From NCBI GenBank assembly GCA_015061885.1, contig SUVS01000009.1:1-64000 (forward strand): a stretch of 64,000 bases of DNA, written 5' to 3'. The notes below the pieces were generated by a model, which made no database searches, was not told the DNA's origin, and worked only from the letters and a program-made list of their open reading frames with translations. Origin of the DNA: Lentisphaerota bacterium. GTDB lineage: Bacteria > Verrucomicrobiota > Lentisphaeria > Victivallales > Victivallaceae. Shown one piece after another: positions 1 through 64,000 of the stretch. The stretch's first letter is position 1. Every line of letters starts with the position of its first letter. A program made the position numbers and the translations under genes.

Positions 1-73
1 CAATGAAGTATCCGGCAAGATCAATTCCGGTGGGTGGGGTCATCACTTCCTGGGCATAACCGACTTTAAGCAT
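1..73 (-). CDS. N-terminal part of a CDS running off the window (MLKVGYAQEVMTPPTGIDLAGYFI...), neutral/alkaline ceramidase-like N-terminus
   Basis: ATG at 73 on the minus strand, open to the window edge; KVGxAxxxxTPPxGxxLAGY pattern resembles neutral/alkaline non-lysosomal ceramidase family N-termini. Confidence 0.5.
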   Translation of the reverse strand, partial: MLKVGYAQEVMTPPTGIDLAGYFI

Positions 74-193
74 TTTTCTTTCTCCTTGTTTATAAATAAG
101 GTTTGAACCATTTATTTAATGTATAATTTATCACGCATGCTTGCAAGAAAAAAATTCTATTATCGGCGATATTTACATTTGTTCAGCTGTTTT

Positions 194-871
194 TTACAAT
201 CTGTTTTTATATTCTGCAACCAGTTCTGCAAGTTTGCCGCACGGGGTTCTGACAACTTCTGTATCAATGATAATAGCATCAGCTCTGTTGTCTGAACACA
301 GGGCAGTCGGCAGTTGGGTTTGTGCTTTGACTGCTGCGGCAGTTTGAGCGTTGTCGCAATAGATGATACTGCCGGGGAGCGCGAGCATTTTTTTCAGACG
401 CTCCGGCGAAGTGGTCTTGCTTGCTGATATAACTGTATTGATATTGTATTTGGCGGCATAGGGGGCGATTTCGGCATATTCTTCGCAAGGCAGATCGAGT
501 ATCCGCAAGGCGTCGATTTCCAGCTCCGATAATTCGGCAAAAAGTTTGTCATAACCGTATTGCAGAAAGATGTTGCAGTAGCCGGAAATTATCAACCCGA
601 CTTCCGGATGATTCTGCCGGATGGTTTTGAGCATGGCAATGATCTTGCTCAAATCCGCACCGTTCTGCAAGGCGGTTTGATAGGCTTTCTGAATGGCGGC
701 TCCATCCGCCATGGGGTCGGAAAAAGGTATGCCCAACTCCACAATGTCAGCTCCGGAGCGGATGATTTCTTCAATGCGTTGAGCCGAAGTATCCATATCC
801 GGGGCACCGGCACAATCAAATACGATCAGGGCTTTTTTATTGCCGGAAAATATATTCTGAAAACGGTTCAT
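194..871 (-). CDS. trpA: Tryptophan synthase alpha chain, short and divergent (225 aa)
   Basis: [18 protein letters not shown] motif; directly downstream of trpB with a 4-nt overlap. Confidence 0.85.
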
Positions 872-2043
872 CGGTGATTCTCCTTGTAGTTGCGGACATT
901 TTCCATATCTTTATCTCCTCTGCCGGAAAGATTTACGATTATAATATTTTCTTTGCTGTAAGTTGGAGCCGTTTTGATCGCCTGGGCTATGGCGTGGCTG
1001 GATTCCAATGCCGGAATGATCCCTTCCAGACGCGAAAGTGTATCAAACGCCGCTATTGCTTCGTCATCATTTATTACAGTATAGTTTGCCCGCTTGGTAT
1101 CGGCAAGAAAACTGTGTTCCGGGCCTACTCCGGGGTAGTCAAGTCCGGCGGAGACGGAGTGCGTTTCGGTGATCTGCCCGGTAATTTCCTGCAAAAGATA
1201 AGTTTTACAGCCGTGGAGGATACCAACCGTGCCGCCGTTGATGCTGGCGGCGTGTTTGCCCGAAGCAATGCCCGAACCGCCGGCTTCCACGCCGGTAAGT
1301 TTTACGCTTTCATCTGCCAGAAATCCGGCAAAAATCCCCATGGCGTTACTTCCGCCGCCGATACATGCAATAACTTCATCGGGGAGTTTGCCGGTTTTTT
1401 TCAGGCACTGTATCCGGGCTTCTTTGCCGATAACGGATTGAAAATCTTTGACGATCGCCGGGTAGGGGTGCGGTCCGGCAACTGTACCGATGCAGTAAAA
1501 GGTATCGTGAGCATTTTCTGCCCAGTAGCGGATCGCTTCGTTCATAGCGTCTTTCAAGGTGGCACTGCCGGATTCCACGGCGATTACTTCGGCACCGAGA
1601 ACTTTCATGCGGTCAACATTCGGAGCCTGCCGGGCCACATCGACTGCACCCATAAATACTTTGCACTCCAAGCCCAGCAGTGCCGCTACAGTGGCAGTCG
1701 CCACACCGTGCATACCCGCACCGGTTTCGGCAATGAGTTTATGCTTGTTCATGCGTTTTGCCAGCAGAGCCTGACCGATAGTGTTATTTACTTTGTGAGC
1801 CCCGGTGTGGTTGAGATCTTCGCGTTTGAGGTAAATTTGAGCTCCATTGCAATATTCCGACAACCGCTTGGCGTGATACAGCGGCGATTGACGCCCGATG
1901 TAATTGGTCAGCAACTCGTCCAGTTCCGCTTGAAAAGCCGGATCTGCTTTAGCCGCAAGATACGCTTCTTCCAGCTCGTTGAGTACACTCATCAATGCTT
2001 CGGGGATATATTGTCCGCCGTAAATACCGTAGTGTGAATCCAT
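868..2043 (-). CDS. trpB: Tryptophan synthase beta chain
   Basis: [17 protein letters not shown] (PLP lysine), GGGSNA motifs; full length 391 aa. Confidence 0.97.
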
Positions 2044-2086
2044 TTTTTGTTTCCTTTATATATTAAAATCTGTAAAAACATTCATT

Positions 2087-2119
2087 AAAAAAGCCCTCCG
2101 GAAAGTTTATCCGGAAGGC
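2087..2119 (-). terminator. Second intrinsic terminator-like hairpin in the trpB leader
   Basis: Minus strand GCCTTCCGG-ATAAACTTT-CCGGAGGGC-TTTTTT (9-bp stem with one G-U). Confidence 0.8.
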
Positions 2120-2129
2120 ATCTTGTCAT

Positions 2130-2162
2130 AAAAAAAGCGGTTCGCATATTTTTGCAAACCGC
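2130..2162 (-). terminator. trp attenuator terminator (3:4 hairpin)
   Basis: Minus strand GCGGTTTGC-AAAAATAT-GCGAACCGC-TTTTTTT (9-bp stem with one G-U). Confidence 0.85.
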
Positions 2163-2182
2163 CACAGGCACAACAAAACTCT

Positions 2183-2210
2183 GCGTTCCGGCGGTCAAAA
2201 CCGCCAACGC
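2183..2210 (-). promoter_or_regulatory. trp leader 1:2 hairpin overlapping the leader-peptide Trp codons
   Basis: Minus strand GCGTTGGCGGT-TTTG-ACCGCC-(GG)-AACGC; ACCGCC can alternatively pair with GGCGGT of the downstream terminator stem. Confidence 0.75.
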
Positions 2211-2251
2211 CAACTGCAAATATTCAAGATTGTAGCTTTTGAGTTTTTCAT
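2195..2251 (-). CDS. trpL: trp operon leader peptide MKNSKATILNICSWRWRF (18 aa, Trp-Arg-Trp)
   Basis: ATG at 2251, TGA at 2195-2197; two Trp codons just before the stop, overlapping an attenuator hairpin upstream of trpB. Confidence 0.8.
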   Translation of the reverse strand: MKNSKATILNICSWRWRF

Positions 2252-2260
2252 AATGCTATC

Positions 2261-2288
2261 AATATAACTCCATAAAAGCAAAATGCAA
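2261..2288 (-). promoter_or_regulatory. Putative sigma70-type promoter of trpL-trpBA
   Basis: TTGCAT-16 nt-TATATT on the minus strand, ending about 9 nt before the trpL ATG. Confidence 0.55.
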
Positions 2289-2297
2289 GCGTAAATA

Positions 2298-3974
2298 TTA
2301 CTTTTTGAGCAAAGATTTGTTTTTCAACTCAAATTTATCCCGGGTTTTGCCGTCACTGTCCATGGTTTCGATGAATATCTGATTGTTTTTGACTTTCACC
2401 AGCACTGCGACGCCGTTGACAAATTTTCTGGCTCCGCCGCCGGGAATTATCACCGGGAAGTTCCATTCTTTATCCGCCGGAGTTACCTTGTAAACATGGG
2501 TGTGTCCGGCAAACCACAGATCCACCGGATACGGTGCCGGATTGCCTTTGAATACATCTCTGGTCATCTTGCGTAATCTCGGAAGCATGTGATTGAACTC
2601 ATCTCTCTGGCTGTGAGGAGCTATGTGAGCAAAAACCATGCGGTAATCTGCTTCGGCAAAATCTTTGCTTTTGACCACTTCTTTGAGCCACGCGGTCTGT
2701 TCAGCTAACAGAGTATCAAGCTCGTTCAAACCGGTAAATTTCTGGAAACTGTTTTTGGAATCTTTGGGCAGATGATGCCCGGTATCCAGAATTATAAAGA
2801 ATATATTGCCTATTCTGAATGCCTGATAACTTTTGTTATCCTTGCTGGCAAGATATTTGAGATAGCGTCCGGACTGGGCTCCATCGAACTCATGGTTGCC
2901 CCGCATGGGTACAATGAGCTGATGCTTCGGGATGAGCTTGAGGAAACTGTCAAAAAGCGAAAGCTCTATATCATCCTGATTACTGCTGAAATCGCCCAGA
3001 TGCAGGAACATATCCGCTTTTGCCAGTTCCCGGCGTTTATCGAGCAGATTTTTCAGGTGTTTGAGCTTGGAAAAGTTATCCGTCTGGGTATCAGCCATGA
3101 TCCAGAAAGAAAAATTCTGATTTTTACTGCTGAAAGTCCGGAATGTGCGTACTTCATCGGGTTCGCTCTGACGCAGTTCAGTACCAACGCGTTTGAGTGC
3201 CCGGTATTCATATACTGTATCGGGGGCAAGATCTTTGAGGTCAAAACGCATGACCGGCCCTTCATCAAGGAGCTGACCGCCGCGGAGGATCTGGATTTTT
3301 TTCCAGACTTTGTTGCCTTTTTTGCGGTATTCAAGCTCAAGGGGCTGTCTGCCCTGAATTACATAACTTACAGTAATGGAGTCGGCACCCGGATTGGTCA
3401 GGTAAGGCCCATACAGCACTTTGGCCGGCAGAGGCAGTTGGCGGGGCTTGTTCAACTGGGCATCAGCCGGCGGTTCGCCGACCGCCACCGTCCAGCCGCC
3501 GATACCGCTGCGGGTAAAGATGGTAAGTTCATTGCGTCCGGCACGCAGCGGCAGTTCAAAAACAAAACTTGTAACCGTAGGCGGCCAGAAAAGATTGCCG
3601 GACTGGGTGGTACCGAAAACAAATTTTCCATTGCAATAGCAGTCAAACCACCAATCCGCTCCCATACCCATACGCAATTTGCCGGGTTTGTCGGCATAAA
3701 CAGCGGCGGTTATGGCGGCAAACTGGAATTTTTTACCGGGATCGAGCTTACGCAAATCGAGTATATTGCCGTCGATCTTGACTTTTTGTGCCGGAATTTG
3801 CGTTTTTTCATCCAGAAGCAGAACATCGTCTTCAAAACGCAAAGAGGCGGCATTTTCGGTGGTGATTTTATCGGACAGGAATACTTTGAATTCCTGCGGA
3901 TAAATCTTTTCGGCTCCGGTAAGCTGGGCGGCAATTATTCCGGCGGTAAGAACTGCAAGCGTTTTTTTAGTCAT
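2298..3974 (-). CDS. Secreted purple-acid-phosphatase-like metallophosphoesterase (calcineurin-like domain)
   Basis: Signal peptide-like N-terminus; WIMADTQTD, LHLGDFSSN, RGNHEFDG, AGHTHVYK motifs. Confidence 0.85.
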   Translation of the reverse strand: MTKKTLAVLTAGIIAAQLTGAEKIYPQEFKVFLSDKITTENAASLRFEDDVLLLDEKTQIPAQKVKIDGNILDLRKLDPGKKFQFAAITAAVYADKPGKLRMGMGADWWFDCYCNGKFVFGTTQSGNLFWPPTVTSFVFELPLRAGRNELTIFTRSGIGGWTVAVGEPPADAQLNKPRQLPLPAKVLYGPYLTNPGADSITVSYVIQGRQPLELEYRKKGNKVWKKIQILRGGQLLDEGPVMRFDLKDLAPDTVYEYRALKRVGTELRQSEPDEVRTFRTFSSKNQNFSFWIMADTQTDNFSKLKHLKNLLDKRRELAKADMFLHLGDFSSNQDDIELSLFDSFLKLIPKHQLIVPMRGNHEFDGAQSGRYLKYLASKDNKSYQAFRIGNIFFIILDTGHHLPKDSKNSFQKFTGLNELDTLLAEQTAWLKEVVKSKDFAEADYRMVFAHIAPHSQRDEFNHMLPRLRKMTRDVFKGNPAPYPVDLWFAGHTHVYKVTPADKEWNFPVIIPGGGARKFVNGVAVLVKVKNNQIFIETMDSDGKTRDKFELKNKSLLKK

Positions 3975-4212
3975 TTTCGGTTGAATCCTGTCAGTAACAT
4001 ATCTGCTTTATTGTTTGTAATGATTTAATATATCTGGAAGTTATGATTTTTCAAGGCGTAAAAAAAGTTTTTTTTATTTTTTAGTGGCATACCTGCTTAA
4101 TGGAAAATAACGGATTTTGTATTGCCGCCAATTACCGCAACCGCCTTCCCGAAGAACCAAGTACAAAGTACGCTTCGCCGGACAGGGTTTTTCTATTTTC
4201 TTAAACGTTAAG

Positions 4213-4308
4213 GTTATTCATCTTTTTGCGGAGCAAAAAGATGAATAACAATAAAAGGTTTGGAAAAAAGGGGTGGGGTTTGGGGAGGGGAAAAAGAGTC
4301 AACCCCCT
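4213..4308. repeat. 3'-UTR repeat element, copy A (17-bp hairpin + AAAGGTTTGGAAAAAAGGGGTGGGGTTTGGGGAGGGGAAAAAG body)
   Basis: GTTATTCATCTTTTTGC-gga-GCAAAAAGATGAATAAC perfect inverted repeat followed by a body nearly identical to the 47.4-kb copy (reverse complement). Confidence 0.85.
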
Positions 4309-5064
4309 TTATTTTTCAAAGGAAATTATGGGGTTCCATGCCTTGCCCCAGCCGTCGATACGGAAAGTGCCTACGCCATTTTTCTCCACATATTTGCCGT
4401 TGACATCCGGGCGGGTGCCCAGAATAACCACAAATTCGCCGGGCAGCAGCTTGACTTCGACCTGCAATTTCATATAGTGGCGGTTGGATTTGCTGCCGTT
4501 GCGGTAGGTCTGCATGATGTTTTCCACGGCGTCGGGGTTGTTATCTTCCACAATAACACTCAATTTATTTTCTTTATCCATCTTGCAAACATAGATTTTT
4601 GCTTCTTCGCTGTGCCACAATCTGCCTTCGATGTAGCAAGTTACTTCGCTGTCGAAGGGGTTTTTCACTCCGTAAGCCATGCCGTAAGTAAGCTTGGTAT
4701 GCACGATGGTCATACTTCTATTGAGCAATGCCGGGAAAAGAAAATCGCCGTTGGGCTTGGTTTTGTATGCCAGAATGGGGATGTAATTCTTCCATGTTTT
4801 GGCACCGGAACTGTCGGGCGAAATGGCGTTGAGGGGTGCAAATTTCACCGTATCCGGCGTTACACCCGACTCCACGCACCAGAAGTGCCATACATCTTTA
4901 TAAACTTTGCCGTTGATTTTGCCGGAACAGGAATTTTTGCCGGTCATGGTGCCGTCACGCCACTCTTTTTTGAGCATGGACATGGGGCCTTCCAGATTAA
5001 AGGTTTCGGCGTTGGCAGTTATAAGTGCAACTGCGGCGACGGCGGAAAAGAAGAATTTTTTCAT
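4309..5064 (-). CDS. Secreted protein of unknown function (251 aa)
   Basis: Complete ORF with signal peptide MKKFFFSAVAAVALITANAE. Confidence 0.65.
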   Translation of the reverse strand: MKKFFFSAVAAVALITANAETFNLEGPMSMLKKEWRDGTMTGKNSCSGKINGKVYKDVWHFWCVESGVTPDTVKFAPLNAISPDSSGAKTWKNYIPILAYKTKPNGDFLFPALLNRSMTIVHTKLTYGMAYGVKNPFDSEVTCYIEGRLWHSEEAKIYVCKMDKENKLSVIVEDNNPDAVENIMQTYRNGSKSNRHYMKLQVEVKLLPGEFVVILGTRPDVNGKYVEKNGVGTFRIDGWGKAWNPIISFEK

Positions 5065-5079
5065 TTTTTTACTCCTATA

Positions 5080-7788
5080 TTATTTAACAGGTTCTACCAG
5101 CAAAAGTTTGCAGCGGCGTTCCGGCTCCAACTGGATGGTAAAGCTCTTGTCGGAGGCTTTCATGGTTGCCACCACCTGATCGGTTTCCAGATCTTTCAGG
5201 GTAACGGCTTTGCCGGGTGCGTAATTTACGGTTACTTGCATAGCTTTGCCGGTGAGGTATTCAGATACGCTGATGATGGCTTTATCTTTGTAAGCCACGC
5301 CGCGGGTGAACACCGGCGGTTGGTTTTTCCAGGTGGCTTTTTTGCCGTAGAAGTTATCAGTTACATCAATGTTTTTGAGATCGGTGGTCAGTTTGAACGG
5401 CGTACCCAGCATAACAATATCTTCGATTTTGGCAAGAATGTTCATTGCTTCAGAGGTCTGCCGCAAAGTATCGACATCCGCAAGGCCGTAATGCCAGCCG
5501 ATGATACCTTTCATGCCCCACGAAAAGGCTTCCATACAGGCGTATTTGTAGTCATCTTTGTAAAGCGGAGCATTCGAGCCGTAGTGATAACCGCCGAGAG
5601 CGTGCGGACTGGGGGTTAAAAATACATTTATTTTTATATCCGGATAGGTCTTGGCAAAGTTGTCGAGTTTTTCCTGGGTTTCGCGTACGCCTCTGTCCAT
5701 AGATGTATAAATATCCACTTCGATCGTATCAAAGACTTTGAAGAAATTGCCGTTACGCAGACACTGGTTGCGGCCTTCTTCTGTCCACGGACGGCGGAAA
5801 CTCCATTCGCTGAAAAACACTCCGTCGCGGGGCGAGCTTTTGCAATCTTTGCCCAGCCCTTCGGCAAAACGCTTTTTCATTTCCGCAAAGAAATCCGCCC
5901 ACTGATCGCATTTGAATTCCACCCATGCGGTGTGATAGAACGGGTATTTTTTGGGGGCTTTTTCAAAAACTTTAGGGTCAATATACTTTTTATCGGGATA
6001 TTTCTCCGCCCAGTGCTTTTTAAAGAGCTCCAATGTCCGGATGCTGAAATCGCCTTTGTTGCCGGATTTCTGGATGTAGCCTTCCATATCAAAGGGAAAA
6101 TAGTTGATATTGGCTTTTTTGCAGAACTCTATTTCCGTATTGATTGCCTCAACATAATGCTTACCGCGATAGGTCGGCGAAATGGCAAAACTGTCATCGT
6201 TGGGTATGTAGAATCCACCAATATCCCGTGCCCGGGCACTGCGGTCATCGCGTGTCCATTTGTCGTAAAGGCGGCCGCCGCCGTGTTTGGCACCGGCGGG
6301 CCAGAAATATCCGGCACGCGATACATAGAATCCGGCTTTCTGCAGAGCCAGCGAAAGCTGTACGGCACTGTCGCTGTAGTTGCGTACAGCAAAGGTGTTC
6401 ATTCCCACGCGGGAAAGCGACTTGGCTTGAGCCAGATCCGGCCACAAGTTATAGAAACTGCTGATAAACTTTTTGGGCATGGGGGCCGGTTTGACCGTTA
6501 CGATCTTGTAGTTGACTTCGCTCCACGGCTGTACGCCGTCTTTCCAGCGTAATTGATAGCGTAATTTGCCACTTTCACCGTCGGGCAGGGTGGCGGTGAA
6601 AAAGCTCTTGATCCAGCCGGAAGCGTTATGAGCATAGCGTTCTTTCTGCTCCCAGATGATGATTTTTTTGCCGTCAACGGTTTTTTCGCCGATTTTTTTA
6701 CCTTTACGCAGGGCAATGCCTTCAGGCAGTTCAAAAATAATGGAGTTGTTGATCTTGACCCGGTAGCCTTGACCACGCACGGCGTTGGGCAGATTATGTT
6801 TGCTCGACCAGATAATGCGGGACTCCAACTGCAAACCCCGGTCAAGGATGATGGTGTTATTGGTAAGATTTACCGGCTTTATGGAAAGCGTGCCCCGCGG
6901 CTGGGCGTAGGTGTAATCGTAGAGCTTTTTGCCCTGCGGACAGGTGATCACCAGATTGGTGGATTTTTTGTCGGCAGGCAAACCGTATTTGAACTCCACA
7001 ACGCCGTCGGCAATGCTTTTGCTGAAAATCCTGCCCGCCGCATCGAATTTAACATTTACAGCTTTGGCGGATTTTATATTGAATCTGACCTGACTTTTGA
7101 GCTTGAGTTCAGGCAGAATATCAAATTTCAGTCCCGGAACCTTATCGGTAAACTGCATAACAGCATATTTATCGGTCGCCATCCAGTTGATTTCTTCCAG
7201 CCTTGCCCACGCCGAATAACCTTTGCGGGCGTGATTGCGGACGATGTTGAATTTTACATCGCCTTTGCCGAGTTCGGCAAGCGGTATGGCAAGCTCCAAT
7301 GCCCAGAAATTTTTACCGCGGCTGGCGGCGATTCTGACCTTGCTGGCAAAGTTGGAGCGATCCCAGGTGTGGCGGTCATTCTGATAAGCATCCATAACAC
7401 AGCTGCTGCCGGCATAATCAAACATATACTGGCGAACCATGTTGCCGATCAGGAAAAACATCTCTATTGAGTCATATTTCCAGATGTCGGAATTATTTCT
7501 GGTCGGAGTGATCTCCGGCAGAGCCACCGCATTTTTCTGAAACGCCTTGATCGCACAATACAAATATTCATTGTCGCGGACAAACCGCACTTCGGTCTGA
7601 TCTTTGGCATGATCCAGACTTTTTACATTGACAAAACCCGCCATCGGCAGGGTTTGTTTATAACACGCATCGTTGAGCTTGCCGTCGATTTTCGGTGCTT
7701 GAGTTGTTTTGCCCACGCTGATAAGCTGATTGGCAGAAAGCACGCCGGCAGTCAGCAAGGCAAAGGTGGAAAATAATTTTTTATACAT
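5080..7788 (-). CDS. Large secreted protein with N-terminal CBM9-like domain, putative glycan-active enzyme
   Basis: Signal peptide; APKIDGKLNDACYKQTLPMAGF...TEVRFVRDNEYLYCAIKA typical of CBM9-like sugar-binding domains; 902 aa. Confidence 0.7.
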   Translation of the reverse strand: MYKKLFSTFALLTAGVLSANQLISVGKTTQAPKIDGKLNDACYKQTLPMAGFVNVKSLDHAKDQTEVRFVRDNEYLYCAIKAFQKNAVALPEITPTRNNSDIWKYDSIEMFFLIGNMVRQYMFDYAGSSCVMDAYQNDRHTWDRSNFASKVRIAASRGKNFWALELAIPLAELGKGDVKFNIVRNHARKGYSAWARLEEINWMATDKYAVMQFTDKVPGLKFDILPELKLKSQVRFNIKSAKAVNVKFDAAGRIFSKSIADGVVEFKYGLPADKKSTNLVITCPQGKKLYDYTYAQPRGTLSIKPVNLTNNTIILDRGLQLESRIIWSSKHNLPNAVRGQGYRVKINNSIIFELPEGIALRKGKKIGEKTVDGKKIIIWEQKERYAHNASGWIKSFFTATLPDGESGKLRYQLRWKDGVQPWSEVNYKIVTVKPAPMPKKFISSFYNLWPDLAQAKSLSRVGMNTFAVRNYSDSAVQLSLALQKAGFYVSRAGYFWPAGAKHGGGRLYDKWTRDDRSARARDIGGFYIPNDDSFAISPTYRGKHYVEAINTEIEFCKKANINYFPFDMEGYIQKSGNKGDFSIRTLELFKKHWAEKYPDKKYIDPKVFEKAPKKYPFYHTAWVEFKCDQWADFFAEMKKRFAEGLGKDCKSSPRDGVFFSEWSFRRPWTEEGRNQCLRNGNFFKVFDTIEVDIYTSMDRGVRETQEKLDNFAKTYPDIKINVFLTPSPHALGGYHYGSNAPLYKDDYKYACMEAFSWGMKGIIGWHYGLADVDTLRQTSEAMNILAKIEDIVMLGTPFKLTTDLKNIDVTDNFYGKKATWKNQPPVFTRGVAYKDKAIISVSEYLTGKAMQVTVNYAPGKAVTLKDLETDQVVATMKASDKSFTIQLEPERRCKLLLVEPVK

Positions 7789-7806
7789 AAAAACAGCCTT
7801 TCACAA

Positions 7807-8592
7807 TCAGTTGATACCATCGTAGATATAATAGAAAATATCGTTATGTAGTGCTGCATGATAAGGCCCTTTGCCGTTAAGCTCCTGACGGGATTTACTT
7901 TCCACATGCCCGGCGATAAACAATATATTGGTTCTTCCGTCATGGGGGAAAGCTATCATATTGGCGGCAGTGGGTACATCGGTTGCCGAAACGATTCCCC
8001 CGCTCATACGGTTAAGTCTTACACCGGAGGCATCACTGCAATAACCGTTGATTTCAGGATATTTCAAGCGGGAAGTTGGATAGCAATGTTTGGTTTTACT
8101 GGCTTGCGTATTAAAACCAGCCCGGTCGATCCAACCGTAATTTACTGCTGAATTCATAGTATAGGTATTGGCTTCGCAAATCGTCAGACGGGCAGCACCG
8201 GAGCGTTTGTTGCCGCTGGTATTTTGAGCCTCGGTAAACTGCCCCATGTGTTCCTGGGCGTAAGGTGCAAGCTGAACATACCAGTAACGGGCGTCAGTCC
8301 AGAAGCCGTCGAGCCATTTGCCTTCGCCGGTGTATGCCGGAGTGTAATAAGGTACACAGTAATCCTGATTGTCGGCAGTGTACATGTGTGCCGCCACGCC
8401 CAACTGTTTGAGGTTGGAGGCACAATGGGCGGCTCTTGCACTGTTGCGTGAAGCAGAAAGTGCGGGCAGCAGCATTGCCGCCAGAATGGCAATTATGGCG
8501 ATAACTACCAGAAGTTCGATCAGCGTAAAACGCCGCTTGCAAGCGGGTGCATTACCTTGTAATGCACCAATAAGGTACTCGTTACTTTTCAT
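7807..8592 (-). CDS. Prepilin-type N-terminal cleavage/methylation domain protein (T2SS pseudopilin-like)
   Basis: [31 protein letters not shown]-terminal [16 protein letters not shown] resembling the H-X9-DG motif. Confidence 0.9.
8533..8568 (-). repeat. Two abutting palindromes in the pseudopilin leader codons (10-bp hairpin + 14-nt palindrome)
   Basis: GGTGCATTAC-ctt-GTAATGCACC (8546-8568) and CCGCTTGCAAGCGG (8533-8546), both perfect. Confidence 0.85.
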
Positions 8593-8615
8593 AATAAAAT
8601 CCTCCTTTTGGGTTG

Positions 8616-9890
8616 TTATTTAAGGATCAATTCAATTACGGGTACAACTGTATCAGGTGCCGTGGGCGGCACTTGCAGTATCAAAGTATCCTGCGAAGCA
8701 CAAGGCGTCATATTGCCGTGTGTCGCCGGAGGAGGCATCATTTTTACTTCGCTGTGATCGTTCAAAAAGCGGGCAAATTTGACCTTTTCGTGCAATCCCG
8801 GCAGGAAGATGAATTTCACCGGATAACTGAAAATGTGCAGATAGAGTCGCTTCTTTTCCGAGTTATAGGTGTACATGCAGTTTTCCGGCTCTTTGTATTC
8901 CATCGGGGCAATGGTGCAGTTGTAGATAGCATCGGAGTGTTCATCCATCCACTCTGCCATGCCTTCCAGAGCTTTTACCGCCCGTTTGTCGAATCTGCCG
9001 CGGGCATCGGGACCCACATTCAGCAAAAGATTGCCCGCCCGTGCCACATGGCCGACCAGCATGGTGATAAGCTGGTGCGGAGTCTTCCATGTGGTTTCGT
9101 CGCGGGCGTAACCCCACAAGCCGGAAAAGGTCTGACAGCCTTCCCACGGCACGAGGTCGCCGTTACCGTTGGCATCACGCATGCCGTCGCGGGGAACATA
9201 CTGTTCGGGACTTTTGAAATCGCCGGAACCGGGCAAGCCCAGCCGGTCGTCGATCAGAATATCCGGGGCAAGTTTACGCACATGGGCAAGCAGTTCTTCG
9301 GCTTCCCACTCTTCGGGGTATTTCCCGCCGGGGCTGGCGTAGGTAAAGTCGAACCACATCACGTCGATCTGACCATAGTTGGTCAAAAGTTCCGTTACCT
9401 GATTACGCATATACTCACAATAGAGGTGCTGATCGCGGGTTTTGTTGAGTTCCGCCCAGTCCTGATCCCGCAGCGGGTGATTGTGGTCAATGGTGAATTG
9501 CGGGTGGTTCCAGTCAAGGAGCGAATAATATAACCCCGTGCGGATACCTTCGGCACGGAAGGCTTCCACGATCTCTTTAACATAGTCGCGTTTGGCTTTA
9601 TATTCGGTGTACGAACTATCCCACATACAGAAGCCGTCGTGATGTTTAGCGGTAAAAACCATATATTTCATGCCGGCATCTTTGGCGTATTTTGCCCATT
9701 TAGCAGGTTCAAAGCGGTCGGGATCGAAGTTATCCACATAACGGGCTTTGTATTCTTCGGTCGGGATCTTTTCAATAGTCTGCATCCATTCGCCGCGGGC
9801 CGGAACGCTGTAAACGCCCCAGTGAATGAACATGCCGAAGCGTGCCGCCTGCCACCAGGAACGGTCGCCGTGAGGGTATTCTTTAGTCAT
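8616..9890 (-). CDS. Alpha-L-fucosidase (GH29)
   Basis: [55 protein letters not shown]. Confidence 0.93.
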
Positions 9891-9907
9891 TTTTTTACTC
9901 CTTGTAT

Positions 9908-11068
9908 TTATATAGTTTTTATTGTTGAATCTTCTTCGTTGACAAAATAGGGGCGGGTACTCAATACTGTTCCATCGCTGAATGTTATATTAAAGTAGCC
10001 GACGGTCATATTGTGTGGTACAGCAGCCGAAACTTTATTGCCGTTTATTCCGGTTGGCAATGTTTTCCAGAGTCTGCCATTCCAGGTGCCGGAGCCGGTC
10101 GTATAGCAGAATTGAGCACTTACAGCTCCCGCCGGAACTGAACTTGTCAGATTATTATTGTCATATTCCGTCGCTGCAGTTGCCGGCAGGTTTTCTCCGG
10201 CAACAACTTTTTGGGCAAAAAGTTCGACCGCTTTTTCCGTCCATGATATTTTGTGGTTATGCGGATAATCCGGATAGATCAGATGCCGCACTTCGCCGGA
10301 ACACTTTGCTGTTGAACGCCAGAACGCATCAAACGGAAATGCAAAATCATTGGTTCCGGAAAAGAAGAAACAGGGCATGGTGATCTCATTCAGATAATTG
10401 GCCGGATCAAACAACTCCTGCCAACGCTTGAACATTGCCGGTGTCGCCTGCGGACTGCGGGTCGGTATGACCGAATCCGGATGAATGAAGTAACCGGTAC
10501 CGTAAACCGGCAATGCAAACTTGAACCGCTTGTCATGGGCGGCCGCCAGCAATGTAAGCACGCCGCCCCACGATATACCATGTACACCGATTTTGTTGGA
10601 ATCGACCTGCGGAAAACTGCTCAAAAAACTGTGTCCGAGGATTGCGGCACACAATGCGTGATAAACCCATTGATCTTCTGCCGGTTCCATTGCCAGTTCG
10701 ATTTTACCCCAACCGGCGGGGCCGCCATCTTTATGCCGGGGCCAGTGTTCGTTGTAGTGAGGAGTTTTTGCCCAGCACGGCACACAGCCGCAGGTATCCA
10801 TGGAAATTGCCGCAAAACCCAGTTGGTTCCAGAACTCCACCCAGTCTGCCAATGCCGTTGCCCCGCCGCCATGGATCAAAACCACTCCCGGAACCGGATT
10901 TTCCGGTGTGGCATTTTCAGGAAATCCGCAGCAGCAGAAAACCTTTGTCGGCTTGCCCTGGTATGGCACGCTTTTATAAAAAAATTGCCGGATACCGGGA
11001 TATTGGAAGAGTTCGACGTCTTCAAATTCCGGCACATCATACAGCTTTTCAATATTTTCAATAAGCAT
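9908..11068 (-). CDS. Secreted/cytosolic alpha/beta hydrolase, acetylxylan-esterase/dienelactone-hydrolase-like
   Basis: GVVLIHGGGATALADW, GVHGISWGGVLTLLAA (GxSxG), DYPHNHKISW; start placed at internal MLIENIEKLYD. Confidence 0.75.
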   Translation of the reverse strand: MLIENIEKLYDVPEFEDVELFQYPGIRQFFYKSVPYQGKPTKVFCCCGFPENATPENPVPGVVLIHGGGATALADWVEFWNQLGFAAISMDTCGCVPCWAKTPHYNEHWPRHKDGGPAGWGKIELAMEPAEDQWVYHALCAAILGHSFLSSFPQVDSNKIGVHGISWGGVLTLLAAAHDKRFKFALPVYGTGYFIHPDSVIPTRSPQATPAMFKRWQELFDPANYLNEITMPCFFFSGTNDFAFPFDAFWRSTAKCSGEVRHLIYPDYPHNHKISWTEKAVELFAQKVVAGENLPATAATEYDNNNLTSSVPAGAVSAQFCYTTGSGTWNGRLWKTLPTGINGNKVSAAVPHNMTVGYFNITFSDGTVLSTRPYFVNEEDSTIKTI

Positions 11069-11194
11069 AAAATCAAACTTTTTTGAAAGTAGCCAGTCCA
11101 CTTTTTTATTTCTTCTACAATAAGTATATCTTATATTTGCGATTTTTTCAAGGGGCGATCCGGACAAATTTTAAATTAAATTGGCACTGCCACT

Positions 11195-11222
11195 TTGACA
11201 TGTTCACTTTTTATGCTATATT
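11195..11222 (+). promoter_or_regulatory. Putative sigma70-type promoter for the GntR-family regulator
   Basis: TTGACA-16 nt-TATATT. Confidence 0.65.
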
Positions 11223-11247
11223 AGGTTGTGAACTCAAAGGAGGCTTT

Positions 11248-12273
11248 ATGAACAAGGTCGATGAACTTACCGGTAAATTGCGGGAACTGCTGGCTTCGGG
11301 AGCGTTCCCGGCGGGGGCGAGATTTCCTTCGGAATACGAATTGCAGGAGCGTTACAGTGTATCGCGGGCAACTGCCAATAAGGCAATGGCTCTGCTTTCG
11401 GCAGAAGGTCTGCTGGAACGCGGCAGACGCGGTAGCGGCACTTTTGTAAAAAATACTTTCCGTTTTCCCAAAGGGTGGATAGCGGCGATCGAAGATTTCA
11501 GTCATCCTTACAATATGGGTATGATTGCCGGAGCAACCCAGGAGGCATTTGCACAAGGCTATATGCTGTCGGTGTTCCGGCCGGGGATAAGCGGCAGCGG
11601 CGATATTATCAAAAGTCTTCGCTCTTCGGATTGTCTTGGAGTGCTGGGCGTGGCGTACCGGCTGGGGGCGTTGCCGCCGGACTTTGAAAAACCGGTGATT
11701 TATCTTGATTGCGGTATCGAGCCGCAGCCGGGGCGGTTGACCCACTCGGTGATGTGCGATAATTACGGTGCCGCTTTGGAAATGATGGGCAAAGTTCTTG
11801 CTGCCGGCAAAAAAGAGGTCGTTATGCTGGGTATCGAAAGCAGTATCAACCGCAAACTCCGTATGCAGGGTTTTGTTGACGGCATGAAGAAATTCAATGT
11901 GGAAAATGCCGAAACACGCAAATTCGTAATGCATCACGGTTCGCGGCACGAGGTAAAGCTGGCATTGCAGAAAATATTGCGTTTGTATCCCGGAGTGGAT
12001 TTTATTGTTACGGACAGTGACGATATAGTTTTCAGGATCATGCAAGTGTGGGACAGCGAAAATTTTGCATGGCGTAACCGCGTAGGTATAAGCGGGTTCG
12101 GCGATGTCCGCGGGGTTGCCGATCTGCACAATATACCGTCGGTGAATCAGCATCCGTGGCATATCGGGGTGGAGGCTGTAAAAGCGTTGCTGGATATAGT
12201 AAAAAACGGCGAACCGGAAGAATCAGTACAAATAGAAGTGCCCGCCGAAGTGGTGAATGCTGAATATATTTGA
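11248..12273 (+). CDS. GntR-type HTH regulator with LacI/PBP-like effector domain
   Basis: FPSEYELQERYSVSRATANKAMALLSAEGLLERGRRGSGTFV; RBS AAAGGAGG just upstream of ATG 11248. Confidence 0.88.
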   Translation: MNKVDELTGKLRELLASGAFPAGARFPSEYELQERYSVSRATANKAMALLSAEGLLERGRRGSGTFVKNTFRFPKGWIAAIEDFSHPYNMGMIAGATQEAFAQGYMLSVFRPGISGSGDIIKSLRSSDCLGVLGVAYRLGALPPDFEKPVIYLDCGIEPQPGRLTHSVMCDNYGAALEMMGKVLAAGKKEVVMLGIESSINRKLRMQGFVDGMKKFNVENAETRKFVMHHGSRHEVKLALQKILRLYPGVDFIVTDSDDIVFRIMQVWDSENFAWRNRVGISGFGDVRGVADLHNIPSVNQHPWHIGVEAVKALLDIVKNGEPEESVQIEVPAEVVNAEYI

Positions 12274-12350
12274 TTTTTTTCCAGTACAAAGAAATTGAAT
12301 TTTCTGCTTGCAGTGCTATATTTACATATTGATTTATTCGGAGTTTATTT

Positions 12351-13163
12351 ATGAAAGTTTCTATTGTTCAAGTGCCTTATCCGCAACCGGGTAAAGCCGT
12401 GGAGTGTCTGCAGTGGCAAATGGATTTGCTGAATAATATTGAGGCGGGTTCTACGGACTTGATTATTTTTCCTGAAAATGCCAACTGCACCGGTTATACC
12501 GATAAAGGTAATATGATCGAACTCATCAATAATCAGGGTGCAGAGTTTGTTGAGGTGCTGAAAGAGTCTGCCAAACGGATAAACTGCTCTATCTTTTCCG
12601 GGCTTATGACGATTGATGAAAATGGCACTTTGCGTAATCAGCTGGTGGTTTTTCCGCCGGATGCTGAACCGTTTGCACCTTACACCAAAGTTCATCTGGT
12701 CGAGCCGGAACTCGCCAAAGGTATCGTTCCGGGCGATGGAGCAAAAGTTTTTGAATACAAAGGCGTTCGTTATGGTGCGGCAATATGTTTTGACTACTAT
12801 TTTCCGGAACTCTTTGTGGAATATGCCAAAGAGCGTATTGATGTAATGGTGATCGTAAGCCATCAGCGGCAGGAGCGGCCGGAAATTCTGGATTTTGCAA
12901 CCCGTACCAGAGCCTTTGACCTGGGCTGTACCGTGCTGCGGGCGGCTCCGGCAATGTATTCTCCGGCTGTCGGCGGCAAGAGTATGGCGGTTGCTCCGGA
13001 TGGAACGGTCATTGCCGATGCCGGCGGCGAGCCGGGAGTATTGACTTGCGAAATCGACCCGGAACAGCGTTTTACGCGTCCGGCAAGTTTCGGCGAACCG
13101 GATAAAGTGATTGATTACCGGGAAGCGTTGCTGCTTTCCAGATCGCATGTAGATAATAAATAA
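12351..13163 (+). CDS. Carbon-nitrogen hydrolase (nitrilase superfamily)
   Basis: FPENANCTGY (Glu), PYTKVHLVEPE (Lys), AAICFDYYFPE (Cys). Confidence 0.9.
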   Translation: MKVSIVQVPYPQPGKAVECLQWQMDLLNNIEAGSTDLIIFPENANCTGYTDKGNMIELINNQGAEFVEVLKESAKRINCSIFSGLMTIDENGTLRNQLVVFPPDAEPFAPYTKVHLVEPELAKGIVPGDGAKVFEYKGVRYGAAICFDYYFPELFVEYAKERIDVMVIVSHQRQERPEILDFATRTRAFDLGCTVLRAAPAMYSPAVGGKSMAVAPDGTVIADAGGEPGVLTCEIDPEQRFTRPASFGEPDKVIDYREALLLSRSHVDNK

Positions 13164-13183
13164 CATAGCTTATGGAGTAAAAT

Positions 13184-15940
13184 ATGACAATGGATTATCT
13201 TGCACTTGCTGCATCCAGACTGGATATGGATTTTATAAAGACTCATTCGCTCAAGCTCAATGCTCTGGAGCGTAATACTGATAACAGTGAATTTGCAGTT
13301 TCAAGCGAATATGTAAAAGACCTTATGGTAGAATCCGGTCTGTCGGATGTGGAGCGTTACGCTCTTCCGCTGGATGGCGTAACGACTTATGACGACTGCA
13401 CCATGCCTTACGCCTGGGATCGCACCGGCCGCAGTACGCTGGAAATCGTTGATCCGGCACTGCCGGAAAATGAACGGATGCTTGCCGATACCGATGTGGA
13501 ACCGTTGAACGCCGTCATCTGGAGCCCGCCGACTCCCGAAGGCGGTGTTACTGCCGAACTGGTCAGTTTGCAGAGTGCAACATCCGAGGACTGGAGCGAA
13601 TTTGCTGGCAAGATCGTGCTGTGCAACCGTTCGCCGATCGGTGCAATGCGGCGTAAACTTGCTCTTTCCGGGGCGGTCGGACTGGTCAGCTATGTGGAAA
13701 ACACTCTCGAAACCAACCCCGATGATGTCCGCTGGATGAACGGTGTCGGCTGGAGCGGCTGGTACTATGTCAAGGGCAATAAAATGCTCTGGAACTACTC
13801 CATAACTCCCCGCAAAGGTGCCAGATTGGCGGAAAGACTGGCTTCCGGAGAAAAAATCACGCTCAAAGCAGTAATGAATACCCGTGTTTATGAGGGCGAA
13901 ACTTACACCGTTACCGGCCGTATTCCCGGCAAAAGCAAGGACGAGCTTGCTCTGTTTGCCCACATGTACGAACCGTTTATGCCGGATGATGCCGCCGGAG
14001 TGGTGATAAGTATTGCTGTAGCCAAAGCTCTCAAAGAAATGGTGCAGGAAGGCGTTATCCCGCCGCTGGAAAAGAGTATCCGGCTGGTGTTCGGGATGGA
14101 ACGCTACGGCTTTTCAGAGTATTTTCATAATTCCAAACGCTCCGGCAAGATAATTTCGGCAACCAATATGGACAGTATCTGCCATGCCACGCTAAAGCTG
14201 GCGGGAGTTTTGCCGGAATTGCGGCACAGCCCGGCATCGGCTCCGTGTTTTGATGTGGCACTCATCCGGGAATATTTGCAGAAGCGTTATCCGGAACTGC
14301 CTTACCGGGAAACGCCGGGTAATCTTTCGGATGATACTTTCGGGGCGGATACGCCTTTTAATATTCCAACTTGCTGGCTGCATACGCCGCCGGCGATCGA
14401 CCGGCATCACAATTCGGGTGCGATTTTTAATGATGCGGATTGGTTCCTTGCCGAAGTATCGTTCAATGTCTGGACGGCTTATCTGGCGGAACTGGGTACT
14501 GCCAAACGCGGCAGAGGCGACCGCAGTCTGGTCAAACGGATTATCAAAGCGGTCAAATCGGATGCGGAAAAGGATTTCAAGCGTCTGGCGGAAGGGCTTA
14601 AAAACAAGACTTTCAATGCTTACGCCGGGAATGTGATCGGGGATTTTCTGGTCGAATATTTTACCGGACGGGTTTTGTCGTTCAATAATATTGTTGCCAA
14701 GTCGGTCAAGGCTTCAGAGGTGAAAAAGATTTTCAGCGATATACGCCGGAAATTTGCTTCCGCCTCGCTGGAAATAGATATTTACACTTTAAGCAACAGC
14801 GAAGCCCGCATGGCGTATATGTATATCAAACGCAATAAAAATATCCGCCAGATCATGAGCCTTACGCAAATGCCGGAAGAAGAACGCTATGGCTTTATCG
14901 CCACGCCTTCGATGCTTTTGCAGGCTTTGCTGGATGGTAAACGCAATTTGTACGAAGCATACGTTATAAGTTGTTTTATGCTGAAAAAAGCGATTGATTT
15001 CAAGGCAACTGCCGGACTGGTGGCTTTCTTCAAGAAACTTGCTCCATACGGCTATTACGAAATAAAGTATGCCGATGCAATCACCACTGACGATCTGATT
15101 GCCGCACTTAAAGCTCTGGAAGTGAAAAATACCGATAAACTCATTGTCCACAGTGCCTACGGTCAGCTCGGCGGAGTGCAGGGCGGACCGGCGGCGGTTT
15201 CGCAGATGCTGATCGACTATTGCGGAAAAAAAGGCGTTCTGATGATGCCGAGTTTCAACTTCCCATATTATATGGGGCGTAACGATGCGGAATTCTTTGA
15301 TGTAAAGGAAACACCTTCCGTAGTCGGAGTTATTTCTGACGAATTCCGCAAACATCCCGGCGTGACCCGGTCGCTGAATCCCTCGCACAGTATAGCGGTT
15401 TACGGCAAAAAGAATTTTCACTGGGTGACAGATCACCATCAAACGCTTTGTCTGGGGCAGAAATCACCGCTCGGCAAATTGGAAGATGCCGATGGTTATG
15501 CGTTGATGATTGGTTGTCCATCTGCTGTAACCTTTATGCATGTAGTTGAAATGACCAACCATGTGCATTGTCTGGGTAAGCGTACTGAAGAATTCAATAC
15601 CAAACTTCCGGACGGCAGGATCGTACCGGTCAGAACCTGGAGCTGGCGTGGCGGTTCCTGCCGGGCATGCAATACCGAAGCAATTTTTGACTATATGCGT
15701 AAACACAATATGGTTGCCGAAGTGATGGTGCGGCATTGTCTGGTGCAGTATTTCAAACTTTCCGACTACCGCAAAGCGTATGAAAAAGTGGTGATTTTCA
15801 ATAAAAAAATCGGCTGTGTGGCATGTGGTCTGCTGCCGCGTGTAGCTCCGCATACCGTAATAAGCGACTGGGATGACGAAAACGAATGTATTCGCAAAAA
15901 CACCACCGCCTTCACCGAAGATTGGGATGGCGAACTGTAA
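13184..15940 (+). CDS. Two-domain protein: M28/DUF4910-like zinc peptidase fused to a C-terminal AAC(3)-like acetyltransferase
   Basis: N-half: ALFAHMYEPFMPDDAAGVV, GMERYG, TNMDSICH, DRHHNSGA; C-half: IVHSAYGQLGGVQGG, GVLMMPSFNFP, GVISDEF, RSLNPSHSIAVYG, SPLGKL. Confidence 0.7.
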   Translation: MTMDYLALAASRLDMDFIKTHSLKLNALERNTDNSEFAVSSEYVKDLMVESGLSDVERYALPLDGVTTYDDCTMPYAWDRTGRSTLEIVDPALPENERMLADTDVEPLNAVIWSPPTPEGGVTAELVSLQSATSEDWSEFAGKIVLCNRSPIGAMRRKLALSGAVGLVSYVENTLETNPDDVRWMNGVGWSGWYYVKGNKMLWNYSITPRKGARLAERLASGEKITLKAVMNTRVYEGETYTVTGRIPGKSKDELALFAHMYEPFMPDDAAGVVISIAVAKALKEMVQEGVIPPLEKSIRLVFGMERYGFSEYFHNSKRSGKIISATNMDSICHATLKLAGVLPELRHSPASAPCFDVALIREYLQKRYPELPYRETPGNLSDDTFGADTPFNIPTCWLHTPPAIDRHHNSGAIFNDADWFLAEVSFNVWTAYLAELGTAKRGRGDRSLVKRIIKAVKSDAEKDFKRLAEGLKNKTFNAYAGNVIGDFLVEYFTGRVLSFNNIVAKSVKASEVKKIFSDIRRKFASASLEIDIYTLSNSEARMAYMYIKRNKNIRQIMSLTQMPEEERYGFIATPSMLLQALLDGKRNLYEAYVISCFMLKKAIDFKATAGLVAFFKKLAPYGYYEIKYADAITTDDLIAALKALEVKNTDKLIVHSAYGQLGGVQGGPAAVSQMLIDYCGKKGVLMMPSFNFPYYMGRNDAEFFDVKETPSVVGVISDEFRKHPGVTRSLNPSHSIAVYGKKNFHWVTDHHQTLCLGQKSPLGKLEDADGYALMIGCPSAVTFMHVVEMTNHVHCLGKRTEEFNTKLPDGRIVPVRTWSWRGGSCRACNTEAIFDYMRKHNMVAEVMVRHCLVQYFKLSDYRKAYEKVVIFNKKIGCVACGLLPRVAPHTVISDWDDENECIRKNTTAFTEDWDGEL

Positions 15941-15988
15941 GATGCTTGTGCTTGAAGTAAACAATCAGATAAAATCTGAATAAAAAAC

Positions 15989-16027
15989 AGGGGGCTATTG
16001 CAAAATTTTGAGGTTTTGCAACAGCCC
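15989..16027. terminator. Bidirectional intrinsic terminator
   Basis: GGGGGCTATTGCAAAA...TTTTGCAACAGCCCC between convergent genes. Confidence 0.75.
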
Positions 16028-16049
16028 CATAGAATTTATTTTTTGCTTT

Positions 16050-16961
16050 TTATGCAAACAACTGTTCCGGGTATTCGCCTTTTTCGGTGAGGTTTTTCAG
16101 CGTTGAAACGGTCTTGTCGCGGTCTTCGCGGTAGGTTACGCCAAACCAGCTGGCGTTGGTGGTCAGCATTTTCAGCTGCATTTTACCGGCTTTGATCAGA
16201 TTATCTGCCACGCTGGGAATGTAAAACTCACTCTTGAGTTCCGTGCCTTTGGCGGCAAGAAATTCATTGAGCAAGCGTTCGATTTCCGGGAACACTTCCG
16301 GCGAATATCCCCAGAAGTTCATGGAAACGAGCGTATCTTCTGCCAAAGCAACTGTATTGCCGTCGTCAAGCAGACTTTCGATAACGCCGCTTTGCTGATT
16401 GCGGACGATTTTTGTATGTTCCACTACGCTGGCAAGGTTGCCGTCTTTTACTTCGCATACACCGCGGGAAACGGTGCCGTTTTCCGAGAGGGTGTTGGCT
16501 ACTTTATAACCGCACATGGCCCCGTACAAACCGCCTGCTGCAGAGCGTTCATCCAAATACGCAGAAAGCTGTTTGTAGCTGTCGCGGCCGTAAAAGTCGT
16601 CGGCATTGATAACTGCCATTGGGGTTTTTACCACATTTCTGGCGGCGTAAAGAGCGTGGGCGGTTCCCCACGGCTTGACGCGGTCGGCAGGCGGTACAAA
16701 ACCGTTGGGCAGGTCTTTCAGATCCTGAAACGCGTAATCAATATCCACATGACCGGCGTAGCGGGCACCGATAACACGCTTGAACTCATCTTCAATATCT
16801 CTGCGGATGATAAATACAATTTTGTTGAACCCGGACTGCATGGCATCATATACCGAGTAATCCATCAATGTTTCTCCATGCGGTCCAAGCGTATCAAGCT
16901 GTTTGAGTCCGCCGTAACGGCTGCCCATGCCGGCTGCCAGAAGAACTAATGTTTTGTCCAT
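16050..16961 (-). CDS. Sugar-phosphate nucleotidyltransferase-like protein
   Basis: LVLLAAGMGSRYGGLKQL signature; NADDFYG. Confidence 0.85.
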   Translation of the reverse strand: MDKTLVLLAAGMGSRYGGLKQLDTLGPHGETLMDYSVYDAMQSGFNKIVFIIRRDIEDEFKRVIGARYAGHVDIDYAFQDLKDLPNGFVPPADRVKPWGTAHALYAARNVVKTPMAVINADDFYGRDSYKQLSAYLDERSAAGGLYGAMCGYKVANTLSENGTVSRGVCEVKDGNLASVVEHTKIVRNQQSGVIESLLDDGNTVALAEDTLVSMNFWGYSPEVFPEIERLLNEFLAAKGTELKSEFYIPSVADNLIKAGKMQLKMLTTNASWFGVTYREDRDKTVSTLKNLTEKGEYPEQLFA

Positions 16962-17057
16962 AATATTGCCCTTTTTGAAGTGAAAGTTAATTTGAACTTT
17001 CTATAATATAATCCATAAAAAAATATTGTCAACAATATATGATGCAATTTTTCTGCT

Positions 17058-18332
17058 TCAGTTGCTCCGCAGTACATCAATGGGGTTCTGCTGGGCGGCT
17101 TTCCATGCCGGATAGGTTCCGAAAAGCACCCCCACTATGCTGGAAATCAGCAGTGCCGCAATAATGCTTATGGGTGAATAATATGTCGGCATGTCGGCGT
17201 AGAAGGTGATCAGACTGCTTATCCCCACACCAAGCAGAATACCCAATATACCGCCCATACTGGTCAGAAAGACTGTTTCAATGAGGAACTGGAACAATAT
17301 ATCGCCTTTTTGAGCCCCCAACGCCCGCCGGGTACCGATTTCTTTACGCCGTTCATACACGCTTGCCAGCATGATGTTCATGATCCCGATACCGCCTACG
17401 ATCAGCGAAATACCGGCAATGGAACTCATAACAATAGTAAAGATGTTCTGCGTGGCTTCCCGCTGTTTGAGCAAATCCAGTGGAATTATCACATCCCAGT
17501 CTTTGATCTTGCTGTGGCTGGTGCGGAAATATTGAGTTACCCGGTTGGCGGTATTGTCAATATATTCGAGTTTATCCACTGTGATAATGAATACATCAAA
17601 GTCGATCTGCGTTACCACCGGCACTGCTGTTTCTTTGTTGATCGTAAAACTGCCGAAGAGCGATTCAGAAAGAGTCAGCGGTATGAATATCATGTTTTCC
17701 GGCGTGCCGAGTTCCGGGTATTGCGTGCCTAAATCGTTGGAAAGCACCCCGATAATACGGTAGCTTTCGGTATCCACCTTCAGCAAAGAACCGATCACAT
17801 CAGTTTTGCCCAGCTCAAAAAGTTTGCGTTTGGCTTCGGCTCCTATCACGCACACGGGCTGTTTGTTGAGCATATCCGGCAGCGAGAGCCAGCGGCCGCT
17901 TTCCATTACAGACCCGGAGTCTTTCAGGAAGGTCGGCGTCACAGCGGCAAGTTTCACATCCAGCCGGTCGAGGCCCCGCAACACATTTTTCCGGGTGTTT
18001 CGGACAATGGTTATGCGGGAAATATTATCCATTTTTTTCAGATTTTCGTAATCGGAACGGGTCAAACCGTAGCTTTCGGCATATTGAATGGAACGGCTGG
18101 TCTGGCTGTCCACTCCGCCCGGCGGCGGTTTTTGCGAATAGACTATGATTTTGTCGATCCCCATAGCTTCGATCTGCCCGAGTGCCGCCCGTTTTGCCCC
18201 TTCGGAAACCGCCAGCATGGCAATAACACTGCCCACGCCGAAGATGATCCCCAGCGAGGTAAGGATGGAACGCACTTTGTGCAGAAGTATGTTGTGCATT
18301 GACAAACGCAATGCGTCCGATGCCAGCATCAT
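17058..18332 (-). CDS. MacB-like ABC transporter permease
   Basis: LTSLGIIFGVGSVIAMLAVSEGA; GGIGIMNIMLASVYERRKEIGTRRALGA. Confidence 0.9.
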   Translation of the reverse strand: MMLASDALRLSMHNILLHKVRSILTSLGIIFGVGSVIAMLAVSEGAKRAALGQIEAMGIDKIIVYSQKPPPGGVDSQTSRSIQYAESYGLTRSDYENLKKMDNISRITIVRNTRKNVLRGLDRLDVKLAAVTPTFLKDSGSVMESGRWLSLPDMLNKQPVCVIGAEAKRKLFELGKTDVIGSLLKVDTESYRIIGVLSNDLGTQYPELGTPENMIFIPLTLSESLFGSFTINKETAVPVVTQIDFDVFIITVDKLEYIDNTANRVTQYFRTSHSKIKDWDVIIPLDLLKQREATQNIFTIVMSSIAGISLIVGGIGIMNIMLASVYERRKEIGTRRALGAQKGDILFQFLIETVFLTSMGGILGILLGVGISSLITFYADMPTYYSPISIIAALLISSIVGVLFGTYPAWKAAQQNPIDVLRSN

Positions 18333-19033
18333 TTTTTCCGGTACTCCTGATGTACGATCCTGCCGTCACGCAAATGCACGATTTGGTCAAAGTGTTCGTC
18401 AAGATCCGGGTTGTGCGTTACCATGATGATCGTTACGCCGCTGTCGTTAAGCTCGTGAAAGAGCTTCATGATCTCCATGCCGGTTTTTTCGTCCAGATTA
18501 CCGGTCGGTTCGTCCGCCAGCAGGAATGACGGGTGATTGCTCAACGCTCTGGCGATCGCCACGCGTTGACACTCCCCACCGGATAACTGGTTGGGGCGGT
18601 GCCCGAAACGATGCCCCAGTCCCACGCGTTCAATAAGTTCATGAGCCCGTTTGCGGCGGACTTTGCGGTCAACTCTGCCGTAAAGCATGGGGATTTCAAC
18701 ATTCTGCTCAATGGTCAGATGCGGAAAGAGGTTGAACCCCTGAAAAATAAATCCGATTTTGCGGTTGCGGATAGTTGCAAGTTCGGCATCGGTCAGCAAA
18801 TCAACCTGAACTTCTTCCAGCTGATAAACGCCCGCTGTCGGCACATCGAGCATACCCAATATATTGAGCATAGTCGATTTACCGGAACCGGAAGTACCCA
18901 ATATGCCGAGAAATTCCCCTCTGCCGACACTCAAATTCACATCTTTGAGTACCGGCACCGGATTGCCCCCGGCATAATAAGTTTTGAAGATATGCTCCAA
19001 AGAAACGATTTTATCGCTCAAACTCACCTGCAA
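18329..19033 (-). CDS. MacB/LolD-like ABC transporter ATP-binding protein
   Basis: Walker A GTSGSGKST, LSGGECQRVAIARAL, LLADEPTGNLD; ATGA overlap with the permease. Confidence 0.93.
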   Translation of the reverse strand: MQVSLSDKIVSLEHIFKTYYAGGNPVPVLKDVNLSVGRGEFLGILGTSGSGKSTMLNILGMLDVPTAGVYQLEEVQVDLLTDAELATIRNRKIGFIFQGFNLFPHLTIEQNVEIPMLYGRVDRKVRRKRAHELIERVGLGHRFGHRPNQLSGGECQRVAIARALSNHPSFLLADEPTGNLDEKTGMEIMKLFHELNDSGVTIIMVTHNPDLDEHFDQIVHLRDGRIVHQEYRKK

Positions 19034-19051
19034 ATCCTTTATATTGCCGAA

Positions 19052-20569
19052 TTACTTGGTTTCGGTACGGCCCTGATGCGGGCGGTAGAGGTAAATTATA
19101 TCATTTTCTTTCAGCCCGTCAAGGATCTGGACAAAGCGGTCGTTGGATTCGCCGATCTTAACATCCACTTCCTTGTTGCCGCCGCCCGGAGTCTGCAAAT
19201 ATACATAGAAGCGTTCTTTGTCTTCAAAGATAGCTTCCACGGGTATGAAGAGTGTATCTTTGATCGTACTGGTGATGACTTCGATCTGAACGCTCATGCC
19301 GTTGACCAGCAATTCCGATTGTTTGTCAAAGCGGATACGCGATTTGTAAACTTTCGGCGAAGACGAATCCCAGAAGATGATGTTTACCGGCAATGTGGGG
19401 ATCATATCCACCGTTCCGTGAAATTTCACCGACGGCATACTGTCGGGCGAAATCACCACCCGGTCGCCGACTTTCACTTTGCTGCGGTACTGTTCGGGCA
19501 GATCCAGATTCACTACCATATCGGACATTTCCGGAATGGTCATAAGGATCATACCACGCCAGACTTCCATACCCGGTTTGATGTCCGGGTTGCTGTGCGG
19601 CCGGTCGGGGTTGCCGTAGATAACAATACCGTCGGCAGGGGCGTAAAGCGTCATCATCCGCAGGAACTTTTCGTTCTGTTCAAGATTTTCACGCACACGG
19701 CGGATGCGGCGGGTATAGTTGTGCAGACTGCGGTTGGTACGGGCCCGGCTGGACTGGATAGCCACCTTTACCTTTTCCATATTCAAATCAGCCTGATCTA
19801 CTTCGTTGTAAAGGGCTTTGAGCTTGCTGGGGTCGTCATACATCTTCCACAAACGGCGTGAACTTTCGTTGTTTTCCAGCTCATTTTCTGCCGAATCAAT
19901 ACTGGATTGAGCGTTGGCAAGGTTTTTCTTGTACGCTTTCTGCTTGTCTTCGTCGGTATCCGTTTCGGGATTGGCTTTGTAGTTGCGATAGGTTTCCCGG
20001 GCTTCATCGAGCTTGTTCTGACTGTTGGAAATGTTCAGATCCAGCGAATCACGCTTCTGGCGGCGTTCAAACCGCAGATACTTTCTCAATGCATCGTCGG
20101 CTTTTGCAACGCGGTCTTCGGCGGCTTTCATATTTGCCGCCTGGGTACTTTCTTCGAGTTTCTGGGTTTCCAGAGCCAGTTCCTGCTCTTTTTCGAGGTT
20201 CTCCAACTCTATTTTGCCGTCAAGGATACGGTTTTCCAGATCGGTGGGATCGAGTTTAACGACTATATCGCCTTTTTTGACTTTGGCGTTTTCTTCGATG
20301 ATCCAGACGATCGTTGAACGCACATTGGCTTGCGGAACTACCCGGTGTTTCTTTTTAGCACTGACGGTACCCGGCTGGGTGATACCCAAAACCAGATCAC
20401 CGCGTTTCAGCGTAAAAGTCCGATCCACATCGGTATTTATCTTCTGTTCAGCTTTGTTTGCCTTTTCTTCGGCGTGGGTATAGCTCCATGCCAGATATAT
20501 GAGTGCCCCGGCAGCAATGATTGCGATTGCCAGCAGCAGCAGTCGTAATTTTTTGCGGTCTGTTTTCAT
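19052..20569 (-). CDS. MacA/HlyD-like periplasmic adaptor with long coiled-coil hairpin
   Basis: Single N-terminal TM; lipoyl-like halves (VVKLDPTDLENRI / LYAPADGIVIYG), ~200 aa helical insert. Confidence 0.87.
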   Translation of the reverse strand: MKTDRKKLRLLLLAIAIIAAGALIYLAWSYTHAEEKANKAEQKINTDVDRTFTLKRGDLVLGITQPGTVSAKKKHRVVPQANVRSTIVWIIEENAKVKKGDIVVKLDPTDLENRILDGKIELENLEKEQELALETQKLEESTQAANMKAAEDRVAKADDALRKYLRFERRQKRDSLDLNISNSQNKLDEARETYRNYKANPETDTDEDKQKAYKKNLANAQSSIDSAENELENNESSRRLWKMYDDPSKLKALYNEVDQADLNMEKVKVAIQSSRARTNRSLHNYTRRIRRVRENLEQNEKFLRMMTLYAPADGIVIYGNPDRPHSNPDIKPGMEVWRGMILMTIPEMSDMVVNLDLPEQYRSKVKVGDRVVISPDSMPSVKFHGTVDMIPTLPVNIIFWDSSSPKVYKSRIRFDKQSELLVNGMSVQIEVITSTIKDTLFIPVEAIFEDKERFYVYLQTPGGGNKEVDVKIGESNDRFVQILDGLKENDIIYLYRPHQGRTETK

Positions 20570-20578
20570 TGTGCAGCC

Positions 20579-22111
20579 TTACTTTTTAGCGTTTTGAGAG
20601 TCTTTCTCCGCTTTTGCCGGAGCTGGTGTCTGCTGTTTGTCATCTTTGGCATCAGGATTCTTTTTGTCTTCTTCAGCTTTTTTATCGTCGCGGTCTTTTT
20701 CCGGATCGTTAGCTTTGCGGCGGCGTTCCGGTTCGTCGATAAACTCTTCCTTGAGCTGCTGAACAGTAGATTTGAGTTTGGGCAGTGAAGGCGAATTCTG
20801 CAATATTTCACCGATCTTGCCGCTGATATTGGCTACTTCGTCCGGATCGAAGCCGATACCGGAGGGATCTTCCGCCGGACGCAGAATATGCACACGCATG
20901 AAAAATACCAGATGCACGATTTCCTGTTCGCGGTTTTTGGAGGTAAAGAGTTCGCCGATATAGGGCAGATCGCTCAAAAGCGGAGTACGGTCTTCCTGCA
21001 TACTGGAACGGTTGCTGTAAAGACCGCCCATCATGATTACTTCGCCATCGCGCAAAGTAAGGGTGGTTTCCAGATTACGGATACTGATCACCGGCACCTG
21101 GAAAGAGATCGCTTCGCCGGTGGTGGCATCGTACCCCTGATTGATACGCTGGTACTGTTGTACGGTAGATACTTCCGGAGCAACTTTCAAGGTTACAAGA
21201 TTATCGTTGATGATCAGCGGAGTAAGCGTAAGAGTAGCACCTACGCGGCGGAAGGTGGTGGCAATGTTCGTACCGCTGGAAGTGGTACTCATTTCCTGGA
21301 TCGGTATATCCTGACCGGTCGAAAGACTGGCTTCTTCGTTGCGGCTTATCACCAGATTGGGCGAGGTCAGGACTTTAGCATCCTGACCGTTGAGTACCCA
21401 CTGGAACGAAGTTTGCAGACTTTTCGTGCCGGAGACATAAGGATACCAGCTTAAATTCAAGCCCGATGTATCCGAAGCTCCGCTTAATGAACTGTTGGTC
21501 ATGCCGCCGGTTGATTTGAGCAAGCCGTGTTCGTGCAACGCATTTTTGCTGCGGTGACTGTCGTTGAACTGTGCAGAAAGACTGCGGCTCATGCCATCAG
21601 CAAAAAGCACTTCAACGACTTTGACTTCTACCACTACCTGCGGCATGGGTTTGTCGATAGCCAGCAGAGCGTTTTTCAGATTTTCGATATTGTCGGAACT
21701 GTCGTGGATAGTCAGCAGGTTCTGTTCGGTATGGAATTCCACGGAGCCGTTACGCAGAATATTTTCGATTGCCGTTACGCTGGCTCGGTTGGCCTGAATA
21801 TAACGGCAGCGGTAAATAAGGGTCGAACGGTTATTGTTGCCGGGAATGATCGTAAAATCCGGTTTGGGCAGCGGTGTAACGATGCGTTTTGCATTTTCCG
21901 GAACCGGTTCCAGCAGACTGCGGAGCTGGGCGGCAACACTCTCAACATTTTTCTTGCCTTGTTCAAGGTATTCCGGAGTCTTTTTTGCCGGTTCAGATGC
22001 GAGAAATGAATTTACAGAATCATTGGCACTGCACTCTGAAGCACCATTGAAAAAAGAAGCAGCAGTAACGGCAGCCGCCAGACATTTGACCAAGCCGGAT
22101 AATCGGGACAT
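20579..22111 (-). CDS. Secretin (GspD/PilQ-like) with charged C-terminal extension
   Basis: LNGQDAKVLTSPNLVISRNEEASLSTGQDIPI, VPVISIRNLETTLTLRDGEVIMMGGL, PLLSDLPYIGELF. Confidence 0.9.
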   Translation of the reverse strand: MSRLSGLVKCLAAAVTAASFFNGASECSANDSVNSFLASEPAKKTPEYLEQGKKNVESVAAQLRSLLEPVPENAKRIVTPLPKPDFTIIPGNNNRSTLIYRCRYIQANRASVTAIENILRNGSVEFHTEQNLLTIHDSSDNIENLKNALLAIDKPMPQVVVEVKVVEVLFADGMSRSLSAQFNDSHRSKNALHEHGLLKSTGGMTNSSLSGASDTSGLNLSWYPYVSGTKSLQTSFQWVLNGQDAKVLTSPNLVISRNEEASLSTGQDIPIQEMSTTSSGTNIATTFRRVGATLTLTPLIINDNLVTLKVAPEVSTVQQYQRINQGYDATTGEAISFQVPVISIRNLETTLTLRDGEVIMMGGLYSNRSSMQEDRTPLLSDLPYIGELFTSKNREQEIVHLVFFMRVHILRPAEDPSGIGFDPDEVANISGKIGEILQNSPSLPKLKSTVQQLKEEFIDEPERRRKANDPEKDRDDKKAEEDKKNPDAKDDKQQTPAPAKAEKDSQNAKK

Positions 22112-22157
22112 TTTACTTTTCCTTTGTATTCTTCTTTTGAGTTAAAGTATCTTCAGC

Positions 22158-22243
22158 GGTGATTTCAAAACTCCTCAAAAGTCACCTGCGGCAAAATCTT
22201 TGCCTGACTGTACTTTTGCTTTGTAAGGAATTCTGAAATCACC
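22158..22243 (-). promoter_or_regulatory. Nested-hairpin 5'-leader candidate upstream of the secretin operon
   Basis: Inverted repeats GGTGATTTCA/TGAAATCACC (22158-22167/22234-22243), CAAAAGT/ACTTTTG (22176-22182/22212-22218), GGCAAA-ATC-TTTGCC (22190-22204). Confidence 0.5.
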
Positions 22244-22497
22244 TCTTTAATGATACAGAAAATCGTAATCAGGACAACATAGCACATTTTTCGGATTTTT
22301 CAAGGTTGTTAACCGTTTAAAATCCAAGAAAAACGCGTTATTATCGCCCGTCAGGGCATTGCATGAAGAAAAAACAGTTTACATAAAATCAACTTTTGTA
22401 ATATAAAAACATTGAAAAAATTTTTTCAGCGGTTATATTTTTCAGCAAACCATAACCGCAACTACTATCCTCAAACAGAAAGAGAGCGTTTTATCAT

Positions 22498-23269
22498 GGT
22501 ATTGGCGAGTAATATTTTTCCGGTAGATTTTCTGAAGAAACATAATCTGGGTGTGGAGCTTTATATAACTACCGAAACCGATTTAAACGCTTTGGAAGTT
22601 GTCCGTGATTATGCCAGAACTGTGCATCTGCAGTACAGCGGCATCAACCTTGCCGCCAACGACGAAGCCGTCCGCCGCAAGAGCATAAACGATATAAAAT
22701 ACGGCATCGAAACCGGAGCCGGATTTGATGTCAAGACGATGGTTCTGCACCCCTGCGGCGTTTTTTCAAGTAAGGGCGAAGATGTCGGTTCCTACGCTCC
22801 CATGATCGACTCTCTGCGGGAAATCGCTGATTTTATGGCGGGTAAGGGATTGATTTTGAGCTTGGAAAATCAGGTGTTGCGTCACCCTGATCTGCGGATC
22901 ATTGCCGGTTGCAGCAGTGACGAATGGTTCCAGCTTTATAAAGATGTTGACCGCAAAAATGTTACACTGACTCTGGATACCAGCCATGCCGCCAGTGCTT
23001 CTGCTCACGAAGATACATTGGAAAAACGCCATGCCAAACTCTGGAAGTTTTTGGATCACCCGGAACTTATCAGCCATTTTCACTGGTCAGATGCCCGTTT
23101 GGTGACAGACGATTGTCAGTACGCAGATATCCATCTGGTGCCGGGGCAGGGGGATTTGCCGAGAGATTTCCACAAAGCCATCTGGGAACACCCCGCAAGC
23201 AAACTCTTTGAGCAGAAATGTACCGAAGAAGAGCTGGAAGCGGGTTTGGCATTTGCTCACAGTTTGTAA
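22498..23269 (+). CDS. Xylose isomerase-like TIM-barrel protein (sugar phosphate isomerase/epimerase family)
   Basis: MVLHPCGVFSS, LSLENQVL, LTLDTSHAA, SHFHWSDAR pattern. Confidence 0.75.
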
Positions 23270-23320
23270 AACGGTAATAAAGTTTGCCTTTATTTTCCAT
23301 ATCAACAAATAGTAAAAAAC

Positions 23321-23365
23321 AATACGGAGTGCAGGCTTTTTTTCAAAAAAAGGCTGCACTCCGTA
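23321..23365. terminator. Bidirectional intrinsic terminator
   Basis: ACGGAGTGCAGGCTTTTTTT-CA-AAAAAAAGGCTGCACTCCGT between convergent genes. Confidence 0.8.
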
Positions 23366-23388
23366 AGTTTTTCAGCAGATGGCTGGTT

Positions 23389-24126
23389 TTACAGTTTATC
23401 TATTACTGTAAGCGAGTGCCAGGGCAGAGTTTCAAAACCTTCTTTGTTCATTCCTTCCACATGGCCGTCGCACCAAAGTACATTGGCATATCCGTTGTGG
23501 GCAAGGTAAAAACCTTTGGTTCCTTTGCCATTGCAGGTACATTGAGCTGTGTTAGTCATTGATTTGTCGGATTTAAAACAGGAATCTCCCATCATTGGTG
23601 CTCTTGATGGATCGCCTCCGGTTTGGCTGTTTTTTGCTCCTTGCACATAACCTTCCAGCAAGTAGTTTTTCCAGGGACCGTTACCGTGATAGCCGGGGGC
23701 TGAAACAAATCCATAAATTTGGTTGGACATTTGTCCTTTTTCACCTTGAAAACGCACCAGTTCACTGCTTCCGGGACAAGTGAACCAGACGGCATCCTGT
23801 TTATTTATTTTATTACCGGTAGTATTGGGCAGTAAACCTGCCTGTGCCATTTTTTGTATGTAAGTAAGATCTTTATCGTGTCCGGTGGCACCGGTCAGAT
23901 AGCCGTTACTTATATCAACATACGAAAACTGAATCAGTCCCAGTTGTTTTAGATTGCCCGTACAGTTCGTGGTCTGGGCTCTTGCCCGTGCAGCAGAAAG
24001 TGCAGGCAAAAGCATTGCTGCAAGAATGGCGATAATGGCGATCACAACCAATAGTTCGATCAAAGTAAAAGCCAAACCCATGGGCTTCCTGCCAGCACAC
24101 TGGCAGGAATACAATTCATTCTTCAT
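23389..24126 (-). CDS. Prepilin-type N-terminal cleavage/methylation domain protein (pseudopilin-like)
   Basis: [31 protein letters not shown]9-DG motif [16 protein letters not shown]. Confidence 0.9.
24074..24109 (-). repeat. Two abutting palindromes in the second pseudopilin leader codons
   Basis: TTCCTGCCAG-CACA-CTGGCAGGAA (24086-24109) and AAACCCATGGGCTT (24074-24087; CCCATGGG core, one wobble pair as RNA). Confidence 0.8.
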
Positions 24127-24148
24127 AACAGTACTCCTTTTTTTATGG

Positions 24149-26932
24149 TTATTTTTTGAGTTTAAGTATAAGTTGAGCAGCTTCTTCCCGTACTTTGTCA
24201 GCTTCCGCCGGGTCGTGGGCTTTATCGACCACTACCCGTTTGGCGGCGGTCTTCAAAAAAGCCTGTGCTTCGGGGGAGTCCTTGCCGATTTCGCGAAGTT
24301 TATCCAGATATTTTACATCGGTTATACCTTGCCGGAGTGCCATATAACGGATGGAAGGTACTACGACTTCTTCGGAGTTGTAAAGCAGTGAATCGCCGCC
24401 ATTACCTTTCCAGGTCATGTTGGGCAAGCCTTTGACAGACTGAAACATGTCGTTGGAATCCATATTCTGATATTCGCCGAACCACGCATTATGCCGGAAG
24501 TTTTTGTATAGAGAAGCTCTTATATCCGTAGAACATGTGTAATGACCGAAAGTTACGCCTTTGGCCTGCTGTTCCCTAATAAAATCCACTTGCTCTTTGG
24601 TTTTGAAATAACCGTGCCGCCACAATATCCAGTGATCAACATAGGGGGCGATTTTTTTCATGTTTTCCAAATTCATACATCCGGCGCCGAGGGTTATACA
24701 CAATTTGATCTGCAGACCGGCGGCATGGAGAGCTTTCAAATATTTTTCTACATCGTTAAAGGAGTCGAACGGTGGTTCATCGTAAATTTCTATATAACAC
24801 TTGGCGGGATCAAAGCCATTCTTTTTCAGAAACAGTTCCACAGTTTTGACCCAATCCACAAACAAATGCAGATTCTTTTTGCCGTACAGATTGGTAAATG
24901 TGTAAACACAGCTGTAACAGACAAGTATTGTCTGGCAACCGATACTTTTGATTTTTGCTGCCCTGTCTTCGGCAAAACCGTTAGTGGTGACAGGGGTGAA
25001 TTTGCCATCTTTGAGCGGAAATTTAAGCGACCACGGATTGATCCGGTAAATTTTCATTGCAATATCATCCTGCAATACCCGGGCTTTGTCGGTGGTGTAT
25101 GCCGAAAAATAGTTGCAGGGACGGCGGGGGCTTTTATCCAGTTCAATATCATTTACAGTCAAAGTCAGGGGGATATCTTTCATGTCGCCGGAGTAATTGT
25201 AGTTGCCTCTGCCTTTGCCCCGGGTGGTGAATATACCTTTGCCGTTGACTTCCAGAATCCGGATGCGACCTTTGTATTCGCCGGGTTTGAGATCGTATGT
25301 GCTGAAATCCAGCCAGACTAACGCACACTCTCCGGCAGGCACTGTTACAGTGCGGGCTTCGTTCATCTTGGGCAGCGGGTCAAAAATGGCACTGTTGCCA
25401 CTGGAGTTGTCCCGGTGGGCGACAGCTTCCCGGTAGGTTACGCCGGGGAATAGTTTGCCGTTGTGCCATTCAAGGGATTTATCTTTGGGGATTTCGGCGG
25501 TGATTTGATAGACCGCAGTCTTTTGGCTGTTGTTGTAAATCGCCAGCGGCAGCGGTTTGATTTCGTTGACGGCGGCACGCAGTGCGATTTTTCCCACCGT
25601 CTCAAACAGGGCATCCGGCAGGAACGGCAGCGAAAAGTCATCGGTAATATTTACCGGAGCACAGAGTATTTTCTGCTTGCGGAAAGAGTCAATTTTTTCC
25701 TGCACAGCTTTAGCTTCGGCTTCGGCCTGAATTTTTTCAAAGGCTTCGCGGGTGGTGTTATCGGGGAAACTGCCGCAATAAATTTTACCGAAATATTTTA
25801 AATCAGAAAAACCGCTGGCAACTTTTGCCCACGAACTCAACTCTTTAGCTTCTTTACGCTGGCGAGCCATGTTAAAGCCGATAAAATCGCCTTTTTTCGG
25901 GTTATCCCAGCCTAAACTGGCAAAGGGTATGGTAGCTGTTCCGGCCCAGCCATGTTTGGTAACATTGGTTTTGACCGTCCACTCAAGAGGTTTGCCGTTG
26001 ACGATGCTGGTTGAGGTGTAATTGTTGGCAGAAACGACAAATTGGGAAAAATCCCGGTCAGACTTTTTTGCGGTAAAGAAAAATTCCACTACATCGCCGC
26101 TCCACAATTTTTCCGGTGTTTTTGACGGAGTAACTTGTTTGGGCTCTTCACAATCAAAAGTTATGACAAAGGCTTTGTCGGTCATCTTGATATTGAAAGA
26201 GGTCTTGGCAGTCAAATCTTTGGGGCTTTTGAAACGGTGAAAATCGCTGTAACTGGTGCCGTCAGCCGGGATGATCTTCTTAATATCCAGCTCGACTTTG
26301 GCGGGAGCTGACTGGTCGTTCAAGGCAGGGCGTTTGCGTTCTTTGATCACGATATTGTCGAATAGTATGTAATCGCCGACTTTGTGCACAAAAGGCGAAT
26401 AACGCTCATAGTTGCTTATGGAAAGATTCAATGCCGCATTCACAGTGTCTTCTTTGGTGCGGAAAGAACCTTTATAAGTGACCCATTCCCCGTTGGCTTT
26501 GATCGGTGCGGCGGTGGTCTTGGTGCTTTTGCCGTGCCAGAGAGTCTGTTTGGCGTTCCACAAAGTTGCCCGGAGCTGTCCGCCGCTTTTTATGTTGCTC
26601 TTTATATCAATAGAAAAATCGTAGGTAGTGTTGGGCTTGCACACAAAACCGCCGGGAGCATTTTTGTCTGCATATTTTCCGCCGATCCACACGGCAGCTT
26701 GCAGAGTACGGTATTTGCCTTTTTGATGCAATTTATCAAATTCCAATTTGCCGCAGCGGTTCCAGGTCAGATCTTCAGTAAAGACCGTAAGTTTGCCGCC
26801 GTTGGTGCGGAATTCCGGGCCGTACTTCTTTTCGTCAGCGTTAAAGTCGCTGTTTTTAACGATATTCTGAGCGGGAACCATTGCCGCTGCGATCAGCAGC
26901 AGATAAACAAACAGTTTTTTCATCATAATCAT
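24149..26932 (-). CDS. Large secreted glycan-active protein: CBM-like N-terminus, CBM9-like middle, C-terminal glycoside-hydrolase-like (DUF4091-like) domain
   Basis: Signal peptide; [29 protein letters not shown]...[11 protein letters not shown]-terminal region with EIYDEPPFD. Confidence 0.7.
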
Positions 26933-28020
26933 ACCTCTTTATCTTTTATTACAATATTTCTTACACTTTTGCGTATTACCAGTTTAGTCGGAACTTGCAC
27001 AATGATCCGGTTGGCAGATGATTGGTTGATCTGCTTGAACAAAAGTTCAGCTCCCTGAATAAAACATTCTTTGAAGCTGCGGTCTATGGCAGTGAAAAAT
27101 GTCGGCCGTTTCAACTCGTGATCGTAGTTTTCAAAATTATCCACGCACAATATATCCGGCAGTACATCCGTAGAGAGTCCATTGATCTGCATATACGAAT
27201 ACATCCCGTAACTGATGGCCCACCCCAGCGAAATATAGAGCGTATTTTCAATGTCATCTGCGGTAAGCGATTGGGCAAGATCGTATCCGTAGGTGATATT
27301 GTTGTTACTGACCTGATGACCGGTTTCCTGTACAGTTATCCGGGCGGCCGTGCCGGTCATATTCAGGTAGTTGACTATCTGCCGGGCGGTAGCAATACAG
27401 TTGCGGGAGCTTGTTTGCAGTACAACGATATTTTTGTACCGGTCAAGATCGCAGTGCTGACAGAAATCTCTCAAAGCCGTGGAAAAATCGGCTATTACCT
27501 GATTGCATATCAAACGGTCTTCCAGATATACCGCTCCGACCAGAACAATAGGTTTGTTGAACGCACGCAATGCCGGCAGAGTTTTTTTGTCAACAAAGTT
27601 GGAATTAAGCAGCAGACCATCCAGTTTACGCAGCAGTTTTTTTCCAACCGCAGGATCTTGCATGGCATAGAATTGCAGCAGCAATATTTTCGCATCTTCT
27701 TTGCGGCAGTTCAAATGATCCAGCAGAGCACCTGACGCATCATTGAGTATGGAGTCAAGCAATGGCGACGGCGTGTAACCCAGATAACCGATCTTCTTTT
27801 TCCGGGCCGGATTTTTCTGCAAAAAATAACCTTTGCCGGGAACTGATGAAACAATACCTTCTGCCAGCAGGTGCTTGAACACTGCGGCGGCAGTAGTCGG
27901 TGAACAGTGATACTTTCCGGCGAACTCTCGCACCGACTCCAAGTGCGATTTTTTCGTCAGTTGCCGTTGTGAAAGTTCTTTCTTGTATTGTTCAACTAAT
28001 TTTTCCAGTTTGGTATTCAT
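26929..28020 (-). CDS. GntR-type HTH regulator with LacI/PBP-like domain
   Basis: VREFAGKYHCSPTTAAAVFKHLLAEGIVSSVPGKGYFL; IGYLGYTPSPLLDSIL. Confidence 0.85.
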   Translation of the reverse strand: MNTKLEKLVEQYKKELSQRQLTKKSHLESVREFAGKYHCSPTTAAAVFKHLLAEGIVSSVPGKGYFLQKNPARKKKIGYLGYTPSPLLDSILNDASGALLDHLNCRKEDAKILLLQFYAMQDPAVGKKLLRKLDGLLLNSNFVDKKTLPALRAFNKPIVLVGAVYLEDRLICNQVIADFSTALRDFCQHCDLDRYKNIVVLQTSSRNCIATARQIVNYLNMTGTAARITVQETGHQVSNNNITYGYDLAQSLTADDIENTLYISLGWAISYGMYSYMQINGLSTDVLPDILCVDNFENYDHELKRPTFFTAIDRSFKECFIQGAELLFKQINQSSANRIIVQVPTKLVIRKSVRNIVIKDKEV

Positions 28021-28164
28021 AAATCAGGAAACCCCGAAATATCTTTACTTTCAGCTGTTGATGCAAGGGTGGTTATCTTTCAATATAAATATATTTCAAA
28101 AGCAATTAACTGTCAAGAGCGGAAAATATAAGACCGGTGGAATATTGCTGAAAAAAAGGAAAAT

Positions 28165-28187
28165 CTGTAACAGAATAAGTGTTACAG
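28165..28187. promoter_or_regulatory. Candidate operator in the divergent intergenic region
   Basis: CTGTAACA-7 nt-TGTTACAG perfect inverted repeat between a GntR-type regulator and a divergent gene. Confidence 0.4.
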
Positions 28188-28403
28188 TTGATGTTTAACT
28201 TGTTGTAATTGTGGGATGTCTGTAAGTTTATATTTTATGGGCTTGATGGTTATGTTGTAGTTCTCTGCTGTTGCCAGGATTAAAAAAACGCAAGGTTTTT
28301 TCCGTCATCTTCTGGTATTATATTCAATAGAGTGTGTTCAAAAACTTGCAATATTGAGTTGCAGGTTGTATTGTATAAACAATTTATTAAAAAACACTGA
28401 AGA

Positions 28404-29417
28404 ATGGAGTATATCATGCTTGAAAATGTAAATCTTGAACCTATCACCGGTACTTTTGTCAATATGCTTATATCCGATACCGGGATCGTCAACGGCGGTC
28501 TTAAAGAATGGGAACAGGATTTTAAGATGATGAAGGCTATCGGTATGGATCAATTGTTTATAATCCGTACCGAAGTAGAGCAAAATGGCATCCGCCTTTC
28601 TGCCGAAGACCCCCGTTCAACGACCTGGAAAGAAGACGCCAATCTGCTGGATATGGTTTTCCGGCTGGGCGATAAATACGATATGACCGTATTCCTCGGC
28701 GGCCCGCAGAATATTTCCAATCTGCATTCCGGTGATTGGATGAAAGAAGTCGATGACAACAAACGTTACTACGACCGTACCGTGGCAAAATACAAACATC
28801 ACAAGTGTTTCAAAGGCTTGTATGTAACGCTCGAAGCATTGCCGTGGCACTTCAACTTTCTGGATATTTGTACGGAAGTGCTTAAATACATGCGTGCCAA
28901 TTACCCGGATATGAAAACTTTTATGAGTCCTTCTTTCCGCGGGCCGTGGGGCGATATGTCCCGGCAGTACACCCCCGATGAATGGGTGGATATTTACGGC
29001 AGATACTTCTTTGAACGCGTTGCCGGTATGCTTGACTACTGTGCCCCGCAGGATAAGATCGCCGCACCGGCATGTCATTACGGAGAAATACTGGATAACG
29101 GCTTATCTGAATGGTACACCAAAGTCGGTAAACTCTTTGATAAGTGCGGCATTGAATTGTGGAGCAATATCGAAACTTTCCAGCGTCCTTTCCCCGGCCA
29201 CGGCGAACCCAAAGGCGTTTTCCGTCAGGGCGACTACCGTTCGCTTTATATGAAACTTTCGGAAGCATCTCCGCTGGTCAAACGGATCATCACCTACGAA
29301 TATTTCAGCTGCATGAGCCCCAATACCGAATGGGGTTCCAGCCGCAGACTGCTGGCTCGGTATCTGGAAATGATCGGCAAGGATCCGGCGATCATCGACG
29401 AAATCTATCCCCGGTAA
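28404..29417 (+). CDS. DUF4434-like TIM-barrel protein
   Basis: ITGTFVNMLISDTG...WEQDFKMMKAIGMDQLFIIRTE; complete ORF. Confidence 0.6.
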   Translation: MEYIMLENVNLEPITGTFVNMLISDTGIVNGGLKEWEQDFKMMKAIGMDQLFIIRTEVEQNGIRLSAEDPRSTTWKEDANLLDMVFRLGDKYDMTVFLGGPQNISNLHSGDWMKEVDDNKRYYDRTVAKYKHHKCFKGLYVTLEALPWHFNFLDICTEVLKYMRANYPDMKTFMSPSFRGPWGDMSRQYTPDEWVDIYGRYFFERVAGMLDYCAPQDKIAAPACHYGEILDNGLSEWYTKVGKLFDKCGIELWSNIETFQRPFPGHGEPKGVFRQGDYRSLYMKLSEASPLVKRIITYEYFSCMSPNTEWGSSRRLLARYLEMIGKDPAIIDEIYPR

Positions 29418-29437
29418 AAAAACTGTTTGCATAAGGT

Positions 29438-30250
29438 GTGATTTTTATGCTTGAATTCACATATCCGGGCCCCGGAAAGGGGTACAGTCTGCACAACCAC
29501 AGTACATTCAGCGACGGAGCTTCTACGCTGGAAGAAGTGGTTGCCGCCGGCAAAGCATCGGGATTGAAGGTGTTGGGTATCTCCGACCACTGGGTGGAAC
29601 CGCCTTATGACGGAACCGATTATCTGACATGGGCGATGCCGCATGAAAAACTTGATGAATATATCAAAACTCTGCTGGATTTGCGTAAAAAATACGAAGA
29701 TGAAAATTTTTCATTGAAGATCGGGCTGGAAGTTGATTTCTTTTTTGAAAATGCAGAGAAAGTTTACGACCGTCTGATGCAGTCCCCGATGGATTATCTG
29801 ATCGGTTCGGTGCATTACAGCGGCGTTTTCTCCGTGGATCACGATGCCGTTGACTGGGCACCTTTGAGCGAAGATGAAAAAGCGGAGGTTTGCGAAATAT
29901 ACTGGCAGAAAGTTGCCGGAGCCGCAGAGTTCGGCAAATATACCTTTCTCGGACACCTTGATCTGCCCAAGAAGTTTGCATTGATCGACAATTCAAAGTA
30001 TATTGAACACGCCGTCCGGGTGCTGGATATTGTGCAGAAAAAATCCGGAGCCATCGAGCTTAACACCTCCGGCTGGTTCAAGCCATGCAATGACCCGTAC
30101 CCGACGTTGGAAATACTCCAGGCGGCATGCAAACGCAACATACCCGCAGTGGTAAATGCCGACGCACATTGTGCAGAGCATTTACAGCGGAATTTCGCGG
30201 AAGGCTACGCTCTGCTGAAAGAAGCCGGATATGATTTTATTCAGGAATAA
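29438..30250 (+). CDS. PHP-domain phosphoesterase (histidinol-phosphatase-like)
   Basis: YSLHNHSTFSDGASTLEE, LGISDHW, IGSVHY, NADAHC. Confidence 0.85.
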   Translation: MIFMLEFTYPGPGKGYSLHNHSTFSDGASTLEEVVAAGKASGLKVLGISDHWVEPPYDGTDYLTWAMPHEKLDEYIKTLLDLRKKYEDENFSLKIGLEVDFFFENAEKVYDRLMQSPMDYLIGSVHYSGVFSVDHDAVDWAPLSEDEKAEVCEIYWQKVAGAAEFGKYTFLGHLDLPKKFALIDNSKYIEHAVRVLDIVQKKSGAIELNTSGWFKPCNDPYPTLEILQAACKRNIPAVVNADAHCAEHLQRNFAEGYALLKEAGYDFIQE

Positions 30251-30280
30251 CGAATCATAAATAAAAAGGGGATATTTCTT

Positions 30281-32218
30281 ATGAAAAAAATGCGTTTTCT
30301 GCCGGGATGGTGTAAAAACCGTTTTTTCGGCTATTTTGCGGTCTATGCAATATTGATAGGGGTATTTATTCTTGTATCAACGATCGCGGCATTTTTACCG
30401 GAAAATAAGGCTTTTGTAAAAAATGCCCAAAAGAGCGTCAGCCGCATATCCGGTGAGGATCTTACGAGATATATATTGTTTCATGGCAAGCATAACTGCC
30501 CGATGTTATGGGGGGCTTTGCTGGATGATTTTACCGACTGTCTGATATTGAATTGTGCGTTGAATTATGGCAAAAACGGCGATGGCAGTTTTAAGTCTGC
30601 CATGCAAAATAATATATTGTACAAGACATGCCCAAATCCGGAGGTTAATTGGCGGGAAAAGAATATCGGGGCAATGGTCAAATATCCTGATTTGCAACAA
30701 CCCAATACTGCCAGTACCCCGTATTCTCGATATTGGTTTGGAACTTCTGCTCTGGTAAAAATCAGTCATTATTTATTCTCTTTGCAGTATATATATTCGA
30801 TACTGGGTGTTACTGTTTTACTGCTTACTTTTCTGGTATTCAACGAGATCGTAAAAAAATCCGGAAATATATCCGGTATTGCGTTTGTTTTTCTGATGGG
30901 AGGTTTGAATTTTTATGTCTGTTTCCAATCTCTGCAATATTCGCCCGTTTTTATCATCGCTCTTGCCGGAATATATATATTCCGGAGCAAGACCGGTAAA
31001 TGCTGCAATATAAATTTATTTTTGTTCATATTGGGAATGATATGTGCTTATTTTGATTTATTGACTACGCCGTTGATCACAGCTCTTCTGCCGTTGTTTT
31101 TTCTCCGCGGCAAAAAGCCTTATATACAGACAGAAAAACCGTATGGCTTATGTCTGAAAAAACTTGGTGCGGTAAAAGTTATTTTGAGTATCTTTTTTAT
31201 TGCTGCCGTTGGTGCCGGTGCCGGTTTTTGGGCCGTCGGCAAAGCTGCCAAAGGTAAAACTATTGATTTGAACTTTGAGTTAAAGAGCAGTACCCCCTGC
31301 AATTTGTCAGTAGCTTATTGTTCCGGAAAAACATGGCAGAATATCGATTATGGCAAAGTAAAAGACGGCAAAATCAAGGTGGTAATTCCTGCTAAACGGC
31401 TCAAAGCATTCAAGCTGAAATTTGATGATGCCGCCGGCAGTATAAGCATCAAAGATCTGCATATTGAAGGCCGGAAGTTTTACCGAGCATATCTGTTCGG
31501 CAAGCCTCAAGAAAACAATGCAGACAAGACGGTATTTGCCGATAATACATTGAATTGTCAATTCAGCAAATCAACCGATGCAGTATTAGGGTGGACTCCT
31601 GATTTTACCATACGCCACAAAAAAAATTCGTATGGCAGCAGTGTTTTTATTGCAGTTGTATCTATGTTGATAAGTTGTCTGCTGGTAATGTTTGCTCTTG
31701 CTGCTGACAGAAAACTTCTGTTCAAACAATCTGTGATTTGGTTTGAAAATTACCTGTTGCCTGCTGTTATGTGGCTGGTAGGTTATGTGGCTTCATGGGG
31801 AACCAAACTTCTGATTGCTGATTGTTTTGCCGGCAAATTTTTGAGTTCTCTGGAGGCTATACGGTTCCGTTCATCTTCTTCTGCATACGCAATGAGTGAT
31901 CAATTTGTACGGTTCGAGGCCTTATCAAACAGTGTGCATGAGTTTTTTGGTATCAATCGTATCCTTTGTATATTTGTTATTGTTTTGACAGTGTTGCTGT
32001 TGATCAAAAATATTTATGGAGTGTACCGTAAACAGCAATGTTTTGATTTCAAGGTGTTTGCCGGATTTTTGTGCTATGCGGCAATTCCGGTTGCATTTGT
32101 TCTGTTTTTTGCCAATCATTCGCAGGTTCATGTACACATGGCATACCGCAATATTGCGATTGCATTTATTGCGTTGTTTTTAGCATTGACAGCAAGTTTT
32201 CATAAAGTAGAGGAATAA
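30281..32218 (+). CDS. Polytopic membrane protein (unknown; possibly glycan/lipid-linked sugar transferase)
   Basis: Many hydrophobic helices; directly upstream of a GT2 gene. Confidence 0.55.
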   Translation: MKKMRFLPGWCKNRFFGYFAVYAILIGVFILVSTIAAFLPENKAFVKNAQKSVSRISGEDLTRYILFHGKHNCPMLWGALLDDFTDCLILNCALNYGKNGDGSFKSAMQNNILYKTCPNPEVNWREKNIGAMVKYPDLQQPNTASTPYSRYWFGTSALVKISHYLFSLQYIYSILGVTVLLLTFLVFNEIVKKSGNISGIAFVFLMGGLNFYVCFQSLQYSPVFIIALAGIYIFRSKTGKCCNINLFLFILGMICAYFDLLTTPLITALLPLFFLRGKKPYIQTEKPYGLCLKKLGAVKVILSIFFIAAVGAGAGFWAVGKAAKGKTIDLNFELKSSTPCNLSVAYCSGKTWQNIDYGKVKDGKIKVVIPAKRLKAFKLKFDDAAGSISIKDLHIEGRKFYRAYLFGKPQENNADKTVFADNTLNCQFSKSTDAVLGWTPDFTIRHKKNSYGSSVFIAVVSMLISCLLVMFALAADRKLLFKQSVIWFENYLLPAVMWLVGYVASWGTKLLIADCFAGKFLSSLEAIRFRSSSSAYAMSDQFVRFEALSNSVHEFFGINRILCIFVIVLTVLLLIKNIYGVYRKQQCFDFKVFAGFLCYAAIPVAFVLFFANHSQVHVHMAYRNIAIAFIALFLALTASFHKVEE

Positions 32219-32222
32219 TAAA

Positions 32223-33134
32223 ATGAAAAAGATCGCATTGCTTTTACCCTGTTATAATGAAGAACTTACCATTGGCAAGGTGATTGCTGATTTCAGGCGG
32301 GTCCTGCCGGAGGCGGAGGTATTTGTTTACGACAATAACAGCACCGATAAAAGTGCTGAAATCGCCGCCGCCGCCGGAGCCAAAGTCGTGCCGGTTCCGA
32401 TGCAGGGCAAAGGCAATGTTGTGCGGAGTATGTTCCGCGATATTGAGGCTGATTGTTATTTGATGGTCGATTCTGATGATACTTATCCTGCCGAAGTTGC
32501 CCCGGAAATTATAAAACCGGTACTGGAAGGCTCGGCGGATATGGTTTGCGGCGACCGGCTTTCGACTACTTACTTTGATATAAACAAACGCAAGTTCCAT
32601 AATTTCGGCAACTCACTGGTATGCTTTATGATAAAGGCTTTGTTCAACCATAAAGTTTCCGATGTAATGACCGGTTATCGGGCGTTCAGCCGTCGGTTTG
32701 TCAAAAACTTTCCGGTGATGCACGGCGGTTTTGAGCTTGAAACCGAAATGACTATTTTTGCTTTGGAACGGCACTTGCATATTGTGGAAATGCCCATTGA
32801 GTACCGTGACCGGCCCGAAGGCAGCGAATCCAAACTCAATACCTACAAAGACGGGATCAGGGTCATCTTTACGATATTGCGGTCGTTGCGGGAATACCGC
32901 CCGATGTTCTTTTTCGGAATATTGGCAATATTGTTTTTTGTGTTGGCGGTCGGATTTTTCGTGCCGGTATTCATTGATTTTGTCAATACCGGAAAAGTTC
33001 CCCGTTTTCCGACGCTTATCTGTTCGGTGTGCAGCGGCATGGCAGGGGTTATAATGATTACCTGCGGGCTCATCCTGAACAGTATAAAACAGCACTTTGC
33101 GATTCTCATGGAGCTGAATTTACGCAAAAAATAA
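32223..33134 (+). CDS. Family 2 glycosyltransferase with C-terminal TM helices (DPM1-like)
   Basis: LLPCYNEELTIGKVI, VYDNNSTDKS, MVDSDDTYP. Confidence 0.92.
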   Translation: MKKIALLLPCYNEELTIGKVIADFRRVLPEAEVFVYDNNSTDKSAEIAAAAGAKVVPVPMQGKGNVVRSMFRDIEADCYLMVDSDDTYPAEVAPEIIKPVLEGSADMVCGDRLSTTYFDINKRKFHNFGNSLVCFMIKALFNHKVSDVMTGYRAFSRRFVKNFPVMHGGFELETEMTIFALERHLHIVEMPIEYRDRPEGSESKLNTYKDGIRVIFTILRSLREYRPMFFFGILAILFFVLAVGFFVPVFIDFVNTGKVPRFPTLICSVCSGMAGVIMITCGLILNSIKQHFAILMELNLRKK

Positions 33135-33172
33135 GCGTAAAACAGCAACTGTATTTCGCTGGATGTTTGAAA

Positions 33173-34729
33173 CTACAAGTGCGGTTCGCTGATAAAATAT
33201 TTTTCCGGCATATCTTTTGTTTTCAGCAATTTCTGTTGCCATTTTTCAGCGTCCAACGGTTTTCGGGTAAAGCCTTTCAGCCCGGTCATGTAGAGATTTG
33301 CCAATACTTTCATGGCCGGTTTGTAGCCGGATTTTGCGGATAGAATAAGAAGTTTTTCCGCCTTTGCCGGGTTGAACTCCACACCTTCAAGATTGCTTAT
33401 ATAAAGCATTGCCGCCATGAATGAACCCAGCGGACTCTTGCCGATTTCCACGGTTTTGTTGAATTTTTCCAATGCTCTGGCGGGATTTTTTTCCACTCCG
33501 ATACCTTTCAACAGGGCAACACCGGCTTTGATTCTGCCCAAATTGGTATAGGCTCTGTTGTTGTAATAAAAAGCCTTTGACAAATCTTTTTCCACCACAA
33601 GGCCCTGTTCATAAAAAAGAGCTATTTCGGAAGCGATGATCCGCTTTTCAATCTCTTTTTTACTTTTTTCTATAAGCATGTAGTAATCGAATGATTTTTG
33701 ATGATCCTGCTTTACGCCTTCGCCGGTAAAATAAAGTCTTGCCAACTGCATGTAGGCTCCGATATATTTTTTATCTGCAGCTTTTTCATACCATTTTACC
33801 GCTTCGACAAGATTTTTTTCCACTCCAAATCCGCGATAGTAGCAGTACCCGATTTGAGTTATGGCATCAAGACTGCCTTTTTTTGCCGCCCGATGAAAAT
33901 ACTTCAATGCTTCCGGAAAATCCTGTGGAGTACCAAAACCGAAATAATGTGCATTGCCCAACCGGTACAGGGCTTCGGTATGTCCCTTATCGGCCGCTAT
34001 GGAAAGATATTTAAATTCCAGAGCCATATCCCGCTTGGTGCCGCGATTGAAAAAACTCGCCATTGCTGCCTGATACGCACTTTCGGCATGTCCGAGATCG
34101 GCTGCTCGGCAATAAAGCTCAAAGGCTTTGCTCCGGCTGCGTTGTATTCCGATGCCGCGGGCATAACAGCGTGCAAGTTCATAAATTGCCGGCGGATAGT
34201 TGCGTTTTACACATTTTTCCAGATATTCGATAGCACTTTTGTGATCCGGCGGAAAATAATTACGCCAGATACACTCTTGAGCAAAACGGAGCATCTGCGG
34301 CAAGTTGCCGGTATCCGCAGAGCGTTGCATGTATTCGCGGGCTTTGACCGGATCTTTTGCCACCACATAACCGTTGCCGTAAAAATATCCGATCCAGAAC
34401 AGTGCCAGCGGGTGATTTTTTTCAGCGGCAAGCGTAAAATATCTGAAAGACTCCCCCCGGTCGGCAGGTTGCTTGCCTTTACCGTAAAAACGCATCCAGG
34501 CATACCAGTATTCAGCATCGGTCTGATGCCGGTCAGCGGCAGATTTGAGCTTTTGCATGGCATCGCAGACTGCTGACGGTTCGGATTTTTTTGCCGTGAT
34601 TATCTTACGCAATTCAGAAACATTGACTTGCGTTGTTTCATCTGCCGGGAGTGCGGCAGTAATCAGTAGTGCAAGTGTACAAAATAAGAGAAGTTTCACG
34701 ATTGTTTCCTTTCTTTGAGTTTTACTCAT
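33173..34729 (-). CDS. SEL1-like repeat (TPR-like) secreted protein
   Basis: Multiple A..LG..Y..G.GV..D...A..Y...AA repeats; signal peptide. Confidence 0.9.
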   Translation of the reverse strand: MSKTQRKETIVKLLLFCTLALLITAALPADETTQVNVSELRKIITAKKSEPSAVCDAMQKLKSAADRHQTDAEYWYAWMRFYGKGKQPADRGESFRYFTLAAEKNHPLALFWIGYFYGNGYVVAKDPVKAREYMQRSADTGNLPQMLRFAQECIWRNYFPPDHKSAIEYLEKCVKRNYPPAIYELARCYARGIGIQRSRSKAFELYCRAADLGHAESAYQAAMASFFNRGTKRDMALEFKYLSIAADKGHTEALYRLGNAHYFGFGTPQDFPEALKYFHRAAKKGSLDAITQIGYCYYRGFGVEKNLVEAVKWYEKAADKKYIGAYMQLARLYFTGEGVKQDHQKSFDYYMLIEKSKKEIEKRIIASEIALFYEQGLVVEKDLSKAFYYNNRAYTNLGRIKAGVALLKGIGVEKNPARALEKFNKTVEIGKSPLGSFMAAMLYISNLEGVEFNPAKAEKLLILSAKSGYKPAMKVLANLYMTGLKGFTRKPLDAEKWQQKLLKTKDMPEKYFISEPHL

Positions 34730-35900
34730 CCCAGGCGGTGTTGCCGAGTAAGCCTTCCTGATAAAATACCGGTTTGCAGTTGGCTTCTTCGACCATCAGC
34801 CGGATGGTGGTTTCCAATTTGCCGAAATGATCCGGCTGATAACTTTCGTAATAAGGAAATGAATACTGTTCATGGCCTCCGGCAGAAAACAGATCGGTTC
34901 TGTATTGCACGGCGGTGGATAACGTTTGTTTGAAAAGTTCCGGAATATCTTTGAGTTCCAAAAGGTTGCAGATTATCCAATCGTGGTAGAAAAATATTTT
35001 CATATCAGGGTCATACAACGCCGGATATTTGGCAAGATAGTCTATTTCTTCGGCAAAACCATAGTGTCTGGCGATTGCTTCGTTGGGCGAAACATATATT
35101 TCAGAGCGGAATTTCTCCTGCTGTTCCTGCCATGTAAGTTCTTCAAAAGGCGGCGTTCCCATGACCCGGTGCCGCATGGATTCCGAGTAGCATTTACACC
35201 CGAGGTCAATCAATTCTTCCGCCACGCCGGGACTGATGTTGTTCCAATGCAATACCGCCGGAACAATAAAAGAATTTTCTCCGGCAAACCGCGTGATTTC
35301 CGACTGCATCAAATCGTAATCCCGGCGGAACTCTTTGCGGGAGGCTTCGGCATACGGCCGGGCAGGAAATTCACTGTAACTGTGCAAGGCAAATTTCAGC
35401 CAATGGGAGCTGTCAATAAATTCATCTTTCCATATATCCGGCATCTTATCAAGGGTAAATTCTTCGTGGTCGTTGTGATAGAAAGTATTGAGTGTGATTT
35501 TTATGCCGTATTTATCGTGCAGTCTTTTAAGTTCTTTCAAATAAAAGTGGTCGAACGCTTTCCGGGGTCTTTCTTTTGCCAGATCGGTAAACAAAAATAT
35601 ATTGTCATCAATGTAAAAATTACAGCGGCGGAATGATTTTTTATCCCATACAAGTGTGAGTTTCTGTGAAAATTCACCGTAACAGGTTTTGGTGGCAACC
35701 TCAACGATGTTGATTTTTTCGGTCAACTCAACCGGACAGGAAAAGTGCAAGCCGGTTTGCATGGCACTTTTACCGTTGACTTTTACCGGAGTACCGAATG
35801 AATTCATGCCTTCCACGGTTACGGTCAGTGATTTATCAGTTTCCACACCGTGATGGGAATTGAGGATCGCCCCCTGTCTGAAATTACTTATGCTTAACAT
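34722..35900 (-). CDS. Polysaccharide-deacetylase-fold-like protein
   Basis: FYIDDNIFLFTDLAKE, TLNTFYHND, ALHSYSEFPARPY. Confidence 0.5.
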   Translation of the reverse strand: MLSISNFRQGAILNSHHGVETDKSLTVTVEGMNSFGTPVKVNGKSAMQTGLHFSCPVELTEKINIVEVATKTCYGEFSQKLTLVWDKKSFRRCNFYIDDNIFLFTDLAKERPRKAFDHFYLKELKRLHDKYGIKITLNTFYHNDHEEFTLDKMPDIWKDEFIDSSHWLKFALHSYSEFPARPYAEASRKEFRRDYDLMQSEITRFAGENSFIVPAVLHWNNISPGVAEELIDLGCKCYSESMRHRVMGTPPFEELTWQEQQEKFRSEIYVSPNEAIARHYGFAEEIDYLAKYPALYDPDMKIFFYHDWIICNLLELKDIPELFKQTLSTAVQYRTDLFSAGGHEQYSFPYYESYQPDHFGKLETTIRLMVEEANCKPVFYQEGLLGNTAWDE

Positions 35901-36041
35901 CTGTTCAATACCTCATTAACCTTATTTGCTGTTTACTATAATTCAAATTCGGCAAAAAACAAATTAATTCGCTCCGGACGGTTCCGGCAGCGGTTTGTAT
36001 TGCCCGGTATATCATGCTATATTATAGCAGAGGCATGGCTG

Positions 36042-36761
36042 ATGAAAATTGCAGAAAAGAATTTAAAAAACACTTATTACTGTGTGATTCCGGTATATAA
36101 TAACTTTACAACTATTGAAGATGTTGTACGCCGTGTTTTATGCGTAACAGAGAATGTTTTGATTATTGACGATGGGTCAACAGATGCCGATTTGCAGGAA
36201 TTTTTCCGGCGACATCCGGTTGAAGTTTTCCGGCACGGAAACAATCAGGGCAAAGGTGCGGCTCTTATCAGTGCTTTGAATATCTTACGCCAACGCAATG
36301 TTGATTATATGATAACTCTGGATGGCGACGGGCAGCATTTTCCGGAAGATATTCCCGGGATCATTGAGCGGCTTGAAAAGGAAAATGAGTTGGTGTTGCT
36401 GGCAGGAGTCCGGGATTTGAAAACGCCGGCAGTGCCGTACGCAAGCCGGATCGGCAGAGCATTGTCCAATTACTTTATCAAACTTGAATCCGGCGTAAGC
36501 GTGTTGGACAGTCAATGCGGATTACGGGCATATCCGGTAAGTGTAACCGGTCAAATGGATTTGGGCACCAGACATTATGACTTTGAAACAGAAATACTGC
36601 TTGATTGTGCATTAAACGGTATAAAAATTGTAAATTTTCCGGTAAATGTATATTATCCGGAAGCCGGCGGACGCATTTCACATTATCGCAAAATTCTGGA
36701 TACCTGCCGGATAATAAAAGTGCATCTGCGTTTGCTTGGCAGGCGGATTTTCCGCAAGTAA
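36042..36761 (+). CDS. Family 2 glycosyltransferase
   Basis: VIPVYNNFTTIEDVV, IIDDGSTD, ITLDGDGQHFPEDIP. Confidence 0.92.
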   Translation: MKIAEKNLKNTYYCVIPVYNNFTTIEDVVRRVLCVTENVLIIDDGSTDADLQEFFRRHPVEVFRHGNNQGKGAALISALNILRQRNVDYMITLDGDGQHFPEDIPGIIERLEKENELVLLAGVRDLKTPAVPYASRIGRALSNYFIKLESGVSVLDSQCGLRAYPVSVTGQMDLGTRHYDFETEILLDCALNGIKIVNFPVNVYYPEAGGRISHYRKILDTCRIIKVHLRLLGRRIFRK

Positions 36762-36853
36762 ACGGACTTTTTTGAATTGCAGATTTGTTTTTAGGTGCTA
36801 AAGGTGTTATATTAAACTGAAAACTGGTATATAATATAGAGAAAGGGTTTATT

Positions 36854-37528
36854 ATGGAACAGTACAAGAAAGATTTTATCGAATTCATGATTGATTGCCA
36901 GGTGCTTAAATTTGGTGATTTTGTTACCAAGAGCGGCCGCAAAACTCCGTTTTTTGTCAATACCGGTTTTTACCGCACCGGAGCCCAGTTGCGTAAACTT
37001 GGCGAATATTATGCCCAGGCGATCAAAGAAACGTTCGGGTTGGAGTTTGATGTGCTTTTCGGGCCGGCGTACAAAGGTATTCCGCTGTCGGTAACAGCCA
37101 GTATCGCTCTTTCCGAAAAATACGATGCCGACATCCGTTACTGTTCCAACCGCAAGGAAGTCAAAGATCACGGCGATAAAGGCATTCTGCTGGGTTCTCC
37201 GATCGCTGACGGCGATAAAGTAGTTATTATTGAAGATGTTACCACTGCCGGTACTTCCATTGGCGAAACTCTGCCTATATTGCAGGCTCAAGGCAAGGTC
37301 GATGTGCTGGGCTTGGTCGTAAGTGTTGACCGCATGGAACGCGGGCAGGGCGAAAAGAGTGCTTTGTGTGAAATTTCCGAAAAATACGGTTTCAAAACCT
37401 GTGCCATCGTTACGATGAAAGAAGTCATTGAACACCTTTACAACCGCCCGTACAAAGGCAAGGTTATCATTGACGATACCCTGATGGCGGCAATCAATGC
37501 CTACTATGAACAGTATGGTGCAAAATAA
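36854..37528 (+). CDS. pyrE: Orotate phosphoribosyltransferase
   Basis: FGPAYKGIPLSV; VVIIEDVTTAGTS PRPP motif. Confidence 0.93.
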   Translation: MEQYKKDFIEFMIDCQVLKFGDFVTKSGRKTPFFVNTGFYRTGAQLRKLGEYYAQAIKETFGLEFDVLFGPAYKGIPLSVTASIALSEKYDADIRYCSNRKEVKDHGDKGILLGSPIADGDKVVIIEDVTTAGTSIGETLPILQAQGKVDVLGLVVSVDRMERGQGEKSALCEISEKYGFKTCAIVTMKEVIEHLYNRPYKGKVIIDDTLMAAINAYYEQYGAK

Positions 37529-37551
37529 TCCGGATTTTCAAGATGTTTCCA

Positions 37552-37589
37552 CCTTGCTGTAAAACATGGTTTGCAGCAAGGTTTTTTTT
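37552..37589 (+). terminator. Intrinsic terminator of pyrE
   Basis: CCTTGCTG...CAGCAAGG followed by TTTTTTTT. Confidence 0.85.
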
Positions 37590-37612
37590 GTTGAGGATGA
37601 GATTAGTTTGTT

Positions 37613-38857
37613 ATGAAAAAAAATAAGATATTGCAGTTTGGCGAAGGCGTCTTTCTGCGTGGATTTGTTGAACCGCTGATCCAGCGGATGAATAAAGAAA
37701 GCAATTTCAATGGCGAAGTTTATGCTGTAAAACCCCGATCAGGAGCGGTTCCGCAAAGGTTTTCCGATCAGAATTGCCAATACAATCTGCTGGTTCGCGG
37801 TATTGCCGAAAATGGTGAAACAATTGAAAGTGTCGAAAAAATAACGGTGCTGAAAAAGGTTTTCTCCAGCTCGGAAGAGTGGGCGGAAGTCGAAGCTGTT
37901 GCCTGCGATGAGGATTTGCACTTTATTTTCAGCAACACCACCGAAGCGGGGATCACTTATGAAGAAGGTAATTTTGATACCTTCCCCGGCAAACTGGCAC
38001 GGCTGTTGAAAAAACGCTTTGAAGCCAATCTGCCCGGAGTTGATATTCTGCCTTGCGAGCTTATTGAAAACAACGGCCAGACGCTCAAAGAATATGTTTT
38101 GCGTTATCTTGGTAATGATCCGGCGGCAGAGTATGTGAAAAATTCCTGCCGCTTTTATGATACACTCGTTGACCGGATCGTTTCGGGTTTTCCGGCTGAT
38201 TATGCCCGATTTGATGCCGCCGATCAGTTGATGGTGGCAGTCGAACCGTTTGCTTTTCTGGCAGTTAAAGCCGATTCTGAACTGCTGGAGCGGTTGCCGC
38301 TGCCGGATGATGTGGCACTGTTGACTGATGATCTTGCACCATACCGGACGCGGAAAGTCCGGGCTTTGAACGCATCGCACACCTGTATGGTTTCAGGGGG
38401 ATTGCTGGCGGGGTTCACCGAAGTGCAGGAACTTTTAACTGATGAAAAATTCCGTCAACGCATCGAAAGCACGCTTTTTGATGAAATCCTGCCGACGATC
38501 GCTTTGCCGGACGCTGAAAAACGGGCATTTGCCGAAAGTGTTCTGCGGCGGTTTGCCAATCCTTTTGCCCATCATAAACTTGAAGCGATCGCCTTGAACA
38601 GCGTTGCCAAGTGGAAAGTGCGTATTCTGCCGGTGATACTGGACAGCGGAAAACTGCCGTATTATTTATCCCGCTCGCTGGGCGAACTTTACAAACGCTA
38701 TAAAGAAAATAATGCCTCCGGCGATACTGCCGAAGTTGCCGCCCGCTTTGCCGGAGATTATACGGTAAATGATTTTCTTGCCGATAAAGAGCTCTGGGGT
38801 ATGGAACTGCACGAAATAGCCGGCATGGCAGAAACTGTCCGGGAGGCCGCGTTATGA
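37613..38857 (+). CDS. uxaB: Tagaturonate reductase
   Basis: ILQFGEGVFLRGFVEPLIQRMN, ELIENNG, NASHTCM; overlaps uxaA start. Confidence 0.88.
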   Translation: MKKNKILQFGEGVFLRGFVEPLIQRMNKESNFNGEVYAVKPRSGAVPQRFSDQNCQYNLLVRGIAENGETIESVEKITVLKKVFSSSEEWAEVEAVACDEDLHFIFSNTTEAGITYEEGNFDTFPGKLARLLKKRFEANLPGVDILPCELIENNGQTLKEYVLRYLGNDPAAEYVKNSCRFYDTLVDRIVSGFPADYARFDAADQLMVAVEPFAFLAVKADSELLERLPLPDDVALLTDDLAPYRTRKVRALNASHTCMVSGGLLAGFTEVQELLTDEKFRQRIESTLFDEILPTIALPDAEKRAFAESVLRRFANPFAHHKLEAIALNSVAKWKVRILPVILDSGKLPYYLSRSLGELYKRYKENNASGDTAEVAARFAGDYTVNDFLADKELWGMELHEIAGMAETVREAAL

Positions 38858-40206
38858 TAATCCACGAAAAAGACAATGTGGAAATCCGCAATGACGGGCA
38901 TAAATATGCCCGCTGCAGCATACCTTGCGGCGGAAAAATCATCAAATACGGTATGCCCATCGGTTCGGCAGTAAGCAATATTGACTGCGGCGAACATGTG
39001 CATACGCACAACTGCAAGACCGGTCTTGACGGGATTCTTGAATATACTTATACGCCGGATTTTACGGTTCCGGAAATAGCCTGTACGCGTACTTTCAAAG
39101 GCTTCCGCCGAGCGGACGGACAAGTCGGCATCCGCAATGATATATGGGTGATCCCCACCGTGGCATGTGTCAATAAACTGGCGGTAAAACTGGCGGCGTT
39201 TGCCGGCGGCGTGGCGTTGGAACACCCCTACGGCTGTTCCCAGCTGGGCGAAGATCACGAAACTACTGCCAATGTATTGGCGGCTCTGGCTCACAATCCC
39301 AACGCCGGGGGAGTATTGATCGTGGCATTGGGGTGCGAAAACAATACGCTCGAAAGTTTCAAAAAACGCCTGGGCGATTACAGCAAACTCAATATAGAGT
39401 TTCTGCTGGCTCAAGATGCCGGTGATGAATTTCTTGAAGGGAAAAAACTTATTGAAAAATTGCAGAATAATTGCGTGAAAGAGCGTTCCGATATACCGGC
39501 AAGCGAACTGAAAGTCGGCTTGAAATGCGGCGGCTCCGATGGTTTTTCCGGCTTGACCGCCAATCCGTTGTGCGGCCGATTTTCTGACTGGCTCGTCCGT
39601 CAGGGCGGAACGACGGTTTTAACGGAAGTACCGGAAATGTTCGGTGCTGAAACATTGCTTTTCAACCGCTGTATAAATAAAAATATTTTTGATAAAGCCG
39701 TGAAAATGGTCAATGATTTTAAGAGTTATTACGAAAAACACGGTCAGGTCATTTACGAAAATCCCTCTCCCGGCAACAAGGCCGGCGGCATCACAACTCT
39801 GGAGGATAAATCTCTTGGCTGTGTGCAGAAGGGCGGTTCTTCGCCGGTGATGGATGTTTTAGCTTACGGCGAAAGGCTGGAAACTAAAGGATTGAATCTG
39901 CTTTCCGGCCCCGGCAACGACCCCATTGCAGCAACGGCTCTGGCGGCGGCGGGGTGCCATTTGATGCTTTTCACCACCGGCAGAGGTACGCCTTTCGGTT
40001 CGGTGATACCCACTGTGAAGGTGGCGACCAACACGACTCTGGCAGAAAATAAATCCAACTGGATAGATTATGATGCCATGAAATACCCCGATACAGAGCG
40101 TTTTGTTGACTATATAATGAAAGCAGCTTCCGGCGAAGAAGTTACAGCTAACGAAAGAAATGATTTCAGAGAAATAGCCATATTTAAAAGCGGCGTTACT
40201 TTGTAA
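38854..40206 (+). CDS. uxaA: Altronate dehydratase
   Basis: SAF-like N-terminus; GFRRADGQVGIRNDIWVIPTVACVN, KCGGSDGFSGLTANP, TTGRGTPFG. Confidence 0.93.
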   Translation: MIIHEKDNVEIRNDGHKYARCSIPCGGKIIKYGMPIGSAVSNIDCGEHVHTHNCKTGLDGILEYTYTPDFTVPEIACTRTFKGFRRADGQVGIRNDIWVIPTVACVNKLAVKLAAFAGGVALEHPYGCSQLGEDHETTANVLAALAHNPNAGGVLIVALGCENNTLESFKKRLGDYSKLNIEFLLAQDAGDEFLEGKKLIEKLQNNCVKERSDIPASELKVGLKCGGSDGFSGLTANPLCGRFSDWLVRQGGTTVLTEVPEMFGAETLLFNRCINKNIFDKAVKMVNDFKSYYEKHGQVIYENPSPGNKAGGITTLEDKSLGCVQKGGSSPVMDVLAYGERLETKGLNLLSGPGNDPIAATALAAAGCHLMLFTTGRGTPFGSVIPTVKVATNTTLAENKSNWIDYDAMKYPDTERFVDYIMKAASGEEVTANERNDFREIAIFKSGVTL

Positions 40207-40226
40207 AACCAATGGAGATATGATTT

Positions 40227-41705
40227 ATGAGCAGCAAGATAACAGTTTCTGATACTCTCAAGCATAAATTATCGCGTTATTTGTATATGCAGTTTGCAGA
40301 GCCGTTGAGCAATGCCGACAGTTCCATAGATGCGGCGTGGGATTATTTACGCAACCGCTGGCAGCCTAAAACAGTAGATATACTCAAGAAACTTGCTCCG
40401 CCGATGATCCGCTGGGGCGGTTGTTTTGCCAGTCATTATCATTGGTACGAAGCGGTTGGGCCGCGGGAAAAGCGTGTGCCGATCCACAATCTCTGCTGGG
40501 ACGGGCTTTTTTCCAATCAGGTCGGTACCTGCGAACTGTATGAATTGGCAAAGATACTCGGCACTGAACTGCTTATGACTGTGAACTTTGAATCCGAAGG
40601 TTCCGATTTCTGGGCATATCCGGCTCCGGGCATGGATCGCAAAGGTACAGCTTCCGAAGCCGCCGACTGGATAAGATATTGCAATGACCCTGATAACCAA
40701 CTGCGTAAAAGCCACGGCTATGCAGAACCGTTCAATATCAAATACTGGCAGATCGGTAATGAAACCGGTTATCTGCCGGAGCTTTTTCATAATTTCAATC
40801 ACCGCGAAAATGCACGGAAAGCCGTGGAATTTGTCAAAGCCATGCGGGAGGCTGATCCTTCGGTACGGTTGACGGTTTGGGGCGATGGGCCTAATGAAGA
40901 GTGGCAGGAGCGTTATAATAACGGCGAACTCAATTATTGGACTCAAAGCGTTTGCGAAGCGGTCGGCGATTCAGCCGAATTGGTGGCATTTCACAATCAC
41001 TTTGGCGTGGGCGAAAAATATAAACATCTGGAATACAACAATTACCGTAAAGATTTTGACCTTACATATTCCCTGCTGCTTGACGGCGTAAAAGATTTTG
41101 AAGACCGCATCGACTATATGCGGCGGTCGCTGAAAGGCTTTCCGCAGAAAATCGCTATAACCGAAGGCCATTTTGCGATGGCTGGCAGACATTGCGGCAG
41201 ACTGTTTTCCTCCTGGTGCATGGGTTTAGCTTACGCCAAATGCTGCAATATATTGGAACGCAACGGCGACTTGGTGGAAATCGCTACATTGGCAGACTTT
41301 ATGGGCAACTGCTGGCAGAACAATGCTGTTATTCTGCCCAATTCCTGCTGGCTGGCGGAAAAAATGCCTTATTTCCAGCCGGTCGGTTCGATCATGGGGT
41401 TGTTCAGTTCGCACATGGGCGAATATGCAGTGGAGGCAACTGCTCCTGATAATATAGATGTTTCTGCCAGTTGCAGCGGCGACAAACTCTTTTTGCATCT
41501 TGTGAATCTCGACAGTCAGAATGTCTGTAAAATGGAACTGCCCGCCGGGGAAAATCAAAAAATAAAAGTTTGGGAAATCGCTTCTGATCTGGATAGCGAA
41601 GTGGATGAAGGCAATCCGGAGATTTTTGCCCCACGCGAATTTGAGCTGGAAAGCAATATTTACACCATGCCAACTGCCGGTGTAGCTGCAATCGAAATTC
41701 AATAG
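40227..41705 (+). CDS. GH51-like alpha-L-arabinofuranosidase
   Basis: MIRWGGCFASHYHW, YWQIGNETGYL (acid/base), IAITEGHFAM (nucleophile region). Confidence 0.8.
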   Translation: MSSKITVSDTLKHKLSRYLYMQFAEPLSNADSSIDAAWDYLRNRWQPKTVDILKKLAPPMIRWGGCFASHYHWYEAVGPREKRVPIHNLCWDGLFSNQVGTCELYELAKILGTELLMTVNFESEGSDFWAYPAPGMDRKGTASEAADWIRYCNDPDNQLRKSHGYAEPFNIKYWQIGNETGYLPELFHNFNHRENARKAVEFVKAMREADPSVRLTVWGDGPNEEWQERYNNGELNYWTQSVCEAVGDSAELVAFHNHFGVGEKYKHLEYNNYRKDFDLTYSLLLDGVKDFEDRIDYMRRSLKGFPQKIAITEGHFAMAGRHCGRLFSSWCMGLAYAKCCNILERNGDLVEIATLADFMGNCWQNNAVILPNSCWLAEKMPYFQPVGSIMGLFSSHMGEYAVEATAPDNIDVSASCSGDKLFLHLVNLDSQNVCKMELPAGENQKIKVWEIASDLDSEVDEGNPEIFAPREFELESNIYTMPTAGVAAIEIQ

Positions 41706-41714
41706 CAGTCAAAG

Positions 41715-42240
41715 GCATAACCGTTGCCCCGTGTGGGGTCGGTAGTATAACTGTTGCTTGCCGACAGGGCACGCGAACGGATGTGATGGGTATGCACCGG
41801 ACTTGTTATCCGGTGCACGAGCGGCTTCGCCGCGAAACCGAACGGAGATGAGCGAAACCTTCCGGCGTTTGAGGACAACTTTGCTGGATGCAAAGTTGCT
41901 TAAGGGGCGGCAGCCCCCGCTCTAATTAAAAGTCGCCAGGTAACTCGCACCGGGTATTGCCGGGCAATGAGCAAAGGGGTGTGGGGAGAATGCAATCTCC
42001 CCACAGTGGCACAGCGTCTATACCGCAAGCAACAGTCAAGCGGTCAAGTCTGTGCCGCAATAACTTTTAAAACGCCGCATACGCGGGCGGTAGTATGATA
42101 GAATAACGGAATATAACGGGTTGGTTGTTGGCTGACATTACGCTGGTGTTGCCTGCCGGTCAAGTGTGTCAACCGATCAGGGCGGGCTTTGCCCGCCTTC
42201 CGTTCATTACCGCGTGCCACGCCGCAGTTTAACGAAGGCG
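41715..42240. other. Hairpin-rich intergenic region without supported CDS
   Basis: GCACCGGA/TCCGGTGC, AACTTTGC/GCAAAGTT, GGGGC/GCCCC, GTGGGGAGA/TCTCCCCAC, GGCGGGC/GCCCGCC hairpins and a 12-bp long-range inverted repeat ACTGTTGCTTGC/GCAAGCAACAGT. Confidence 0.6.
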
Positions 42241-42267
42241 GGTTACTTACCTTTTAACTGTGTGCGA

Positions 42268-44424
42268 TTATGCCATATCTGCCAGCACTTCGGCGGGCAG
42301 GGCGGCAATGGCTTTGATCTTGGCGTTGCGGCCGTCGGGCAGAGTTACTTCGTCGCCGGTCTGACGCATACGCAACACTTCACCGAGTTTGGTTTTGTAA
42401 GAAAGATAATTCTTATCGGGGTTGCCGTCCCATGCACCAAGGAAGTAATATACTTCATCAGCCGCACCGGCGATTTCCAGCGTAACAGTCACGCCCAAAT
42501 CCACATACGAACTGGGAGTGATGGTCGAAAAATCCAACGCATTGACTCTTGCCAGGTCCCGTTCCAGCTCATTGCGGCGGCGGGTGAGGAAGTTACGCCG
42601 TTCTTTGGCGGCATCGAATTCAGCATTTTCGCGGAAGTCCCCGTGGGCACGGGCTGTTTTAAGAGCTTCGCGGTTTTCCGGCTGATGGATATTGATAATA
42701 TCATGCAATTCCTGCACCAGTCTGCGGTGCGAGGCAAGAGATGTGTAAATAGCTTCTTCCACTGCCGGAGCTGCTTCCTGACCGGCTCCACCGGCATTGA
42801 GCAGTTTACTGCCGGCACCGGCTTCCAGATGTTCGCGGATGGCATCGCTGTAACGGGAGAGTTTGACCAGCAGGCTCTGGCGTTCTCCGGTCGTAAAGGT
42901 CGATGCTCCGGCGAGAGCCGCCACCAATGCGGGTATATCATCTCCGGCGGTCTGCACAATGTATTTCTGGAAATCTTCTTTATCCAGCAACAAGGTGTGC
43001 AATTCACGCTGGGCGGCTCCCCATTCTTTGGGCAGACGGCTGTAATTGAGTGCAACTACCACATTTTCCAACTTGATGAGTTCTTCCAGTGCCGGGTGCT
43101 TTTTGCGGTTTTTCCACGCCCAGAGCAACAGGTCAGCCGTGGTCAGCGGCGGATTGGCAAACACCAGGTCGATGAGTTCAGCATCCAGCTGTTCGGCACA
43201 GACATTTATGCTTTTCAGCGGCAGACGGACTGCCAGATAGGTCAGATATTCATCATCAAATACCGCCATGGTCGCCTTGGCAAGTTTACCGGAGAATTTA
43301 ACGGCAAGCGTACCCCAGACTTCCAGATTTTCCAATTTGGCTGTTGCCGGATCGAGCGGCCAGAACGGTGCTTTACCTTTGAGCGGGGCAAAAACTGTTT
43401 CCCACGCCGCAACTTGAGCCCGGTCGGTGATTTTTGCAATGACGGTGCAAAGCAGTTTGGCTTCACGCACAGCTACTTCGTTTTTGAGTTTTTCAAAGAA
43501 TCCGGCAAAAGCGGAGGTCATGGCATCGTCGATTTCGCTGGCATTGGCTTTGAGTTCTTCATCGAGCAGCAGATCCATTTCTTTTAAACTTCTTGCCGTG
43601 GCGGCACAGCGTTTGGCGGGGGCGGCGGCGGTCTGCGTGGCATTGCTGATGTACCACTTTTCAAACGCCTCCATATTCATTACCTGCGGAGTAAGGATGC
43701 GTTCAGCCATTGCCCGGATAGCTCCTTCGCTGATGTGTACCACGCTTTCGGCAGTAACGATATTCCGGAAATCAGCTCCGGAAAGTGTCAGTAGTTTTAC
43801 CGGCATGGTAAGTTTATTGGTCGCCACGGAGTTTTTGAAGAAATATCCGCGGGTGAGCATTTTATCCAGCCCGACTGCTAAAGCTCCGCCGTCTTTGAGA
43901 TTGATCGCCACGGTGGCATTGAGTGCATCCACATTAGTCACCATGCCCCACTTGCCGGATTCGGCAATAAACGCCATGATGCCGGATTTGATTGCCATGA
44001 GCCGTTCTATGCGGCGGACGATTTCGTTGGGGTGTACTGAATTATCCCGCAGCCCCAAAGCCCGCAGCACGCCGAGCTTGGCAAGGTAGGGCGGCAGAAT
44101 GGCTTTGACTGCCGCATTGAGTACCTGACGGAACACCGGCGAATCCGGAACACGCAGTTTGGCAACTTCCAGACAGAATTTAGCCTGTTCAAAATCCGGT
44201 TCTTCCGGGAAATTTTCCCAGAAAATCTGCAATGAAGCGGCAAAACTATTCAAATCTCCGCCATTGATCGCGGTCAAATCTTTAAGCAGGGCATTAAGGT
44301 TGGCAAGACTGCAATCTTCGGCAGCTTTCAGCAATAAATCTTCGGTAGTCATAAAACACACACTTCCACTATTGAAATTAGAAATTTCCTTTAATATATC
44401 GCCAAAACTGCCGCTGTGCAACAC
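42268..44424 (-). CDS. greA: Long GreA-type transcription elongation factor (C-terminal GreA/GreB domain, ~560-aa N-terminal extension)
   Basis: KTARAHGDFRENAEFDAAKERRNFLTRRRNELERDL ... DEVTLPDGRNAKIKAI. Confidence 0.85.
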   Translation of the reverse strand: MLHSGSFGDILKEISNFNSGSVCFMTTEDLLLKAAEDCSLANLNALLKDLTAINGGDLNSFAASLQIFWENFPEEPDFEQAKFCLEVAKLRVPDSPVFRQVLNAAVKAILPPYLAKLGVLRALGLRDNSVHPNEIVRRIERLMAIKSGIMAFIAESGKWGMVTNVDALNATVAINLKDGGALAVGLDKMLTRGYFFKNSVATNKLTMPVKLLTLSGADFRNIVTAESVVHISEGAIRAMAERILTPQVMNMEAFEKWYISNATQTAAAPAKRCAATARSLKEMDLLLDEELKANASEIDDAMTSAFAGFFEKLKNEVAVREAKLLCTVIAKITDRAQVAAWETVFAPLKGKAPFWPLDPATAKLENLEVWGTLAVKFSGKLAKATMAVFDDEYLTYLAVRLPLKSINVCAEQLDAELIDLVFANPPLTTADLLLWAWKNRKKHPALEELIKLENVVVALNYSRLPKEWGAAQRELHTLLLDKEDFQKYIVQTAGDDIPALVAALAGASTFTTGERQSLLVKLSRYSDAIREHLEAGAGSKLLNAGGAGQEAAPAVEEAIYTSLASHRRLVQELHDIINIHQPENREALKTARAHGDFRENAEFDAAKERRNFLTRRRNELERDLARVNALDFSTITPSSYVDLGVTVTLEIAGAADEVYYFLGAWDGNPDKNYLSYKTKLGEVLRMRQTGDEVTLPDGRNAKIKAIAALPAEVLADMA

Positions 44425-44568
44425 CGCACAGTAATTTTTTTATCAAAAAAGCGTATAAAATAGTGGAAATTAACCTCTCTTTGGGTTATAGTATCCAATC
44501 TGACACTTAAGGTGGAATGTATCTATAGTTACTCAAATGCGGGCTTTATCAAGGAAACGGCACTGTTT

Positions 44569-45747
44569 ATGGCTGAAAAAACGACAATTAAAGACAATCA
44601 GAAACGCAGATGGATTTTTATGCCCACGCTGGATGGATATATTTTCCGGGAATTTATGGTCAAATTTTCCATATTGCTGTTGGTTTCCAGCATACTCTTT
44701 CTGTTGAGCGATGTGCTTGACGATCTGTCGGATTTTATGGATAATGATGCATCGTGGCGGATCTATGTGCCGTATTTTCTTTTGAAAATGCCCGGCAACA
44801 TACGGTTTGTACTGCCCATAGCAACCTTGCTCGGGTGTATGTGGACGATGGCGACTTTCGGGAAAAATATGGAAGTAACTGCCATGCGGGCTTCAGGCGT
44901 ATCGCTTTTCCGTTGCGGAACGCCGATCCTGGTGGTCGGTTTTCTTACAAGCATGGTCAATATATGGTTCAACGAAGGGTTGGTGCCTTATACTGAACGG
45001 CGGGCGGGCAATCTTTACGCTGTCGGTTCCGGCAATATCAAAAAAATGACGATCGAGGAGCAGAAACTTACCTATCGCAGTCCGGATAAACGCCGCACCT
45101 GGCTTTTTCAGCTGCCGGAAGAATCCGACGGAGCGTTGGGAGTTGCCGGAAAGGACGGTAAACAGTACGATGTATCGGTGAAATTTTACCGCAATGACGG
45201 TTCGCTGGAAAAAGATTTGACTGCTAAAAATGCGATTTACAGAGATGGGCTTGGTTGGGTGTTTGAAAATCTTTCGATTACCGAATACAGCTCCGACGGG
45301 TTGTTTGCCAAACCGGCAGTGCAGATGAAAAGTTTCCGGTTGTCCCCCAAAGAAGCTATGGAAACTCCGGTGGATATACAGTATTCAGTCAAGCCGGTTG
45401 AAGATCTGCCGAGCTGGGTGATTTTTGATCTGGTGGTGCGTACTAAAGAAATGTCGCAACGGAGCCGCAATGTTTACTGGACGGTGTTTTTCTACCGGTT
45501 GGCGTTTCCGTGGTCGTGTTTTCTGGCATGTTTTCTGGGAATCCCGCTGGCGACCAAGAGCGAGCGTTCCGGTATATTGTCTTCAATCGTAACGGCAGTG
45601 GGGATCATTGTAGCGTATATCGTGGTTGCCGAAATCTTTCTGGTGCTGGGCAAACAGGGATATGTCAGTCCGGTGATTGCCGGATTGGCACCGACGGCGG
45701 CATTTATTGCCTACGGTATTGACCGCGTTGTCCGCAATCAGGCTTGA
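44569..45747 (+). CDS. LptF/LptG family LPS export permease
   Basis: LDGYIFREFMVKFSILLLVSSILFLL...LPIATLLGCMWTMATFGKNMEVTAMRASGVS. Confidence 0.92.
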   Translation: MAEKTTIKDNQKRRWIFMPTLDGYIFREFMVKFSILLLVSSILFLLSDVLDDLSDFMDNDASWRIYVPYFLLKMPGNIRFVLPIATLLGCMWTMATFGKNMEVTAMRASGVSLFRCGTPILVVGFLTSMVNIWFNEGLVPYTERRAGNLYAVGSGNIKKMTIEEQKLTYRSPDKRRTWLFQLPEESDGALGVAGKDGKQYDVSVKFYRNDGSLEKDLTAKNAIYRDGLGWVFENLSITEYSSDGLFAKPAVQMKSFRLSPKEAMETPVDIQYSVKPVEDLPSWVIFDLVVRTKEMSQRSRNVYWTVFFYRLAFPWSCFLACFLGIPLATKSERSGILSSIVTAVGIIVAYIVVAEIFLVLGKQGYVSPVIAGLAPTAAFIAYGIDRVVRNQA

Positions 45748-45751
45748 TAAT

Positions 45752-47359
45752 ATGTATTTAAGATTGGAAAACTTCCGCGTTGATGCTCTGAAAATACCTT
45801 TTAATTCGGAGTATGTCGATGAAAATTTGCACGGAGTGCTTGCCGAAGCACTGCATGTTCCGCTTAACGGCGTGGGCGGTAATTACCGCATCCGTGCCAA
45901 AAGTATTGATGCCAGACGCGGTACGCCCGAACTTATTTATACCCTTGATGTGGAAATAGCCGACGCTTTTGCCGGAAATGTTTCCTGCAAAGGGGCGGTT
46001 TTGAGCGAAGAAGAATTTTTACACTCTACGCTTGCATCTTACCCTGAAATAAAAGATTGCAGTTGTTTTTTACGCAATCCAGTCGTAGTCGGTACCGGCC
46101 CCGCCGGACTGTTGGCGGCATGGTTTCTGGCTCGGGCAAAAACAGCTCCCATAGTGCTTGACCGCGGTTTTGATATAGATAAACGCTATGATGACTGCGA
46201 AGAGTTTTTTGCCAACCGCGTACTCAACAGCGAAAGCAATCTGCTGTTCGGAGCCGGTGGTGCCGGGACTTTTTCGGATGGCAAACTCTATACCCGAGTG
46301 CATGATCCCCGGGCTGACCTGGTGCTTAATGCTTTGATCGAAGCGGGTGCCCCGGCGGATACCGCGTATTTGAAACGCCCCCATTTGGGGAGTGATCTTT
46401 TGCGGAATATTGTAAAAAATCTGCAAAAAATGATCGAGGCTGAAGGCGGGATCTTCCGCTACGGTTCTGCCGTGAATGATATAATTGTGGAAAATAATGT
46501 CTGCAAAGGTGTGGTGCTTGCCAATGGCGAAAAACTTTATGCACCTAAAGTGATTTTTGCTCACGGTCTGGGCGGGCGTGATCTCTCGCTGATGCTGACA
46601 AAGTATCTGGATTGGGAGTTGAAGGGCTTTCAGTTGGGATTCCGGGTTGAGCATTTGCAGGAGTTTGTCGATTTTCGGCAATACCGTTTTTCGCCCCGTC
46701 CGGTGGCGTTGCCTGCCGCCGAATATAATATGATAAGCAAATCGCCGCAAAAAATCGCCGGCGAAGGTGTTACCACTTTCTGTATGTGCCCCGGCGGAGA
46801 AATCGTTCCAGCCACCGGCTGGGCGGGGCAGTTGTGCAGTAACGGCATGAGTTTGCGTGCCCGCGACGGCAGATTTGCCAATTCAGCGGTGATAACCACT
46901 TTGAACGGCAGTGATTTTTCAACACCGGCAGAAGCATACGACTTTTTGAGCGGATTGGAAAAGCGTTGTTTTGCCTGCGGCGGGAGCGATTACACTTTCC
47001 CGGCTCAAAGCATCAAAGGTTTTATGCGGCACGAAGCGGTGCTTAAAAATAAAGATACATCTGCCCGTTTGGGGTTGAAAGCAGCTCCTTTGCACGAAAT
47101 TCTTCCTCAATTTGCTGTGGAGAGATACACTTTGGCTTTCAAACACTTTGATAAACTCATGCGTGGGTTTGCCGACGGCAACTGTGTGGGGATCGAAAGT
47201 TGTGTATCCAGTCCGGTAAGATTCACCCGCAATACGGATACTTTGGAAAGTTCTTGCAAAAATCTCTACATCGCCGGCGAAGGTGCCGGTTACGCGGGTG
47301 GAATAGTTTCCGCCGCTATCGACGGATTGAAGATTGCCGAAAAAGTCGTGGAAAAATAA
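45752..47359 (+). CDS. FAD-dependent oxidoreductase (NAD(P)/FAD-dependent dehydrogenase family)
   Basis: VVVGTGPAGLLAAWFLARAKTAPIVLDRG; FGAGGAGTFSDGKLYTR; start placed at MYLRLENF. Confidence 0.9.
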   Translation: MYLRLENFRVDALKIPFNSEYVDENLHGVLAEALHVPLNGVGGNYRIRAKSIDARRGTPELIYTLDVEIADAFAGNVSCKGAVLSEEEFLHSTLASYPEIKDCSCFLRNPVVVGTGPAGLLAAWFLARAKTAPIVLDRGFDIDKRYDDCEEFFANRVLNSESNLLFGAGGAGTFSDGKLYTRVHDPRADLVLNALIEAGAPADTAYLKRPHLGSDLLRNIVKNLQKMIEAEGGIFRYGSAVNDIIVENNVCKGVVLANGEKLYAPKVIFAHGLGGRDLSLMLTKYLDWELKGFQLGFRVEHLQEFVDFRQYRFSPRPVALPAAEYNMISKSPQKIAGEGVTTFCMCPGGEIVPATGWAGQLCSNGMSLRARDGRFANSAVITTLNGSDFSTPAEAYDFLSGLEKRCFACGGSDYTFPAQSIKGFMRHEAVLKNKDTSARLGLKAAPLHEILPQFAVERYTLAFKHFDKLMRGFADGNCVGIESCVSSPVRFTRNTDTLESSCKNLYIAGEGAGYAGGIVSAAIDGLKIAEKVVEK

Positions 47360-47371
47360 GGGGATAGGGAC

Positions 47372-47490
47372 TTGAGGAGGGGAAAAAGACCTTTTGAGGA
47401 AAGGTCCTTTTTCCCCTCCTCAAACTCCACCCCTTTTTTCCAAACCTTTTCCCGGCATTTATCTTTTTGCACAGCAAAAAGATAAATGCC
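47372..47490. repeat. 3'-UTR repeat element, copy B
   Basis: TTGAGGAGGGGAAAAAG.. hairpin (47372-47424) plus GGCATTTATCTTTTTGC-aca-GCAAAAAGATAAATGCC (47454-47490). Confidence 0.9.
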
Positions 47491-47521
47491 CTTTAAGTTT
47501 TGAGAAAGGTTTATCAGTAAC

Positions 47522-47800
47522 TCATTCTTTTATCTTCCGGGCTATGTAGCCCAATTGTTTTTTGATTTCCTCAAACGGTTTATTCAAATCAAGAGTTTTT
47601 ACTGAAATCTTGTTGCCGCTCATGGAAAAATCTGCATCCGGCTGAATTTCATCGGCAGTTCTGGCGTACAGCAGTAAGCCGGATACCTCATGGTCGGTAA
47701 AACCATCCTGCAAAGTCTTATTCTTTACATAGGTAAAAATTTGATAAAGATTGGCAGAATGTATTGTCTGTTTGGAGAGTGTTTTATAAATGCTTTTCAA
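47522..47800 (-). pseudogene. C-terminal remnant of McrC-type restriction component
   Basis: LYQIFTYVKNK...VSGLLLYARTADEIQPDADFSMSGNKISVKTLDLNKPFEEIKKQL resembles McrC C-terminus; upstream in-frame stop, no mcrB nearby. Confidence 0.75.
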
Positions 47801-47873
47801 GATCCCCTATTTTTCGAAAAACATGTTTATTGACAATATAGCATAAATATTGCTTAAAACAAGTAAAAAGATT

Positions 47874-47976
47874 GGAATTGCTTTTATTACCTGTAATAAA
47901 AGCAATTCCGGCGAAAGTTTTTGGGAAAATGGGTGTGGGGAAAAGAACCTTTTTTCAAAAAGGTTTTTTCCCCACA
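47874..47976. repeat. 3'-UTR repeat element, copy C (divergent)
   Basis: GGAATTGCTTTTATTAC-ct-GTAATAAAAGCAATTCC (47874-47909) plus TGTGGGGAAAAGAACCTTTTT/AAAAAGGTTTTTTCCCCACA (47935-47976). Confidence 0.8.
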
Positions 47977-48002
47977 AAACAGTTTTACAACAACTGCTTT
48001 CT

Positions 48003-49277
48003 TTACACAAGTGTTTTTATTGCTTCTTCTAACAAGCCGGTTTCGTAGAGCATATCCAGTACCGTGTAGCGGTTGCGGATCAGCTGGGCGGTCTTTATGC
48101 CGTGATAATATTGTTCGGAGGTAAGGCCGATTTCTTCAAAGCGGGTAGGGGCGTGGGCTTTTTTGAGCATGTTTCGCAATGTTGCCGATGGCAATAACTG
48201 CTGTTGGAGTTTCTGCTGTAAAGTTTCCCAACTGTTAAATATCAACTCCCGGCGGACAGTCATATCTTCTCCGAATGGCGTTTTGTTCAATGCCAGACCG
48301 GCTATGGTGCTGCCGTAGCAATCTTTTTTCAGGAGTTCGGCGATTTCGGCGATGCGTTCGGCTTTGCTCAAGGGGGCTTTTGCCAGTTTTCTTGCGGTTT
48401 CTGCGGGGGTATTTATTACAAATTCATGCAGTTGGCTGATTGCCAATACACCGATACCGACTTTGAATCCGTGGGAGATCTCTTCGCCGTTGAGGGCAAG
48501 TTTTTCCATTTCCCAGACATGACTGCACAAATGTTCTGCACCCGATGCCGGACGCGAATCGTGGTACATTTGCATAGCGTAGCCGGTGGCGGCAAGACCC
48601 AGAAAGAGTTTTTCAAGATCATTGTGGTCGGCAAGATTATCGCGTAAATCGTCCTGAACCAGACTCCAGATGGAGGGGACGATCTTTTCAATACCGAGGG
48701 TGTCAGCAATCATCCAGTCGGCTCCGCCGGTAACTTTGCTCATCAAATCAGCGTACCCGGCAGCCATCATCTCCTGCGGGGCAGTTTTCAATACATCATT
48801 ATCAGCGATCAGGGCGTAAGGTGCGGGGCAGGGGACAGTCTTTTTCTGTGCCGCAACCGCCATAGCTCCACCGCTTGAAGTGTAACCATCCACACTGGGG
48901 GCAGTGGCAATACAGCAGTACCGCAGATTTTTTATGTGGGAAGCACACTTGACCAGATCGTTTATCACTCCGGAGCCGACGGCAAGCGGCACACAGTCGG
49001 TGGCAAATTTTTCTGCCAATTCTTCTGATAAAGCATAATCCGGGTGCGGTTTGGGTTCTGCCGGCAGGATTATCGGTGCATACTCTTCCAACCCGGCGTT
49101 TCTGCACAGCATCTGCACTTTTGCTCCGGCGGCCTGCCAGGTGTTGCCGTCGGCAATGATCTGTATTTTACGGGCAGGAAAGTATTTTTGCAGAACCGTT
49201 GGCGTTTCATCCAATGCTCCACTGTCAAGCACAAAGACTTTGGTTTCGATATTTTCCGGCAGAGTTATATAACGCAT
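48003..49277 (-). CDS. Glycerol-1-phosphate dehydrogenase-like (AraM/EgsA family)
   Basis: PLAVGSGVINDLVKCAS, TAPSVDGYTSSGGAM, HDSRPASGAEHLCSHVWEM. Confidence 0.88.
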   Translation of the reverse strand: MRYITLPENIETKVFVLDSGALDETPTVLQKYFPARKIQIIADGNTWQAAGAKVQMLCRNAGLEEYAPIILPAEPKPHPDYALSEELAEKFATDCVPLAVGSGVINDLVKCASHIKNLRYCCIATAPSVDGYTSSGGAMAVAAQKKTVPCPAPYALIADNDVLKTAPQEMMAAGYADLMSKVTGGADWMIADTLGIEKIVPSIWSLVQDDLRDNLADHNDLEKLFLGLAATGYAMQMYHDSRPASGAEHLCSHVWEMEKLALNGEEISHGFKVGIGVLAISQLHEFVINTPAETARKLAKAPLSKAERIAEIAELLKKDCYGSTIAGLALNKTPFGEDMTVRRELIFNSWETLQQKLQQQLLPSATLRNMLKKAHAPTRFEEIGLTSEQYYHGIKTAQLIRNRYTVLDMLYETGLLEEAIKTLV

Positions 49278-49289
49278 ACAATTTACCTC

Positions 49290-50105
49290 TTATGCAAAAA
49301 CTTTTTCCCAAATGGCTTGCAATTCACCCAGATTATCGCAAGTGTAATCGGGCGTAACATCGGCGTAACTGGCAAGGTCGGCACCTTCGCCGGTTATGCG
49401 GCAGGTGAGGGTTCCGGCATTTACGCCGCTGGCAATATCAGTGGCGAGCCGGTCGCCGATCATCAAGGTTTCTTCCGGTCTAAGCCCCAACCGTGCCGCG
49501 GCGTTGGTCAAAAATCCGCCGTGGGGTTTTCCCAACTGAATGAGTTCTTTGCCCGAAGCCAGTTCCACACAACGCGAAATCGCTCCGGAATCGACCAATA
49601 CCGTCGGCTGATCGGTCGGGCAGAAGACATCCGGGTGGCTGGAAAAGGAAGGTATGCCACTCTGGACAAACCATGCTGCTTTGCAGAGCCGGTCGTAGGT
49701 CAGGGTTTTATCAAAACTGATGATCGCGGCATCGGGATTTTCGTCAACTATTTCAAACCCGTCTTCCGCCAGTTCCTGCTGCATGGAGGGTACGCCCAGC
49801 ACAAAGAGTTTTTTTACTGCCGGATAATCCTTTTTCAATACATCGGCAAGAAAGTCAATGGAGGTATAAAATTCACTTTCCGAAGCCTGCAAGCCGAACT
49901 TGGCAAGGTGTTTGACATAATCCGTTTTACTGCGGCTGGAATTATTGGTACAGTAATTCCATTTTATGTTGTGTGCTTTCAGAAATTCCAGAAACGGCAA
50001 GGTAGTGGGGTAAAGTTTACTGCCGTGGTAAATCGTGCCGTCCATATCCAGAAAAACCGCTTTGACTGCCGAAAGTTTTTGTGCGTTATTCATTATATGA
50101 TCCAT
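49290..50105 (-). CDS. HAD-IIA family hydrolase (NagD-like)
   Basis: AVFLDMDGTIYHG, CTNNSSRSK, GKPHGGF, MIGDRLATDIASG. Confidence 0.93.
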   Translation of the reverse strand: MDHIMNNAQKLSAVKAVFLDMDGTIYHGSKLYPTTLPFLEFLKAHNIKWNYCTNNSSRSKTDYVKHLAKFGLQASESEFYTSIDFLADVLKKDYPAVKKLFVLGVPSMQQELAEDGFEIVDENPDAAIISFDKTLTYDRLCKAAWFVQSGIPSFSSHPDVFCPTDQPTVLVDSGAISRCVELASGKELIQLGKPHGGFLTNAAARLGLRPEETLMIGDRLATDIASGVNAGTLTCRITGEGADLASYADVTPDYTCDNLGELQAIWEKVFA

Positions 50106-50175
50106 TTTTCATTTCACAAATTGAAAAATAAACCGCACCTTTATTCAATGGTACGGGTTATAAATTATTGTTGCG

Positions 50176-51717
50176 TCAGACCAACACTAAATTGAGCATT
50201 TTTTCAGTTGCCTGAACTGCCGCCACCAGCTGGTCGCTATCCACGCCGATGGTTATCAGCGGGCGGTCGCTGCCTTCCCAGGTGATACGCGTTTCGACCA
50301 GTGCATCGGTTTTGCCCCCGGGAGGAATACGCACTTCGTAATCGCTCAATTTCGGGAAAGTTCTTCCGATACCTTTCAATGCTTTACGCAATGCCTTTAC
50401 AAATGCGTCGTAACCGCCGTCACCGTTGGCTGAACCGTGGATCAGTTCGTTTTCGTATTTTACAACCACTGTGGCGTGAGGCGTTACCCCGCAACGGGTT
50501 TCGATCTGATAATCAATGATTTCCACTTTGCCGGAAATCGGCTGGTTCAATATATTGCCGATAACAAACGGCAAATCGGCGGCTGTTACCTGCTTTTTCT
50601 TGTCGCCCAGGCGGACGATTTCCGCCAACACCCGCTTACGCTGTTCGTCATCCAGTTCTATGCCGACTTCTTCGAGATTTTTTTCCAGCGAGGCTTTACC
50701 GGAGAGTTTCCCCAGTGCATAGACCCGGTTGCGGCTGAACCGTTCCGGCAGGAGCTTATTGGCGTACAAATCGCCTTTTTTGTCGCCATCGGCATGGACA
50801 CCGCAAGTCTGCGTGAATACATCCGAACCGATTACCGGCGTATTCCACGAACTGCGTTTGCCCGAAAGAGTCTGCACCATGCTGCTGACATAAAAGAGCT
50901 GTTTTTCTGCCACTCTGATCTTGCGGTCGGTCATATCGTGGATCGCTGCCGTCAATTCCGGCAGCGGTTGATTGCCGGTGCGTTCGCCCAGACCGTTTAC
51001 GGTCGTATGAATACCCGAAACACCCGCTTTGACTGCCGCCAGACTGTTGGCAGTAACCATGCCGTAATCGTTGTGTCCGTGGAAATCCACCTTCAAATCC
51101 GGAAACGCCGCAAATATCCACTCCAGATAGCGGGCAGTTGCGTCCGGAGCCAGCACGCCGAGCGTATCCGGCAGCATAATGCGTGCAACCGGCAGTTTTT
51201 CCAATACCTTTATAAAGTTATATACATAACCGAAATCATCTTTGGTGCCGTTTGACCAGTCTTCCAGATAGACATTGACCGTTAACCCCAGACTGTGGGC
51301 AAACTCAACTTCTTTAGCGGTCTTGGCATAATGATTTTCCGGCGTGCTCCGCAACTGGATACGGCAATGTTTTTCTGAACCTTTGGCCAGCAGATTTATT
51401 ACTTTGCCGCCGGCATCGTGGATCCATTTGGCGGATTTTCCGCCGTCAACAAATCCCAGAATCTCCATACGGTCAAGGACTCCGTGCTTTTCTGCCCACG
51501 AAAGGATATTGCTTACCCCGATGCGTTCGCCTTCTGATACCCGTGCCGAACCGATTTCCAAACGGTCAACCTTGGCACGCAATATGAGGGCTTTGGCGAT
51601 CTGGAGCTTTTCTTCGGGGGTGAATGCCACCCCCGGAGTCTGTTCGCCATCACGCAAAGTGGTGTCAAGAATTTCTACAAAAGCGTTGCTTTTGCGTTTT
51701 TTCAGTTCGGCTTCCAT
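50176..51717 (-). CDS. 2-isopropylmalate/citramalate synthase family (HMGL-like with LeuA allosteric domain)
   Basis: EILDTTLRDGEQTPGVAF, DFHGHNDYGM, HTTVNGLGERTGN; start at MEAELKKRKSNAF. Confidence 0.9.
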   Translation of the reverse strand: MEAELKKRKSNAFVEILDTTLRDGEQTPGVAFTPEEKLQIAKALILRAKVDRLEIGSARVSEGERIGVSNILSWAEKHGVLDRMEILGFVDGGKSAKWIHDAGGKVINLLAKGSEKHCRIQLRSTPENHYAKTAKEVEFAHSLGLTVNVYLEDWSNGTKDDFGYVYNFIKVLEKLPVARIMLPDTLGVLAPDATARYLEWIFAAFPDLKVDFHGHNDYGMVTANSLAAVKAGVSGIHTTVNGLGERTGNQPLPELTAAIHDMTDRKIRVAEKQLFYVSSMVQTLSGKRSSWNTPVIGSDVFTQTCGVHADGDKKGDLYANKLLPERFSRNRVYALGKLSGKASLEKNLEEVGIELDDEQRKRVLAEIVRLGDKKKQVTAADLPFVIGNILNQPISGKVEIIDYQIETRCGVTPHATVVVKYENELIHGSANGDGGYDAFVKALRKALKGIGRTFPKLSDYEVRIPPGGKTDALVETRITWEGSDRPLITIGVDSDQLVAAVQATEKMLNLVLV

Positions 51718-51736
51718 AATATCAAATCCCGGATTA

Positions 51737-52666
51737 TTACGACGGATCGACAATGGCAAACATCAGTGACGATTTGAATACGACTTTGCCATCAACGGAA
51801 ATAGTACCGGAACCCTTGCCGAAAGTCTTGCGGGCAGGGGGCAGAGTTACATCGACCACCAGCTGGTCGCCGGGATAGACCGGAGCAAAGGATTCAGCGT
51901 CCATAAGGGCCGCAAACAATCCAAGTTTACCGGCGTTTTCCGGACGGGCAAGCACACATGCACAACCGGCCTGGGCAAGAATTTCGCACAAAACGGTTTC
52001 GTTCATGACTGCGTAATCTTCGGCCGCGTGCATAAACATGGCTTCGCCGCCGGTAAGGTTCTTGATCGCAACTGCACGGTCGTCGTTCATTTCGCGGATG
52101 CCGTCAATGAGCAGGAAGGGGAATCTGTGGGGCATGACCGAGATCACTTCGCCGATTTCTTTGGCATAACCGGCGGCACGATCGTTGTCGGTGAAAAGCT
52201 CCGGCATGGTTGCCGGGGCGGATTTTTCACGCATTTTCAGCGTAAACTGTGCTTCGCAGGTGATGCCGCCGGAGTTGGAAACAGTTCCGTTGATAAGTGC
52301 GGCACCATCTTCAATGGAGGCTACCGTAATTTCAACTTTGGCCCGGTCGCCGGGAAGATTGGGGTTGCGGAACTTGGCTTTGGCAAGTTTCCAGAGATAT
52401 ACATCATTATTGCCGCTGGGGTCAAGTTCGCTGCGGACGGCGATTTCGCCCAACTGTTTCATGGCTTCGATCTGCAACACACCCGGCATGATGGGATGAC
52501 CGGGAAAATGGCCCTGAAAGAAGGGCTCGTTGATGCTCAAGTTTTTCAAACCGATCAGGTGATTTCCGTCGATCACCTGCACACGGTCAAGCATCAGATT
52601 GGGATTGCGATGGGGGAGAATAGCTTTGATTGCACTCAAGTCGAGAATTTTTCCGGCTTCCAACAT
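51737..52666 (-). CDS. Tandem FabZ-FabZ hotdog fusion (3-hydroxyacyl-ACP dehydratase-like)
   Basis: N-half ILPHRNPNLMLDRV...GHFPGHPIMPGVLQIEAMKQLG; C-half VMPHRFPFLLIDGI...NETVLCEILAQAG. Confidence 0.87.
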   Translation of the reverse strand: MLEAGKILDLSAIKAILPHRNPNLMLDRVQVIDGNHLIGLKNLSINEPFFQGHFPGHPIMPGVLQIEAMKQLGEIAVRSELDPSGNNDVYLWKLAKAKFRNPNLPGDRAKVEITVASIEDGAALINGTVSNSGGITCEAQFTLKMREKSAPATMPELFTDNDRAAGYAKEIGEVISVMPHRFPFLLIDGIREMNDDRAVAIKNLTGGEAMFMHAAEDYAVMNETVLCEILAQAGCACVLARPENAGKLGLFAALMDAESFAPVYPGDQLVVDVTLPPARKTFGKGSGTISVDGKVVFKSSLMFAIVDPS

Positions 52667-52698
52667 AAGATTACCTCTTTTCTGTCTGTATTTAAAAA

Positions 52699-53544
52699 TT
52701 ATTGTTTGGCAATTTCCTGCATTATCAAACCAGCCAGCTCCACATTGCGGTGATGGCCGGGTTTGACTGCAATCACATGACCGGTAACGCGTCTGCCGCA
52801 GAGGAACAGATCGCCTGTCAGGTCAAGTATCTTATGACGGACGATCTCGTTTTCGTAACGCAATCCGTCTTTGCAGATGATCGCTCCGTCGTGGATTATT
52901 TCGGCATTATCCAGACTGCCGCCTTTGCACAGACCCATGGCCAGCAGTTGACCGAGGTCGGAATAGTTGACAAAGGTTCTGGCACCGCAAATATCGCTGT
53001 CGAATGTATCACTGTTTATGACAATATCCAGATACTGCGGGTCAATGGGGCAGCCTTTGAACGAAGTTGTACAGCTTATACGCAGTTCCGGATTTTCTGC
53101 CGGCAGCATTACCAGTGTGGTTACTCCGGCATCCACATAAAGCGGTCTGGCAGGAATAAACACATTCGCTTCGGCATCCTGTTCATCGGTTCCGGCTTCT
53201 TTCAATACCTTCCAGAACGGCAGACTGCTGCCGTCAGCGATGGGCGGCTCGGGGCCATCCATTTCGATAATGGCGTTATCAATATTCATGGCGTGAAGCG
53301 ATGCCATGATATGTTCCACGGTATGAGCTACACATGCTCCTTCACCGATGGTGGTTCCCCGCCGCACATCCACGACTTTGCTGGCCAAAGCCCGGACTTC
53401 CGGTTTGCCCGGCAGATCGACCCGGCGGAAAGTGATCCCGCTGTTGGCATCGCAAGGCAGAAAACGCAGGGTCGAACGCACTCCGGTATGCAGTGCTATA
53501 CCCGAATAACTGGTGCTTTGATGCAATGTTTTTTGTTTAATCAT
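52699..53544 (-). CDS. lpxC: UDP-3-O-acyl-N-acetylglucosamine deacetylase
   Basis: KQKTLHQSTSYSGIALHTG, AHTVEHIMASLHA, DGSSLPF, HKILDLTGDL, GHVIAVKPGH. Confidence 0.95.
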   Translation of the reverse strand: MIKQKTLHQSTSYSGIALHTGVRSTLRFLPCDANSGITFRRVDLPGKPEVRALASKVVDVRRGTTIGEGACVAHTVEHIMASLHAMNIDNAIIEMDGPEPPIADGSSLPFWKVLKEAGTDEQDAEANVFIPARPLYVDAGVTTLVMLPAENPELRISCTTSFKGCPIDPQYLDIVINSDTFDSDICGARTFVNYSDLGQLLAMGLCKGGSLDNAEIIHDGAIICKDGLRYENEIVRHKILDLTGDLFLCGRRVTGHVIAVKPGHHRNVELAGLIMQEIAKQ

Positions 53545-53628
53545 AAAAAAACCGTAATAATAACTTGATTTTTCTTGTAAATCTCCAAAATAGTAATATA
53601 GTTCATAAAAAAGAAATGTAAAGTAAAA

Positions 53629-54609
53629 ATGAATTTTTTTCCGAAAACAATTATTGTAACCGGCCCGACTGCAACAGGCAAAACCGCTCTGGCAGTGGAG
53701 CTTGCCCGGCGTTTTGACGGCGAGATCATCAGCGTTGATTCCCGGCAGGTTTTCCGCGGCATGGATATTGGTTCCGGCAAAGACCTGGCGGAATATGGCG
53801 ATGTGCCTTATCACCTCATAGATGTTGCTGATCCCGGTGAACCTTATGACCTTTTTGCCTTTGTCCGTGATGCCCGCAGTGCGTTGGCAGATATTGTAAG
53901 ACGCAACAAATTGCCGGTATTGTGCGGCGGCAGTGTGCTTTATCTGGATGCTTTGCTCAAAGGTTATTCGCTGGATGGAGCCAAACCCGATATGGCTTTG
54001 CGGGAAAATCTGGATAAACTTTCATTGGCAGAGTTGAACCGCAAACTTGATGAACTTGCTCCGCCGGATCTGGAGCAATTCAAAGACCGCGACAACGCTT
54101 TGAGGGTGCGGAGGGCAATCGAAAATACTCTGGCAGCGGGCAGTGCGGTAAGGAGAAATGTTGAAGCTGGCTTGCTGGAAAATTCGCTGGTCATCGGAGT
54201 ATATTACCCGCGTAAAACGGTGCATGAACGCGTGGAAAGCAGATTGGACAGCCGTTTGCAGCAGGGCATGATCGAAGAAATCAAATATCTGCATGACGAA
54301 AAACATGTAGCTTGGAAAACTCTGGAACGCTACGGGTTGGAATACCGGCATGTATCGGAATATCTGCAAGGTAAATGCGATTACACTGTTATGCGTAATA
54401 CATTGCTTTACAGTATCAGAAAGTTCGTTAAGCGGCAGGATATATGGTTCCGTAAGCTGGAACGCGAAGGCGTGAATATCCATTGGGTGGAGAACGGCAA
54501 TGCAGATGTTGCAGCGGACTTGACAACAAGGTTTTTAGCCGGTGAAGTCCTGCCGGAGAGTCCGCTCAAACTTTCTGAAACTTTTTACGGAACGCAATCT
54601 TCAAAATAA
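53629..54609 (+). CDS. miaA: tRNA dimethylallyltransferase
   Basis: IIVTGPTATGKTALAVELARRF, ISVDSRQVFRGMDIGSGK, PVLCGGSVLYLDALLKG. Confidence 0.96.
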   Translation: MNFFPKTIIVTGPTATGKTALAVELARRFDGEIISVDSRQVFRGMDIGSGKDLAEYGDVPYHLIDVADPGEPYDLFAFVRDARSALADIVRRNKLPVLCGGSVLYLDALLKGYSLDGAKPDMALRENLDKLSLAELNRKLDELAPPDLEQFKDRDNALRVRRAIENTLAAGSAVRRNVEAGLLENSLVIGVYYPRKTVHERVESRLDSRLQQGMIEEIKYLHDEKHVAWKTLERYGLEYRHVSEYLQGKCDYTVMRNTLLYSIRKFVKRQDIWFRKLEREGVNIHWVENGNADVAADLTTRFLAGEVLPESPLKLSETFYGTQSSK

Positions 54610-54650
54610 CCAATCAGAAAATATTTGAAATAAATACAAGGAATGAAAAA

Positions 54651-55202
54651 ATGTTTTGTTATCCGACTGTTGATAATGCTGTATGCGTGGTAGTTGATGT
54701 GCAAGCTAAATTGCTCCCGGCAATGAATGAACCTGAAAGTGTACTCAACCGTACCCAAATGCTGGTAAAAGGCATGAATGAAATGCTTGTTCCGGTAGTT
54801 GTTACCGAACAATATCCGCAGGGACTCGGCAATACCGTTCCTGAACTGGCTGAACTTTTTACTGAAAATACCCCGGTGATAGCCAAAACCAGTTTTTCCT
54901 GTTTCGGCGAAGAAGAATTTGTCAAAGCTATGGATATAGAAAAACGCCCGGTATTGATAATTTGCGGTATAGAGTCGCATGTGTGCGTGGCTCAAACGGC
55001 ACTTGATGCACTCAATGCCGGATACAAGGTTTTTATTGCTTCTGACGCAGTAAATTCGCGTAAGAATTCTGATAAGGAAACAGCTCTGGCATTTCTGCGT
55101 CACGCCGGATGCAATGTAATAAGCTCCGAAGCGATCCTCTTTATGCTGCTCAAGACCGCCAAAAATACCTCATTCAAAGCCGTAAGCAAGCTGGTAAGGT
55201 AA
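54651..55202 (+). CDS. Isochorismatase-family cysteine hydrolase
   Basis: VCVVVDVQAKLLPAM, VVVTEQYPQGLG, ICGIESHVCVAQTALDAL. Confidence 0.92.
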   Translation: MFCYPTVDNAVCVVVDVQAKLLPAMNEPESVLNRTQMLVKGMNEMLVPVVVTEQYPQGLGNTVPELAELFTENTPVIAKTSFSCFGEEEFVKAMDIEKRPVLIICGIESHVCVAQTALDALNAGYKVFIASDAVNSRKNSDKETALAFLRHAGCNVISSEAILFMLLKTAKNTSFKAVSKLVR

Positions 55203-55439
55203 ACTTGAACAAAGGTCTTATCGCTTCGGAATTTATCAAAATTCCGGCGATTCAATGACAAAACTGAAATTGTCGGTAGCGAATAAACCGTTGCCGGGCA
55301 GTTTCAGTTGCAGGATCACCGGCAGGGCAGGAAACGGAAATTGGCAGAATGGCTCCTGTAAAGTACAGCAGGGCTGACGGATTTTTGAGAGATACTTTTC
55401 AGTCTGCCACCTCAAACTAACTTTTTCCGGGCTGTGGTT

Positions 55440-57014
55440 CTACTCTTTGACTTTGTTTTGAATGACCTTTGAAATTGCCTCTGATAACATATTATTTACA
55501 TCATCTGCCGGATTGGTAATGCCTTTTATACCGAACTTTTCCGCCAGAATTGCTGTAACTGCGGGCGAAAGAAATGCCGGCAGAGTCGGCCCCAGCCGGA
55601 GATTTTTGAATCCGAGGTGCAGCAGAGCCAGCAAAACGGCAACCGCTTTCTGCTCATACCAGGCTATATCAAATGACAATGGCAGATCATTTACATCTGC
55701 CAACGCAAAGGCTTCTTTCAGCTTCAGAGCAATAACTGCCAGACTGTAGCAATCGTTGCACTGACCGGCATCAAGCACGCGTGGAATACCATTGATGTCG
55801 CCCAGCGGCAATTTATTGTAACGGTATTTGGCACAGCCGGCAGTCAATATGATCGTATCATCGGGCAGCAGCTTGGCTGTTTCAGTAAAATACTTGCGGA
55901 CGGATTGTCTGCCGTCGCACCCTGCCATTACGATAAAGCGTCTGATCGCTCCGGACTTTACACCTTCGATGATCTTATCGGCAAGGCTCAATACCTGTGC
56001 ATGGGCAAAACCGCCGATAAGTTCGCCCTCTTCCAGCGGTTCGGGCGGTGGACACTTTCGGGCAAGTGCAATGATTTCTGAAAAATCTTTAGCTTGGTTG
56101 TCAACTCTGTCGGCAATGTGTTTCACCCCCGGATAACCTGCCATGCCGGTGGTGAAGATCCGTTCGCGGTAAGACTCCTGTACCGGCGTTATACAGTTTG
56201 TAGTCATCAGTATCGGGCCGTTGAACGACGCAAATTCCCGGTTCTGTAAATGCCATGAATTACCGTAGTTGCCGTACAGATGCGGATATTTTTTCAGCTC
56301 CGGGTAATAGTGTGCCGGGAGCATTTCGCTGTGAGTGTAAATATCAATTCCGGCATCCAGACTCTGCTCTAAAAGTTCTTTCAGATCCCGCAAGTCATGC
56401 CCGGAAACCAGGACCCCCGGACGCGAACCGACACCCAGCCGGACTTTGGATATTCCGGGAGTACCGTAAGTTGAAGTGTTGGCTTTATCCAGCAATGCCA
56501 TGGTTTTAACGGCAATGCCGCCGCACTCCAGAATGGTGTTGAGCAAGGTTTCCGGTGACACATCCATGGCAGTCATTTTCAGAACCTTGAAAATAAATTG
56601 ATAAATTTCGTCATCTTCAAAACCCAGCACCGCCGCATGGTCAGCATAAGCGGCAATGCCCTTGATGCCGTAAGTAAGGAGTTCCCGCAAAGAACGGATA
56701 TCTTCATTTTCCGAAGCGAGCACACCGCAGGGAATATTTTTTTCAGAAACGCCGGAAAACGAGCGGACTTTTCCGATTTGCGAACGCAAACGCTCATCGT
56801 CAAAATTGGCGTTGGTGATGGTCATAAAAAGCGACTGAACTGCCAAAAGACCGTTTTTCCGGTTCGGCTCAACCGTGCACGCCATTATTTTAAGCTGCTG
56901 TAAAAGTTCATCCATCAAGTTGGCAACCTCGGCTTTTTTGCCGCACATACCCTGAACCGAACAACCTTTGTTGCCGCAAGCCTCCTGACACTGAAAACAA
57001 AACATCTTATCCAT
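55440..57014 (-). CDS. hcp: Hybrid cluster protein / hydroxylamine reductase
   Basis: [45 protein letters not shown]. Confidence 0.95.
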
Positions 57015-57097
57015 TTGCCTAAATCTCTTTCGATGTTCAATAATATTTTTGAGCAACTCAATAACTCTTTTAGCTTTTATACTGACCGGCATTGCCA

Positions 57098-57814
57098 TTA
57101 TTTTGTGCCATGGCAAAATGTTTTATTGTCTTTTAACGTGCTCTGGTGGCACCAGTCGCTGTGGACGATTTTTCCGTTTTCGCTCCATACAAGGAGATAA
57201 ACTTCCGGCTTGCGGTATTGGAATATATGCAGTTCCCGCCCCGGTTGGAAACCGCTATTTTCAAACCACGCAATGGCTTTGATAAATTCAGAATCATTTT
57301 CATCGACAGTTTTCTGCAACACTGCTTTTCCGCACAGCTTTTCATAGTCGGCAATGGTCTGACATTCTCTGACTTTTGCGTAAAACTTGCCACTTACTGC
57401 ATAGGCTGAACTGCAGTCTGTTGCAGTAAAGACGATGGCAACCATCGCATATAGCAAGCCTGAAATCAGCCACTTGTCGATCAATTTCATTTTCTTGAAC
57501 AACTTTGCTTTGTGAACGCCCCATGCGGTCAACAAAGATGTTGCCAAAACAATGCTGCCAATCAGGAGCAGAAGTTTAACCAACTGAATCATCATCCCGC
57601 CGGGATTGGTATAACTAAAATCCCATGATTCCGGTGTATAAAATACACAATGCCGGGTAACATAACCGGCAGGACCATACAAAGTGATTTGAGCTTGATT
57701 TACAAACGATTGAGCAAGAAAAAGCATATACAGCAAAAGCACCCATCCGGCAAACCGAAAAAGCCAACCGGAAAGTTTCTTCAAAAATGCCTTTTGTTTG
57801 TCAGACAGGTTCAT
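57098..57814 (-). CDS. Membrane protein of unknown function
   Basis: Complete ORF with several hydrophobic helices. Confidence 0.55.
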
Positions 57815-57884
57815 TTTTCGCTCTCCGCTTTTATCGCTTTGACGGTCTTGAAAATGCCATGAACTTGTGGCATTTATCCCTAAA

Positions 57885-58898
57885 CTATTTGTCAGAATTG
57901 TGTTGTAAGTAGAATATCATCTTCTGATTTTCAATTTCAGCTCGAAGTTCTTCTTCTGACGGCAAATACAGGAGATATTTGCTGGCAAACAATTGCTCGC
58001 TTCCGTGCATAACGGAATACCGGGCAATATCTTCATCAGTATCAGCACACAACAAGATGCCTAATGTCGGATTATCTCCTTCGCCTCTTATTTTTTCATC
58101 ATACATCCGTATGTACATATCCATTTGCCCCACATCCTGATGAGTAATTGCAGATGTTTTTAAATCAATCAACACAAAGCATTTCAGAATGTAATTGTAG
58201 AAAACAAGATCTATTGAATAGGTGTTCTTTTCTGTAACAATTCTTTTTTGCCGAGCCACAAAAGCATAGCCTTTTCCCAATTCCATCAGGAATTTTTGCA
58301 AGTTGTTTATAATACAGCTTTCCAATTGAGTTTCAAGATAATCACAGTTTTGCGACATTCCAAGAAATTCTGCAACAACGGGATTTTTTATAAATTCCAG
58401 CTTGTCTGTTTGATAATCTGCTGTCAAGGTTTCCATTTCTGCCTTGACAGCATCCGGAGTATTGGTTTGCAGCAGACGATAATAATATTGAGAGGATATA
58501 TTACGCTGCAAAGTTTTTACTGACCATGCTTCCGCGGCTGCTTCTGCAGCATACCACTGTCGGGCAGTCTCATCATTGACTTGCAACAGTATCCGGAAAT
58601 GAGTCCAGGACAATCTTTCCAATTGTGGACTTGCCGAGTCCACAATTTGCGGAAAGTATTTGTAGAAACGGAGAAACTTGTATAAAGTGCTGCGGTCAAA
58701 GCCTTTGCCGTATAGCTCTGTTAATTTGTCTGCTAGATTGCAGATGATTTTTGAACCATATTCTGCCCGTTCTTCGCCCGCAAGTTCTTCTTTCGCGATT
58801 CGCTTACCCAGCAGCCAATTACGCTTGACTAAAGCAAAATTCACTGCTTTGTATGCATAATCTCTGGCTGTGTCGATAATAATTTGGGCATCTTGCAA
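57885..58898 (-). CDS. YhcG-like PDDEXK nuclease (DUF1016 family); 5' end uncertain
   Basis: AYKAVNFALVKRNWLLGKRI, YGSKIICNLADKL, LSWTHFRILLQV, YSIDLVFYNYILKCFVLIDLKT. Confidence 0.88.
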   Translation of the reverse strand: MQDAQIIIDTARDYAYKAVNFALVKRNWLLGKRIAKEELAGEERAEYGSKIICNLADKLTELYGKGFDRSTLYKFLRFYKYFPQIVDSASPQLERLSWTHFRILLQVNDETARQWYAAEAAAEAWSVKTLQRNISSQYYYRLLQTNTPDAVKAEMETLTADYQTDKLEFIKNPVVAEFLGMSQNCDYLETQLESCIINNLQKFLMELGKGYAFVARQKRIVTEKNTYSIDLVFYNYILKCFVLIDLKTSAITHQDVGQMDMYIRMYDEKIRGEGDNPTLGILLCADTDEDIARYSVMHGSEQLFASKYLLYLPSEEELRAEIENQKMIFYLQHNSDK

Positions 58899-59059
58899 AA
58901 GATTTTCTGACTTTAATATATTCTATTTCATTGCCGCTTATTATTACTGATTTTTTCATGAAAACCCCATTCAGATTTACATGTTCAGCTGTAATATATC
59001 ACGATTCTGTTTGCTTTACAATTGCCAGTTGTTTTAATAATGCTTTTTTTCTCTTTGAA

Positions 59060-59428
59060 TCAGTCATTATCGGAATAATGTTCTTTTTGGGCTTTGATTT
59101 TACATGACGGACAATGGTAAATTCGAATACCGCAACTCGCGTCTTTTCTGATGTCCAGACATTTGATTTTTCTTCCGCACAGCGGACAATACTGAAAGCG
59201 TTCAAACAAAAACGCCGTACCGAATATTCCGCATATAATAATCAGAAGAAAAACAATAAAGTTAAACTTGCAAAACGCGTACCCAAACGCCCCGGCTATC
59301 CATAAAAGCACCAAAACTATTGCACCCCATCTTTCCCGTTTCAGCCGGTAGCGGGTCAATTCTGACGAATAAGCATAATCCGGCAGAGGCTCCTGACGCA
59401 ATGATTTGGGTTTCCCGGAGAGTTTCAT
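59060..59428 (-). CDS. Small membrane protein with zinc-ribbon-like Cys pairs
   Basis: Two TM segments; CPLCGRKIKCLDI...YHCPSCKIKAQ. Confidence 0.55.
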   Translation of the reverse strand: MKLSGKPKSLRQEPLPDYAYSSELTRYRLKRERWGAIVLVLLWIAGAFGYAFCKFNFIVFLLIIICGIFGTAFLFERFQYCPLCGRKIKCLDIRKDASCGIRIYHCPSCKIKAQKEHYSDND

Positions 59429-59445
59429 TTTTTCCGCTTTCGATT

Positions 59446-60672
59446 TTACTCCTGACAGGCAAACTGGTATTCACCTTTTATGGTCATGGATTCATCGGCG
59501 GCATCTATACATGTTACGCGGTATTCTTTACCGCCGGCGGGCACGGTTATTACCACATGACAACCCTTGCCGAAAGTTTCCGGAGCAATATATTGCAAAT
59601 AATCTTTGCCCTGTGCCGCCTCTATGCGTGAATCGGCAAAAACACAGGGGAAAACGGTGCGGGCTCCGGGGTAATTTTTCCGGTCGCAGATACGCTCCAG
59701 AGCATCTTCCGAAACTTCGCGGGTATTGGAAATATTTGCCACCCATACCCGTGGAGCCAGAGCCGCAACAAGTTTATCGCTCATATTGCGGAAGCCGTGA
59801 TGGTTGATCTTGGCAACATCCACTTGGAAAAGTTCTTCTGCCAGAGCGTCATCAATATTTATTTTTCCGCCGTCAGTTCCGGTAATCGGGGCATCATCCC
59901 AATCGCCGCCGGTAAAAAATGTGAAGTCCCCGTAAGTTAAAATAAAGCCGGTACTCATGCCGTTTTCGTTGAAAATATCAGTATGTTTGGCTTCTTCGGC
60001 ATAAACATCTTTTATGGTGCCATCCTGCCGGAAGATTCTGCCGTTGGCAATAAAATTATGCACCTTGAAATCCGGGAAATCAGCTGGAGCATACCGCAAA
60101 ATAAACTGGTCGTCAGCCCCGAGGCGGAATTTCTCATTTTTAAGGCCGTCGCGTTGCCGGAGAGCATCATAAATCCGGTGCATGTGTTCGTGGCAGTGTT
60201 CAAGGTCTTGAGCCTTCCGCTCGCCGGTTCCCGGCCAATCCCGGTCAACGGCGGTATCAAAAGCCAACGCTTCCGCCGCCAGAGCAAAGCCGCTGCGGTA
60301 ACAGCCGGGGAGCCGGTCGCCGTCATCTTTTATGCACTGCCAATGCGGTGTTCCGCAATGGTCGCAGTGAAAATGACTCAAATACATATAGTCGATCAAC
60401 GGTTTGCCGTTACGTATAGCGGCATTTTCCGGCAGAACCCGCTGAGCATAGCGGGCAATCCAATCCCCCGCCAGCCGTTCCGGCCCCGGCACCACCGGCA
60501 CAGCGTATTGCCAGCGGGTGAGGGCGGGGTAATCGCCGCAATCATTGAGCATGGTAGTACCATCGGGGAAAATAAACAATATTGATTCAGCCACACCGGT
60601 ATGAATAAAATGAATTTGCAGTTCGCCCTTACGCCATTTTTGCCAGTTTTTTTCAAAAAGTTCTTTTTTCAT
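59446..60672 (-). CDS. MBL-fold (ComEC/Rec2-like) metallohydrolase
   Basis: IHFIHTGVAESILFIFPDGTTMLNDCGD, LSHFHCDHCG, TGGDWDD, INHHGFRN. Confidence 0.85.
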   Translation of the reverse strand: MKKELFEKNWQKWRKGELQIHFIHTGVAESILFIFPDGTTMLNDCGDYPALTRWQYAVPVVPGPERLAGDWIARYAQRVLPENAAIRNGKPLIDYMYLSHFHCDHCGTPHWQCIKDDGDRLPGCYRSGFALAAEALAFDTAVDRDWPGTGERKAQDLEHCHEHMHRIYDALRQRDGLKNEKFRLGADDQFILRYAPADFPDFKVHNFIANGRIFRQDGTIKDVYAEEAKHTDIFNENGMSTGFILTYGDFTFFTGGDWDDAPITGTDGGKINIDDALAEELFQVDVAKINHHGFRNMSDKLVAALAPRVWVANISNTREVSEDALERICDRKNYPGARTVFPCVFADSRIEAAQGKDYLQYIAPETFGKGCHVVITVPAGGKEYRVTCIDAADESMTIKGEYQFACQE

Positions 60673-61355
60673 TTTTTCTGTGGTTCCTTCCTGAATGAAT
60701 ATTTGTCACGAAAACCGTGAGCCCATGCTTTATCTTTATCGCTGATGTTATCAGGCGGTGTCGGATTTTCAGCCATTTCATTAAAAATATACCGTTCCAA
60801 CTCCTGAAAGACCGATACCGCATCAAACAATTTATAAAATTGCAGTTTCTGTAATGCCGGATTAAAATCAAGAAGCAACTTTTTACCATGCGTTTTACTG
60901 TTGGCAACATCGGCATCGCAAGGTAGTTCCCAATATAAATGCAGTATCGGAGTTTTATATTGGATGTTGAACTGTTTATATTTTGCCGACGAAGTCGAGT
61001 TGAACAATTTATAAACAGCATCTGTCTGCCAGATGTTCCATTTATTTGCCGGAACAGTCTGATTATAAGCAGCAATATATTCATCATACGAAAAACTGTA
61101 TGAATCATCTTTTTTCCAATAAGGGAAAATATTGCCGCAAAAAATAATCATTCCGAACTCTATCAGGGCCAGTCTCCGGCATGGGATCCGGGTCGTATCC
61201 ATCCATGGTTCAAAACCTGCGGGACAATCTTTGAACCACGGATCATTAGGGGTAATAGTGATTTGCTGCTGCTGCCGCAACCAGATCGCCGGATCTGCCG
61301 GATCGGACAAACCATCATAAAAATCCCGGAATTTACTGATGATACGCATAACCAA
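60669..61355 (-). CDS. Conserved-looking hypothetical protein (228 aa)
   Basis: Complete ORF overlapping the start of the MBL gene (ATGA-type coupling). Confidence 0.5.
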   Translation of the reverse strand: MVMRIISKFRDFYDGLSDPADPAIWLRQQQQITITPNDPWFKDCPAGFEPWMDTTRIPCRRLALIEFGMIIFCGNIFPYWKKDDSYSFSYDEYIAAYNQTVPANKWNIWQTDAVYKLFNSTSSAKYKQFNIQYKTPILHLYWELPCDADVANSKTHGKKLLLDFNPALQKLQFYKLFDAVSVFQELERYIFNEMAENPTPPDNISDKDKAWAHGFRDKYSFRKEPQKK

Positions 61356-61620
61356 ACCTTAAATACAGTAATAAAATCCTGACGGTTATAATGTATCATA
61401 AACCGGTATGATTGCAAATCATCAAATCAAAAAACACCTCGCTGAAATTGATTTTTGCACTTCGGGAAAGTAGCATTGCAAAAGAAAAAATCGTTCTGAT
61501 TATACTCGCGGGCATGGAAGATTGGGCAAAAAAATACTTTATTCAGCCTCCGGTACACTGATTATTGGTTTCAAATTTTACTGCCGCTATGACAGTTTAG
61601 ACTTGGATAACCTGATATTT

Positions 61621-62214
61621 TCAGCAATCATCCTTGATTTGTCTGATTCGTTCCCGGAGTTTGTTTTTTGCTCTGGAAAGTTGGGATTTTACCGTGCCGA
61701 CTGAACAATTCAAACACACTGCTATTTGATTATAGCTTAATCCTGTCATCCGCAGTTTTACCACTAAACGGTATTTGGGTGGCAAATTATTTATTTCGCG
61801 GATAAAATTTTTTCTGACTTGGTCATCATTGCAGTGTTCCTCTGTGCCAAATAAAACACTATTCAGCCGTTCCTGATCGGTTCGATCTTCCAGAAATACG
61901 GTTTTTCTTTTGTAACTGCTTTTATTAAAAGAGTTTGCCTGATTGATGACGATCCGGCAGAGCCATGTTGATATGCTGGCTTCGCCGCGAAAGTTATCCA
62001 ACGCTTTATAAGCCTTGATCAAAGATTCCTGAACGACATCTTCTGCATCATGACTGGATTTTAAGATGAGCCGCGCAATAGCTTGAAGTTGCGGCATATA
62101 ATATCGTGCAATATGATCGAAAGCATCTTTTTTACCGGTCGCAAATTCTTTGAGGTATTGTTGGATTTTTTCATTGGGGGTGCTGTATTCCCGGATGTCA
62201 AATTTTTTCCGCAT
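61621..62214 (-). CDS. ECF-type RNA polymerase sigma factor
   Basis: HDAEDVVQESLIKAYKALDNFRGEASISTWLCRIVINQA; LSYNQIAVCLNCSVGTVKSQLSRAKNKLRE. Confidence 0.93.
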   Translation of the reverse strand: MRKKFDIREYSTPNEKIQQYLKEFATGKKDAFDHIARYYMPQLQAIARLILKSSHDAEDVVQESLIKAYKALDNFRGEASISTWLCRIVINQANSFNKSSYKRKTVFLEDRTDQERLNSVLFGTEEHCNDDQVRKNFIREINNLPPKYRLVVKLRMTGLSYNQIAVCLNCSVGTVKSQLSRAKNKLRERIRQIKDDC

Positions 62215-62674
62215 AAAAACCTGCCCTGTTGATATTATGAATATTAAGTTTTTTAATGCATTGTAATCTTAATTTAACTTATTTAAAATAAAAATCAAGT
62301 ATTTTTGACGGTTTTTTGTGCTTTTTTTATATAAAATTACTGAATTTGTCAAGATAAAAAGAGTGTTATGATGGCGTGTTTTATGAAAAACATACTCATC
62401 GGTACAAGTTTATTACGAATACCGCGTGATTCCTCAAAGAAGATGAAAGAGATGATTTTATAGAAATATTTTTTTTATTACGGCTCGTGCGAAGAGCATT
62501 TAACAATGATTTTACTCCGGCAAATCGTATTTTGCATGAAAAAAAATTCTATATATTTGAAAATTATCAGGAATTGTGCTATATTAACTAATTCATACTG
62601 CATTGAGCTTTTGCAGTGTGTCAGATATGGAAAAAAACCGTTTTAACAAATAAGAAGAAAGCGAGATTGAGAAA

Positions 62675-63982
62675 ATGGCCAAGCAGACTCTTTCACAGGC
62701 TCTGGAACTGGTGGTGCGTGAAGATGGCGCACTGTGCAGAAATTGCGACTTTACCGTCGCCGCTGACCGTATGAAGTCCGAAACCAGCATCGCCGCCCAG
62801 GCGTTTGCCAACTATGTTGCCGTGCCCGGTTTCCGCCGCGGCAAAGCCCCCGAAGCTATGATCGTAAAACGCTTTGAAGGCGACCTCAAAGACGAACTCA
62901 AGCGTCGTTTTATGGCTGCCGCTTTTGAACGCCTTTCAGATGGCGAAAAGCTGGAAGTCGTCTATTGCCGTATGCCCGAAGAAAGTGCTTTGGAACTGGG
63001 CAAGGAGTACAAGTTTACTCTGCGTATCGACCTGGCTCCCCAGATCGCTGATTTTGAATACAAAGGTCTGGAAGTCGATGTGCCTGCCGCTGAAGTTGAC
63101 GAAAAAGAACTCAACGACCGCGTTGAACAGTATCGCAAGATGTATGCTGAATTTGCAGAAGTCAGCGAACCCGCCGCCAAAGAAGATATGCTCAAGGTCG
63201 ATTACACCTCTGACTTTGAACTGCCCGAAGATGCTTCTGCCAGTTTGACCCGTCAGGTCAAAGCCGATGCCACTTTCCTGTGGCTGGCTGAACCGGAATA
63301 TCTCCCCGGCTGTGTAGCTGCTCTGACCGGTGCCGAAGCCGGTAAGGAATACACCTTTGACAGTGTTTATCCGGCAGATTACCGCGAAGCCGCTCTGGCC
63401 GGCAAAACCGTCAAATACACCGTCAAGGTCGTCAATGTCCAGCGTCGCAAGGATCTCTCCGACGATGAATTGGCCGCCAAACTGCGTTTGGACAATATCG
63501 ACAAGCTCCGTGATATGCTCAAGAGCGGTTTGCAGGCTGAAGCCGAAGGCAAACGCCGCGATGCTGTCCGCACTGCTGTTTACGAAAAAATCTCTGCCGC
63601 AGTCGGCGAATTCGAGTTGCCTCCCGGTCTGTTGGAAGCCGAAACTGACGAAGCATTGCAGCGTAAAGCCCAGGCAACTGTAAAGAACGAAGCCGATGCC
63701 GAAGAATTCAAGAAGAATCTGGAAGAAAATCGTGCCGCCGCCAAAGTCGAAGCCAGTGCCAAACTGCGTCGTGAACTGGTTTTCCGCAAGATAGCCAAGG
63801 CTGAAAACATCACCGTAACCGCCGCAGAAGTCGATCGCGAAATCGAAATGATGAGCCGTTACTATCGCAAAAAGCCCGCTGAACTGCGTTCCATCATGGA
63901 AAAGAACGGGGCCATCGAAGCATTGCAGAGCGAAATCCTCAACAACAAAGTCTGGGACTTCGTTGCCGACTCTGTGAAATAA
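62675..63982 (+). CDS. tig: Trigger factor
   Basis: VPGFRRGKAPEAMIVKRF; KVDYTSDFE PPIase-like region; C-terminal helical domain; 435 aa. Confidence 0.92.
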   Translation: MAKQTLSQALELVVREDGALCRNCDFTVAADRMKSETSIAAQAFANYVAVPGFRRGKAPEAMIVKRFEGDLKDELKRRFMAAAFERLSDGEKLEVVYCRMPEESALELGKEYKFTLRIDLAPQIADFEYKGLEVDVPAAEVDEKELNDRVEQYRKMYAEFAEVSEPAAKEDMLKVDYTSDFELPEDASASLTRQVKADATFLWLAEPEYLPGCVAALTGAEAGKEYTFDSVYPADYREAALAGKTVKYTVKVVNVQRRKDLSDDELAAKLRLDNIDKLRDMLKSGLQAEAEGKRRDAVRTAVYEKISAAVGEFELPPGLLEAETDEALQRKAQATVKNEADAEEFKKNLEENRAAAKVEASAKLRRELVFRKIAKAENITVTAAEVDREIEMMSRYYRKKPAELRSIMEKNGAIEALQSEILNNKVWDFVADSVK

Positions 63983-64000
63983 CGGTCGCAACTGATAAAA

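Follow-up and report, generated by a model that had tools for sequence, protein, structure and literature searches.

Results

The leader upstream of trpBA

On the minus strand near the start of the window (by which we mean the whole 64,000-nucleotide stretch of Lentisphaerota DNA analysed here), a promoter is followed by a short leader reading frame, trpL, a hairpin designated 1:2, two intrinsic terminators, T1 and T2, and then by trpB and trpA. In order along that strand, the features and the basis on which each was assigned are as follows.

2283-2288, minus strand: -35 box, TTGCAT (direct reading; position kept in genus relatives)
2261-2266, minus strand: -10 box, TATATT, ending 9 nt upstream of the trpL ATG (direct reading)
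2195-2251, minus strand: trpL leader ORF, 18 codons, MKNSKATILNICSWRWRF, Trp codons 14 and 16, stop codon 2197-2195 (translation)
2200-2205, minus strand: segment 1, GGCGGT, over the second Trp codon (direct reading; lineage test of 1:2)
2190-2195, minus strand: segment 2, ACCGCC, partner of segment 1 or segment 3 (direct reading; alignment)
2186-2191, minus strand: segment 2b, CCGGAA, a complement of the T2 5′ arm, proposed to act as a second antiterminator strand (folding and permutation tests)
2170-2179, minus strand: flanking strand, predicted extension of the 2b:T2 pairing, with its partner at 2129-2120 (predicted fold only)
2158-2163, minus strand: segment 3, GGCGGT, base of the T1 5′ arm (direct reading)
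2130-2163, minus strand: terminator T1, hairpin 2163-2136 and U7 (terminator scan; compensatory changes in the alignment)
2087-2119, minus strand: terminator T2, hairpin 2119-2093 and U6, with TTCCGG at 2116-2111 in its 5′ arm (terminator scan; genus conservation; compensatory changes)
868-2043, minus strand: trpB, tryptophan synthase beta (NCBIfam TIGR00263, 620.7 bits)
194-871, minus strand: trpA, degenerate tryptophan synthase alpha, 225 aa (NCBIfam TIGR00262; GVTG, GFGI, and GSA motifs lost)

The promoter is of the sigma-70 type, with a 16-nt spacer between TTGCAT and TATATT, and no Shine-Dalgarno-like site precedes the trpL ATG. In both respects the locus agrees with a preliminary description of this DNA, as it does in the 18-codon trpL, whose translation places its two Trp residues at codons 14 and 16, and in the 1:2 hairpin that overlaps those codons. 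This hairpin pairs GGCGGT (2205-2200) with ACCGCC (2195-2190) and is lengthened by GCGTT/AACGC; the antiterminator alternative, in which the same ACCGCC pairs with GGCGGT at 2163-2158, is also present. The tracts of seven and six U residues behind the two terminator hairpins were likewise borne out, but each stem, originally put at 9 bp, had to be corrected, since the scan counts 11 pairs in T1 and 10 in T2. The leader RNA as a whole folds 5.65 sd below its dinucleotide shuffles, none of 200 of which folded equally well.

No Rfam family reaches its gathering score in the window, the models searched including those for trp, his, and other amino-acid leaders and for T-boxes. The best trp-related match in the window is that of the leader to the trpB motif (RF04312), which scores 23.8 bits against a threshold of 59; this motif is a proposed riboswitch candidate of Firmicutes and Fusobacteria, and its authors leave a classic attenuator possible (PMC11109978). 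A covariance model (R1), trained partly on the window's own leader, detected no second copy in the same genome at the threshold used. With no Rfam family at threshold, and with a double-terminator layout that is widespread in the order, the element is not a plain example of the E. coli trpL-type design initially ascribed to it.

Conservation in the genus, the order, and the phylum

A trpB gene was found in four of five genomes of the genus, and upstream of it the promoter spacing, the leader, T1, and T2 are kept in all four. The four leaders end in WRWRF, WRWRV, WRWR, and WHWR, and in every one TATATT stands 9-10 nt ahead of the ATG. At trpB in most of the other family genera examined, trpF lies just upstream and there is no leader; in those genera Trp-codon leaders sit before trpE.

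We built a covariance model from 12 such leaders, limiting its structure to 1:2, T1, and T2. The model, whose sequence profile contains the CCGG core of the strand following the trpL stop codon and may favour leaders that share it, and whose structure omits pairing of that strand with T2, matches 79 of the order's 138 genomes at E<=1e-3; across the phylum (390 genomes) its matches are sparser. The genes downstream of the matched leaders, as read from their sequences, are trpE, trpB, trpB2-like genes, and genes for DAHP synthase, the leaders before the last of these being rich in Phe, Tyr, and Trp. Compensatory changes on both sides are present in the alignment at 15 of the 31 pairs that make up 1:2, T1, and T2, and a scan of 30 relative loci against Rfam gave no family at the gathering threshold.

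Conservation in relatives had been put forward in the preliminary description as a check on its proposal. The WxW leader and the alternative pairings are indeed kept and, with the conserved promoter geometry, this comparative evidence supports the proposal itself, a ribosome-mediated trp attenuator ahead of trpBA. The tandem terminator, on the other hand, is not the oddity it was first taken to be: the double-terminator layout is widespread in the order, T2 being missing in a few related leaders.

Other arrangements were seen among the loci collected. Nine trpB2 leaders have a second hairpin that lacks a U tract and adjoins the ribosome-binding site. Tandem Trp-codon leader ORFs, each with its own terminator, precede trpE at five loci, and three aromatic-rich leaders of similar layout stand ahead of DAHP-synthase-like genes. 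One Trp leader (L219) is succeeded by three consecutive terminator-like hairpins; another leader, ending in LLLLLLR (L210), is followed by a T1-like terminator and a helix-turn-helix-like ORF; and a Kiritimatiellae assembly (L038) carries a CWWWR leader and a single terminator-like hairpin before trpB.

Position of the trpL start

The promoter geometry predicts that the trpL transcript would have a 5′ leader of 1-5 nt. The distance from the end of the -10 box to the start codon is 7-11 nt in 95% of 61 distinct leaders, as against 25% of shuffles, and a promoter score of at least 9/12 is reached by 90% of 61 related leaders and by 7% of shuffles; the window's own promoter scores 8/12. In a comparison set of 25 attenuators from the same order that have either one terminator or two leaders, only one shared the near-leaderless geometry, and an SD-like site was present in 16. 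Because this geometry is so rare in that comparison set, we conclude that near-leaderless starts accompany tandem terminators.

Complementarity between the post-stop strand and T2

CCGGAA, just after the trpL stop codon, is complementary to TTCCGG in the T2 5′ arm, and we refer to pairing between this post-stop strand and that arm as strand:T2. A stalled ribosome was represented in constrained folding by masking nucleotides as far as A-site+12 of the first Trp codon, in a transcript truncated ahead of the T2 3′ arm. Under this constraint strand:T2 pairing forms in 17/17 leaders; with the ribosome removed and the same truncation, most of the 17 form little or none of it, partial exceptions being the window's own leader, the clearest, with about 8 pairs, and two others with 5-6. 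A stepwise simulation of co-transcriptional folding was set aside, since in none of its ribosome states did the E. coli terminator fail to form.

We then asked how specific the complementarity is to each lineage, using an alignment-free permutation in which the post-stop strand of each lineage is matched to the T2 5′ arms of other lineages; tests of this kind measure lineage-specific complementarity, not function. With 14 leaders, a set that contained those that had prompted the idea, p was 0.0014 for the shuffle-normalised score, and with 11 lineages it was 0.0003; the raw-energy form of this first permutation gave 0.0026 and 0.00135. The value fell to p<=5e-5 with 27 leaders, and was p<=1.5e-4 for 12 leaders fetched after the idea had been formed and p=0.004-0.006 for seven leaders from outside the order. 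Across 30 lineages, none of 50,000 permutations was as good (p<2e-5). The controls (T1 3′ arm, T2 3′ arm, 5′ part of trpL, and the region after T2) were flat, one value being less so (p=0.08 for the T2 3′ arm in the first 14 leaders). By the same permutation in 30 lineages, the 1:2 pairing is lineage-specific at p=0.00015 and the 2:3 pairing, between segments 2 and 3, at p=0.0002, the latter reaching only p=0.08 with 14 leaders. The flanking helix, which joins the post-stop region to the T1-T2 spacer, was dropped as a candidate in its own right, its lineage specificity being absent when it was taken by itself (p=0.44).

Individual leaders illustrate the strand:T2 match. In L222, a clear case, GCCTCAAG faces CTTGAGGC, and in L180 an 11-pair match joins CCAGG...TGGAT to ATCC...CCTGG. 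The anatomy of the element, its conservation, and the lineage-specific complementarity of 1:2, 2:3, and strand:T2 are in our view established.

Loss of the upstream trp pathway

Profile searches of the five genus genomes, which are incomplete yet all agree on the absence of these trp genes, gave no match to trpE (chorismate_bind, PF00425), trpD (Glycos_transf_3, PF00591), or trpF (PRAI, PF00697), and none to the Trp repressor, trpR. The same searches do match trpE and trpF in most relatives. The matches to IGPS (PF00218) in the genus are to a divergent TrpC-like protein that has WDF at the motif site, where presumably KDF would be expected of an IGPS; it adjoins leuC, and given the missing trpE, trpD, and trpF, it may have another role. 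Each of the five genus genomes encodes this protein next to leuC, with the residues RWDF.

The TrpA proteins of two genus genomes, G000 and G001, align through the ELG and ADG motifs and have lost the phosphate-binding motifs GVTG, GFGI, and GSA. Similar losses were read from the sequences of G003 and G002, the second of which also lacks the aspartate of ADG, and homologous TrpA structures align over the N-terminal three quarters only. Because trpE, trpD, trpF, and trpR went undetected and the phosphate-binding motifs of TrpA are lost, we suggest that trpBA, whose TrpA may no longer accept indole-3-glycerol phosphate, probably serves indole salvage and has retained an old attenuator. Beyond trpA, positions 1-75 of the window (minus strand) hold the start of a further gene; its likely counterpart follows trpA in L005 (MLKVGYAQEIITPPTGVDLAGYF...) and is one that we take to resemble neutral ceramidases.

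Discussion

The textbook attenuator has one antiterminator per terminator. The element described here is, we think it likely, a tryptophan attenuator of the ribosome-mediated type, with two intrinsic terminators under a single leader peptide. Our fuller reading, to which we would attach a probability of about 0.6, is that of a dual-lock attenuator, both of whose terminators would be disarmed by a single leader peptide and an RNA strand used twice, in an element that is conserved across the order, reaches other classes of the phylum, is mostly near-leaderless, and has here outlived the remainder of the trp pathway as the control of an indole-salvage operon.

We infer the stalling of the ribosome, the dependence on tryptophan, the order of events, and the prevention of termination by base pairing, as follows. 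Transcription would start a few nucleotides from the trpL ATG, judging from the promoter. When Trp-tRNA is ample, the ribosome would reach the stop codon and cover the post-stop strand, or alternatively would depart and leave that strand hidden in the 1:2 hairpin; in either event T1 could form and terminate transcription, and T2 would stop those polymerases that slipped past T1. When tryptophan is short, the ribosome would stall at Trp codon 14 or 16, leaving the post-stop strand exposed. The exposed strand would pair first with the T1 5′ arm (2:3), so that T1 is passed, and its CCGGAA part would then pair with the 5′ arm of T2 while the 3′ arm has yet to be made, so that T2 is passed in its turn and trpBA is transcribed. 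Of the two roles earlier suggested for T2, a second sensing step did not hold up, as T2 has no leader of its own, and it is probably not a second sensor. The other, a fail-safe, fits insofar as T2 would catch slipped polymerases, but T2 would not be merely unconditional if the covarying strand:T2 pairing is functional.

The alternative that fares best, which we nevertheless consider unlikely, is classical attenuation at T1 alone, with T2 an unconditional fail-safe that lowers basal expression while some polymerases read through. T2 has the form of an ordinary terminator hairpin with U6, it is missing from some related leaders, and equilibrium folding of the full-length leader favours it whatever the state of the ribosome, stalled included. 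It follows from this last result that antitermination at T2 would have to be kinetic. The preference is not decisive, because the E. coli trp leader (a control whose sequence we confirmed against 5,399 genomes) behaves alike for its own terminator, constrained folding giving the antiterminator until the terminator 3′ arm appears and the terminator at full length. Against a passive T2 stand two considerations: (i) a strong unconditional terminator between switch and gene would block starved cells too; and (ii) such a terminator has no need of the lineage-specific strand:T2 complementarity that was replicated in two sets assembled after the idea was formed.

It is also conceivable, if rather improbable, that the post-stop strand resembles the T2 3′ arm as the relic of a local duplication or gene conversion, and that strand:T2 pairing is functionless. 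Such resemblance alone would yield complementarity to the T2 5′ arm, and the CCGG core is indeed present in both places in several leaders; however, the pairing survives with wholly different sequences in L222 and L180, which would require repeated matched change. We give very little credence to the opening of T2 by a ribosome on a second short ORF whose ATG (2129) lies beyond the T1 U tract, for although an ATG after T1 opens a frame through T2 in three of the four genus leaders, that frame is absent in several other lineages, and in L116 a GTG after T1 directly meets a stop. Least credible of all is that T1 and T2 terminate the upstream gene (2298-3974), with the trpBA promoter located after T2: that gene does run in the same direction, with about 10 nt between its end and the -35 box, but the stretch from it to T1 contains a promoter, an ORF with Trp codons, and pairings that exclude one another, the leader is kept behind a different upstream gene in G003 and G002, and the same element stands ahead of trpE and other genes elsewhere.

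Control of two terminators by one leader peptide thus remains our preferred reading, and its parts have precedents: near-leaderless Trp leaders, an attenuator before trpB2A, and tandem terminators. The element shares with E. coli trpL a leader ORF with Trp codons, mutually exclusive 1:2, 2:3, and 3:4 pairings, an intrinsic terminator, and its behaviour in constrained folding. It differs in having two terminators rather than one, with a strand that can pair with the second as well, and in having no Shine-Dalgarno sequence, almost no 5′ leader, and only trpBA under its control. In Sinorhizobium meliloti the attenuator transcript (rnTrpL) begins at the trpL ATG and there is no trp repression (PMC7298713); trpLE(G) of that species has one attenuator terminator (PMC7298713), whereas here there are two and a leader of a few nucleotides is predicted. 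A candidate attenuator has been predicted before trpB2A of Corynebacterium diphtheriae (PMC1262725), an operon of the trpBA type like the one described here; unlike here, trpB1EDGC supplies the other trp genes, and we found no mention of a tandem terminator there (PMC1262725). Tandem terminators before a single gene, one of them with a clear potential antiterminator, are known from the rimP-leader of Gammaproteobacteria (PMC2965389), which differs from the present element in lacking an amino-acid leader peptide and in preceding an unrelated gene. Chlamydia trachomatis trpRBA keeps the synthase to make tryptophan from exogenous indole, a catalytically impaired TrpA acting on TrpB (PMC9378776); there control is by the TrpR repressor, whereas here it would be by an RNA attenuator in a genus with no TrpR match. 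Our searches of the openly licensed literature turned up neither a case of two terminators under one leader peptide nor any account of leader-peptide attenuators in Lentisphaerota.

If our reading is correct, a single sensor would open two terminators in turn, giving less leakage without a second sensor. The leaders collected here also bring to light candidate leader-peptide attenuation in this phylum, and tie it to near-leaderless leader ORFs. An attenuator kept for tryptophan synthase after the upstream pathway had been lost suggests, finally, that these bacteria make regulated use of indole from their gut neighbours.
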